From Tomocerus qinae (Eukaryota; Arthropoda; Collembola; Entomobryomorpha; Tomoceridae), in the NCBI GenBank assembly GCA_020055645.1, contig CM034549.1, positions 29,967,930-30,031,929 of the forward strand: a stretch of DNA of 64,000 nt, written 5' to 3'. The notes below the pieces were generated by a model. That model was not told the origin of the DNA, did no database searches, and saw nothing but the letters and a program-made list of their open reading frames with translations. Position 1 is the first letter of the stretch, and the number at the start of each line of letters is the position of its first letter. Shown here piece after piece: positions 1-64,000 of this stretch. A program made the position numbers and the translations under genes.

Positions 1-1
1 C

Positions 2-567
2 CCTAGGATGGAGCCCTTTAGTCTGGCCGCATTGGTAATCTATTTCAGAAATATCATAAGTTACGCGAAGACAAAAATGTGATTTAAATTATTGTAAACT
101 TCACTAGATTTTCGCTGTCTTCTTGCATATTCTATTTTGTACTCATCCTATTATAATACTTCTTTTGATTTTCGTAACATTTTATTCATTTGTTAATATT
201 TTTTATGTAGGAGATTTTTCAACTGCCAAAATTTTATACGCCCGAAATATCTGCTGAATTAGCAGATGACTACAACCGAAGAATAGCAGGGCCTGAAGGA
301 TTCATTGCAATCATTGGATACTTTTTCTATTTTCCAGTGGTTATTTTTACGTGTGGTATGATAGCCCCGCTTGTGCTCACATTTGAACAATTCAGAGTAA
401 CTTTTTCATCCTCTCATTTAATTTTAACTGCTCTTGTGCATTTAAGTATGTAACAAACGACCTTTACTTATTTGTAGTCATTTTGCAGCTATACTGCGGT
501 TTTTGTCAGCATTCTATTCCTAGCATTTGTCCTGTTGGCCGACTCTTACTCTGAAAGAGCACGTTAA
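2..567 (+). CDS. 3' end of an unidentified multi-pass membrane protein gene (partial, three exons)
   Basis: I do not recognise this protein. Three exons join in one frame: 2-34 (open at the window edge), 211-396 and 478-567, each with a GT donor and AG acceptor and all in phase 0. The last 102 residues contain a soluble stretch (LPKFYTPEISAELADDYNRR), then a hydrophobic segment (FIAIIGYFFYFPVVIFTCGM), and a second hydrophobic segment in the final exon (YTAVFVSILFLAFVLLADSY) followed by a short basic tail SERAR and a stop. Two membrane spans near the C terminus are therefore likely. The second intron (397-477) has a clear GTAACT donor and TTATTTGTAG acceptor. Without this splice the frame would end at 450. 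The start and most of the protein lie outside the window. A polyadenylation signal follows 96 bp after the stop. The next gene on the same strand also encodes a membrane protein, but I see no clear similarity between the two. Confidence 0.6.
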
Positions 568-662
568 ATACTCGGAACTGGACCAAGACTAAAAATACAA
601 CAAACTATACATTTTGTTAAACTTTTCTCTACTGTATACCAATTTGCCTTTCTATCGACCCA

Positions 663-668
663 AATAAA
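663..668 (+). terminator. Polyadenylation signal AATAAA of the partial upstream gene
   Basis: An AATAAA hexamer lies 96 bp beyond the stop codon at 565-567, in the right place for a short 3' UTR. Confidence 0.5.
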
Positions 669-1868
669 CTTCCGTCAGATGTACATGCAGTTTCACTGTT
701 TTAATGTGCAGCAGTCAAAATATTGTTTAGTCTCCTTTTACCCGTAATCTGAAAACAGAGATAGGAAAATGGTTTGATGGAATCCTAAAGTCATAATGTC
801 ATCGAAGCATCTAATTAATATAGGATTAAGTTTTGAAATGGCCATAAAACACTTTACATGCGATAGTTACCTTCAAAAAGCCAAATAAGGAAGGCATCTA
901 TTGTATTTCTTCCTAAAACCACCTGGGTGCAATAAATAAACAAGTCAAAGGAAATAGGAATAACTTATACCTACCTTGCCTGCCTACCTGAGTTATTTCG
1001 ACATTTTGTTGCAGGTGAACTATGGAAAGAACGAAGAACCCAAAAGAATTAATAGCCAATTATTTATTCCCTAGTGGATACATTCAAAGAACTATCTTCC
1101 TAGTAAAAAGGCTTAAACAGTTACCGAAAAAGTATTAAGCAGCTCTGCATGCGATCAAAGGGTAGAATCTATTTGTGACTTCTTGACAGTGAACATGACA
1201 CTTTATATTCCTATATCTTGAAGTTTTCTAGTGATACTAAATTGATTTGTATCATGTTACAATATATATTTACATTCTTGTTCACTAATATAAGAACCCT
1301 ATATACTTAGTAAACAACCCAAACTACACTTCAACAGACAATATCCCAAAGTTACAACAATTACCAGTTTCTTGGTAATCCCAACATGGGAGGCGGATAG
1401 TCTTTCAAATATACTATGGGATATACAATAGTTAATACCGATATAATTGGGCATCGTGTTTCCTTAATTATCCAGAATGAAGGGAGATACTTATTCCATA
1501 CGCCTACATATCTTTACCCAGGTACTTAAATTACATTCAAATATAGAGTCAACGTGCGTAGATATATAATCCTTTCTGCATTTTCTGTTCCTTTGACTAT
1601 AGAAGTTAAAAAATTTCAGGGACTGCAGGCAGGTCAGTAACAGTACTTACTAGGTATGAAAGGTATGTGAACTTTGTCCTAAAGTCAATCCTCAAAAGGC
1701 AAATCCCAGTCATTGAGTCGTCACTCTGTGATCAGACAGGAAAGCGTCAACAGAATTAGCTCCTTAAATTGTTTTTTAGAAGAAATTGATTTTCAACACT
1801 TCTACAAGGGAATATTTTACCTATTAACTGAGTTATCTGTGAACAACTGTTAAAATTTTAGCAAAATC

Positions 1869-2788
1869 ATGCCAGCTTCAACTACCGAGATTAGTAATGC
1901 ACTAATTAAAGCTGCATTTGTGACTGCTTTAGACACGGTAAGTTTTTTGACTTGTTTTACATTTTTATCAGTAGTTATTTCTAGTGATGAAATTGGCGGG
2001 ACTAATAAATTTTGATTTTCTGAATTAGATTTGGTCTGGTGTGGGAGCAGTGACAGCCGTTTTGTTTTTCTTTGCCAAACTGGCAGAGGTTTATGCCAAA
2101 GGATGGGATTGCTTACCTACAGAACCGGTAACAGTGCCTTACTTTCTGGAGGATGAAGGATCTTTAATCTACACTCCTCAAGGTAAAAGATAAAACCTTT
2201 GTGACTACAGAGTTCCTGCTTTTCAGTACTTAATGTAATTCAAATTAGTTAATGATTAAATGTATATTTCTAGGAATCTTGGGAAACGGAATAGCTCTCG
2301 GAACTTGTGTCTCTACGTTCATCATGGCGTTCGTCATGAACCGTGTATCATGGAATATGTTCACATTTGTTGTTGATGTAAGTTTGAAGAGCTTTTAATG
2401 ATGCATTGAATCGTATTTAGTAGATTTAACAATGTACTTAAATTAATTGGTTTTCAATGAATAGATCAGCGGAACAAGGACAAGACCTACAACTGGATTA
2501 ATGCATTACGCAGAATATATGATCGTCAGATTTCTCTTCGTCGTATGCATAATGGCAAATCTTTATCTCCATCGTATGCATTCCGTCCCGATGTACACCA
2601 TCTCTATACTCTACATTCTACGTTGTATTCACATAAATCCTCTTATGTACTTGGCATATGAAGTCATAGCTGCTGTCTTTGCCTGTATATATGTCAAAAC
2701 TTTGTCAAAGTATTTCAAGTTACTCCCAGAAATGGATCTTTATAAAGAGGAAGACTTAGATTTGGAATTATCTGTTGAAGATGTTTGA
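1869..2788 (+). CDS. Unidentified 216-residue multi-pass membrane protein, four exons
   Basis: I do not recognise the family. Exons 1869-1937, 2029-2182, 2274-2377 and 2465-2788 join in one frame (651 nt with stop). The introns are short (about 87-91 bp) with GTAAG-like donors and AG acceptors. The start is the ATG at 1869 (MPASTTEISNALIKAAF); no earlier in-frame ATG is needed to cover the open stretch. Hydrophobic segments are visible around residues 30-45 (AVTAVLFFFAKLAEVYA), 76-95 (GIALGTCVSTFIMAFVMN), 125-142 (MIVRFLFVVCIMANLYL) and 150-183, which could hold one or two spans. This gives a four- or five-pass topology. The tail is acidic (KEEDLDLELSVEDV). No signal peptide is evident. The regular short introns, uninterrupted frame and amphipathic layout make a real gene likely. 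Role and location beyond 'membrane' are unknown. Confidence 0.7.
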
Positions 2789-5700
2789 TCAGGATTTCTG
2801 TCATAGTCGCGTCATTTACATCCTGTTTATCGTCAACCCTTTTCTTAATACGTTATGTTAATATTATCGTAATTTGTAATGTTATAATGTGAATAATGCA
2901 TAATGTGTATATGTACATAGCTCAATATTTAAATGTGTAATTTATCTGTATAGTAGTGATAATAGAACATATGTGTGTATAGGATGATATAATATCTAAT
3001 CAAGTATACGAGAGTGATAGCGCTAATTATAAGAGTTTGATGCTAATTATAAGATTTGGATAATATCAGTCAACGCACTTTATGTGTAGTTATATTTTTT
3101 ATTCATTGGGTTACTTTTCGTAAGACAAGTTACAGTAAACTGTACGTATTTACTAAGACATTAGTAAAATATTGACAAATTCATTTGCTGAATGTGATTC
3201 CTTATTTCTTGCATAATGTAATTTTATACTATGTATTGTGTAACTCACGTACATACATTGTTGTGAGTTAGGCTCTGCTTATGCACGCTCACTTGGAGCT
3301 GAACTTCGTAATATTCATTGGTTGTTGTAAATGCACAATATAAATAGTTGTCATTTCTAAGTAGTGCATAAGTTGGAAGAACAAACATTAAAGAGCAATA
3401 TTACTTGCCAGTATATCTTATTTTTAGTCTTTTGAGACCTACTATAACTTTCTCGGAACGGACGGAATGAGTTGATGTTTCTATCATATCAACTTTGATT
3501 TTCTCAATAGTGGAACGGATACGAATGATTATGTATCTTTGTACGAAATGCTAATAATTTCCTTTCTTCTTTATGCAATGCCAAAATTCTTAAGAACACC
3601 ATTAGGGCAAAGAAAAGGTCGCAACGTATATGAATTTCGCTTGACTTAAAATCAATGGAGGACTTTCTCTGTACTTTTCATTTTTGTTTGCACCATGTTG
3701 TGCTTGAAGCATAACACAGAGTTGATTTTAATGATTTACAAGACTATTCAAGCAATTCCCAGTGACATATCGTAGACACCCCGTACTATGCATGTGCTAA
3801 AATTCAGGCTTTACGAGATTACTCAACTAATTGTAGTACATAAGTGATGTGCACATAAAGGAGATTATATATGTGTCGCATTTCCTGACTATTTTTAACC
3901 TTAAACTTGAGATGACCTAGCTAATAGCATGAATACCATAACAAAGTTTTAAAACGTCTTGTTCTATAGAGTTTATTTTTAGATTGAGTGCTTACTGTTT
4001 AATAAACTTTAGCAACTATGATAACTTATGTTTGACCTTCATAACAAGTTGATCTAAAGAGTAAGCAGTAACTCTGCAAAATAGTTTAATCCATTCAACA
4101 ACCATGACTGACACGACCTATTATGGCTAGGCTGATTCGGTAATTCTCTACTAACAACGTAAAACAAGCAACGTTGGGTTTAATGGTATTAAAAGAGAAT
4201 CTTACCACCTACGATGTACAGGAAACTACGAATATATATTTAACTTGCAGTAGTAGTTTAGACTCGCTAAGACAAAGAGTAGAGTCGAACTAGTCATCTG
4301 AAACTTATCTGACAGATGGTATAGTAGAAATCAAAACCGAAGTTTCAAACTGTAATTTTCCTTCATGACAAGAATAACTTTTGGCTTATGAAGGCGGAAA
4401 AGCATGAGAAATGTTTTCTTGCTACTTATTTAAGCAAAATAATGTAAATTAATTCCTAAAATAAGTTGTAATTAGTAGTTTTCAAATAGGGATTGAATAT
4501 TGAGCAATTAATACGGGTTCTATTTCTGCCTGCAGTGAAAATCTATTTAGATTCCACCCACGTAAACATTCTAGGCATTTAAAATCTTATTATCCTCAAA
4601 TTAGTACAGGTTCCAGAAGCTTCGCTATACTCAAGTAGCTAAATTTTAGTTTTTTTGTGATTTACGACAAATCCTAGAACAAGTCGTTTCGAAAGGACTA
4701 AGTTGTCCTGAAGACGAAATGAAGACTGGCTATCTTTCTTCATTTTGTCCCAGTTACAAGCTCCCTAAGCGAATAATTGTAAGCAGTTTTTTCGTTTCAA
4801 GTGAGTTTTATCGATGAAAACCAGCAATTGCTATGAAAATTGAAAAATACATTGCCAGAAAATAAAGTATTGATACTAAATACTTCAAGGGCAACTTTCT
4901 TTGAAACAGAAAAAGATGTATAACCCACACAGGAGTCAAGAGAGTCTCTGAGAACTGTAAATCTCATTTTGGTGGACGAAATCCATCCAAATATTTAACC
5001 GATGAGCTGCTTTTAGCAAATCCATTTGTGTTTCGATTTTAGATATGGTAATGCCAATAGTACAACTTTATTTGTCTGATACAAAGTATTAGGCACCGTA
5101 ATCTTTAAGTGCTTTCTGTATGGGTAATGGATTTAGGGGACGTGCACTCTGTAAAAGGTTAGCGGGGCATACAAATGCAAATATAGGAAAAAGATTTGGC
5201 CAGGTAACTTTTAGCAAGAATTGACTGCAAGTTTCTTTACCTTTTATGAAAGCGACGATTTAGGTTAAGCATGCAAATGCATGAATGAATGATGAGGAAT
5301 TGAATGAAAAGGTCCTTATTCTCGTTCAAATAATACGTTTTTACATTCCGTACACGTAAATTACAGGGGAAGTAGTTTGTTTCTCCATTGAGCAAAGTTT
5401 TGCCATGAAATGGATTTGAGAGTTAACATCCACTATATCTGCAAATAAAGTACATTTGGCTATGTTTTCATAACATTTCGTATTCCATTTGCTATCCCAC
5501 CAATTTCCATTCCTCATGTTTGTGCACTACAAGACGGAGTATTATTATGCATTTGATCTTGAAAGATTTACATCTAGTTTCCTCCTTTTCTTCATCCAAT
5601 GCGACTTTTTCATCCGGACCTTGTAACGTCTTCGTCTCTAATGGGATTTAAATACCAAGTATTCCTAGGCCTACTCCTATTTATCCCGCTCTCCTCCTAC

Positions 5701-8700
5701 GAAAATTATTGGTAACTACTTTTGCATACCTATCACCTGATGCGTCTCATTCAAAAATAGATAGGGAGGGATTGAATAAATACGTATAAATTATGTATGG
5801 TAAAAGCACTTAAGTGTTGTGGTACTCAAAATTGGAATCCTAGGAACTTAAAAAACTGCTAACAGAGTACATAAACCGATAAACAATGGAAATTGTAACA
5901 GCAATATTGTAAGCAAATCAAACAATTTTCTCGAAAAATCAAGGTTTGTAAAAAACTCGACCCGCCATTCGATTCAAGTGCATTTGTAATGGTACAAAAT
6001 TTCAAGGGCATTAATAATTAATGCCCTTGAAATTTTGTACCAGGGGGCAGGGGGGACATTTACTCCCTAAAACCTTAAAACTTTTCTCCTTTTCCTTTCT
6101 CGCTTTTCTCTCATTTTTGTTTTTCTCAATTTCTGTATTCAAAATTATTTAAAATTGCGAAATATATTCAAAATTCTTCAAAATTAATCTAAAATACTAA
6201 ATAAATTCAAAATTACTCAAAATTACTAAAAACATCTAAATTAAAAACTACTAAAAAAAGCATAATGGAACCACGTGGCTGTTGCAAGTTGGGTCAAAAT
6301 GTTATTATGACGGCTATGAAGTCAATAGCATGTTTTAATCTCTTTCAGCAGCCAATATGAAACGAAAAACTGGGTACAGTCTTCGGGGGAGCAGTTACTG
6401 TACCCATGATAATTGCATTTTTCCTAGTTAAGTTAAACGTATGCAGCGAAACTTCAAGCTTCAGCTTATTCTGGCTGCAGAAAGAGTCGGGAATTGGAAT
6501 CAGAATCAGCGTATAACTTTTAATGGACCACCTTGTGCTGTTATATGTGGGGAAGCAAGCGTTATTTTCAGTTTAGAAAAGTCACCACTATGTCATTACC
6601 ACTAGTTACGTTGAATTTTATACAAAAACCTTCTCTGTTTGTTTGGGTACTCTGCTGTCGACTCATTTTTGATGGGGATTCGGGTAACTCCTGTATGGAC
6701 GATTGCTAATATTTTTATTTGCAAAATTACGATTTATGATCCGCCCTTATTGACTGGGGGTTCTGAATTAGCGATAACTGATTAACTACAGCAATACAAT
6801 TTTTAGGTACCATTAATCTATTTCTAATTACCTGTTACTCAAATCACCTTTAATGTGGTAAACTAACAACAACATGGACTTGTATCTATACTTTTCTGAA
6901 TTTACTACTTGTCTCACACCCACACAGGAAAATCTATGCTGGAGGGAAGGAAATGAAAATATATTGGAAACCTCTACGAGTAAAATCCGTCATTCGATGC
7001 GAAGGAAACCCCGTAGAAAGAGACAGCTATGAAGATAGATGATGCCCTAGGGATATCTAAAGATTTTAAACCTACTTTCTATATCATAATACTAATCTTT
7101 CTGTAGATTTGCCACATTCATAATCGAGGTAATTGATATATTATTTGAATAGGTACTTTGTTAGGAAGCTTTTTGTAATGGGCGAAAACAGAATTTCATG
7201 CCTCAGGACTACATTTCGCATTTAGGGGTAAATAAAATTATCTAGTTCGAACTCCGTTACAATTCAGAAGAAAATATCTGACCTTTTAGCGATTGCCTTT
7301 GTGAAATGTATAACCTTTCTATAAGAATCGAAATAAAATATTGAAAGATATTGTAGCTAAGAACAGAATCGGACAGCCTGGAATCGATAAAATTTATCTG
7401 TAGAATCTCCTGAGCAAAATGCAATTTGAAGTAACAAAGTTGGTAAATCTATGTAATTGTAATTCTGGAGCGCGTGTCACCTGTAACGTTTATTTGCTTC
7501 TGGATTAAAGCTATTTTTAACATTTAGACACGTAGCTTGCATTATCTGCAGCACTTGCTCTGCATATACATTCCGAGGAGCAACTACTTCTGCACCTCAG
7601 CATCAATTACAGATATTACCTGTACTTACCTACGCAGAGCTACTTGGAAAATGTCTTTTATTGCCAACAATAAGACTCCCTCCACTTCTCTCGAACCATC
7701 CAACCTGATAGATTTGTGGCCCATTGTAATTTACATTCCAGTAAACAAATGCTGTTCAGCATCGAGTGCTAAGTGTAAGTATACTAGCATTAGCGATTGT
7801 CTGTAGAAGATACAATCAATTTGACCCGAGGAAGCACAAAGATCCCATTCCAGACTCCTAAAATAGAGGTGCTGTAACGTTTACAGCCACAATTACTGAA
7901 TTGCTCTTATTAGCTTGTAAGAGCTTCCAGCAGAGCAATTACAGGCCACCTGTCATACGGAGCAATGTGGCCACCACTAATCTTTGTCATCTACTTAGTC
8001 AGCCAGATTCATTTACTAATAGCCATAATAAATTAAGTATAATACGACGCCTTTGGTTACATTTGGATTTCGAATTATAAATTTCCATTTATTCATTTTA
8101 GGTACTATAAGTGCATAACAGGGCATCAAAAATTATTCCATCTTCCTTAGAACTGTCTTTGTCAAAGAATATTACTTGGTCATTTATTAGTAAAATGGAC
8201 AAATTGATCTGTGTACAAATCGTTGCTTGTGAATTACAAAACCGAGATACCCTATTTTTCTAAAATTTTCCAGGATTTCCGTCATTTTGAAGAATTGTCA
8301 TCTCCATTTACAATTATGTACTCAATTCAAAGGTGGTCCAATTGCCTATTGTAGACAAATTGTTTTATAATACTCACTTATTTAGTTATATTAAACACAA
8401 AGAATACAAATGAACTCGATACATATAACTTAACAATTAGAATTGCATTTCAAAATGAATACGTCGTAAACGGAAATACCTACCTAATAAGCTGTATATA
8501 CTACTTCAGTTACTTAATAACATTATTACTCTGCTTTGTCATCTAACTAAGATACCTGCAGTATAGATTGCAGGATGGAGAAACGAACGGTAAGAAGGAA
8601 CTAATATTTCCAATATGTTCAAAGTGGTGATTTATTTGTCCGTGCAGTACAACCCACCAACTTACTAGCGACACAGATATTGAGTCGCATCACATTTCAG

Positions 8701-11700
8701 ACAGAGCAATAAGTTTTGAATAGGAAAGGAAACATTCCACAAACTATTACATTGCAACAGAAAACCAACAACTCCGCCTTCTTTTCTTTAGGAAAAACTT
8801 TCAATGCAGTTGCAATAAACTTAAGAAAAACAAACACATTAGTTTCGTAAACCTAGAACTTAAGTACTTTCGCAAACAATTAATTCTGTAATCTGATTAT
8901 GCACCAAACATTGATGCTATATAATAGTTACTAATGTCTAACAGATTCCTACTTTCCTATTTGCATTCTTACATAGCTTCTTTAAATTTAAGGCTATTTT
9001 CTCAGTTGTTACGCTGTTCAAGGCAATTTACCGATCTGCAGAATTATATCTTTAAATAGAATACATAAGTACAAATTGTTGTACGTGAGTAAACTCTGTT
9101 TTTGAAACAAATAAATAAATAAAAACACTACACTAAAATTATCTAAGTAGTAATTGTTTGATTAGAAATAATTTTCAGTTCTCGTGCAGTAGAATTTGAT
9201 TTAAATGCAAGTACAGTTGGGTAACTGACAAGCGTTAGTTTAAAGTTCAGAATTTCTATTCGTTTTCCCCATTTGAAGGGATAGGGACTTCTTAAAGGTT
9301 GTTAACACATGCTTTTAGGTACATTTAATGAGAGAATGTTCCAACTATAGATATAAATTTTATTGCCTTTGGATTGAGAGTGGTCTGAGTACGGTAATGA
9401 ATGTCACACATTGACAATAAAGGATATTTGAGCGCTGGACCAGACTTGTTGGAACCGATTGTAGTGCAACGTGATTCTTTCGAAGTTTAATAGTACACAT
9501 TGTAAACCATTTAACATGCATCATTGACAAAGTGTATTGCCTACTTCAAAGGAACGTACTTTGATATGCATCCGGTCTGTAGCATCAATAATACGACAAC
9601 AGTCATCATTTACCTATATTATGGCTTATGTGTACCCTACTTACGTGTAATAAGGTGTTTGGTATACAGAAATATCGAATTACTAAATATGTAGCGGTAG
9701 TAAGTAGTAGCAGGTATCCCCACTCATCCCGCATAAATAGAAACTCAAAGCGACCTTTAACAACTTGGGTAGGGCAGAGCAAAGAAAGCTTAATGGAATA
9801 ATAATTCACCGTGACTTGAGTAACTACCGATTTGCGTTTCTAACTCACAATCTCTGACGGTTGTTAGATAAATTTGATTCCTTGACTCATTCATGAACTT
9901 TTCAAACTGCGTAGAAAGGAAAATACTGGCAATTTACACATCTTGAAAATTGTATCCTACCGATAAAAAGAGTCTATAAACATGCGAGGAATTTATTCCT
10001 TTTAAAATTTCGAACTGATTTAGTTAAATTCTAAGTCATACCTAGATTAGATAATATTTTAGTTTTGAAGACTGATTGAGGAGGACAGTTATTATTTTTT
10101 GATATTTAGTACATCTGTTCCGAATTTCATTCAATTTCTCCAAGCTGTATATATACTATGTGTCATTATGGACAACAATTGAAAAACTAAAATATTTCTC
10201 ATAGCTTTTGTGATTTAACGCTTGAGAGGGATTGCTCTTTGCTTATACAAACGAAATAGCAAGAGAGATCACAATAGACATGCATTGACTCAGTCAGCAA
10301 TGGATTTAATGATGTTGATGGGCAGTCTTGACACTGAAGGTCCAGTTCAGTGCATCAAAGCTATGAATAAAGTAGTGTATTAATGGGAAATAGGAATTTA
10401 CCACCAGAGTATCTTTACATATGAAAATGGATAATATTTTTCTTAAAGATCTACCCATGCTTAGAAAATATCCAAGATTTAGCTTTTTGTAGGACCAGTT
10501 GAATTAATAGGTATAGGGAGTGTATGGACTATAAGTTGAGTCTATCTTATCTCATTATGCCCACGTAGAAGGGAATAAGGACGAAGTAGGAGAGATGAGA
10601 ACAGAAGAGTCAATTGATAGTTTGAAAATGTGCAAAGGAGAGTTTGAGTGACTTATTGTGGAAAATCAATTGTGAAGTGAATTGGTTTGTAGGTAAGAGA
10701 TGTAGTTCTGTAGAATTTATTTGTCAATCGACTAATGCGGGTGCTGATGTTGAGCTTGGCTTATTATGAGCAGTTAGCTGTTGTGAATGCAGTGAGAGAG
10801 AATGAAGTGTCCGCTCAGCTACGTAGTAAATTGGAGTAGAAAAGGAGCAGAAGTTGATATGGAAATTCAAGGAGGCCAGAATAAAAGGAGCAGCTGTGGA
10901 AAAATGACTTTTGAGAGACTTTGTGACAAAAGCGTGAAGCTATTTGTCCCTTTGAAATGAGTCTTTTATGAGAGTTTATGAGGTCCTTAGAGGGTCAATC
11001 ATGTCCAATATGCTCAGTTCATAGCCACCCTCAAAAGATCTTTTCACGCCGAGAAAGTGGCAAATATAGCCTTTGGCTCTCATTCACAGGCACAACAAAG
11101 TCAATCGTGTCAACCTATACTGACTCAGTCGCAAGTCATGTCAAGTCACACCAACTCAAGTCAAGCCTCGTTTCATTTAAGTACCCATTCCCATCTAAAT
11201 ACTGAGGTGGAGTGCAATTCAATACAAAAGAGATCCCTCTTTCTCAACAAGCAATATATTTCCAATTTTCTGTTAAAGGACACCATTAGATTTTACGTTG
11301 CCCTTACTCAACCATTAAAGTCCTTATTTCCCTACCATTATGACTTAAACGTTATTTATTATTCTAAATGATTTCCCTATGCAACAGTCTCAAGTGCTCC
11401 ACTACTTATAACTTACTAACTTATGGCTTTAAAATGATGACGGAAGGAAGATGTAGGCAGAAAGCGAAAAGGATCCTTCTTAATTGTTTACATTTATAAG
11501 AAAATATATACAGTCCAGTCACTATTTACTATATTCTTAGGTTTTGGGTTAGAAATGTAGGAGAGGAATAAGAAGCAAAGCAATCTTCTTGAGTTATAGT
11601 ATACTCTTGTCGTTGATCCAACAATAAAATGACAACAATAGACTTTACAGTGGCCAACCATCCAGCAACAGCACGCATTATTATTGTCGTGAGGCAAGTG

Positions 11701-12936
11701 AAGCGTAAAAGTGCTCCTCGTCCCCAAAGACTGATCAGCCACGAAAAGCAATATATAAGCAACAATACGCAACACCGTATAGCATTAGACTGAGCTTAGT
11801 CCAACTTGTACTTACATAAACGCATAAATCCACAAAATAAGGAGTAAAGCAAGCCGATTTGAGGTCTAAGAAACATCTTTGTGTACTCTCCTCACAAATA
11901 CATAATATGGATAGGTACCCACATGATAACATCTTGTAAGAACGATAAGGCGATGCTAACTTGACGGTAAGTAGAAGAGCCCTGAAGATTTTATTATCCA
12001 AAATCTGGACGTAATTCAAGGAGGTGCTTTCAATGTAGCCAATAACCAAATACCTCTAAGGTACTCTCTTTCTGCTTTATTTCCCTACTTCTATATAATA
12101 TTGTACAAAAGAGCATCATAATCATACCTTAGTGGGATAAGTACCTAGTTACATACATACAGCATTAGAGCTTCCATAAAACTACCAACCGAACTACGGT
12201 CTTAGACCTAGTACATCTACCGCTAATGTTTTCACTGGGAATTCATTTTCCACCGTGGCACTTGTATTATAGATAAGGTACTACAAACATAATATTATGA
12301 AATAGAAGCAGAGCAATGCAGACTCAATGCCTCCGGCTTATTACATCTTCAGATCTTGGCTACCTTACTTTGCTACCGAAAGAGATGCTTCTGTACATGG
12401 AAGTGTATGTAGTAGTAATTTATGTATAGAAGTAGTACCCTATTTTCTTTTGCCTCCTTTGCAGACATTAGATGCTAATAAGCTGTATATAGTACGTAAG
12501 AAGTGTTTCTCATCCCTCGCTTCTCCTCCACAGGACTCCGTCCATGTTAAGCTATAATGTGTATACTTAGCACTAATAAATATAAGACAGATAGCTAATC
12601 TCCTCGTCTTGAGTGATGTCAAGTCATAGCTACAAAATTCTACTCATGAATGGACTACTGCTCAGTTTGTGCCTCGTGCTCTCTCTGCTCAGGTCATCCC
12701 ATTGTCAACTCTCGCCCACCACTTACATGTGCCTTACTCACTTCGTCGAATACACTAGCTATAATGCTATTTGCAATTTAAATGTCAAAAGTTCAGTGCG
12801 TTCATATCAAAGAACTACTTGTGTTTGAACAAACTAATGCAAATAAGTTGAGTGTCAAACGGGAAATAGAATTTTCACGGACAATTGCAATTACAGAGTG
12901 ATATTCGTTCGCTAATAAAAGCAAGTACGCTCCAAC
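2789..12936. other. About 10 kb without a recognisable gene
   Basis: The stretch starts with the 3' UTR of the preceding gene and ends with the promoter and 5' UTR of the bHLH gene. Open frames here are short (up to about 105 codons), have no start context, splice pattern or domain that I can recognise, and overlap each other in several frames. The strongest structure is the palindrome at 5991-6041. A run just after it (about 6120-6260) is A-rich and made of degenerate TCAAAATTA-like units. About 10,560-10,980 is purine-rich on the + strand and changes abruptly to pyrimidine/CA-rich sequence. Much of this region may be regulatory DNA for the bHLH gene, which is an inference from the long flanks usual for such developmental regulators. 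Confidence 0.5.
5991..6041. repeat. 51-bp near-perfect palindrome (25-bp arms, 1-bp centre)
   Basis: Positions 5991-6015 and 6017-6041 are exact reverse complements, separated by a single A. Each arm begins GGTACAAAATTTCAAGGGC when read inwards. As DNA it could extrude a cruciform; as RNA it would make a 25-bp hairpin with almost no loop. It is followed directly by a G-rich run (6042-6057). The shape could be two copies of a short inverted terminal repeat fused head to head, or the remnant of a fold-back element. No flanking duplication was seen. Confidence 0.9.
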
Positions 12937-15470
12937 ATGACAGCCAATAGTAACAAGGAGAGCAATTCTGCTCCTGCAAATAATCCTACTAATGGAAAAA
13001 CGGGAAAGACTAAATGCTCGGAAAATCGAAAGGTATACAGTTTTGATCTATTTATATCTCTGTTGTATTTAATTTATTAGTATCATTATTTTAAAAGGGC
13101 GCTTTATTCATCGAATTTTAAAGATTGTCATTGGAAAACAAAAAATTTTAGCGATTGTTTTTATTTTATTTTTTACATTAAATGGTTCATTGTAGCTGTG
13201 GTAGGTAATTGAATGTGATGAGATTCACCTTCATCAAACTTTTGGAATTTTTGTACTGGTTTATATGTATATTCAGTTAATGGGATTGATAATATCTCCG
13301 AATGTAGCGAACAATCTTCGAGGAATTTTTGAGATAGCTCCTAAAGTAGTCTTTTACACTTCCAAGGTAGTTCTACCTGTAGGTATGCGTTTAAAGTTGT
13401 GTAATGAGTAACGACAAACAGTAGAAAATGCTATTATGATAGCTGTCTAAGAGCAAGGAGGTTGTAATCTGTGTGAACAGATTTAAGATAAGGATTTTAT
13501 GTGTCAATTTTTGATAGATTTGAGTAGTGGTATGAATATCGTATGAGATATGATCCAGTTTTACTTTACCTACCTGAAGGACTCGAGTGTTAAGTTCTGT
13601 TGTAGTCCAGTTATGCTTAATTGCTATTTTTCAATGGATATTGACAGATAAGAAAGCCTTTAATGGAGAAAAGAAGACGTGCCCGAATCAATCAGAGCTT
13701 GAACGAACTGAAAAGGATCTTGCTGGAAGCTAACGGAGCTCCGAGTCGAAAAGAGGTGAGTCTTGTTTTTATCTCACCTCACTCACCTGTTCTATTCTCC
13801 TCTCTATTTTTACATGTAATTAGCCAGTGCACTACACTCTGAATGTAAATGCAACGCACGAATAGAAACAGTTACTTTTTACTTATTATAGGATAATGCA
13901 TGGAAAATGTAAAAAAGTGAATATACTTACTAGTAGTAGCAGGCTGTAAATAGCCCAGTAGTTTTATTGCATCTCCATCTGAATTTCATCTTATTTAGAG
14001 ATTAGGTAGATCATATTTCGCTGCATTAGTATCTAAAAAAGCAGGGCATTTGCTGTGTGTGATAAAAAGTGAGTCAAATCAGTAGATAATAATAATTTGA
14101 TACCTTTGTCAGTAGATTTAAAAACCAGAAGCTGAGCTGTCGGCTTAATTACACTTTTACGAGTCGCTTCTGTGTTTATACTATCTGAAGGCTGGATGAA
14201 GGTACCTACCTGTTCTAATGAGGGGAATAGTCCTATTTACTTGTGGAAGGTAGAACACACGGTTTATTAATAGAGTCAGTTCATCTTCATGCTATCGTGC
14301 ATCTGTCGAAGAATTACCTGATTTGATTCTCTGTTGATTGGCTTGCTTTGATTTCCCTCAGAATTAGGTTAAGCCATGCTGGAAGGGATTTTTGTTTTTC
14401 TTAATATTATAATGCCTCACTTAATAAGGGCAATAGAAGATATCATTATGCTTATTCATGCATTCGAAGAGTGGAGAGTAGGTCAAGTTGGAATTGTTGT
14501 GTAAAAAAACAGGTGGAATTGTGTATCTTTACAATTATGAGGGGGAATCCGATAAGAATATAATAAAATCTTAGGACGCTACTCATTAACCCGTTTTCAA
14601 GTCTTTAGACCGAGACGGGTCTGAGTTTGTGAGGTTGAGATTAACTTAGTTAGTTGAGAAATGCTTTTATCGGCTTTACTTATTAAGAGGAATAATGTCT
14701 AAATTAAGTGTTTTATTTCTTTATGGTAGGGAAGTCGACCGGCGAAACTGGAGAAGGCAGATATTCTTGAACTGACCGTGAGACATCTTCAGAGCCTTAA
14801 TGACCAAATGAGTAAGAGTTCTCTTGTGAAGGTAAACGTGAGTTCGACGTCTTTGTCAGATACAGATGATGATTCCTCTTCCTGTTCTATCTCTTCGGAT
14901 CGAAATCTCCCGAAAAATAGAAGCCACAGTCCCAGAAACACAACAGCGAACAATAAAATGAACCAAAATAATAACATCGAGTCTCCGTTCATTAATGGCT
15001 TTGCTGAGTGCATCAAAATCGTCAATTCCTCCCTCAGCTCCTTGAAGTCTGGCCAAATTCATCAGAAATTAGAGGAGAAACTGAAGTTGCACTTAGCAGA
15101 TTTGTACCGGCAACCTCCTTCCACTCTAATTTGTAGAAATGATGGGAACAGCTACGAGTACAAGGATCACTACGAGGAAGATCGATGCATGAAATCACCC
15201 GGTTTTGATACAATCCCTCCCATTTTGATATCTGGGAATCCTAAGGTCACTAGTAAAACCTTTCTGCTGCCTACACGAATGCCCAACGGGGACTTTGCCT
15301 TTGTTCTCAAGTGCAGCGGCCAGGACAAATTTAGCTTTATGGATGTGGACATTCCATTCGACCATTCTGACTCCATAGACCAAATCATTAAAACAGAGGG
15401 ACACTCGCCCAATATTTACTCAGACAATCATCATGACATTGATCATCCTCGTGTGTGGAGACCTTGGTAG
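12937..15470 (+). CDS. Hairy/E(spl)-family bHLH-Orange transcriptional repressor with WRPW tail
   Basis: Three exons (12937-13032, 13648-13755, 14730-15470) encode 314 residues, all junctions in phase 0. The basic region and helix 1 lie at about residues 33-60 (KPLMEKRRRARINQSLNEL), with the family-specific proline at position 36. After a loop interrupted by the second intron, helix 2 runs from about 74 to 92 (KLEKADILELTVRHLQ). A Ser/Asn-rich linker precedes an Orange domain starting near 155 (FINGFAECIKIV). The protein ends exactly in WRPW (311-314), the motif by which Hairy/E(spl)/HES proteins recruit the Groucho/TLE corepressor. It should act in the nucleus as a DNA-binding repressor in patterning or Notch-type signalling, known for the family and inferred here. 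The loop and the ELTV in helix 2 do not match Hairy or Deadpan exactly, so I do not assign the paralogue. The introns within the bHLH agree with hairy-like genes. Confidence 0.93.
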
Positions 15471-16369
15471 TCCATCCATTTAAATTACTATTTTATATTG
15501 TCTCCTTCCAAAGTCAAGCAGAGGGCAAAGGCAAACTTTTCTACTTCATATTTATTTCCTATAAATAGTAATCTCCAATATTTAATCGACTGTAAACAAA
15601 TTGCCTTCTACTTATTCCTTCTTCCGCACGATAGCATCAGAGTACTTTAATCTAGGCTATATATACATCTAGTAATATCTACCTGAAAGGTGATACTACT
15701 ACTAAAATGTGGATCGATTTGTTAATTTAGGAACTTTGCTCACTACCTAATAAAAGTTACAGTACATTGTCACATACAAGTAATCAAATAGATGGTAATC
15801 AACCAAGTTTTCAAAGCGATTACTACTAACTCATAACAACTTACCGAGAACAAAATAAAACATCGAGAGCGAAGCAATTAAATTACTGAACTCTTTTATT
15901 ATGCCTATCCTATGAACTTCCTATAAATGTACACATATGCTATATTATAGACACTATTATACAATACCAAAACCAAATACACTACATATAGGTATAAGTA
16001 AGTAGATTGTTAGCGAGAAGAAAACTATCTGTACAATAATATATTACACCGATAAAATTATCAATAACGTTGTGTGTACATATCATTTTATTCAAAGTAT
16101 ATGCTTTGTACTAAACATTATTTATATCTTTAAGGTAAGGAGAGATAATATCGTCTTTTCAGCTAAATAGATTCAACTTTCATTGTTAAAAGAATCTGCA
16201 TCTCTAATATCTGTGATATATAAATAAATATAGTTAAGTGTATCTGTAAGGTACACATTTGGGGCAATGTATTGTAAGATACCTGTAAGTGAAAGTGTGG
16301 AGGACATTTTGTAACAGTTTGTAGGATGGAATTGATTAATCAATCATGGATGTGTCTTTATACTGTTTA

Positions 16370-16375
16370 AATAAA
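16370..16375 (+). terminator. Candidate polyadenylation signal AATAAA of the bHLH gene
   Basis: AATAAA lies about 900 bp after the stop codon, at the end of a very AT-rich stretch that would be the 3' UTR. A shorter 3' end is possible because ATAAATAAAT is also present around 16221-16231. Confidence 0.4.
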
Positions 16376-17620
16376 ACCGAACTAAAATACAGAATTCAAT
16401 TCCCTATTGCCAATACTCTTGTTTTTATTTATTTCATTATCACTTTGCCACTAAAGGAGTGAACATATTATTTAGTAACCTATCTTAATCAAAGGAGAAA
16501 CGTTTTCCTATCGGAAGCAACTGGATATAATGTTATTACCATGAAAAGGAATTGTGGTTTATTGGATCTATAAGAATTGACGCAACATAATTAAATCTTC
16601 TTACTGGTATCTCCCAAAAATCGTTATTGCTATCAACGAAAATTCAAAATAATTTATTCTAATGTCAGAACAGGTTTTCATACATTTTGTGGACAGAAAA
16701 ATATATTTAAGCGATTCAGGTTTAGCTTTTTTAATCGTTCTGATCCAAATCCAATTCTTAACCTTCCAAAAATAAGTTTGAAGTTCATATTATTGATAAA
16801 TAAAAAAGCTATTGATAGATAACCACTTGGGCGAAGATATAATAGGTGGGATGGATTAACACAGGCCAAAGCTCGGAGATGGAAGGGCAAGCAATGAATA
16901 ATTTTAGTTATGTATGAGATGAGACCTAACCTAGTCAATGCATTTAGCTCTGGCTGACGAGCCAGCATGAAATCAGTCCTTTCTGTAACAACAAGCTTAA
17001 GCATTCTAACAAATGTAGGCCTCGTCATTATCCTGCATCATCAGACTTCTTACACATTATTAGAGATGGACACGCAGCTATTATTTTTTTTGCTACGAAA
17101 GATTTCTTCCATATGATTACACTTCATATTTACAAATGTATACTAAAGGTCCGCTATCAACTCAGGTAGGATTTTTCCCTTTCAAATAAGTGTCCGTATT
17201 TTATTCACGAATCCGTCACGGATGGTCCAAATTATGAATGGATCATTCTAGAAAAGTAGATTGGTAAGGTAGCTTATTTCCTCAATCTCCACAGACTGAA
17301 TTACTTTTAGCTACTAAGTATCTTTATTGCGATGTACAGAAGCAAGTGTACAGACAAAAGCCAACGCAAAGTGTTCAAATTAAACGGCATGCCATTAGGA
17401 AAGGGTTTTCTTGGTTTCTTCTTAACATAATAGAGATCATGTAACATCACAGAACCCGCAACAAATTTTCTCAATGGGATGTCCAACATATTGATAATAA
17501 TTTGGCTTTGATTCCTGTTCTGAGTGACTGCAGACCTGACTGATGGTGGTGAGATGGTTAGCCGTTTACTGGCACTGCCTTGGCACACCAATCCAAATTA
17601 TCTATCCTAGACAATCCAAT

Positions 17621-17651
17621 CGTGGGAAAGTCAACGCGTGCATCTCGCGTG
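17621..17651 (+). repeat. 31-bp GCGTG-rich motif, copy A
   Basis: This segment begins CGTGGGAAAGTCAACGCGTG and ends TCTCGCGTG. It matches 28628-28658 at 29 of 31 positions, with both differences adjacent at positions 21-22. It is GC-rich and CpG-rich in an AT-rich setting. Flanking bases do not match, so only this core is shared. Confidence 0.75.
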
Positions 17652-18644
17652 TGTAAGTCCCTTTGCAGGTAATCATGTCAGACACCACTTGTACTTACCT
17701 CTACATAATATCTACTATTATAATCTAGGTAAACAACTATATAATACGGACATAACTGCAGAATAGACATTAAATGAAACCTTAATAAAAACTCACTATT
17801 TATTTAAGAATAATGCAGAGAATACAGAAAATAATACAAACTACCAGAGAAAGTTGATTTAAAAACTGTTGCAAAATTATTACCAATTGACAATTTTTCC
17901 TAATACATTTAAAGGTAGATAGCATAGTTTTAATGAAAGCAAAAATATAATTTAGAGGCTTTTCTGAAAAAATGAATTTTCGAAGCAAAAAAATAAAATT
18001 TCTCTTTGGTCAAAGAAATCAGAGTTTTTCTAATCCTCTTACTTCGATATACAAATATATAGCTCTGACGTACCTAAATAATTATCAATTCCATCATTCA
18101 ACTTATACTGCCTGATCTCGTATTGATGTCGTCATAAAACCAAAAAATGCCATTGCAAAAACTCCTTGATTTGATAACGATACGCACGTCTAATCACAAC
18201 GAAATGTACGACTCTGACTCAACAAAACATAATTCTTACGTATCATTGGGATAAGAGATACCACTACACCACAATCACGGAGAAAATGTGTTTATATAAT
18301 AAAATTGTGTAGGAAAAAGGTATATGTAAATGTAATATTAGGTAACAGTAGACACTACTTAATAAGGTAAAGAGGAAGGGTTAAATCAAAATTGAAGGAA
18401 GTGGCAAAAAAGCAGAAAGATTAACGAAGATTAGGCAAAAAATATTTCTACAGAGTGGAATAAGAGAATCGGGAAGGTTATTACTTTTATTTATGAATGG
18501 AACGGCGAAAGATTGAGAATGGAACCACGTTGTTCGGTGGTTTGCATGTTTTCGTCAAGTGTATTATCCAACGAGGGATGTTGTTTCAAGATGCCCATTT
18601 CGTTTTATGCTGACTTATTTAATTTTAAGGGTAAGTACTAGTAA

Positions 18645-18661
18645 GGGAGAGAGAGAGAGAG
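18645..18661 (+). repeat. Short GA microsatellite
   Basis: A run of alternating G and A (about eight dinucleotides). Confidence 0.85.
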
Positions 18662-21600
18662 TTGTGGATGGTACATTTATTTAGTTACCATGCAAGAAGT
18701 TCTGAATGCATATCAATGAGATATAAAAATGTGAACACCAAACTACATTGTAAGGTGATAAAAAATATCGAGGAGTCTTGCTCTTATTTAATACGGTTGA
18801 TTTAAAATGTCCTCCGGCTGACAGGATGAGAATGGTCATACCAAACCGTAGCAAGTCGCATTAAAGAATGACCGGACTCTTTGCATTTTAACTTACCAAC
18901 ACTTTTGTGATTACAGTAGACGTTTGTCGTAATTCCAACATGAATTGATATCACAGCAACTTCTCTTGTCTCCTGCACGCTCCGATGATTTTATCCCGTG
19001 AAGTTTGAAATGATTTAAATGATAGCAAAACATCGATTCTACTTCCGTCCGCTCCAAGACAGAGAGACCTCACTCAATTGCTGAATCTTCTAACCTTCCA
19101 TTTTCATCTTCTCTTTCCTTAATAATTTTTTCTGGTGGATATCTAGTCTCTACGTTTCATGCAGTAATTTCATTAAAAAATGTAGTCGTACGTGTACGTA
19201 CTGAAACCATGTGGACATAATAAACGTTCGTCGATGTACACAATAATAGCCTCTCTCTACCTGTCTTACTTGAAATCAGCCAAGTTTACTTTAGAAATTG
19301 AGAAAGTACGCAAAGAAGTACTTAATACCTTCCAAGACTTGTTGATTTCGATAGAACGTTGGATTAACCAATGCAAGCACGATACTATTTAAACTGTAAT
19401 TTGCAATATCATTAGTCGTCAGCTGCAGTCTGTATTTACAAGCTGCCTAGAAAAGAGCAACTTGCAAGATTTATACTAGACTGGCTCGCATAACACTCGA
19501 ATGACTCGAGTCGATTCGGCATTCCTACTTCACATGAGACGACAAAACTGAGACACGCTCTCCAATCCCTTCCTATACCTCCTTTTTTATAATGGCTGAA
19601 AAGGCCGACACTGCCATCCACTCATTGTCATTGTCATTAACTTTTAACAGTCATGAACGCAAAATGCAATTTTGCCTGTTTTTATGTCTTCTACTAAAAA
19701 GTTCTATTTACTAAAGTTTACACGCGTACATCAGCAATTAACTAACAACAAATAAGTTTTTGGGAAATGATTAAACTAATTTTACGAATTAAGCAGCCAG
19801 AGGTAGTTGAATTTTCTACAGTTTGAATTACTTTAGAGTCCAAGAATTAATTAATGAACCAGAAAAAACAAATCAAAAGTAAATATTGCAGATTATCACA
19901 ATAAATAAAATTATTTCCAACTATGTTTCAAGTAAGTATGTATGTCTCTATGTAACTGTATTTTATGCCATGGACTTGGCGGCTTTTTGTTGCAATGCGC
20001 AAGAGCGAAGGGCGTATGCATAACAATAAGTCCACCACGGGTTAACAGTATACACTTAATAGGTTACTGTATTTCGAAATTAACTAATACACATGATTAT
20101 GGTGGATGCCTACCTTTCGAAATAGAGTCACGCATGCTGGGGGCTACTATGTGGTAGGTAGGATGTAGAGAGAACCTAGGAGACCTGCATATATTACGTA
20201 ACGCAAAACCCCCTCCCCCATGCACACAGGCCACTATAGTACACTACAAGCGTCATTGACAGATATTGTGGCAAAATGCTAATAAGTTGGGCTGCCAGGA
20301 GTCCAAATGTCATATCATTAAAATAATTAAAAATAAAGTCCATAGTTAACCCAACAGTCACCATGTAACATAGCCGACATTTAATTATAAACACCAAGAA
20401 AAATACTTCAAAATAGGCTATAATGTAATATATGCAATTACCCTAAAAACAAAATGAGCAAGCTCAATTCCTCTAAACCATCGAAATGAGTCGTTTCGTA
20501 TTATTATAATATCAAAATAATAATAGAAACTTAAGAAGGTTGAATGTTGAGTGGTGATCGAATGGAAATGATTAGCTAAAGGGGATAGTTCGTAATGATC
20601 ATACTATTAAATAGCATTTCAGAACTTATCCAAATTCGTTCAACTATATCGACAAACTTATTCAACATTTTTTAGAATCAATGTATAAACTGGTAGATGT
20701 AATTCGCATATCTGCATTAAACTGTATTCAGCATTCTATGTTTGGTTCATGTTTGGTTCAATTGCTCCCAAACCAATATCTGCTACTGTGAAATAAATTT
20801 CAAATATTTATTTTACACCTTGCCATTTAAAAGTGTAATTTATTTTGTTTGAATATACATTGTAACTTCATATACTAAGATTATTAGTAGGCAGATAGTG
20901 AAGTAATCTGCTTCTAAAAATACTATGTTGAATATATACCTGAGGCTGAATATATAGCATAACCTCATGTCTATAGTACAAATGTGAATGTTTAGCTGTC
21001 CCATTTCTCCAAGGCTTTGAATTTTCTTTACAAAAATAGGAATGCTGCAATGAAGGCATCAACTGACCGCCATCAACGTAAAAGTGAACAACATAATCAT
21101 CAGTAAGTAGCTACCATACCAATCTTTTTCTAAATCAACCCAATACAAGTTTAATGAATCTCTAAAAAACAACATCAGGTCCAGTTGAACATGAATTATT
21201 ATGGTCCAGTACTATTCCCAAACAAGAGATCAAATCAAACTAGACCAACGTGGCATGGCACGGTTTGCTTTTATGTTTCGCTTATTGTTAACGTACGTTG
21301 GTAGCTTAAATTATTTCATTGTTCATGATATTTACGTACAAAGTCCGACATCCGACAATGCGTCTTTGTTGAGCTAATCTTTTTTATTCTTTTTAAAAAA
21401 TAAATACTTTTATCAGAGGGCTCTAGAGAATTCTGGATAGAGCTATGTAAAGGTTATATAATATCTCAAGGGAAAATTCTGTAGGCTACTTACTTGTAGT
21501 ATATTTTGTGCTACTGGGCAAGTAGTACATAAAATATCTGCACACGTCCAAAAACGACATCAGACGAGTTCATCAATAAAGTAAGTCGGTCAGTCAGACG

Positions 21601-24600
21601 TCAGACAAATCTCGCTCTGCCTTCCCCATCCCTACAGAAATCCTATGCTATTAGTATAGCTATTGTCATAAAAAATCTTGAAGTTCATACATAATTTCCT
21701 AATCTATGAAGTCTACAGCCAGTAAAACTACCAATTTCTCTAGCAAAGTACACATATGTACTAACAACATAACCAAAGAATGAGTAAACGAAGTCCAGTG
21801 GGATGTGAAAAGATTCAAAGCTCACGATCCGTTCAAAATGCAACCAAAGGTGCAACCATAATTGAGCTGTTTACGAGTAATCGTTGAGGCGTACTTGACA
21901 CATCTTGTTAAGGTTGCCTAGAGCCTCGGCTATATCCACCTACGTGCATCTTCGCACCGCGAGCAACGCACAAAGCTCCCACTTTCCATCCTCCTACGTA
22001 AGGAATCTGATGGTTTTCACCTACTTTCCACAAGTACATAAAGAATATTCGGATAATACTCTACAAATGTCCTGCATCACGCTACATTGATGTTTTATAC
22101 TGATTATATCGACCCACATCACATCTCCCATTGCCCTACACTAATCTTTACTTAGACAGACGAGATTTCAATTCAGACCACATGGGGTCTCAATTCACAA
22201 TTTCTCTACTGTACCGTAATATCCTAATGCGAAAGCACAAAATAAAAAATGAAATACAAAGTATATTCTTTAGTGTTGAGTGTTGAATGCTTATCCCTAA
22301 TCTTATTACATACATTTATTTCGAATGTAAGAAAGTAACTACGACCTATTACATTTATTTAGTTTGCAGTAAAACCTAAAATCCCTAATCCGAGGTCTTA
22401 CATACGTATTTTGTATTTCAGTGACATAAATAGTTATGCATCACCTGACACTACATTCTTACACGATAGCATTATCAATGTAATTCAACAACATAAACCG
22501 TTTTCTTTAAGATCAATTCAATGCCAACTATTCTGTGACTAAATCTACAAGCAGCTACAAATCTAACTTAGCAAAAAAATTAGTACTGACTGACAGGGAC
22601 AAACTTTTCTACTTTTTGCAATTTCCATGTTGGCAGGTTACTATTTGGGGTACCTTGAAAATAAACTTGCTAGTTGCATAAAATAGTACTGACCACCCGG
22701 ATCACCAATCCCTCATACTGAGCATTACTGTCAATCTTATTTATTTAGTTGTATTCGAATCGAAGGTATTCAAATATAATATTTTTACTAGGAAATAAAT
22801 TGGGTGGGTTTGAATAGAAATTAATATGATTTTATTAGTCTGTTACGAAACGTCACATTATTATGAAGGGAAAACACCTTATGTAGCTAATTACAACTGA
22901 CGCGATGCACTGTAGCATTAAACAAATGACCCTGTGGGAGAAGACAATAGTAACTACGATGGTTAGTTGGTGGTCAAATGGGCAAGCCAAGAATACACAA
23001 TAAAAGAATTTATGGGAACATATGGCAAGCAGAGGGAGAGCATTGTTAAAATATTGAAAGCATCCAGATTATGTATCGGTTTGATGACGACGATGGTCAA
23101 ATGAGAGCAGCAAACATCCATCCGAGTACAAGTGCTTTTAGATATGAAATCTGAACACAATTATATAAATATGTAGTATAGTCACTGCTTTTACTATGAT
23201 AGATGCAGTATAATATATGAAATAGCTGCGGATAGTAAAAATGAGTGAAGTTGGTAAAATGAGGTAAAACATCGTCATAGAATGTTAAACGCATAAAGCT
23301 GAGTTGTATCTATTGAGTGCATATTGAAGAGTGGAGCAGACGTTATTGTTGCCTTCAATAACGAGCTGATGATATTCGATACTCCTGAAAGTCTGAGGGA
23401 ACCGGCACACCACATTACACCACACTTCAAATAAATTCACCTCACTTCACTTTCGGCATGTAAAAGCCGAAGACACTAATACTCTACTCACATTAAGCAC
23501 ATCAAACTTCGGAGAGAATAGTCTATACATGTATTTACAAATTGTATATACACACTAGAAGTATACAATGCAACTAAGAAGACCAAGTTTAACCTTAAGC
23601 AGGGAAAAGGAGGAGATACATTAATTAACGGATGAGCGCACTTATTGTGTTCTCTAATGCTATATACAATTAGACATTTTCAGTTATAGGCATACCGAGT
23701 CAATACAATATTGACAACAGGAGAGCCACAACTTTCTTGGGTTTGGGTTTTCAATAAATCGGAATAACTACACAAAAGAATTATTGAACCATCATTTCTT
23801 AATCCGAAATCTTACTGATCTAAGTCCAATTTTCAACAATCTTATCTTACACAGATACACTTGAACCATATACATATTCTTCACGTGTATATCTGTCTTA
23901 GATACCTAATAGTATGCTAATGTATACCTACTTAGGTGAAAAAAGAGATCTTGGAAGATTTTACAGGTATAACATTTTGTTTGCAAAATCCTCCATTTTA
24001 GTTAAACATCTGCTCTAGTAAAGTCTAAGGTGAGAGGCATTAGATATCGTCTTAACTCTAAATCTATATTAGACCCATTTGGAATGTCAATGACATAGAT
24101 ACTACTCTACTGATAGCACTACGACACTTTCTTGTCTTTGTACAGTAGATTATGTGAGAGCGGCGGTTTGCTTAAGAGTAGCTTTTACTCTCGAAATTAA
24201 AACGGTACGGTATGTAAGCTGTAGGAATAATGAACACTAAAAGTGTGATAATCTTAAGTAAACCTATTCACAAATAGTCCTGATCGTTTTCAGGTGTCAT
24301 CATTTATGTACATAGTATGGTAGTACATGGAGAAAAGAAACAGAAAGGATTATCACACTATTCGGTAGCTTTACATGAAGCAGCGGGTAGCATGTTGAAT
24401 ATATAAATCGCTGATAATTCGTTCCCCATTTCTTTCGATTCAATTCACTTTTCAGCTAGTTAAAGTTTAGTACAAACATAAACGAGTTGAACTTTCTTGC
24501 GCTAACAACAGTGACAACAAACACCTACCTATACATATCTGTGTGGGCGTGAACATATACCGTAACTTTTCCAGTTTAGTTTCACTCATTATTTTGATCA

Positions 24601-25580
24601 CAAAGAAGAAGGAGCACCGAAAGTATCTTTATAATGATATTCTCAATAGTAGTATTCTGATCTACATACACAGGAAATTTTCAACAGCAGCACAGATATT
24701 GTTTACATACATTTGAAGGACCACTGCACGAGATTATAAATGATACACATAAATAAATAGAGCCTGAGCAAGCTATTGACTACATCCAACTATTTCATCC
24801 CTATATATTACCATATGGTATGCCTCAATTATAGATTGTCTGACAACATAGAAAAGCAGGGAGCCATCTTATTACAATTCCAGAGTCTAAGTCCCCATAC
24901 CTACTGGGGTTCATTACTTACGGTTTCACACTCATTATTCACAACTGGAGTAACATCTTCGGAGAAGCAACACCTCGCTTCAATAACTAACATATTTAAC
25001 ACGTGTTATCTCTTGGTATTTATGTCACCCTTGATATCGATAAAGACACCGAATTCTTAGAGCAATGAGGCAGGAAATAACGAGCTCTATGCTTTGTGTG
25101 AAACGCTGATGACTATTGCCATACATGTAAATTGTATGAAGGTATATTGACATTGACATATTATACAAGCATGTACAAACGTGTACTTTTGATTTAAGCA
25201 TAGGAATTTTTGTAACTATTGTACTTAATTCCTACCTGAATAATCAGGAAAAGCAATTAGCACGTTACATCATGTTCACTTTGGTAGGTATTTAGCAATA
25301 TCAGTTTTATAGTCCACACGAGTACCACCTATTTCATATTACACTACAATCCTTTGCAAATGTAAACCTAAACCGATTGTTAGCTAAGAGGTCATTCCAC
25401 TCCAGATTCCTGTAAATCATAAGCCTATGATTATGAAATTACCAAAAATTTTAATTAACTCTATAACTCGTTCTCAGAATATTCAATCTCTATATATAAC
25501 GACCATCTTAGATAAAGCAATAAATTTACCCGTCTATCTATATTTCTATCTATGTATGTAGTTGTGGTAGGGCGATCCCA

Positions 25581-25609
25581 AATGCATAATGCGCAAGCGC
25601 TTATGCATT
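25581..25609. repeat. 29-bp hairpin-forming inverted repeat
   Basis: AATGCATAA (25581-25589) and GCGC (25591-25594) pair with GCGC (25597-25600) and TTATGCATT (25601-25609), leaving one bulged T and a two-base loop. The stem has 13 pairs with a GC-rich tip in an AT-rich context. Confidence 0.8.
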
Positions 25610-28600
25610 GCATATTACATAGAACAATGAGCTACACTCTGGGTTAATATTAGCTTATTTCAAAATTAAGCCTAAAATATTTGACACGGAAGTCTTTCCA
25701 ATAACAGTACTGGTGGCCTAGTACAATAGAATTATAGAAAGTCGATATAAATAGTTGACTATCAATCTCTAGTTACTACTGAGCTAGCTGCTTTTGCCCA
25801 CGTTTGATGAATTTATGACATTTGCTTTAAATAATGACTAAATTATTATTAAATTCTGCTAATACTTCTAGCTAAATTTACTTTTCCAAGAAGCATGGTA
25901 CAATATGAACAAATACTGTACAATACAGATGGAACATGGAACCCTACAGCACTACAGTACAGACATTACATATATATCTAAGTCTAACAGCTTATATATA
26001 TGGAGATTTTTATACTAGTAATCAAGCACTATTGGGGCAAGTGATTGATAAAAGAATCGGTGAACACCACAGGACATGATATCGTAAGGTTTCCACTTTG
26101 GTGGTCAAGTTTTATAAAAATTTGACAACTTTCTCACAAGTTGTGAGACAGTTCTGTACAATCAATACGGTTGGACGTTTCTTGCTCTTGACACAATTTT
26201 AGCAAGTAATGCTTTAGTGGATGTAAATGTTATAGTATATGTCTTACTCCTAAATAGATACATAAATGAATGCACATATCTGTTGGGAATATTAAGTGTA
26301 TAATATTTGGTATTAAGCCATGCATACCAAAGTTCAGGTAATCGATTTAGTGCATGGTTCCAGTTTTGTTGGTTTCATTAGACGATTTCAAAAGCCAATG
26401 TCAATTAGAAGTGAGAAAAAATCAAAACTTATTCGCATGAATGAATTTTATCATGAATGGTGAATAAAATAAAGGAGTAAACCTGTCTAAAGAAACCATT
26501 AAGAAACTACCAAGATGTATTTTACATGCCCCTCGCTAGCACAACGTCAAGTCGAAACGTGTAAATGTAAAATGTGGCACGGTGCAAGCAAGGGTTGAAT
26601 TAATTAGAACGGATTGCACGGCAATCTAAAGTGAGGTAGCAAACATTTAATAGTTTTGTAAAAACAAGTAATTGATAAAATAAATTAATACCTGCTGCAA
26701 TTGGTAAAGGATTTTTACTTCTTTCCTTACAGAATCACTTTCGCCGTAATGCGGTAGGTCTCTTTAACTAATGAATCTCCTAGGTTAGCTCCATGATTGA
26801 CAGGCAACTTACTGCACGCAATAATGTCTTACGTTAAAAATACGGTAATTAATGGATGTAATTACAATTAGGAGGATGTTTTTCCACCCTTCTCCAAAAT
26901 AGGCACGGTTCTATATAACTAAACTTAAACCCTTCGCTGGAATGATTTTCAAAACAAGTACGAATTAAATCAGTGATTCCCAGTGATAAAAATGTGATTG
27001 AATTAGACCTTCAATATATTTTCTGTTCTCCAAAGAATAATGTAGTGCATTAGGTATGAACTGAAATATTATCTCCATGTACTTCAGCACATGCAGGTGT
27101 TTAAAAAATACCATTTCCATTACACCTGCATTATCTCTCAGGTGTAATTTAAATTAATTATTCATAAAACCGATTCAACTCCAAATAAAATGCCAAACCT
27201 AACCTACCTTAAAATTCAAAAGTAATATACAAGAACTTGGCCCAATGTACTAGATCGCCCTACTTAATTTAAAAATAAGTTCGTACATGTTAGGGAATAA
27301 GATGAAATATTAGGATAAACATGGATATAAAAATCCATTTCTCAATTAATAAAGTTCTCAACCTTGAAACAATTTAGCCACTAGCCAGGGATCCTTGTAT
27401 ACACAGATAATACATGTATTACCAAAAGTGATAGGCCTGTCAATTTTAACCGTTGCATGACTACATTTCATTGAGAAAATTATAAAAAGGTTCATGCAAA
27501 TGAGGATAACCCTTCTGTAAGTTTCTCCTAGTTGTTATATACCTTTTAGGGCGTTAGAAAGGTTATGTATTTGTTAGGTCCATTCAAGCTTTAAACTTAA
27601 GTGTGGAGATTAAAAATTGTATAAGGAAATATTACGAAAATGATGTTTCAAAATGATCGACATGACAAATAGTGCCTTAATTATGTAATCCTTGTTTTTG
27701 AATAATTTTGCCAATTTTGAAGGTGATTTTTTAAGAGACTTAGCACGTTTTCATTAATCCCAAAATGTCAATTATGAAACGTGGAGCCAGTTTATCCGAG
27801 TTGAAACAAAGGTAGTATTGTGGAAGGTATTCCTGACCTCATCTATGATCACGCCCTCGTTAGACAGTGACAGAAAAAATCGGAAACATAAAAAAGCAAA
27901 ATGAAAGCAAAAAGAGTTAGTAATGGAAGAAAAGTGCCAATGGAAGATGAGAATAATTTTATTAGAGAAGAGTAAGTAAATATTTTTTGCTAGTGATGTG
28001 TGGAGACGAGTCTCATTACGAAAAGGCTTGTCAAATGTAAAATAATGAATAAAAATAAAAGTTCATCCCTGAAGGGTACGGATGTGGGATGAGCAAATTG
28101 CTTTGCACTTTGCATCGCGGGGTGTAAATCACGCTTTCCTCGCATCACAACAACTCGGTAGTGTAATAATATCTGTAGAGAACAATATTCGAGTATTAAG
28201 AGGCTATATGGATGTAGTAGGTATAAAAGAGATGTTTAAGCATCATCTGATCTCACATAAAAATTCATCTCGCCTTGTCTAGTCTCAAAGTAATCTTGGC
28301 TTGTAGTTTAAGTCGAGACTAGATAAACCATTCATAGTGACTTACATGTATTATTAGTGTCTACTTATGTATTGGCTTTCCTAACAATAAGTATTTTTAC
28401 AGAAGCAATTTTCATTCCAGCATGTCATTTACTTGGCCACGTAGTGCGAGATTCCCTTTTACTACTCGACTATAGTAAATCACTTGTGAGCAAAGAAACA
28501 TAACAGCCCGTTTCTTCCTCCTCTCATCCCATTCAAGATTTCAGTCTCATTCTAATCTGGAGCCTCAATTTTCTTCTCGGATGCACAAATGTGAAGATGA

Positions 28601-28627
28601 CTATGGCAAAAAAACGGTGGATGAGAG

Positions 28628-28658
28628 CGTGGGAAAGTCAACGCGTGGTTCTCGCGTG
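28628..28658 (+). repeat. 31-bp GCGTG-rich motif, copy B
   Basis: Second copy of the motif at 17621-17651 (29 of 31 identical). Its core AAAGTCAACGCGTGGT also occurs, reversed, at 61391-61406 inside the transposable element in DDX54. Confidence 0.75.
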
Positions 28659-31600
28659 CAATCCACAAAGCACACATCCCAACAGCTATAATACTCTTTG
28701 TCAGGCAAATTGTAAAAAATTACTTGGCTTGTCTATTCTGCCTTCTCTCCTTCTACTTACACACACTCCTATACATCTAAGACACTGTGACGTATTAACT
28801 TTTAGTCTTTTTTTCTACATCTTTAGTCTACTCCTGTCATCACATCACAGACATATTATATCTACTTGCTTCTCTTTCAATTACATACAAACAGACGCTG
28901 CTTTGCACTTAGCACTACCTTAGCTCTTACTCATGCCGTAAAATCCTATTCATTTTATTTTTCTCTTCAGCTCTCAAAGAAAAAATGTTACTTCATTTTC
29001 TACTAGTACTTTAACTCATTAACAACTGAATAGACACAGATTACATGTAGCCAATTATGACCAATAATAAACTAAACTCTTTTCAGTTTTAGATAATGAG
29101 TGCTGCAAGGAACTGTAAATTTCGTAGTCGCATTACTTGTGTCATTTATCCAACATTCGTCCAGTTTTGATGTAGATTGTATAGTGAAGTAGTAAATCTG
29201 TTCTACCATTATCTATTGTTAACCAGTAGGTACAAGATCCTCACTCTTCTTAGTAATACCCACAGGAACGAAGACTAAGTACATTATAATAGACCTCTTA
29301 ACCAAGTGACCATGATACAGAAAAGAAAATTATGGTCCTTTTAAAAATAGTTATTTGAGTGTACCCTAAAACCAAATAGCTTTTTAGCTGTACTTAGGAC
29401 GTTTGCAAACCTAGTAAATGAATGGATTTAGAACAATATTGATTAAGCAAAGAATTTTAGATCTTTTAGAATTTTTCTAATTTTTGGATATCAGATTTTG
29501 GAATTTATTTCGGAGAGCAGTCAGCCTGCTTCGAAAAGTTTCCCGTTGAAAAACAGAAAGCCAGATTAAAATTTTAAAGTAATATGGTCAGCTTTAAAAA
29601 TTCATTGTAAGAATCTCATTGAGAAGTTTGCTGCAAAAGACGAGTTGTATTGTATGTGGCAGTGTGAGAAGGCAACTCCCATAAGGCACGTTCGTCTCTT
29701 CAAGTTTTTCAAGAATGAAATTTCTTGCATAGGCCATAGAAGCGAGAGAAAAGAGTACTTTAGCATAGTAAGCGTAGGATGAATAAGAAAAGACGAGTGA
29801 GATGAGACATGCCTCTTATTATTAAGTATTTAGAGGAGGAAGAGTACGTGTTTATAGTTAGGTAGGAGCAGGCAGGTAGAGCTCATTTCAGCCAATCGTC
29901 ATGAATCTCAGGCCACAGTCCGTCGTCCACCACTTTAATTTGTTCACATAATTTTTGCTCCTTTACGCTCGCCTGCGTCTCCGTCTCGCTTCTTTAAACT
30001 GGAGAGATTTCTTATAATTATACGTATCTACATCCCTATAAGAACTATTTCTGACTCTATTATGAACAACTCTTGGAATGATAGTTGCTTTCTACCCTTT
30101 TTTCCTTCTGAAATCCTCTTTAGTCATTTTGAGAGCAGAAATGGCCAGATTTCTACTATTACATAAACACAATCAATCTTAGACTGGATTCTTATGCATA
30201 GGTACTATCTACATCTACAAGTGATGGTTGTTAATAACTGTCCTAAAGAGTCACCAGATAAGTTTGTATCTATTCACTGACAAATTCTCGTATCTAAATT
30301 TTCCCTAATACAAAAGTATACTTCATAAGTTTTTGGTCTGCAATTCTTCAGCATTTTTCGATTTTTATCAACGAGATGGTATTTGAAGTTGAAATACCAA
30401 GCTTTAACTATTACAATAAATAGCATTTGTGATAGGGACAACCATATTACAAGAGAGGATATAATATAAAAGACGACGATTCTTCTAGATCTATTACAAT
30501 TGCGATATAATAGTAAATAGCAGAAGAGTGAATTTTTCCTACTGGAATTATATCATGCAACGACCATTCTGTAAACAAAGTTAAGACAAGATAAAAATGT
30601 AAGCAAAACATCGAATTTGTTTCCGGCCAATCTAAAATTCCATGGCTTCGTTGGTCCCTTTTTGCATTACTTTGCTTTGAGAAGCCATGCGCATCTTTCT
30701 TTAAAGGAATTTTGCATTTTATAATTTTTGAAGAATCATCGCTGCTTCTTTTGTACCTCCGCGAGATGCGACACGCGGAATGAGACACAATTCATGCATC
30801 GCCATCCCTTCTACTATTCTAAAAAAAGATCTATGCCCATTGCTTATGTTACCTACTTAATATGGATGAAATATGTTTAAGGAGGAGAGGAAAGAGCTTA
30901 AAATGTATTCTCTATTTATATAATCTGTCTTTTGTGCTATCTGTCAAATAATTAATCTACGATACTGAATCCATGTTTTGTAGTATTAGGATTCGAGTAG
31001 TCAAACATTTTTGTTTCTATTTGATCCGGGGATCTGTAAATCTTATATTAATGGCATTATGTGAGCTTTTAATCTGTTAGCTAAAGTTACCATTTCACCT
31101 GATACCTTAGCTTAAAAGTGTTTTCGTTGTTGAATTGTTTTGATTTTTGAGGATATTTTTCTAAAGTTATCACTTAAGCCTTGTGTTACTGCCACTTATT
31201 GCATTAGAACCTTTTAGCTGACGACTGACTGAGGGCTATATAAGAAGTAGTCTGTCGCGCACACTTCTGCTGTTAAATCAAGTGATTTCGACACATTTAA
31301 GAATTTATGACTCCTAAAAGGATGGGTACTGCTTCCTTTGTCACTTTTATTAGTTTATATGTTTTTATTTGTCATGATTTCCCTTCAATTCATGAAAAGG
31401 CCTCTGACGACTCCTATAATGTGTTTTGGGTGCTGATCAAATGAAGCATCTTCTATGAGCATAATAATATAATTCGTGTAGTAAATATGCAGTAGTCCTA
31501 TATCTAAAGTTAAGAGATGTAAATACAGTAGACTCGTTCAGATTAGTTGCGTCAAAAATCTCTTTCCCACGCTCCAGGAAGGTTTATTGGTATTGCCTTG

Positions 31601-32040
31601 TAAGTTGTTTTGATTGATGTTTGTCATTAGGTTGTAAACTAATAAAATGTTAACACGGACCGTGTAATTCTATTTGTATTTAACTCATAATGGTATTCCA
31701 TGATTACACGAAAATGAGATGTCTCATACAATCCCCCTTTGTTGATATAAGTAAGAGAAGAACTACTCTATATTCTTGGTTCCGTCTAGATAGACTAATA
31801 ATCCATATTACATACACTAAACTTCATGATCAATGTTTCGTATAGGATTTTTCACAATTTATACTAGTCTAAACAGCATGAGTACCTGCCTATACATAAT
31901 ACTCTGTATATAGTAGTTTTATATAAACTTTGTCAATAAATATTCATAATTGTTATCGTGAATTACCTATTTCTGCCATTAATACTATAATTGAATGTTG
32001 CTTTTAATTTGTGATTAGGTATTTTAATAGGCCAATTAAA

Positions 32041-32127
32041 AATTGTAAATTGTACATTTAAATTAATATAAATTGTAAAATTGTAAAATTGTAAAATTGT
32101 AAATTGTACATTTAAATTGTACATTTA
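32041..32127 (+). repeat. AAATTGT-based tandem repeat
   Basis: Units of AAAATTGT/AAATTGT with interspersed GTACATTTAAATT repeat across about 87 bp; three exact TAAAATTG units are consecutive near 32077-32100. It is a simple-sequence array with no coding potential. Confidence 0.8.
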
Positions 32128-34274
32128 CTATACTAACACTATACTACTTGTACTTACGTAAAGGCAAATGCGATTTAATGTTTTCGTTGATTTTCCCCTT
32201 GTAAAAACTGATGAAATGTACCTGGCAATTATTTATATGGATCATCCAATCTAAACGTAAAAAGTTTTAAAAAGTCTGTCTATTCAGGAAGATGTAAGCT
32301 GAAAATAAAAAGCGCAGCTCCTGCGTGGATACTCCAACTATTCCCATTTTAAGTACTTATCCTCAATGGAAATAGATGTACTATATCTGTAGTAAATATT
32401 AAAAAACTGGAAAGAATCGTGTAAAAAGGAGAGAATCAAATAAAATAGTGAGGCATGAAGATGCTCATTCTGTTTTTGATTCTTATTTTTCAATACATGA
32501 AGATATTTGGGCTCGGATTCTGTAAGAAACGCTTCTGGGAGCACAATAATAAAATAATAATGCTCTATCTCCCACTCTGATCTCCATTTTCTATTCGTAA
32601 TCCACTACAAACGCCTACTCGGAATGCTGAAAGGTATTCATGCTTTAAAGTTCTTTTCTGTTCTTGCTCAAAGATTTGAGAAGAAAGCAAAGTAGTGCAG
32701 AGCAGAGTTAATATGGACACGGTAGTTCATGTAAGTTCATTCTAATTCCTCGTCTTGTTTTGGATGAATAGACAGGAAGTAGTCCATTATGACTATTCTT
32801 CGTTTCTCTCTGTCAGACCAGTTTTTCTGTGAGGCCATATTACCTTACTTAACTGGCTGTGTGCCTTATGAACCAACGACATACTCCTAACTATTTGCTT
32901 CAGACCAGATCATCGTGTCCATTATACTACGTCCTATAGAGCTGTATTTTCTTCGTAAGTAAGACAAGAGATAAATAAGTAAGCCGAAAGGACCCATGCG
33001 TTGAATAATAGTAAATTGCATTGTTACACATAGGGCTTCGTGTTCTATTCAGTTTAACATGTGTGTGGACTATGCTTTAATGCACCCATACATTCATTAT
33101 TAGAATGTACATAGTGTAATGTGAGAAGTAATGAAATAAAGTCTACTTATTTACTTACAAGTGATTCTTACAGAGAACGACCATTATAGGTACAACTCTT
33201 ATGAATTGAGAATTGCACAATTTTTATGAAAAAGCAAGAATATCCAAAATTATTTTTTATGTTCTCTCCAATTATGTATTAAAATTGTAGAATCGGGGCA
33301 ATTAAAAAAACCTCTAATCATTAACTTGAACTCTAAAACATCTTTGTAAAGAAACGTTTTAAACAATACAGGTAGCATACTATGCCATACATGTGATATA
33401 AGCAAAGGTGGTATATTTTTGTAATTCCATGGACTTGTACTCCACAAAAGAACTGAATAATGATAAACGTAAACTACAGTTCATTCATTTTTATTTGGGA
33501 ATATCTACATAAACAGGGTACATAGTATGGATATATCTACTAAATAACTAAGTTGTGACAAGAATATAGGAAATGCGGTCCACTAAGTATGCTTTTAGTG
33601 TTTCACTTTCGTTTCTTCATATTGTAAGTTATTTTGTAGGTTTACTGACTACTACGTAGTCACTACAATCACTAGTGAAATATCCTCAGATCCAATTTCT
33701 TTACAGAACAAAACAACTTGCTCTCTAAGTATACCTGATACATGCAAGTGCGTGGAGTCTAACGTTCACCTTATGGCAAATAAACCATTGTAATGGAATA
33801 CTAAGCTTACGAGAAACTAATGAATTATATTATACTGTTTAATAATACGAAGCATTATAATGGAATCACAAGGGAATACAAGAATACAAGCATTACTATA
33901 GAGTTTGTCCAAAATACTATGTGGTACTGTACATGTAGTACAATCATGTACCACTGTACTATAGCCTGGTCCTGGTACATGCGTTGCGTTTTGTTCGAAC
34001 TGTATTAGCGGTAAATATTATTAGCGTCAGTTGAGCAGAATGGGTTGTTTTGTTAACATTCTAAAACTACCTCTCGTCTGTCCTCAGCGTCGACAGTTAT
34101 TTGTTTCTAGTGTACTAACGTAATTCTGATTACTGAGTACATTCTTTTTGCACTACGTAGACTATAATAATTTCCTGTAGTTCACGTGTATTGTTCATTT
34201 TAGCTGGTGACTTAAAAGTCACATAAAATTTTTGGTATCTTAAACTTAAACGAACGAACTTAAACGTGATTCGG

Positions 34275-34390
34275 AATTCACCTTTAGGGATGGATGATAT
34301 AGAATTTTTATGTAGGCCACGTGTATTTACAAAGTAGGTATGAATGAAATTCACCTTTAGGGATGGACGATATACTTATATTTACAAAGT
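34275..34390 (+). repeat. Imperfect tandem duplication with a 73-bp offset
   Basis: A 27-bp block starting AATTCACCTTTAGGGATGGA at 34275 recurs at 34348 with one substitution. The later TATTTACAAAGT of the first unit also recurs in the second after a short deletion. The second unit is shorter and more diverged. Confidence 0.8.
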
Positions 34391-35200
34391 CTGCAAAGAT
34401 AAACAAATGCAAAAATAAATTGTCAATATTAAAATTATGCCCAATAATTCGACAACAATGATAACCACGAATGAGTTGACATCAGCAACCATATTTTATG
34501 AGCAATATGATTTTTGAATTTACGAGAATTGCATAAAACAATTAGATCAGCCGTCTGGCTCTGGTTCACTATCTTACCCATTGACTTGATGTCACTAGTC
34601 CCTAGTTGCTATAAATAATAGAAAATCTGCAATTGAGGGGTTGACTTTTCCAGCGGGATGAATGATTGAATCGATTTAAGACAAATTATTAAATAGGCAA
34701 TGTGAACTTGAAAGTCAAAAGTCGTCAATTTGGCAATTATTGATGGCAAACACAAAGATATTTGCAATTCTATTTCGTTCTTGTTCACTTCAGATATCAA
34801 AAGCATTAGTAATAATAATAAATAATTTCGTAAACCCCAGGATGCGTGGGCACGTGAAAGATCAGTACTGGGAGAACAGCCTTTAGCTGCATGCATTGCA
34901 ATTGTATTGCGTTGTTGCGATATGTGTGTATGAGGGGAGATCTGTGTCACAAATGAAACTTTCCTAGAACCCAGAATATTCCTTGCCATACTCAGAATAT
35001 AGTGCACAGAATTCTCTTCGCAGAACGCAGATAATTTTTCCTAGAATGCAGATTAATCTTCCTAGAACGCAGAATATTTTTTGCAGGTCATAATTTTTTC
35101 TAGAATGCAGATTATTCTTCCTAGAACGCAGAATATTTTTTGCAGGTCTGAATATTCTTCTTAAAACGCAGAATATTTTACATAAAACGTAGAATATTTT

Positions 35201-35340
35201 ACCTAAAACGCAGAATATTTTACCTAAAACGCAGAATATTTTACCTAAAACGCAGAATATTTTACCTAAAACGCAGAATATTTTACCTAAAACGCAGAAT
35301 ATTTTACCTAAAACGCAGAATATTTTACCTAAAACGCAGA
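35201..35340. repeat. 21-bp tandem array (six full copies and a partial seventh)
   Basis: Units start at 35201, 35222, 35243, 35264, 35285, 35306 and 35327, each beginning ACCTAAAACGCAGAATATT. The full copies are identical by eye. Confidence 0.92.
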
Positions 35341-35481
35341 ATATAGGAAGAAACGCAGAATATAGGAAGAAACGCAGAATGTTCTTCCTATAACCCAGAA
35401 TATTCTTCCTATAACCCAGAATATTTATCCTAAAACGCAGAATATTCTTCCTAAAACGCAGAATATTCATCCCAAAACGCG

Positions 35482-35663
35482 GAATATTCTTCCCAATCGT
35501 ATACGCAGAATATTCTTCCCAATCGTATACGCAGAATATTCTTCCCAATCGTATACGCAGAATATTCTTCCCAATCGTATACGCAGAATATTCTTCCCAA
35601 TCGTATACGCAGAATATTCTTCCCAATCGTATACGCAGAATATTCTTCCCAATCGTATACGCA
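35482..35663. repeat. 26-bp tandem array, seven identical copies
   Basis: Units start at 35482 and every 26 bp up to 35638. Each starts GAATATTCTTCCCAATCG and ends TATACGCA. All seven look identical, which points to recent expansion or homogenisation. Since 26 is not a multiple of three, the minus strand reads as a 26-residue super-repeat. Confidence 0.93.
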
Positions 35664-35737
35664 GAATATTCTTCGTAGATACGCAGAATATTTGGCACAT
35701 ATTCTCCCCCCATACCTAGAATTTTTGTCTACAGCCA

Positions 35738-35771
35738 GACGGACGGACGGACGGACGGACGGACAGACAGA
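35738..35771 (+). repeat. GGAC/AGAC tetranucleotide microsatellite
   Basis: Six GGAC units (35741-35764) followed by AGAC units, directly at the right-hand edge of the minisatellite. Confidence 0.88.
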
Positions 35772-37437
35772 CTGTTAGGACCGTTCACAGTACCTTACGA
35801 ATACTCGTAAGCTAATAATGGGTATGTTATGCTTTGTTGTTCTGGAATCTGGATAGAATCTTTCTAACACTACACAATCGAAGATATCATATGATACAGC
35901 TCATATTCATAAAAATCCTACTTTTTATATGAAGGAAGGAGTAGCTGCTAGCTTTGGAATGAAATCGTGTGCATGCAGCAGCAGTAGCTAATCGGGTTAG
36001 ATTCTGGCAAACTCTAAGTTTTTTAGATTATAGAAAGACAGAATAACAACCAAAAGACAATAACAACTAATATCGTATATTTTCCACCTTTTTTCCTAAC
36101 CGTTTTATTGCAAAGATTTAAAACTGTCTCTACTAATAACCAGCAGTTATGTAAAATAACTGTTAGTAAAGCGTCACAGTAAAGACAGTAACTTATTCCA
36201 AACTCTACCTGAATAACCTTTTCGGCTGAAGGAGACCTGCCTACCTGATACTTCCTGTTTTCTTTAGGGTACTTCTACCTTTATGCACCTTACACAGCAG
36301 AATTCTTTTACAGTTCCACTTAACAATAAAATAAAATAAAGATCACATTGCATTTCAGTTTCTTGCAGCACAACGTATGCATGTCCGTTAATTTAAAGTT
36401 TCAATTTGTAATCTAGTACCATTCCGTCTGAGTTTGTCAACATGACGTATAAAAATGAAAACTCTAGCAAAGTATTAACAATAAAGTTACAAATATTTGC
36501 CACATAATAACAAAACCATTTATTGTTTGTTTTTACTATTTATCTGTTACTACTTGCAGTTGCATGTGCAAGTACATTCGACTAACATTAAATTAGCATT
36601 TCAATATACAATACTGTTTATGCAAAATTATGAAATCATTGGCAATTGTGATGATCACTTTAATTTGAGTATTTGCACACATTGAGTTTACAATTTGCAC
36701 ATTTCACTGATGTTCATAACTAAAGATGTGCATTGCATGTATAAATATAGAAGAAGCATCAACAAACATAAGAGTAAAATAACATTTAACCAATGGGATT
36801 TAAAACTAAAGTCATTAGATCGTGCCTGACAACATCGCACCAAGATGAATCAAGTCTCTGATCGAATGTTTGTTGAAAGTTACGCATTGAATTGATATAA
36901 AAGGAAACCTTAAATGAAAACAAAAAAAATTAGTTTAAAAAATCGTATCAAATATTTCATGTCAGTTAAATTTTTGAATATTTTGAAAAAATTTTTTAAA
37001 CTCTTTACTTTAATTTTGAAATTATTTAAAGAAAGCATAATGTATAAGGATATGTCTCCAATAATTCTTATCCCCATCAACTTTGGAAAATCCATGTCTG
37101 GAGATTTTAAACTAACTCTAAGGAATACTGTGAGCAAATGCAAATGTCAAACTATACCTACTTAAACTTTTAACTACACATACACTAACTAAATATTAGT
37201 ATTTTGACGTTTTATCATATATACTAGTCTGTACTACGAAATGCGTCTGGTAACGGTAACATTTATATTATTACATCCCTTATTTACCCTATTGTGACTT
37301 TACATAATATTATGTGCTATAATACTAGGTACTTGAAGTATTACTCAATTTACAGCAGTACTACAAGTTACTCTACTTCTAGTGATCAGCAAATAAGTAA
37401 AAGTACAAAATATTTTTGAATAGAAAATTATTAACAT
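35772..37437. other. 1.7 kb without a recognisable gene
   Basis: AT-rich, with only short open frames in overlapping reading frames. The part nearest 37437 should be the 3' UTR of YIPF3 on the minus strand. No clear AATAAA was found on that strand close to the stop. Confidence 0.45.
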
Positions 37438-38301
37438 CTATTGATCTCTCATAATAGCAAAATGAAGATAAACCAAATACAGTAAATGAATAGTCGCTAC
37501 AGGAGTACACAGAACAAATCTGCATGCAGGGACAGGAGTTCTTGAAAAAATGATGAGGCAAATCCTTAACGAGTCCAATCCTCCAAATAAAGTTAACAAT
37601 GGCAGAAACCACTGATCCGAACCTAATTCACACACCAATAGTGTTAGGGCGTGTCCAAAAAGTCCGTACCCCAAGATGCAGACAACTTGCCTATAGGGAA
37701 ACAAATCAATATAAGCTTTGAAACTATGGAATGGAATTCAATTTATTAAAAGACAAAACTCAAAATATTCAATAGTCATTTACCTGACTGTGATTCTCGT
37801 TCTCGTGCAAAATGAGAACAACCAAGTGAAACTGGATAGAAAAATGACATAAGCTATAGTGTGAGCACAAGACGAAGCCAAAGCATAGAGACGTGTCTCT
37901 CCTTTGGAATAAAATCCCCAATATAACGTAGAAGTAAGAAGAAACCAACTGAGAAAACTTCCTTGTAAGTCGACAGAAACTCTGTTAAATTGGCCAAATG
38001 GGGGTATCAAGGAAGCTACTAGTCGCATTAAAATTGAGCGTTCAGAAAATAAATATTTCATAAATGTTGAAGGGTACTGGGCGCACGACGTCTCTCCATT
38101 TGAACGATTCCGTTGATACTCTTTATTGACACTTCGAAATGTTGTACGTTGGCGACTTCTACCCTTCGGTTTACCGTCAATTGGTCTGTTTGATTTTGAA
38201 AGTAAGCCTTCTTCTTCCCATGCTCTTGATGATAATAACGGATTCTGCAGTTCTTCATCAATAAAGATAACCGCAGATTCAGGTTTGACTTTTGATTTCA
38301 T
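37438..38301 (-). CDS. YIPF3: YIPF3-like Yip1-domain Golgi membrane protein
   Basis: Two exons on the minus strand (38301-37784, then 37723-37438) are split by a 60-bp intron and encode 267 residues. The junction is in phase 2 and gives ITV-S-FKAYID. The N-terminal 95 residues are hydrophilic and start at the ATG at 38301 (MKSKVKPESAVIFIDEE). They are followed by about five hydrophobic segments, the usual Yip1-domain topology. The best landmark is LGYGLFGH (190-197), then a GGLDSLR...IIFSRT...LLYLVYLHFA series that matches the order of landmarks in YIPF3. YIPF3 works with YIPF4 in the Golgi membrane, known for vertebrates; the role here is inferred. The protein is shorter than human YIPF3 because the luminal tail after YLHFA is almost absent (only IMRDQ). 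It lies 116 bp downstream of MED9 on the same strand. Confidence 0.87.
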
Positions 38302-38417
38302 TTTGTTATTTTATCTTGATATTTTAAATCGAAAAATATAATTTTACAACAACCCTCTGTACAATGAATATTAAATAACGATATTGTCTTTTCACATTTA
38401 TACAATGATATATATTC
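38302..38417 (-). promoter_or_regulatory. 116-bp spacer between MED9 and YIPF3
   Basis: Read on the minus strand, this AT-rich spacer has no AATAAA or ATTAAA between the MED9 stop and the YIPF3 start. It contains an acceptor-like ATTCATTGTACAG about 60 bp before the YIPF3 ATG. MED9 transcripts must therefore end inside YIPF3, use a weak signal, or continue through it. A 5' exon of YIPF3 spliced to this site is also possible. Confidence 0.5.
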
Positions 38418-39737
38418 TTAAATGGTTGGCTGTAAATAATGCTTGACCCCGTCAAGGTTGCACATATCTTTGTATTTTTGCAACAGTTTCTTTTTCAAAA
38501 TAAGCTGTTTTCGAAGTGCTTCCAATTGTAAAAGTTGGTCATCCTTGCTGAAATCAATACCAGGGAGTTTTCGGATCTACACACAGGTAAAAAATGAAAA
38601 ATTATCTCTAAGGACTTTATTTACATTGGTGTAAACAATGTTAAAATGAACAGATCCATATGACGTTGTTACCTGTTCCCGAGTCAATTCTAGTTTACGC
38701 TGTAGTTCAGCCACTTTTTGGCTGCTCTCTTGGTATTCACTTCTTTTTCCTTGAGCTGCTTCTGTGCTTTCTCTTTCAATACTACAAATAAACAGTCAAG
38801 AATATAACATTAATATGCTATTCCTAACGATAAGACAAACAATGTTTATATTAAGGACAACAGACTTGTTGAAACTTAATTGTTAAAACCAGCCAACATT
38901 TGAAAGCTACTGAACACAAACACAAAATGCCAAAAAATGCTAGCAATATGACATGATATTGTAAATCGTACTGACATACCAACCATTAAATGATGAATAG
39001 AAATGTTATTTAGGTAGGTATTAGAATAGCATTACTGGCAGGCTGTACAGAATAGATAAACACAATTTAGTTTCAATGATTAATCTAAAGGTATTAGCTG
39101 CAATAAAAATGAAAAACATGGAAAAAATGTCGTAAACGGTCTATGAATAATTTATCAAGCACAAACTTATTGGTTTGCATCAAAGTAAATATAATTATAC
39201 ATTTTTATTTCGAAATATACTATCCTCTTCATACAGCCTATCACTAGGCTATCACTTGTGCAAATATAAGAATTTATTAGACAAGTTTAAAGAAATAATT
39301 CCCTACTGGCTACAAAGATTCCCTAATATAATGTATTTGAGAAATTCCTACACATTTCTATGTTAAACATTCTCCTTCATACTCCGAAACCCCACTCTGT
39401 GCATCATTGCACGATATTCTAAGTTTCGTGGCGGGCGGAATAGGCAGGTAAGGCGAGATTCCGGGTCGGATTTATTAATTTATTACGCTTCTAAATGAAT
39501 TTCACAAGCTAGCCTAATTCACCTTCCTAAACTAGGATTTTTTTCTCCGAAAAACTATTAAACGTCATTAGCAATCTCTGAAAAATATTCTTAACATCAT
39601 GTTACTTACTAAAAAGTCAAGTCTATTTAAAAAATGTACCATTTGATGATGTCATAAATTAGGGGAAGAAAATCAACATCAATTTCCTGTTGAGTAGTTG
39701 CAACAGCTACTGGTTGTTGTTGATCCACGTCTGACAT
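38418..39737 (-). CDS. MED9: Mediator complex subunit 9
   Basis: Three minus-strand exons (39737-39640, 38781-38673, 38576-38418) encode 121 residues with junction phases 2 and 0. The start is the ATG at 39737 (MSDVDQQQPVAVATTQQ). Residues 24-33 read FLPLIYDIIKC across the first junction, the conserved opening of the MED9 domain. After a Glu/Gln-rich helix (about 45-69) come IRKLPGIDFS and LEALRKQLILKKKLLQKYK, the second helix that forms the hallmark of the family. MED9 sits in the middle module of Mediator and helps couple transcription factors to RNA polymerase II in the nucleus (family knowledge). The size fits metazoan MED9, which has a variable low-complexity N terminus and a conserved C-terminal half. 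The first intron (about 860 bp) is AT-rich and shows nothing else. Confidence 0.92.
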
Positions 39738-42065
39738 GATGATTTTACTCCTATGATTTTGATGATAGTGATGAAAGTGATGATACTCCTTTCCTATATA
39801 ATATAAATTACTTGTATTACAATTTATTTATTTAACAGATAATGGCATATATTACAATAATAACACGTGTTTTGTTAATATACCTTTACGTGATTCGTAA
39901 AACTATATGATGTAGCCCAAGTACCATTCGTAATGCTCCTCCAAACACCAAATGTTAATAGTGCAACACTAGAGATTGGGAGAGATAATAGGTTGATGAG
40001 CTTCAGATTCTTTATTATAGTATATATACTTCCGCGGCTTTAGCAAAAAGATTAGCTAGCGTATTTTGTTCACACCTGACAGCACGGCACACTCGACACT
40101 TTAGGGCAGTGACAGGACTCAATGAGTTCAGTTTCCTAAATCTGAAATGTCAAACATCAAAATGGTCATAGTAGGTCATAGACAGACATACGATTGTCAC
40201 GTAAATATTTGTTATTGTAAAGCATTTAGTTTCCCATAATAATCAACATATAATTTAAGTGCAAATGAACATAAATCCTTTAATTTATTTCTGAATTTCT
40301 GAGCTATTGAATAAAGAATTTTGAATGCATGTGCCTTTCTTATTAAGTTGACTTACTTGGGTCGAAGTCGATTAGTCGACAATTTGAAAAGACAACTTGA
40401 CAGAAGTCAAGACAGATATTCAAATTCCGGGTTCTTCTGGCTGGAACCCTCGTAAGTCGTAACGTAGGCCAAAAAAGCCAAAGTAGCTAGCTAAACAGAG
40501 GTAACAAAAAGTCCAGGCTTGTTCGTTCTTCGGTTTCTTCTTGGATAGCAGTCCGAAGATTCGGATTCGGAGACTTCCGTAATAGAGTAGTAATAAGTAA
40601 TAGATCAATGATAAACAGCTATTGGTGGGTGTACGAAAATTACATCCTATGTTAGTTCATCTTGCCGCCTGTTCCACAGTCCAGTGAATAGTCTCCTTAC
40701 AGACTCAAGTCTCTCCATTTTCATTTGAAGTCATTTTTTACTCGTCTTCGGATAGTCGGATCGAGGAGGAGATAGAGAGGAAGACTTAGCTTGAGACGTT
40801 TTTTTAATAAACATATCCGATATCCGGGTGGATGATGGGTTAGTTAAAATTTCTTAAGTTTTGAAACAATATACATACATAATTTGGTAAGTTTTATATT
40901 GTGTTGTAGTATAGTATTGTAAATAGTAGCTATAAAGTACTTAGAATTAGAATATGAACGAATTCAGTTAACAACATTGTTGTGCGTAATGCGTTGACAG
41001 TTATTTTATAGCTTTGGTATAATATTTATTTTGACATAGAAGAGCCAAAGGAGGCTATTTGGAATTGGGAAATAGCACCTGACAAAACCAAATACATTTA
41101 GTGCAACAGTACTGAACATCAGAGAAAGTTTTTTCTGAAGCAACGCAAGAATAATACCATGGATCGAAGAGATTTTTCATGTCTAGCCGTTTTAAGATTT
41201 ACATTACATTTGCATTAGCAATCTTTTCCGTATGCATAAACAAAGACTATATAGACCGTGCATAGCTTAGCTTAAAATTTTATGATGGCTTTCCCTAACT
41301 TTTATGGTGATTATCGACATCAGTCTTTAGTCTTTACCCAGCTATGTGCCCAGCTATAAAGTGACGGTGAAAGTAATATCTGAGAAAATTCTCATTTGCA
41401 TATAATATTATGCATTCGATTGAAATATTTATGTTGAAAGGTTTGCATATTATATGGTAATGTTCAATGTCCACCCATTAAAAATCACGGAATTTGTTGT
41501 TAGGAATTAATATGCAAATTCAGGTTATATTATACCTTTATGATTTAAATAATCTGGTTTACTTGAATTTTTTTTGTATAAACGCTTTCATCGCTTAACA
41601 TTAAAATGAAAAGAGAAGATGTAAGATTGAGCTGTGGAATTTAATGTGTACGAAGTACTAACTGCAAATAATACAATACAGCACTATTTTAATACATTGA
41701 AGGTTCAATTCCACTCATACACACCATACACCTGTACATCCTTCTTTAATAGAACCTTGTTTTGCTGTAGTAATAAAAGAACTTTACATACACAAGCAAG
41801 TACGTTCATATGCCATTTGAATTGCAGTATGGGTGCACTGCAGCTCTGAACTGAACTCTCGTTTCAGTCACATACAGATACAGTATTAATTTACAAATAC
41901 ATCCAGTCTACAGTAACTTTACTGATGTAGGCATGTATATGTATGTACTAACTAAAGTCACATCAGTGTAGAGGTAGAGTCTTACAAGTATTTATATGCA
42001 TTACTGTATATTGTTCTGTTTTTGTGTGGAATCTTCACAAACAGCGTAGTATAGTGACTGGATAA
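39738..42065. other. 2.3 kb between MED9 and the LTR element, no gene seen
   Basis: The MED9 promoter and 5' UTR should lie at the left end. Open frames are short and overlap. Nothing else is recognised, and no sign of a gene cut by the retrotransposon insertion was seen. Confidence 0.45.
42062..42065. repeat. Target-site duplication of the LTR element, left copy (ATAA)
   Basis: ATAA directly precedes the left LTR and is repeated at 48477-48480 directly after the right LTR. Four to five bases is usual for LTR-retrotransposon integration. Confidence 0.8.
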
Positions 42066-42498
42066 TGTCAAATAGCAGGTGCTCTAGGGATGGTTTAGCT
42101 CAAATGCCAGTGCTAGGTACGGTTTATTCGGGATGCAACAATGCCCGGATCCGGAATGCCAATGAATTGCCCAGTGAACCACCAACAAATCTTCTCTAGA
42201 CCCAGGTTTATTCTGCCGTTTTCCCAATACCAAAGCCAGACTCTGTCTAAGCCCGAAGGCCCAAACTAGACTGTGCAAGTCAGGCTGCCCACACCAGACT
42301 TAAATCCCAAGCCAGACTGAATCTTTCTGGCGCACAACACCCAACTACTACTGCTGCCGCATGTCCTTCTCGAAGCAACGAGAGCTCGCGTCCAAAACTC
42401 GACCTCTCATTGGCTCGATAAGTCCAGGCACGGCAGAGTTACAATTTAAATATACTACTACTAGCTTATAGGTATTATAATACTACTACAATGTCACA
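42066..42498 (-). repeat. 3' LTR (in element orientation)
   Basis: 433 bp, identical to 48044-48476. On the minus strand it begins TGTGACATTG and ends CTATTTGACA. A TATA-like box (TATATTTAAA) falls roughly 35-45 bp in, and AATAAACC occurs twice further on. These are the expected order of promoter and polyadenylation signals in an LTR. Confidence 0.93.
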
Positions 42499-43410
42499 TC
42501 CTCCTAATTTACATAAAAGGCTTTCCACAGCCTTTGCCCCTTAACCAAAATGAAAACAAAGTGAAAAGAAATTAATTTTTAACCCTGAAGAAAAATATTC
42601 CAAAAACTAAATTTCATACAATATCCGTATAACTAACAAACTATACTTCTATATTAAATTACGTTTCAACCATTCATTACATCATACATTATATCATAGT
42701 ATCCAGAATTTTAACATTAAATCCAATACATCATATAAATCCCACAAATTCCATAATAATAATTTCATCAAAACATTATTTTTAAAATTATAACTTCAAT
42801 TTCAACGAAAATAATATAAAATCACAATTAATTTATATTCGATGCGATGTATTCTCATTTTCTCTCGAGCTCTGAACGTTGATTACGTCCACAGGAGCAA
42901 TATGCGGCTATCGTCTTTGCCAAACGAGCACGATCGTTGCCGTTAAGATCATCATGTCACAATTTGACATCTCTGTAGCTCTCAATTTAAGGTCTCAGTC
43001 TCTCGAAAAATAAGACAAGCATACACATCAGCTCAAATTACACACTGAAATTCATCATAAAAATACAATTAGAACATTTTCATTACATTTTAAATTAACC
43101 TTTTTCATTTTTACCATTTTAAATCAAACCAAACTTAATTACTTTCCTTACTTTATATTATTGAGATCATAATACATACTGTTTCTTACTTTCAGGGGGC
43201 ATACTTCATTTCTCAAAATCAAAATCAACATAATATTATTCTACTTTTCATTTCATCAAAATTAAATCAAACATTACTTCATTATTAAACTCAAAAAATC
43301 ATATTTTAAACTATACTCTTCATTTCAAAATCTCCAAACATTAAACACATCCTTTCCTTAGTGCACTGCACTTTTATAAACACCTTTTTCCTACATTATA
43401 CTATCCTATT

Positions 43411-43690
43411 TACCTGGTATGAACCTTCAGGCTATTATTTTTATGTAGCTGGTATGCTCCTTCAGGCTAACATCTTTATGTTCCTGGTATGCTCTTAACT
43501 TACTTAACCCTATTTATCTTATTATTATGTACTGGTATGCTCCTTCAGACTATCTTAACTTACTTAACCCTATTTATCTTATTATTATGTACTGGTATGC
43601 TCCTTCAGGCTATCTTTTTCATGTACCTGGTATGCTCCTTCAGTTTATCATAAATTACTTAACCCTATTTACCTGGCATCAATCTTCAGG
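43411..43690. repeat. Tandem array with CTGGTATGCTCCTTCAGG core inside the LTR element
   Basis: Seven full or partial copies of the core occur, spaced about 35-60 bp. One exact 60-bp tandem unit is visible: the lines starting at 43501 and 43561 are identical for 48 bases. The outermost copies are diverged (CCTGGTATGAACCTTCAGG, CCTGGCATCAATCTTCAGG). Confidence 0.88.
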
Positions 43691-44052
43691 TTTTATTTCT
43701 CACTTACACTCTATACTAACTATAGTGAGAAATAACAGGTATTCTCAAAAAATACACAAACAGTAACCAAAGCAAAACCCGGGAAACCCTTGTACGTCAG
43801 TTTACTCCTTCCGTATGACACTTTGTGGTAACCCTCTCTGTTTCTCCCAAGAATACACATAGTTCCAAACTGTAACCTCCAGTCAATGATTCAGAATTTT
43901 CTAGGGTCCTCAAAACTAACACTATCATTTTTATTAGAATAGATTCCTGACTCGAAATCTATGTTTTCCTTGTTTAACACCTAAATAACTTCACTGAATG
44001 GATTCTTGACTCAGAACCCATTCTTTCACTATAAAAATTAAATATTATTTTC

Positions 44053-44237
44053 CCCTCCCGGTTTCCTACTAGCACGAATAAATCACAGTATCGTGAATAT
44101 TACCTTAGGCTTATTTCGGAATCCGACAGAGAATTATTTCAATTAACCTATAAATGACTTACTCCCTCCCGGTTTCCTTAGCACGAATGATTCACGGTAT
44201 CATGAACATTTCCTAGGCTTTTCTGGAACCCGACAGA
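44053..44237. repeat. Diverged tandem duplication inside the LTR element
   Basis: 44053-44130 and 44163-44237 both run CTCCCGGTTTCC...TAGCACGAAT...TCACRGTATC...GAA...CCTTAGGCTT...CCGACAGA, with several substitutions and small gaps. A similar smaller pair (GATTCCTGACTCGAAATCT and GATTCTTGACTCAGAACCC) lies just before, near 43,940 and 44,000. Confidence 0.8.
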
Positions 44238-47200
44238 CAGTAGTTTTCCTTACAAACTATATGCACTTCCCAAAATAAACACATAATAAATCCATTTTTA
44301 CAAAAGCAAATTAGGATTTTTCATTAACCATAGCAAATACGTACTTTTCATTTCAAAACATTATTCTTTAAAGGCATTCTCATATTTCCCCAATTAAACT
44401 TTAACTCTCAAAAATTCCCAAAATAATCAAGTCAATTATCCAACAAACAAATTATCAATACACCCCAATTTCGATCAAACTAAATCAAAAGATAATAAAC
44501 ATAAGGCAGAATTATTTTACTTTATCATTCCGTATTATAGCCTACGACGATTAAGTTCTTACGGGCTACTCGTTCAACCAATTCATTCACTCTCACAGTA
44601 TGGTGCCAGTTAAGTGCAAACTATAAATTAGTTAGAGACAATTCGAACTCAGCCATCAACACCCAGTATTTCCACGACATGGAAGATTTCACTCCCCGCA
44701 CGTCCCTTCTCATACTGTCATCAACGCCAGCTCTACTTTTCTCTGTTTGCCAATTTCGAGATACAAGACACAGCAAAACTAATCGCCCATTCCTATCATC
44801 CTGTACTCCATTCACGACCAACACTCAAGTTCAATCATTCTCTTTTATGAACCGGCATACTTCATGAATATTTTCATTAAATTCTAACCTTTTAAATCAA
44901 AATCAACTCTTTCAAATAAATCCCAAATTAAAATTGACTTCATTATTGTTTTCCCCCAAAACTTTCAATTTAATTTACCGTTGAATACTTGTCCAACAAA
45001 AATCAAAAATCAAAATTTAAATTCAAATGCCATCAAAACTTTATGTTCAAACTTATTTTTCTGTAATGCTAGGTAAGGAAACATTAAATAAGAAGACCAT
45101 AGATTAATTATTTTCAGTGCAACTATCTGTTTCTGTAGCGCTTCCCTTTATAAAATAAATAAACCCTATTGCCATTCTCCTATCAGTTTCCCTTACTAAA
45201 TAATTTTAACTCAAAAATACCAATTATCATTTTAACATCACATTTTTCCTCAAAAGCAACTCCAAAATTCAAAACATTATACCATTAATACTTTTACTTT
45301 CAAAATAATTAAACCAACAGTTACGTAGTATTTGCCCATTTTCTGAAACAGTAGTACTCCCTCGTTTCCTCAACCTTAAACAAAACCAAAAAATAACATT
45401 CAAAATTAAGTCAATTTTTTCATTTAAATCCAATATAGGATACCATAATTGTATGTGAACATTCCACACTTTCATTCCCCTTATACTATACTATACAAAC
45501 ATTCATCCCATATTAAACAAAACTTTCCCAAAATTATTTAATTTAATTTCAATCTAATTCCAAATAAGTTCAACCAAATACTAATAATTGTCCACATCTT
45601 ATCAAAATTAAAATCGAATTCGCTCAAATAATTTCAACATTTCAAATCTCATTCCAAATAAATTCTCTATAGTCTACTTAAATTCAACCAAATCAAATAA
45701 ATACCAAATTTTTCCTCTTAAATTCCAATTACTTTCCATAAACTACTAAATATTTCAAATAAATTCAAAAAATCATAATGCCAATAATAAAATAAAACCA
45801 AAACCAAAATCCCATGAGTCAGTCAAGCTGTTGACCAAAAGCTTCATCTTCTTCCTCACTCTCCATCGTAGTTGAGTTTCAGCAGCTCAGTTCGTGTATG
45901 TCCGTCTCTGACCGCTGTCCGTAACTGACTTCCTCCTTGCATGACCTCCTTCGACAGACTCTTTAGCTGACATCCTTCCTCCATGACACTCTCCGTCATA
46001 CTATCACTCTTTCCTCCCTTTCGTCAACTCGGGCTTCCACGCCCCGATTATTATCATCAAGGTAGTCAGACAACTTTTTTAGATAAAGGTAAACTCAAAG
46101 AAACAAATTAGGATTAGAATTGAACTTCAAAATTATTTGCTTAATTAGGAATCAACTCCCCCAAAGATTAGAATATTGTTAAGCTCTATCTGATAGTTTG
46201 AATACCAGGTGAGTTAACATAAACTGAATGCATTCACAAGATATTACAGCATTACAGTTTTATCTTAAAACTCAAATTAAATTATAATATGGCCAGTCAT
46301 TCAACTTAGTTTATATTCATGAGCGTCCTATTCAGCTACTTACGCATTCATGCTCGTTGACCTGACATTGTTCAAAGTCAAAATGATAGATATCGAAGCT
46401 AAGTTGAATGTTCCAGACTGTCGCCAATTAATTAGCATAAACCATCGCTTAGCTATGAGAGCTAGACAAAGTCCCGAATCTTCACCGTAGTATAGACTAA
46501 AGTCTAAAGATTCAATGGGGCTACTCAAGAAAAATTGAAAAATTTTGACAGAGTTTCGTTTAGATTTCATCAAAATGCTAAACGTTAAGTGTGAAAAACT
46601 TAATAGTAGTCCCGCACTACTTTACTAAAATGCGCAATATTATATTCTGCAGTTTGCTTAGACACCAAATAGTATTTAAATCCTTTTAAAACTGTAAGAA
46701 TATAAAATGACATGAAACGAATAGTTTGTGCACTGCCCCAATGGCGATGATTGAAATACGTTTCAATTATTGCACAAATTTTGTATGTTTCGAAAGTACA
46801 CGGCAAAATGTCTGGCTGTACTTTGATATAACAATTATATCGAAAATTTTCATCTAACACGCATAACGGATGAAAAGGAAACATGACAATTCATAATTTA
46901 ATTTTAAATACCAAAACCGAAAAAGAATAATTTATATTACTGTTATTTTGCCATTCATAAATGCCAATTTCTTTGAAAAGCAAGTATAACAATAGTACTG
47001 TAGTATTTCACTATAGTCAGGGTTTACTCATTAGGATAAATGCCCCCTGGTATAATTAACGAAATAGAAAGTACGTGTTTCCCATAGGAAAATAATAATT
47101 AATTCCTTATTAATCAAACAAAACTTACTTTAGAAAATATTTTAGAAAGAAATATGAATTAATCTGTATGATAATAACATACAATTTGCAATTCAACAAG

Positions 47201-48043
47201 AAATATGCGTATGGGTATATTGTTAAGTGCCACTATATTATACCGGGGCAACCGAAACCCTGTTTATACACTCTATACACGTATACACTACACATTCCCA
47301 ATATGATCAAAATTTTGCCCGAAAAACATACATTTCATATCCCAAAATATGCCAAAACGTAGCTAAGACCCTCATAAACACTATAAAATTATCCCCCGAT
47401 GTCGCAAAATTATTTTAGACTAGTTAATAAATAAATATCTGTGCACGAGTCAGACCTCATCACGCACCGTGCACAAAATACCAAAATTTTTTGCCCAAAA
47501 ATAAATTTTTCATACCCCAAAATATATCCCCAATATAGTAAATCGGTTATTCATCTTAGAACAATGATCCCCAAAGTTGGCAATATTCGTTTAAACCACT
47601 AAATAATTAATATCGTGCGCAGTAGTCAACCTTCCTGCATCGTCCGTCTCTCGTATAAGCAAAAAATACTTTTTTGATCAATACTTTCCCCCCAAGTTAG
47701 TTGAATATGACTTTTTAATGACCATTAAATTAGAAAGGGCCTATTCGAAAATCAAAATTGCACGTCATACGGACGACCTGAGTGACTACTACGGACTACG
47801 ACACACAATATTTGACCCAAAAAGTCGTTTTTCCGTATTATGCCTTTATCTCCATATTCATTTAATTTATTTTAAAATGATAGAGGACTTACACTGAAGG
47901 AATAGGTACTTGAATCCACCGAAGTCCGAAAAAGTAAAGATGATCCTGAGTCCACCGAAGTCCCAAAGCGAAGATGATTCACCGTCCGTCCGAAATCCAA
48001 AATTTGTTCCTCCTCCCGAAAAAAAAAATTCTGCCCAGCATCT

Positions 48044-48476
48044 TGTCAAATAGCAGGTGCTCTAGGGATGGTTTAGCTCAAATGCCAGTGCTAGGTACGG
48101 TTTATTCGGGATGCAACAATGCCCGGATCCGGAATGCCAATGAATTGCCCAGTGAACCACCAACAAATCTTCTCTAGACCCAGGTTTATTCTGCCGTTTT
48201 CCCAATACCAAAGCCAGACTCTGTCTAAGCCCGAAGGCCCAAACTAGACTGTGCAAGTCAGGCTGCCCACACCAGACTTAAATCCCAAGCCAGACTGAAT
48301 CTTTCTGGCGCACAACACCCAACTACTACTGCTGCCGCATGTCCTTCTCGAAGCAACGAGAGCTCGCGTCCAAAACTCGACCTCTCATTGGCTCGATAAG
48401 TCCAGGCACGGCAGAGTTACAATTTAAATATACTACTACTAGCTTATAGGTATTATAATACTACTACAATGTCACA
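48044..48476 (-). repeat. 5' LTR (in element orientation)
   Basis: Second 433-bp copy, without a difference from 42066-42498. It is followed directly by the right target-site copy ATAA (48477-48480). Confidence 0.93.
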
Positions 48477-48480
48477 ATAA

Positions 48481-49569
48481 TAACTGCTTGTAGATTTTAA
48501 TTACTTGATATCAATCTACTATACAAAATGTAAGTGTCTAAAAACAATAAACTAAATATTATACTATACTCCAAGACTAAATTAATTCTAAATTCCAAAA
48601 TACAACTATACATTTTAGGCTTATGTAGAACAACCTTCGTAGTAATGTGTGTTGAGGAGAGTATATTATAGGTTCATATCGATCCTTGTTGATAGGTATT
48701 GTTTTGGACTACAGAAGTAAAACAGTGAAAGTCGTATTCTGTATTGAATGTTTTCAAAAAATTGTTTCTAATTTAATTGGAATATTTAGTGAAGCTGCTT
48801 GCAACAGCAGTTATTTCTGTGGAAAGGAAACATTCATAACTCGAAAGGTCATACTTCTTGTGTTTTTATTGAGTATGTATTTGTTGTGCAATGTATTAAA
48901 TTGTGTGAGTATTAGCTTTGTATAAGAAAAACCTTTTAGTCAAAAAGGGCAATTAAACAATAATTATTTACACTAAAGTATACTAACTACATTAATACAA
49001 GAGTTTCTCCTTTGATCCCACTTAATTATGAGAAACGTCAAAGATCTTGACTAACTTGTTTGCAACGGAATAAGTATTTCAAGGAAATATGTACACTGAA
49101 TTCGAATAGTAGATTGCCAAAATATTTTGTGAAACAAACGTTTACAATATAAAACAAATTAGCATTCTGTCCTGTATATGATCTAGAAGTTTATGAAGCA
49201 TAAATCATCAGTATTGTATCATTTTTTAATATTTTGGATATAGTTTTGTTAGGTTTGCGTTTGGATAGTATTCGTAATCGTAAATTAAATTCTGTGTAAA
49301 GAACATAGATTTATAGATGCTTTTCTAAATAAAATTTATTATGTTTTGATTTGATTCCAGGATTAAGATTTAAAATCAAAAACAAAAGTAAGCAGAAACA
49401 TCAAGCGAAAAAACTTTCTGCTTGTTTGATTTTCAAAAGTGTGAGTTAAATAGCCAAACGCTATGGGCAAACAATAAACTTGCGATCATTCAGCTACTAA
49501 ATACGAAAGGTCTGCTGTTTACCACCTCAATTTCTACATCTTAAGAATCCTAATTTTCTACCGTTTATA
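48481..49569. other. 1.1 kb upstream of MGRN1, no gene seen
   Basis: AT-rich sequence that should contain the MGRN1 promoter and 5' UTR. The only open frame (48686-48925) lacks an ATG start and shows no domain, so it is not called. Confidence 0.45.
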
Positions 49570-52500
49570 ATGGGAAGCTGGTTCAGTCGTCCTCCAAACG
49601 AAGTAGATGAGGCCGAAAATTCTCATCCTGCAGCATTTCGGTACCCACCTAAATGTGGTAAGCTTCTATTTTGGTATTTTTATTCTCATGTTTCCAATAT
49701 CGAATTATAATTTTTAGACTGTTAGGTGTTTCCACACGGTCTTAAATTACGCTGCAATGTGTTACACGGAAAATAACATACAAAGGAGAAAGACAGCTTT
49801 CTCCTATAGTCAATTAAGCTATCTTTCTCTTTCATGAACCTTTTTTTTACTTGCTTTGGCATGTATAAAGTTTTTAAATAATATTTGCTTCTCATTTTCC
49901 CTTTAACAACTATAATAATGAAGTTATGCTAAAAAATGCAAGCACAGGCAATAAGCATTATTTAAGTAAAGGATTATTTTCTTTCTGAAAAGAAAGTCTT
50001 ACTTAAAGTAAGAGAAAGTGTAAAAGTGACTAACCAAAGTGCTTTTTGCAGGGAATTTCTTCGGTAGTCATTTTATAATGGGCGGAGAAAGATTTGAGAC
50101 GCCTCAGCCAGAACAGTATCTTTTTGGAGAAAATAGTGATCTCAATTTCTTGGGTAGTAAACCAGTCCCGGTAAGATTTCAGTATTTTTATTGCCTGTAC
50201 ATATATAGTAGAAATACAAAATTTCATGATTTCGATAATATGGAAAGCGGTTTCTGAAATAAAACCATAAATTTTGTTTATGTTTCAGTTTCCTTATCCA
50301 GCTCCACAAACTAATGAACCAACAAAAACACTCAAAGCTTTAATAAATATACGAAAAGAATCACTTAAATTTGTCAAAGTTCTGACTCCTGCTGCAAGTT
50401 CTGAAACTCCTGTTCCAGTGGAACGCTCAAACTCGATACATTCTTCTGCGTCATCTCCGACTTTGTCGGTGACTACACCAAATAAGATCTCTATGACATA
50501 CAACATCGAATTCACATTTGACTGCGACTGTCGAATAGAAATTACAATTTTGTATTTCTGCACAGAAGAATTTACAGCAAATGGAATTAGGTAAGTTAAC
50601 GTGAATTTTGCATTACACTTTTAACGCTTATAAATACTAGGAAGGAAATAGCCTTTTAATAGTTTTAATATTCAAATCTTACCAAAGCTCTATGAATATA
50701 TTTTGAATCTATGTGCAGATACAAACCTAGGGATCCCAAACAAAGTTCAGAAACTGTACGTTTCAAGGCAGGTGCTAACCAAATATTTTCCCAAAGTGAT
50801 CATTTAGTCAAACCTTCTACATTCCCAGATTCCGACTTGCAATTTGACTTTGATAAAGAGGTGTACCCAATAGTTATACACTGTGTTGCTTTAGAAGGAG
50901 ACGGTAAGTTTCCGGTTCAAATCAATATTTAATAAGTTCTGACATATTGAATGTATTAATCTGACATCCTCATTTTGTGACCCTTTTAATACAGAACCTC
51001 GACAGTCGCACACAACGACAGCCACAGTTGACAAACATGCTGACGGCTCTTATGTGATTAAGCCTTTGAAACAAAAACTTTTCGTCGACGGGCTGACATA
51101 TCTTTTACAGGAGATTTATGGAATAGAAAACAAAAACTCGTCTAGAAAGGCTGATGATGATGATTCCGATGAAAATGCATCAGAGTGTGTGATCTGGTAA
51201 GCTTACGTTTCTGCATTTTCAAAAAACAGAATCGATTTAAAAAACAAAAAACAGACTTCAGTTTGCAAAGACACTGAGAATTAATTAACCCAATTTTGTA
51301 TTAGTATGTCGGATGTGCGAGATACCATAATTCTTCCTTGTCGACATCTCTGCCTATGTCATTCCTGTGCTGATTCTCTTAGATACCAGGTACACTCTGA
51401 ATTCTGACTTGTTGTTCATCAGATACCTTTGTGTATATAACTTATATGAATTTGAAACCTAAATGATACATTTTCTATGATTTGCAGGCAAACAATTGTC
51501 CCATTTGTCGAGCGCCTTTTAGGGCACTTTTGCAAATAAGAGCCGTGTATCGCATTCCGCCTGTACCCATGGAATACAATGCTCTTCCTCCAGAGGTTAT
51601 AATATAAACTATATACTGTAATGTATCATTGGATATTTTCTATACAAAAGTTTAGTTTCACTTATTTTTGTTTTGACATTTTGTGACAATACCGTAAATG
51701 TAGATGCCCGTAATTCAGATGAATGCGATTCCCGGTTACGAAATGGTTCCTTTGTTGGAAGCTCTCAATGGTCCTTATCAACCGTCTGAATATTCTGCCG
51801 TAGCAGCAGCTCACGAAGCTCGAAGGCAAGAGGCTGCAAGAGCATTAAATCCTAATGATGAATCTGGAGACAATACTCCAATAGCGATGACTGTAATGGT
51901 AGCTCCTTTGGAAACTGAAGAGGAAGCCAAAGAAAAGTTAGGCTCGGAAGCTTTGACGATTATAAGTGAAGTAGACAAGAAAGATTTTATATTTAAAATG
52001 AGTACAATGGGCAAAGGGGATTTGCGATCTCCCAGTGAGCCGGATGACGAAGAACATTTCAGTGAAGCTCCAGGAGGTGACGACATGCCAGATTTAGACG
52101 ATTTTACTCGATCTAGCTCTGCGAACAACGCTGCAATTATGAAAAGTCAATTTTCCCTGAATGATCAAATGTTGGAGGATGAGCAAGCTCTTCAGTTGCA
52201 AAGTATCGAGAGTAACCACACGAATCTTTCAATGATAGCTGCTATTGATGAATTCTCAGACGAGGAGGAGCAACCGGTGGATAAGGTTACTTTTTATGAT
52301 CTTTAGAATAGGAATAGATAATACAATTTGTATCGTGAGCTTACCGTCTTGCTGATGGGCATTTTTTACAACACTATCTATGCACTTTGCTCAATAGTTT
52401 CGTTTTGAGTCCCACATTCTCATTGAGCATGCAATGACTTAACTTTTTCAGAGAAGTATTGTTGGAGGCATGAGCGAAGGGCTGAAAAGTCTGCCGGATT

Positions 52501-52766
52501 CGTGCCCGGACTCAACACAAAGTACTCCAGTAAGATTATTAGATTGTAGAGACTCAATGAGTGGTACTCGCAGTTGGGGCGGCAACGGCGGCCGCTATAA
52601 AAGTCTTCCTACCACTCCCAGGCTGTCTGCAAGTGCTCCCGCTGTCCCTGGCACAGCTACCTCAACGTCTACACGTTCCAGTGGTGACTCTTTTACCTCC
52701 TCCAGCTCCACCAAACAACTTCTCCCTCCTCACCCGCCTACACCGCCACATACATCCTCACGTTAA
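49570..52766 (+). CDS. MGRN1: MGRN1/RNF157-type RING E3 ubiquitin ligase (mahogunin)
   Basis: Nine exons (49570-49657, 50052-50170, 50289-50590, 50719-50903, 50995-51196, 51305-51389, 51488-51595, 51704-52285, 52452-52766) encode 661 residues in a continuous frame. The N terminus MGSWFS fits the myristoylation-type start of the family. Residues 31-75 (GNFFGSHFIMGGERF..., NSDLNFLG) and the following substrate-binding domain (FPYPAPQTNEPTKTLKALIN, ISMTYNIEFTFDCDC) match mahogunin landmarks. A complete C3HC4 RING follows: C296, C299, C311, H313, C317, C320, C331, C334. After it come RAPFRALLQIRA and GYEMVPLLEALNGP, a family signature, then an acidic and Ser/Pro-rich tail. The enzyme transfers ubiquitin in the cytosol, with roles in endosomal sorting and receptor turnover in mammals. 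The eighth donor (GTTACT) is weak. If it is not used the protein ends 8 residues further, VTFYDL. MGRN1 and RNF157 are not separated in invertebrates. Confidence 0.93.
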
Positions 52767-53406
52767 TTTGTGTGTCTCCGTTTAGTTCAATTATTCAGCT
52801 GGTCAGTACTATCAGAACAGTACTTATACGTACCTAACTGATATGCTTATTTATATTCTACCTGTATGTGTATGAGTATGACCTAGGTATTATATTATAT
52901 TGTCTTTTATTAATGTTCACCTATACGCAGGAACCCGATCGAACCTCGTTAAGAATCTTTTACCACTAAACGCACTCGAATTTGCAATTATTTACTAAAG
53001 TTTGCATTTATTACGGTTGTTTTTGTACATCACATTACTAACGTAAAATAATTAATTCGTGTTATTGTTCGCATTCATTGCTTTATTAAATATAGCAAGC
53101 TATATGTGACGCATTTCACAGTTACCATTTGTTGCTTCGTCAGTGATGAGACATTTTATGATTATTGTTTTGACTGTATGGAAATAGTGAAGAATAACTA
53201 ATAATTAACTAATAACAGTTCGTAATATGTTAGTATCTAAAATAGTTGAGTATGATGTACTAAGTAAAAATCTAAAAAATGAATTGCATACACTACAATT
53301 GGTTGATTTGTTGTTGGTAGAAGTATCAATTTGTATTTTGTATGCAGTTATATCATAAGTAAGTAATGGAATAGCATCACAATAATATTGTATCAGAATC
53401 AGAGTT

Positions 53407-53412
53407 AATAAA
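53407..53412 (+). terminator. Candidate polyadenylation signal AATAAA of MGRN1
   Basis: AATAAA is 641 bp after the MGRN1 stop and 41 bp before the last codon of the convergent TWNK gene. Use of this signal would make the two transcripts' ends touch or overlap. Confidence 0.45.
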
Positions 53413-53452
53413 TATTTCTGTGAGTTCAATTTTAAGAAATGATTTCTTAGTG

Positions 53453-56309
53453 TTACTGTTTTATGGTCACTGTTGCCTCAGGACGCTCGCGCTGCTTCTT
53501 TTTTCCAGAAAAGCTGAGACTTTCCTTGTCAAATTCCAATGCAAACATACCTAAGTCACCACTAAATCTATTTTTAGTCAACTGTAAATACTTTTTCCCT
53601 CTAGGAGATGTCAGTCTTCGATCCTGCAAGATCAAAATATTGTCCGCTTCTTGAGATGCTTTTGCTCCTCCGAAAATAGAGTTATTGGACAATTCAATAT
53701 TAGTTTCTTCCTGTTAAAAATAATCACATAGAGAACCCAACACAGGAATAAATACATTGTATGGATACTTTTCACTCAGAAAAATAATAACTACCTTTCT
53801 GGGGTGCATAACTAAGCTAACGTGGCAATTACTAAAAGTTGCAAATTTTCTGAATGCTGCGACTATCAAATCTTGTTTCCAAAATCGATCACCCGATGTT
53901 GTCTCCGAAACTCCAAGCATGAACTGCAGATTGTCTACAACGATATGAGCAATGTCATAAACGTAGGCAGCGTGAGTCATAGTCTACATATTCAAAAATA
54001 TCATTCATCCATTATACATTTCAATCATTTGAATCAAATGACGACATTTTAATATAATTAGGCATTGTCTCACGTCTAAAACCGCTTTGATATTCTGTTG
54101 TCCATGAAATGTCATGAAATACATTGGAATTTGTTCGAACTGATCAGCCCATTTGTCGTACTCATTCATGTGTTCTTCCAAATTTTTTTCAGCAAATTGT
54201 GTTAACATTGTCTTGGCTAAACGTACGTTTCGAATTTCGAAACTTCCCCATAATGTATTGACCTATAGTAAAGTTTCCAATAGAATTTCAATCCTAATAT
54301 TTGCGTAATTATTTTTCAATTTTATGTTGGTATTCAGAATAAAACATACTCCTTGCATGCAGAGGTCTAAAGAATATTCACTCATAAATGTTGTTTTTCC
54401 TGACCCAGTTGTCCCTAAGTTATAAAACAAAATAAATTACGTTTTAAAATACTAAAACAGTATAATATTGTAAGCAAATTGACAGTACTAATATTGAAAT
54501 GTTGTAAGAGAAATACGTACCGGTTAAAATAGTCAATTCGCCTCTGCGATGTCCTTTCATTAATTTATTCAAATAAGGATACCGGGTCCACTTTACCCCC
54601 GCAACCTGTACAGAAAACAAGTATAGCAATATTTTAGACTCAAGGTTGATTTGTTCCAAATAGGTCAATAACGATATAAATTACCTGATCACAATTATTT
54701 AATTCTGAAAAAACTTCCTCTCTTAATTTAGAGAATGTTGTGATGGCTTTATGTTCCATAGTTTGAGCTGCGCTATAGATACTAGCAAGATTTAATTTAT
54801 TCTGAAGAGCAATGAAAGGGGAAGGATGGTGTTCTTCGGGACGGACAAGTCGACACCTTTTCTCTCCAAGTTTTTTGCCGAATGTCTTAGCAGTTTCCCA
54901 AGATTGGAGATTATTCCCAAACCAGATAGTGATTTCATGGAAGTGTTCAAGCTTTGGAAGATATTCTTGAGGCAAATGATTAAATCCTTATAAAACATCA
55001 CACATATATTAGTGATCAAGTGATGCTAACAAAAAATTCCACAGAACGCAAGTAAAAATACTTATAGACATACGAGGTGGCAAGCTTAAACTTGCATGGC
55101 TAGACGAAGAAGCTACACTGAGAACATCCAATGCGGAAGTGACTAGAGTGATTTGACGACTTTTAGATGACAAAGAAAACGAATTGAGAACACTTTTCCA
55201 CCCAAACAATTCATTACAGCTTTTAGGAACATTTGTTTCTTCAATCCTGCCAGTCTTTTCTGAAATGCTAATTAAAGTATAACCTAACAATTTTTTATCA
55301 ATACTGAATATAGGAAGATAGATTTGGCCTGCTTCTGCATTACACCTTCCTTCATATCGCTCAAAAGCTGACCGTTTCAGCTCCTGAAATTCAAACAAAA
55401 GCATACATTTTACTATTTACTAGTACTTACATACGGGATACTATCTTATGTAAAGAAATTCTTTAAATTACATCAAATTGAAACTTTTGGGATATTTTAG
55501 ACCATTCTTCTTCTGTTAGTTTCGCTATCTCTTCAGAATTTGCTTCAATATCGCTTAGCTTTGATGTAGCTTTCAGAGAATGTGCCTCTTCGGATTTTAA
55601 AAAATTAAGAGAACTTTTGGTGAATGATTGTCCGGATTTTGACAGCATAATCAAGTCCTGTAAATTTTTCCATGTTCCCGTAATTCGGCAATTAAGGCAT
55701 ACAAAATATCCTGAAAAGTAAACAAAATCATATATTATACTTTATTAAACATTGTTGGCACACAATTTTTTACATAAGAGTTCCTTGAAATAGACCTGTA
55801 GTTTTATTGATGTAAAGATTTCCCCCTCCCCACAATATCATTTTCTTCTTCTTCAATGGCTCCCGTTTACAAAATAAGCAATCTACATGCAAACAGGTAT
55901 ATCCATCTTCAAAAGTGATTTCATGTCGTTTTAAGAATCGTTTAATCTCGGTCAGGCTAACAGGTTCGAAGCCGGAATCTTCATTCGGTGAGCGATCATC
56001 ATGCAAATATCTTGGCTGAAAAGTTATTTTGGAAGATCTGTATGCATGGTTTGGCTTTGTACCGTAAAATCTTAGCGGAGATAGCATCGTACTTGCATTT
56101 TCCCCAAGAAAGGGAGTTGCATATCTTGTCGAAACAATATTAGCTTGATTGAATACGACCATAGCTTTCTCAGAATTGCATTTATTATGATAAGTTTGAT
56201 ATAAAAGCGACTTTTGTTCAGTGTGTAAACGAGATCTCCTAAATGATTGCGGTGGAGTGGTGAAATTTCTTGAACACCACATAAATACGCGGTGTACAGA
56301 AAGGTTCAT
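53453..56309 (-). CDS. TWNK: Mitochondrial replicative DNA helicase Twinkle
   Basis: Nine minus-strand exons (56309-55796, 55710-55472, 55383-55074, 54986-54685, 54605-54521, 54414-54350, 54262-54074, 53983-53795, 53710-53453) encode 716 residues. The basic, Ser/Arg-rich start ([20 protein letters not shown]) suits a mitochondrial targeting peptide. An N-terminal primase-like part has C144-x2-C147 and C176-x2-C179, a possible zinc ribbon. The helicase part holds [14 protein letters not shown]-like sequence, Walker [10 protein letters not shown] (484-492), [24 protein letters not shown], Walker B-like [10 protein letters not shown], the arginine-rich HPRK, and [17 protein letters not shown], all in the order of Twinkle and phage T7 gp4. 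It unwinds mtDNA ahead of DNA polymerase gamma in the mitochondrial matrix (family knowledge). Exon 1 ends at ACAG|GTCTAT; reading on would stop after seven more codons. The gene is convergent with MGRN1 and divergent from DDX54. Confidence 0.94.
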
Positions 56310-57050
56310 TTTTTAAGTATAACGATGTGCCAGTGCCACGGTCTTCCACATAACACAATTGTCTTAATATCACTGGATAGGCCATACCACTCAATTGACT
56401 CAATACATTACTAAATTACGTAGAAAAATTTTGTCTCGGAAAGAAATAAAGAATCTTACTAAAATTTCGGTTTTCAACACAATGCAAATTCCTTCCCATG
56501 GACCGCTTTCACCGTATTACGCTCCCGCTATAATTTCTGACTTCTTGTCCCAAGTAAGTACAACCAAGTAATCTCTAAACTGCCTGATATTCCTCGTGCA
56601 CAAATACAAAATAGACGAAGACCGCGTACGATTGATTTCCTACACGTGCTGAACTGCCTGCGAGAAAAATTTTGACAATACAAAAAAGTGCTAAATTATA
56701 TTATTATTTATACTAACAATTTTCAAGGTAAGGACTTTTCATATTAATTTGCTTCGAAATACATTACTTCAGTTATATCGGTAATGAATTTATTAGTTAA
56801 GGTATTTCATATTTTTCCTAAAGCAATCCCCAAAATGATTTTTAATATCCTTCAGAGTATTTCAGATCAGAGGTTTTTGAAGGTTGGAAATCAAATAACT
56901 ATAAATATTATGTATCTTAAAGATGTTTACATAAAGCTGTCCTTAAAACTATTAAAAATCTTCTTTATATTGATATTACTAAACTTTCTACAGGATTTTG
57001 TGCTGCCCACTCAGTGGTCCATTACTATTGACTGCTAGTGAATTTCCAAA
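56310..57050. promoter_or_regulatory. 741-bp divergent promoter region of TWNK and DDX54
   Basis: The start codons of TWNK (minus) and DDX54 (plus) face away from each other across 741 bp, so both promoters and 5' UTRs must lie here. No TATA box or known motif was assigned. A likely 5'-UTR intron of DDX54 occupies 56554-56993. Confidence 0.6.
56482..57038 (+). CDS. Possible spliced upstream ORF in the DDX54 5' leader (38 codons)
   Basis: ATG at 56482 opens 24 codons (MQIPSHGPLSPYYAPAIISD...) that end exactly at a perfect donor, CAA|GTAAGTA (56553/56554). The best acceptor downstream, TTTCTACAG (ending 56993), continues in the same phase for 14 codons (DFVLPTQWSITIDC) to a TAG at 57036-57038. 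This stop is 12 bases before the DDX54 ATG. I do not recognise the peptide. It may be a translation-regulating uORF, a small separate protein on a bicistronic mRNA, or chance. The donor and the phase agreement are seen directly; transcription is inferred. Confidence 0.35.
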
Positions 57051-60000
57051 ATGAAATTCGTGAAGAAATTGAAGCGGCTGGGGAAAGGAAAACAGCAGAA
57101 AGAAAAGCGTCCCAATCGAAAGCCGAAAAATGTCAAAGATTTTGAAGAAGAGGAGAGCGATCACGAAGCTGGGGAGGAGAATATAGTTCCAGTTGGAAAT
57201 GCTGATGAAAACCAGTTTGAAGAAGAAGAAGATGACGCTAATGGGTGGAAGAAAAAAAAGAAGAGTGGTGGCTTCCAGAGTATGGGCCTAAGTCCTTTGG
57301 TTTTGAAAGGAATCTTGCGAAGAGGCTACAAAGTACCTACTCCGATTCAGAGAAAGGTTTGCAAAATCATATGTTGAGATTGCAGTGCATTTTTGAATCT
57401 ATTTAATATCCTGAATCCTGAAAATGGTGATCAAATATCACTCCTAAAAACATATTTTGATTATTTGACAGAGTATTCCGATAATTTTGGAGGGTAAGGA
57501 TGTAGTGGCTATGGCAAGAACTGGAAGTGGGAAAACAGCAGCTTTTCTTATACCTCTTTTTGAGAAACTACAGGTGAATAAAATCGGCGTGGGTCATATT
57601 GCAAAATTCCCAAGGGCATTAATTTTGTCCCCCACCAGAGAATTGGCTACCCAAACTATGAAGTTTTTCCGAGAAATAGGGAAGTTTCTTAACTTGAAGG
57701 TAGTGTCGGTTCTTGGAGGAGATTCGATGGAAAGTCAGTTCTCTGCTCTACATGAGAAACCGGATGTCATAATTGCAACTCCTGGACGATTTATGCATCT
57801 TTGCGTGGAGATGAACTTTAAACTTGATGGAGTTGAGTACATTGTATTTGATGAAGCAGATAGGTTGGTCAATTTTCCTTAGTTCTCTAATACTATTTAA
57901 TACTCCGTCAAATATAATTAAGATTATTTTTAAGTACATATTATTTCTTATTTGAGAATTAAGCAGCTTTACAAAATATATTTCGTTGCAGATTATTTGA
58001 AATGGGATTTGGCGAACAATTATCTGAAATTATAAAGAGACTCCCGGACAGTCGTCAAACCGTTTTATTTTCAGCAACGCTCCCTAAACTTCTAGTAGAT
58101 TTTACTAAAGCTGGACTTCATGACCCTACTTTGATAAGGTAAGGTATCCAATATTTGCCAACATATCTAACATTTAAAAGTGATCCATGAATATTAAAAT
58201 CCAAGCAATCGATTGCAATCGTTGGATGTCAATGTTAATCATTAACATTTGTATGTTTGTATTCAGATTGGATGTTGATACGAAACTTTCGGAACGATTG
58301 AGTCTTCAGTACCTAGGTTGCCGTTCAGAAGACAAATTGGCAGTATTACTGTATTTGTTAAAAAATGTGATCGATGAAAGGGATCAGACATTAGTGTTTG
58401 TTGCTACCAAACATCACGTCGAGTTTTTACATCTGGTTCGTCGAAATATTATTTTGATTCATTATGTGTATTGTGTGTCTGTCTGTAAGCTGTGAGACCA
58501 TGGTAGGTAACTTAAAACAGTGTCTTACATACCCAAGTGAATATGGAACAATTTATTTATGGAATACTGTTTAATTAATGTTTATGCAACCCAATCTCTT
58601 TTCATCTTAATAACCGCATGTATGATTCATGCTCCAAAATTTTGTACGTAAATAGCATGCTATTCAAGCTTATTCCCTATTCAAGTTAATGAAATGACGA
58701 CCATTTATTGAAAATCATTAAAAAACAAATTGCCTGTGACATAATGACACAACAATGCTGGTGCTTATATTTTATAAATATGACATCCCTTTTCAAAAAT
58801 TCTGTTAAATGTTTTCTGTTAACTTACTACCTGGAGTTGCTGAAGTTAGATTAGTAAATATAATAATGCAATTAGAATGGAACTATAATATGGTGTAATA
58901 TTATGGCAACTTCAATATAAATGAACTCAACTCTTACAGTTATTAGAAGAATCGAATATTTCAAATTGCTACATATACTCCAGCCTGGATGCTTCAGCTA
59001 GAAAAATATCTCTTGGCAAATTTCGCAGTGGCAAAACAAACGTAATGATAGTGACGGATATTGCTGCTCGAGGCATTGATATTCCTGTGCTGGACAACGT
59101 TATTAATTTCCACTTTCCTGCTAAACCTAAACTGTTTATGCATAGAGTTGGTAAGCTTAATATTTTTATTTTATCTGAAGTCATAAACCTATATCAAGTA
59201 AGTAAGCTTTAACAAAGTAATAAGATTTAACACTTATAATTTATTTAACAGGTCGTGTTGCTAGAGCTGGAAGAAGTGGCACAGCGTACTCCATCGTTGC
59301 TCCCGATGAAGTTGCATTTATGTATGATTTACATTTGTTCCTTGGGAAGCCCTTAAAATTTACAGATAACGAATCATCTGGTAGCAACTCTGTATCTGTA
59401 GGTCGTCTCCCTCAAGATCTTTTGAATGAAGAAAATAGTTTTGTAAAACAGCTGTTAGAAATCAAATTTGACTTGGTACGTTTTGTTGCTGCATTTATGC
59501 TATTTATTGAGTTTATATTGTAGATTATGGAGTTGGAGGTTATGACTTTATACCTTCATGGCCAGTGCAGTGGCCGTAGTACTACAGAGTACAATGGTAT
59601 CATTTTCGTCGGTATTATGAGTATTTGTCGTTGTTATTGCTCGTTTTCTAACTTTTTTTTGATTTGATGATGTTTAATTTCAGGCTGGCTTGAATAAAGT
59701 AAGCAGAAATGGTTACGCACAATATTTAAAGAGTAGACCTAATGCATCCACGGAGAGTAATAAGCGAGCCAAAGGTATAGAAGTGTCACATCTTCCTATT
59801 CATCCGATGTTTCAAAGCAGAATAAATGCAGACCCGATGGAAAGTTTAATTTCTCAAATGCAAAGCTACAGACCTCATTCGGTAAGTGTGTATGATATGA
59901 CGAACAAATTTCTAAACTAGATTTAACTGTTGGATACATCACAAAGAGGTAATTAATTAAATATGTGACCCCTCTAGACGATATTTGAAATTGGTCCTAA

Positions 60001-61085
60001 AGCTGGATCAGAAACTCATAGAATAATGAAATTGAAAAGACAAAGAGATCAAACGGTTGTTGAAAAGTACCGAAGTGGTAAAATTGGTGGTCCAGATGCC
60101 ATGGAAGATGAAGATCAGTCAGGGACAGGGAAAAGGGACGAGGAAAATTTTATCCATTATCTACCTAAAGATCATCATACAGAGTCTGGGTAAGTTACGA
60201 TGAGTGTAATATAATTATGATTGCAAGAGATGATTGCATTGTGTTCATATTTATTGTACCCTAGTGTTGCTTAACTTTGAGTCTTAGCTATTGTTTGTTG
60301 GTATACCGCCTAGCACGCACAAAAGCGTGGTATTCCGAGATTACGAGTCCAGATACTTACAATTATAATAATTTCTCTCAGTTTATCTGTTGGTACGACC
60401 TTCGACAAGCAGGTTCAAGATTCCGTCATGGATCTCACGGGTGATGACTCAGACAAGCTAAAGAGCCAGAGGAACATGCTCAAGTGGGATAAGAAAAAGA
60501 AGAAGTATGTATCGGTGGGAAAAGTAAGTTATTGTTAATTCTCTCCTATGGAACAGTAATTATGAACGAGATAATTTACCACTTTGTACTGACTTGATCA
60601 TGTGCATGGACATTTACAAGAATTTCAACTCGCCATATGCCATGTTCATTTGATTTTTTCTGTGAGTCATACTTTGTATAGACAGACGCCTAAAATCTCC
60701 TATCTTAACCCGTGTGAATTTTTTATTTCAGGATAGCCACACTAATGCTAAGAAAATAAAAACTGAGTCAGGATCCTGGATATCAGCTTCCTACAAAAGT
60801 AACCGATACAAAGCGTGGAAAGAGAAGTCTAAAGTTGAAAAACAAACGGAAGGCGATGACAATGAAAATGATGATGATGATGATAATTTTAGTCAAAAAC
60901 CTTTTCAAGATTCTAATCGCAAACCAACGTTTTCTAAAAAACTAGTAAAAACAGGGAATGCTGCTCCTAGAGGAACTGTTGAGAAGAAATCTATGCGCTT
61001 CAAGTCGGAAATTAAAAGACCTGAGCAAATTCTTAAAAGTCGAAAAGACAAAGAGAAAAAGATGATGCAGAACTCTAAAGCCTAA
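57051..61085 (+). CDS. DDX54: DDX54/Dbp10 DEAD-box RNA helicase, C-terminally truncated by a transposon
   Basis: Ten exons (57051-57356, 57472-57863, 57992-58138, 58267-58435, 58940-59150, 59252-59475, 59684-59881, 59978-60189, 60382-60523, 60732-61085) encode 784 residues. After a basic and acidic N terminus come the Q motif ([12 protein letters not shown]...PTPIQ, about 72-99), motif I ARTGSGKT (117-124), PTRELA, TPGR, DEAD (229-232), SAT (260-262), [12 protein letters not shown] and [13 protein letters not shown] (406-418). The later [25 protein letters not shown] and [15 protein letters not shown] segments are typical of the DBP10 C-terminal domain. The enzyme acts in the nucleolus in large ribosomal subunit assembly (known for yeast Dbp10 and DDX54). 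The last exon is interrupted after codon 783 by a 917-bp inverted-repeat element that supplies one Ala codon and a stop. The original tail persists at 61999-62107. The helicase core and DBP10CT are intact, so activity may remain. Confidence 0.95.
61076..61078. repeat. Target-site duplication TAA, left copy
   Basis: TAA at 61076-61078 precedes the element, and TAA at 61996-61998 follows it. A TAA/TTA duplication is the mark of PIF/Harbinger transposition. Confidence 0.8.
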
Positions 61086-61095
61086 ACTAAAGTCG
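61079..61095 (+). repeat. Left terminal inverted repeat of the element
   Basis: AGCCTAAACTAAAGTCG, exact reverse complement of 61979-61995. Its TAA at 61083-61085 is the stop codon now used by DDX54. Confidence 0.93.
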
Positions 61096-61978
61096 AATAT
61101 TTAAGTGAGTTTCAAAGTTTACGTTCACGATCACGTTTGAGCGAAATGTGACGGAATAGTTATAGTTTACTGTTTGGTTACTTTAGTTGTCGTTTCATTT
61201 CCAGTTTAAAATATAAACTGAATGCTCCGTGGCTATACTTCAATTTTACACAACGGCAACTGGAGCTAAACTTAAACTGAACACTCTCGTAGCTATACTT
61301 GACGATCACCGATCTCGATAGACCAAAAAGTAAAATGTGGCCAGCGTTTATTATTATTACCTTCCAATTCCATTTGTGAAGCAATCGAAGACCACGCGTT
61401 GACTTTTTTTAAATGATCTTTATAGCTCTATCACTTTTATCATACAGATATGGATGCTCAATTACCACAGTTATCAGTTTTTCTTCGATTTCTACAGTAT
61501 CGTTATTTGTAGACATTTTGATTGAAATTTAAATCCTTTTTCTTGATTGTCCGAAATAATATCGATGATGCAAAAATGGAAGACAGCAAACAGACAGGTA
61601 GATCAGTTGATTTGAAACATAATGGCAACTTGCAATCGCGTCTTGTAGCAGAATTCTGCTTCGCCATTGGTCAAAAGCATAACTGAATACGTTTCGATCA
61701 GTTTCCAAATCGGCTGCCGTTGGGTTGTTGAAACGTGATAAGTTTCGAGAAACTGTAATTAAACTGGATCGGAAACTGAACAGTATAGTTACGACAAAAT
61801 GAAAATGGAACCACAACGCAATCTCACCGTGATCGTGATCTGAACAGTATAGTTACGGGAAACTCATCGGTAACTGAAACTAACCTTAATCATGAACTAA
61901 AACCAAATAGATACGGACAGTATAGTTATGAAATCATGAACTACACCGTGAACTGACTAAGTTTTGCCTTCAAACCTG

Positions 61979-61995
61979 CGACTTTAGTTTAGGCT
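61979..61995 (-). repeat. Right terminal inverted repeat of the element
   Basis: CGACTTTAGTTTAGGCT, exact reverse complement of the left end, followed by the right TAA copy and the displaced DDX54 tail. Confidence 0.93.
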
Positions 61996-61998
61996 TAA

Positions 61999-62107
61999 AG
62001 GTAAAGGGAAGGGGAAGAAAGGAAAAGGAAATAAAGGTGGTTTCGGAGGAAGCAAGAAAAAGTTCGATGGCGGCGGAAGAAGTAAAGGGAAAGGGAAGAA
62101 GTTTTAA
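61999..62107 (+). pseudogene. DDX54: Displaced C-terminal tail of DDX54 (35 codons plus stop)
   Basis: In the frame of DDX54 exon 10, once the element and one TAA are left out, this stretch reads a Lys/Gly-rich tail (starting GKGKGKKGKGNKGGFGGSKK, ending SKGKGKKF) and a TAA stop at 62105-62107. An RGG/KG-rich end is common in nucleolar RNA helicases. It has no stop, frameshift or obvious decay, so the insertion is recent or the tail is still expressed in some allele. I found no in-frame GT-AG splice that would remove the element and restore it. Confidence 0.85.
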
Positions 62108-62246
62108 ATTATTTTTTTATGACGTGATTATCGAAGTATATATTATGTTTATATATATGATTATAGTTGTAGTGGTTAGTACATATATTGTAATCTATAT
62201 ATCGATATTTTATTTGCAAATATACATGTATTTGTTATGATATGTC

Positions 62247-62252
62247 AATAAA
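62247..62252 (+). terminator. Polyadenylation signal AATAAA of DDX54
   Basis: AATAAA lies 139 bp after the original stop at 62107 and about 1.16 kb after the stop now imposed by the element, so it is best explained as the signal of the uninterrupted gene. Confidence 0.55.
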
Positions 62253-64000
62253 ATACCGATAATGTGTATTTCGCTTTCAAAATGTATATATTTTGATTAC
62301 GGACCCCATTTTCATGCTTATAACCAATCTAGGATTTTAAAATATCCAGCAATAAGTATCACCCATTAAGTCAAGCGTCATCAAATCAAAATTCTCACCC
62401 AAATTATTCTGTTTTCTGCCACAGAAGGAAATAACGGCAGAAGAGGTTCGATTACGTGCACGCTCTAACCCCTCATTACAGTAACTAATATTTCAGGCCT
62501 TGATCTTGAAAACGAATTCATTATTTTCATACATTTTTAAAACTCTTACGAATGCGGATGGAGAAAAATAATGCCTGCTTAGGTATGGTTAGTTACGAAG
62601 GGAATCATTATACATGTCATTATTTTATTTGGAAATTATTCTTACAAGGCTATTGAAGTGTTTTGGATCTTGAACAAACTGTGGATAGTAGTAGTCCTGG
62701 TGGTATGGTAGGTACCGAATACAGGAGAACACGAGTAGTTCTTATACAACTAAATCTATGAATCATCATCGTGCACACCGGCCATAAATTCTTATGGGAA
62801 TCTAAACCAATTACATAACATGTGCAGGAAAATGTTGAAGAATAGCCTTTATTGTGTTCAAAAGCATCCTTATTTTATTTCGAACATATGTGAGTGTGAA
62901 GGAGATCCCTGTTTTTTATCATGCTATATCACAGGACAACCAAAATACAAACCAGTGAGAACCAGTGAGTACTGAGTACTGTGAGTACTAGAGTTCAATA
63001 TTTTTTATTTTATACATACCCAAGAGTACATGTTCTGGATATACATATAATATTATGAATACATAAATATCAACATCTTGGTGTACTATCTGCATGTTTT
63101 AAGAATACCTGGAATACCTAATGAAATGAGAGTAGCTAATAAATACACATGCAGTACACTCATAGCGTACAAAACCGATTTCGTTCATAATGCCCGTTTT
63201 TAGAGATTGCTTAAATACCTGTAGCTCTATGCGTCATTCACAACTCATAACTTCCTGTGTGGTTTTGTAGGGATCATAATATCACACAATCTGTCGATTT
63301 AACTATTCCAGTAATTAACATTTTCTGAATTTATAATGCTTTATATGCTGCATACACTCACGTACACATTTTGTAGATTTATTTTCTCATGCATAGCCTA
63401 GTCTAGTCTCAATCAAATAAAAGTTAAATCTGATTTGATTTACCCATTTTATAAGGGGGTAATGCGAAAATACTGTAATTTGTAAACAGGTTGAAAGTTA
63501 AAGACAGTAATAGTGAGTGACCATGAGACTGAGACAACAGCTGATTTGGATATCTACCTACTATATAAACATTCGATTTCGATTACTACACATATTTTGA
63601 TTATGAATAAAAGCTTAGTAAGTTTGAAATACTTTTCATTGAATTTATGAGTAAATTAACACAAATGACAAATAACTACCTGCAAACTTTCATTAAGAAT
63701 TTGTATTTAATGAACCGAAGATTTCGGGTGAGAAACTGCACAGTTTGTCCGATTTTCAACGCACACAGTTTAGATATTATAGACATTATTCATCCCAATA
63801 ATCTCATCTCATCCGTAAGGCTGTTCGAATTTAGCCTTAAAGGTCAACTTCAGCAATGAAGGTTTATTTATGTCGTAGTCATATCTATCAAGCAACACTG
63901 TTGGACTTGAGACTCCAGATAACTAACGGGAATCTCACACTCATGACCTTAACAGTTTTGTCAATCATTTCTATACGCAGTTATTACATTTAACAGTAAT
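62253..64000. other. 1.7 kb downstream of DDX54, no gene seen
   Basis: AT-rich sequence with short overlapping frames only. A GAGTACTGAGTACTGTGAGTAC stutter occurs at about 62,967-62,990. Nothing else is recognised. Confidence 0.45.

Follow-up and report, generated by a model that had tools for sequence, protein, structure and literature searches.

The MITEs of the PIF/Harbinger transposons are Tourist-like elements. The transposons themselves are defined in PMC4482050 by a TWA target-site duplication, a first base that is usually A or G, and terminal inverted repeats (TIRs) mostly shorter than 60 bp; PMC9710019 gives TIRs of about 15 bp. PMC4482050 also describes the NuwaII group of the PHIS superfamily, with the target C|TNA|G. 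For the yeast helicase Dbp10, PMC11024185 reports that cells do not survive removal of the entire C-terminal tail, even if a nucleolar signal is added, that growth is unaffected when single tail modules are removed, and that the extreme C-terminus contains a predicted nucleolar signal. Here we describe a springtail locus in which, as we conclude with high confidence, a PIF/Harbinger MITE was recently inserted in the Dbp10 homolog DDX54 and truncated its basic tail.

DDX54 and its interrupted last exon

The window analyzed is a stretch of 64,000 nucleotides of Tomocerus qinae, located at C4:29967930-30031929 in an assembly that totals 334 Mb over 115 contigs. It encodes a protein with a DEAD-box core and a DBP10CT domain, the latter spanning exons 9 and 10, which assigns the gene to DDX54/Dbp10. 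Exon bounds were placed by reading the genomic sequence rather than RNA; all nine introns are GT-AG, and the spliced frame contains no internal stops. With the empty-site form as query, human DDX54 was the best match among solved structures (E 1.2e-216). The closest named DDX54 proteins are those of the springtails Allacma fusca (60% identity) and Orchesella cincta (59%), compared over the C-terminal part, and in the tree both form a clade with the window protein and four metagenome proteins (support 98/99). The features of the gene and of the insertion are as follows.

57051..61085, plus strand: DDX54 gene in its present form, with 10 coding exons and 784 aa
57051-57356, 57472-57863, 57992-58138, 58267-58435, 58940-59150, plus strand: DDX54 coding exons 1-5
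59252-59475, 59684-59881, 59978-60189, 60382-60523, 60732-61085, plus strand: DDX54 coding exons 6-10
61076..61078: left target-site duplication TAA
61079..61995: 917-bp PIF/Harbinger MITE in the last DDX54 coding exon (exon 10)
61079..61095, plus strand: left TIR AGCCTAAACTAAAGTCG, a perfect 17-mer
61083..61085, plus strand: premature stop TAA from the left repeat (bases five to seven of AGCCTAAACTAAAGTCG)
61979..61995, minus strand: right TIR, perfect partner of AGCCTAAACTAAAGTCG
61996..61998: right target-site duplication TAA
61999..62107, plus strand: separated C-terminal tail of DDX54 (35 residues, rich in Gly and Lys), in which the original stop is kept

The original prediction had located the two repeats, the TAA flanks, the stop and the in-phase tail frame, and re-reading of the sequence confirmed every one of these coordinates. 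The two AGCCTAAACTAAAGTCG ends are the sole sites in the window at three or fewer mismatches. Excision of 61079-61998 (the MITE plus one TAA) joins the exon to 61999-62107 in phase and yields an empty-site form of 818 aa with the C-terminus ...NSKGKGKGKKGKGNKGGFGGSKKKFDGGGRSKGKGKKF, while the filled-site form has 784 aa and ends in ...QNSKA, having lost 35 residues and gained one alanine. A 2-bp TA or a TTAA duplication was also considered and rejected: both leave unequal ends, and identical flanks are obtained only with TAA and 17-bp ends.

When the window was shuffled 60 times with dinucleotides preserved, three perfect 17-bp inverted repeats within 2 kb appeared, and their 3-bp flanks never matched; the ends and duplication of the MITE are not explained by chance. 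That the orphan tail has an open frame is by itself weak evidence, since 7.8% of composition shuffles also remain open; the weight is carried by the phase of this frame and by its resemblance to the tails of springtails.

Elsewhere in the window, a perfect hairpin (5990-6042; 26-bp arms, 1-base loop), units of 21 to 26 bp repeated in tandem inside a minus-strand open frame of 254 aa (35024-35692), and tandem repeats of 35-bp and 60-bp units (43407-43616; the 60-bp units 98% alike) were observed.

Copies of the MITE in the genome

The exact 17-mer end is present 76 times in the 334-Mb genome (38 forward and 38 reverse), compared with 0 and 0 for the reversed control, so the element is repeated, and the possibility that it is confined to this locus is excluded. 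A genome search with the element returned at least 42 matching rows, the window included, at least 37 of which (again with the window) span more than 900 bases of the 930-base query and are 97-100% identical to it; both counts are lower bounds, as 40 of the 76 candidates were scored. We took 39 further loci with their flanks, of which 32 carried full-length pairs with exact ends, giving 33 copies with that of the window. Five loci without an exact end pair were not counted: the partial L045, L046 and L047, and two that approach full length, L042 (98% identity) and L043 (97%). The identities of L042 and L043 indicate that the family also has older members.

Two more loci lie outside the full-length set. 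L025 (C2:37951852-37953878) is a head-to-tail pair of MITEs, 1825 bp in total and flanked by TTA duplications, and L044 (C1:59373975-59375550) is a 1375-bp copy flanked by ATA at either end and interrupted by some 450 bp of unrelated sequence. At L049 (C2:57951303), positions 9891-9917 hold a lone MITE-type end that shares only its last 27 bp with the MITE and has no partner within 4 mismatches in the 10 kb examined; it perhaps belongs to another family with the same terminus.

The full-length copies are strikingly uniform. The length is 917 bp in 32 of the 33 (911 bp in the remaining one), the duplications are TAA (19), TTA (12), TGA (1) and an imperfect TTA/TTC (1), and the window copy is letter-for-letter identical to 13 others. 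Substitutions occupy 14 columns, eight of which define a six-copy group and two a seven-copy group, leaving four singletons; one copy outside the six-copy group carries one of that group's marks. Counting the four singletons and this shared change gives about 5 changes per about 30,000 bases (1.7e-4 per site), none of which occurs in the window copy, which matches the commonest form throughout. The substitution rate of flies is near 3e-9 per site and generation, and at such a rate the whole burst would have an age of the order of 50,000 generations, in a sample that favors young copies because exact ends were required. The recency proposed in the original prediction is thus supported by the uniform length, the identical copies and the few substitutions: the family has undergone a very recent burst. 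The open frame of the orphan tail was dropped as a clock, as a stop is made by just 20 of 324 single substitutions in addition to the shuffle result above; copy identity is the better clock.

Among 35 joined insertion sites (the window and 34 loci), three have an open frame over 187 bp, and in the two outside the window no gene was recognized when judged by eye. Identical dispersed repeats are a known cause of assembly error, which raises the question of whether the insert was misassembled at the DDX54 site. We consider this hardly credible, given that both flanks come from one gene and are in phase, that the TAA duplication is clean and typical of the family, and that the other copies sit in different flanks.

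Larger elements with related ends

The internal features of the MITE, including those common to larger elements, are listed below.

61079..61323: left end common to the transposase-bearing element L048, 98% over 245 bp
61228..61299, plus strand: two copies of the subterminal motif C(A/G)T(A/G)(A/G)CTATACT, starting at 61228 and 61288
61348..61995: right part common to L048 (77%) and to the C3 element (78%)
61356..61528, minus strand: remnant of MADF exon 1, broken by a frameshift and a stop (tblastn E 3e-20)
61782-61793, 61846-61857, 61919-61930, minus strand: three copies of the subterminal motif in opposite orientation

All five copies of the 12-base subterminal motif in the window thus belong to the MITE, two near its left end and three, inverted, near its right end. 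The 7-base core of the motif has 19 occurrences outside the MITE, and none of 2000 random 917-bp pieces of the window contained more than two of them. No Pfam match was obtained for the open reading frames of the MITE (76 and 107 aa), and Rfam gave nothing at the gathering score, with two sub-threshold matches (E 0.78 and 0.87). A search of viral contigs with two exact patterns and a blastn search of plasmid records gave no match, and no further MITE copy with ends was detected in the window, where the BLAST matches were short and weak.

A transposase search of the genome yielded 121 rows, some of which are pieces of one gene. The best nine loci (L048, L051 with L055, and L068-L074) were looked at, and in all nine the transposase lies between MITE-like ends 4.4-5.9 kb apart. 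Their left ends are 83-98% identical to the MITE over about 245 bp and their right parts 76-82% over 390-658 bp. In three of the nine, the ends have at most one mismatch to the MITE 17-mer, with matching TTA or TAA flanks; the remaining six have diverged outermost ends, with no end at the expected place coming within 4 mismatches. L048 is a 5.3-kb element with TTA on both sides that matches the MITE in its first 245 bp and in a diverged right part. Its open 343-aa frame contains DDE_Tnp_4, the nuclease domain of Harbinger transposases (PF13359, E 1.2e-21), and two further frames jointly form a MADF domain (PF10545, E 5.6e-9 and 1.5e-4), which was tested in this one of the nine elements. A second larger element (C3:179274-185215) also has TTA on both sides and a 343-aa frame with DDE_Tnp_4 (E 1.2e-22).

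The MADF exon of L048 matches the MITE by tblastn as two pieces in different frames, and because this broken first MADF exon is retained, we interpret the MITE as an internal-deletion derivative of a larger element. None of the larger elements examined could be recognized as the exact source of the 917-bp burst, the closest being 98% identical on the left and 77% on the right. Several of the 121 transposase rows have open frames of at least 315 aa at only 42-50% identity, and the genome evidently harbors a large and varied Harbinger population. In L048, the forward frames at 543-1631 resemble a REX-type exonuclease by eye (e.g., ILVGHSVDQDLASL), gave no convincing Pfam match, and are possibly a captured host fragment.

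Transposon insertions begin as polymorphisms, and the insertion may be a heterozygous or low-frequency allele, with full-length DDX54 in most individuals. This is compatible with a recent MITE insertion, and we give it an even chance: the window copy has the commonest form, shared with 13 others, and transposase frames are open in the genome, whereas the DDX54 exon has a single match in the 115 contigs, although a collapsed assembly would look alike. In a further step, which we put forward as unlikely, the MITE would still be mobile in the only DDX54 of the genome, so that individuals or cells would alternate between the 784-aa form and, via precise excision, the 818-aa form. If true, the two forms would offer a natural and reversible way to test what the extreme C-terminus contributes to this ribosome-assembly helicase, which yeast cannot do without.

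An ancestral basic tail

Allacma, Orchesella and the four metagenome relatives all (6/6) continue beyond the RPEQIL-K-R motif, which reads RPEEIL in one springtail-like relative, with a basic tail. None of the six springtail-like relatives stops without a tail, so a shared early end is excluded. A query with the C-terminal part returned 11 proteins, of which six were inspected: four springtail-like proteins, one outgroup and P0130, a fragment ending short of the tail.

More broadly, 106 of the 120 homologs listed had a form of the motif recognized by the pattern. In these 106, the tail after the motif has a median length of 25 residues and a median net charge of +12, and it varies among homologs, compared with 13 residues and +3 in the truncated window form and 47 residues and +16 in the empty-site form. 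The tail is longer than that of the truncated form in 105 of the 106 and as short or shorter in one, and its charge is as low or lower in two. The 14 homologs without the pattern, left out of this count, nearly all end in a basic sequence by eye; in P0071, one of these 14, the motif is absent and the end looks different. From these comparisons the basic tail of DDX54 is evidently ancestral, and its retention in relatives and homologs argues for some function. The claim of the original prediction that exon 10 was interrupted at the expense of a 35-residue basic tail therefore holds, both in the two protein lengths (784 and 818 aa) and in the tail kept by the relatives.

Expected effect on transcript and protein

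One further feature is needed for the transcript.

62247..62252, plus strand: AATAAA, probable original polyadenylation signal

The MITE itself contains no AATAAA, only one ATTAAA at 61758 and other variants. Because the nearest AATAAA lies at 62247, the mRNA likely has a long 3' UTR composed of the transposon, the dead tail and the old UTR, which would now measure about 1.2 kb and could invite nonsense-mediated decay.

The segment might instead be spliced out between a donor in the upstream exon and an acceptor located where the MITE ends on the right, which would keep the tail. The AG acceptors at 61988, 61993 and 62001 do leave the tail frame open, and upstream GTs of the needed phases exist. 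However, the donor must precede the stop at 61083, and the best of the 11 GTs ahead of it reaches 2.8, compared with 7.7-10.9 for the donors that DDX54 normally uses; scores for the three acceptors range from -0.3 to 1.8, compared with 4.0-12.9 for the normal ones. The gene's own sites score high by construction, since the matrix was built from these nine sites. Such splicing would also remove part of the C-terminus ahead of the tail, and what would be spliced out is no conserved intron but a mobile element dispersed in the genome. A spliced intron is thus unlikely on its sequence features, and the complete reading with the tail retained is very improbable.

In the truncated protein, the stop at 61083 falls about where yeast Dbp10 ends, as Dbp10 958-992 (of 995) aligns with the springtail RPEQIL-K-R region; this stretch scores 0.0 bits, and the motif is plainly shared. 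Human DDX54 was aligned up to residue 848 of 881 and extends further. Because the cut falls just after the conserved motif, near the end of Dbp10, the loss is probably mild, and the truncation likely has a milder effect than loss of a functional domain would. Our best guess is a mild loss, maybe of nucleolar retention or rRNA contact.

It is also conceivable that the truncation is fixed and neutral, the lost residues being a dispensable lineage extension, which is likewise compatible with a recent MITE insertion. The Dbp10-like motif is kept, on the same 0.0-bit stretch, and according to PMC11024185 single yeast tail modules are dispensable for growth, the whole tail not. However, a basic tail is present in all six springtail-like relatives, and nearly all homologs counted have a longer one, so we hold fixation and neutrality as a tentative and somewhat doubtful reading.

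For the recent MITE insertion that we favor, the following course is proposed. A larger two-gene element would have been internally deleted to a non-autonomous PIF/Harbinger MITE, which a Harbinger transposase would then have moved, during the very recent burst, into a TAA site in the last coding exon of DDX54. Translation would now halt within seven bases of the insertion point, producing a protein that retains the helicase core, DBP10CT and the RPEQIL-K-R motif and lacks the last 35 basic residues. Ribosome assembly would probably go on with little or modest loss, and precise excision would restore DDX54. A fresh Harbinger MITE burst, with related transposase-bearing elements, has very probably placed a copy inside the frame of a conserved ribosome-assembly gene of a springtail. 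With the insertion as a marker, transposition that is recent or still ongoing could be followed in the population, and because the ancestral tail lies intact beyond the insert, the locus is a ready natural experiment on the need for the DDX54 basic tail.

Comparison with known systems

The MITE agrees with PIF/Harbinger elements and their MITEs in the following respects, and the family assignment made in the original prediction is borne out. The duplication is of the TWA type (TAA or TTA in 31 of the 33 full-length copies), the TIR is short (17 bp) and begins with A, and DDE_Tnp_4 is encoded by larger relatives with MITE-like ends, one of which, L048, also carries the second gene, a Myb/SANT-like MADF protein. 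The copies are short, non-coding, uniform in length and numerous, as in MITEs, and represent an internal-deletion derivative amplified in a burst. The springtail family differs in having its own ends, its own subterminal motif and the 917-bp length.

The target sites were also compared with the C|TNA|G of NuwaII given in PMC4482050: with the sites turned to read TTA, C precedes the duplication in 19 of 33 and G follows it in 18 of 33. At 32 of the 33 sites the central base of the duplication is A or T, as in PIF/Harbinger proper, and at the window site the duplication is preceded by C and followed by A.

Compared with Dbp10/DDX54 proteins, the window protein retains DBP10CT and the motif that aligns with the yeast Dbp10 end, whereas its basic extension beyond the motif is cut off. 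Truncation of a gene by a transposon is a known kind of event, of which the DDX54 case is a clear and unusually fresh example.
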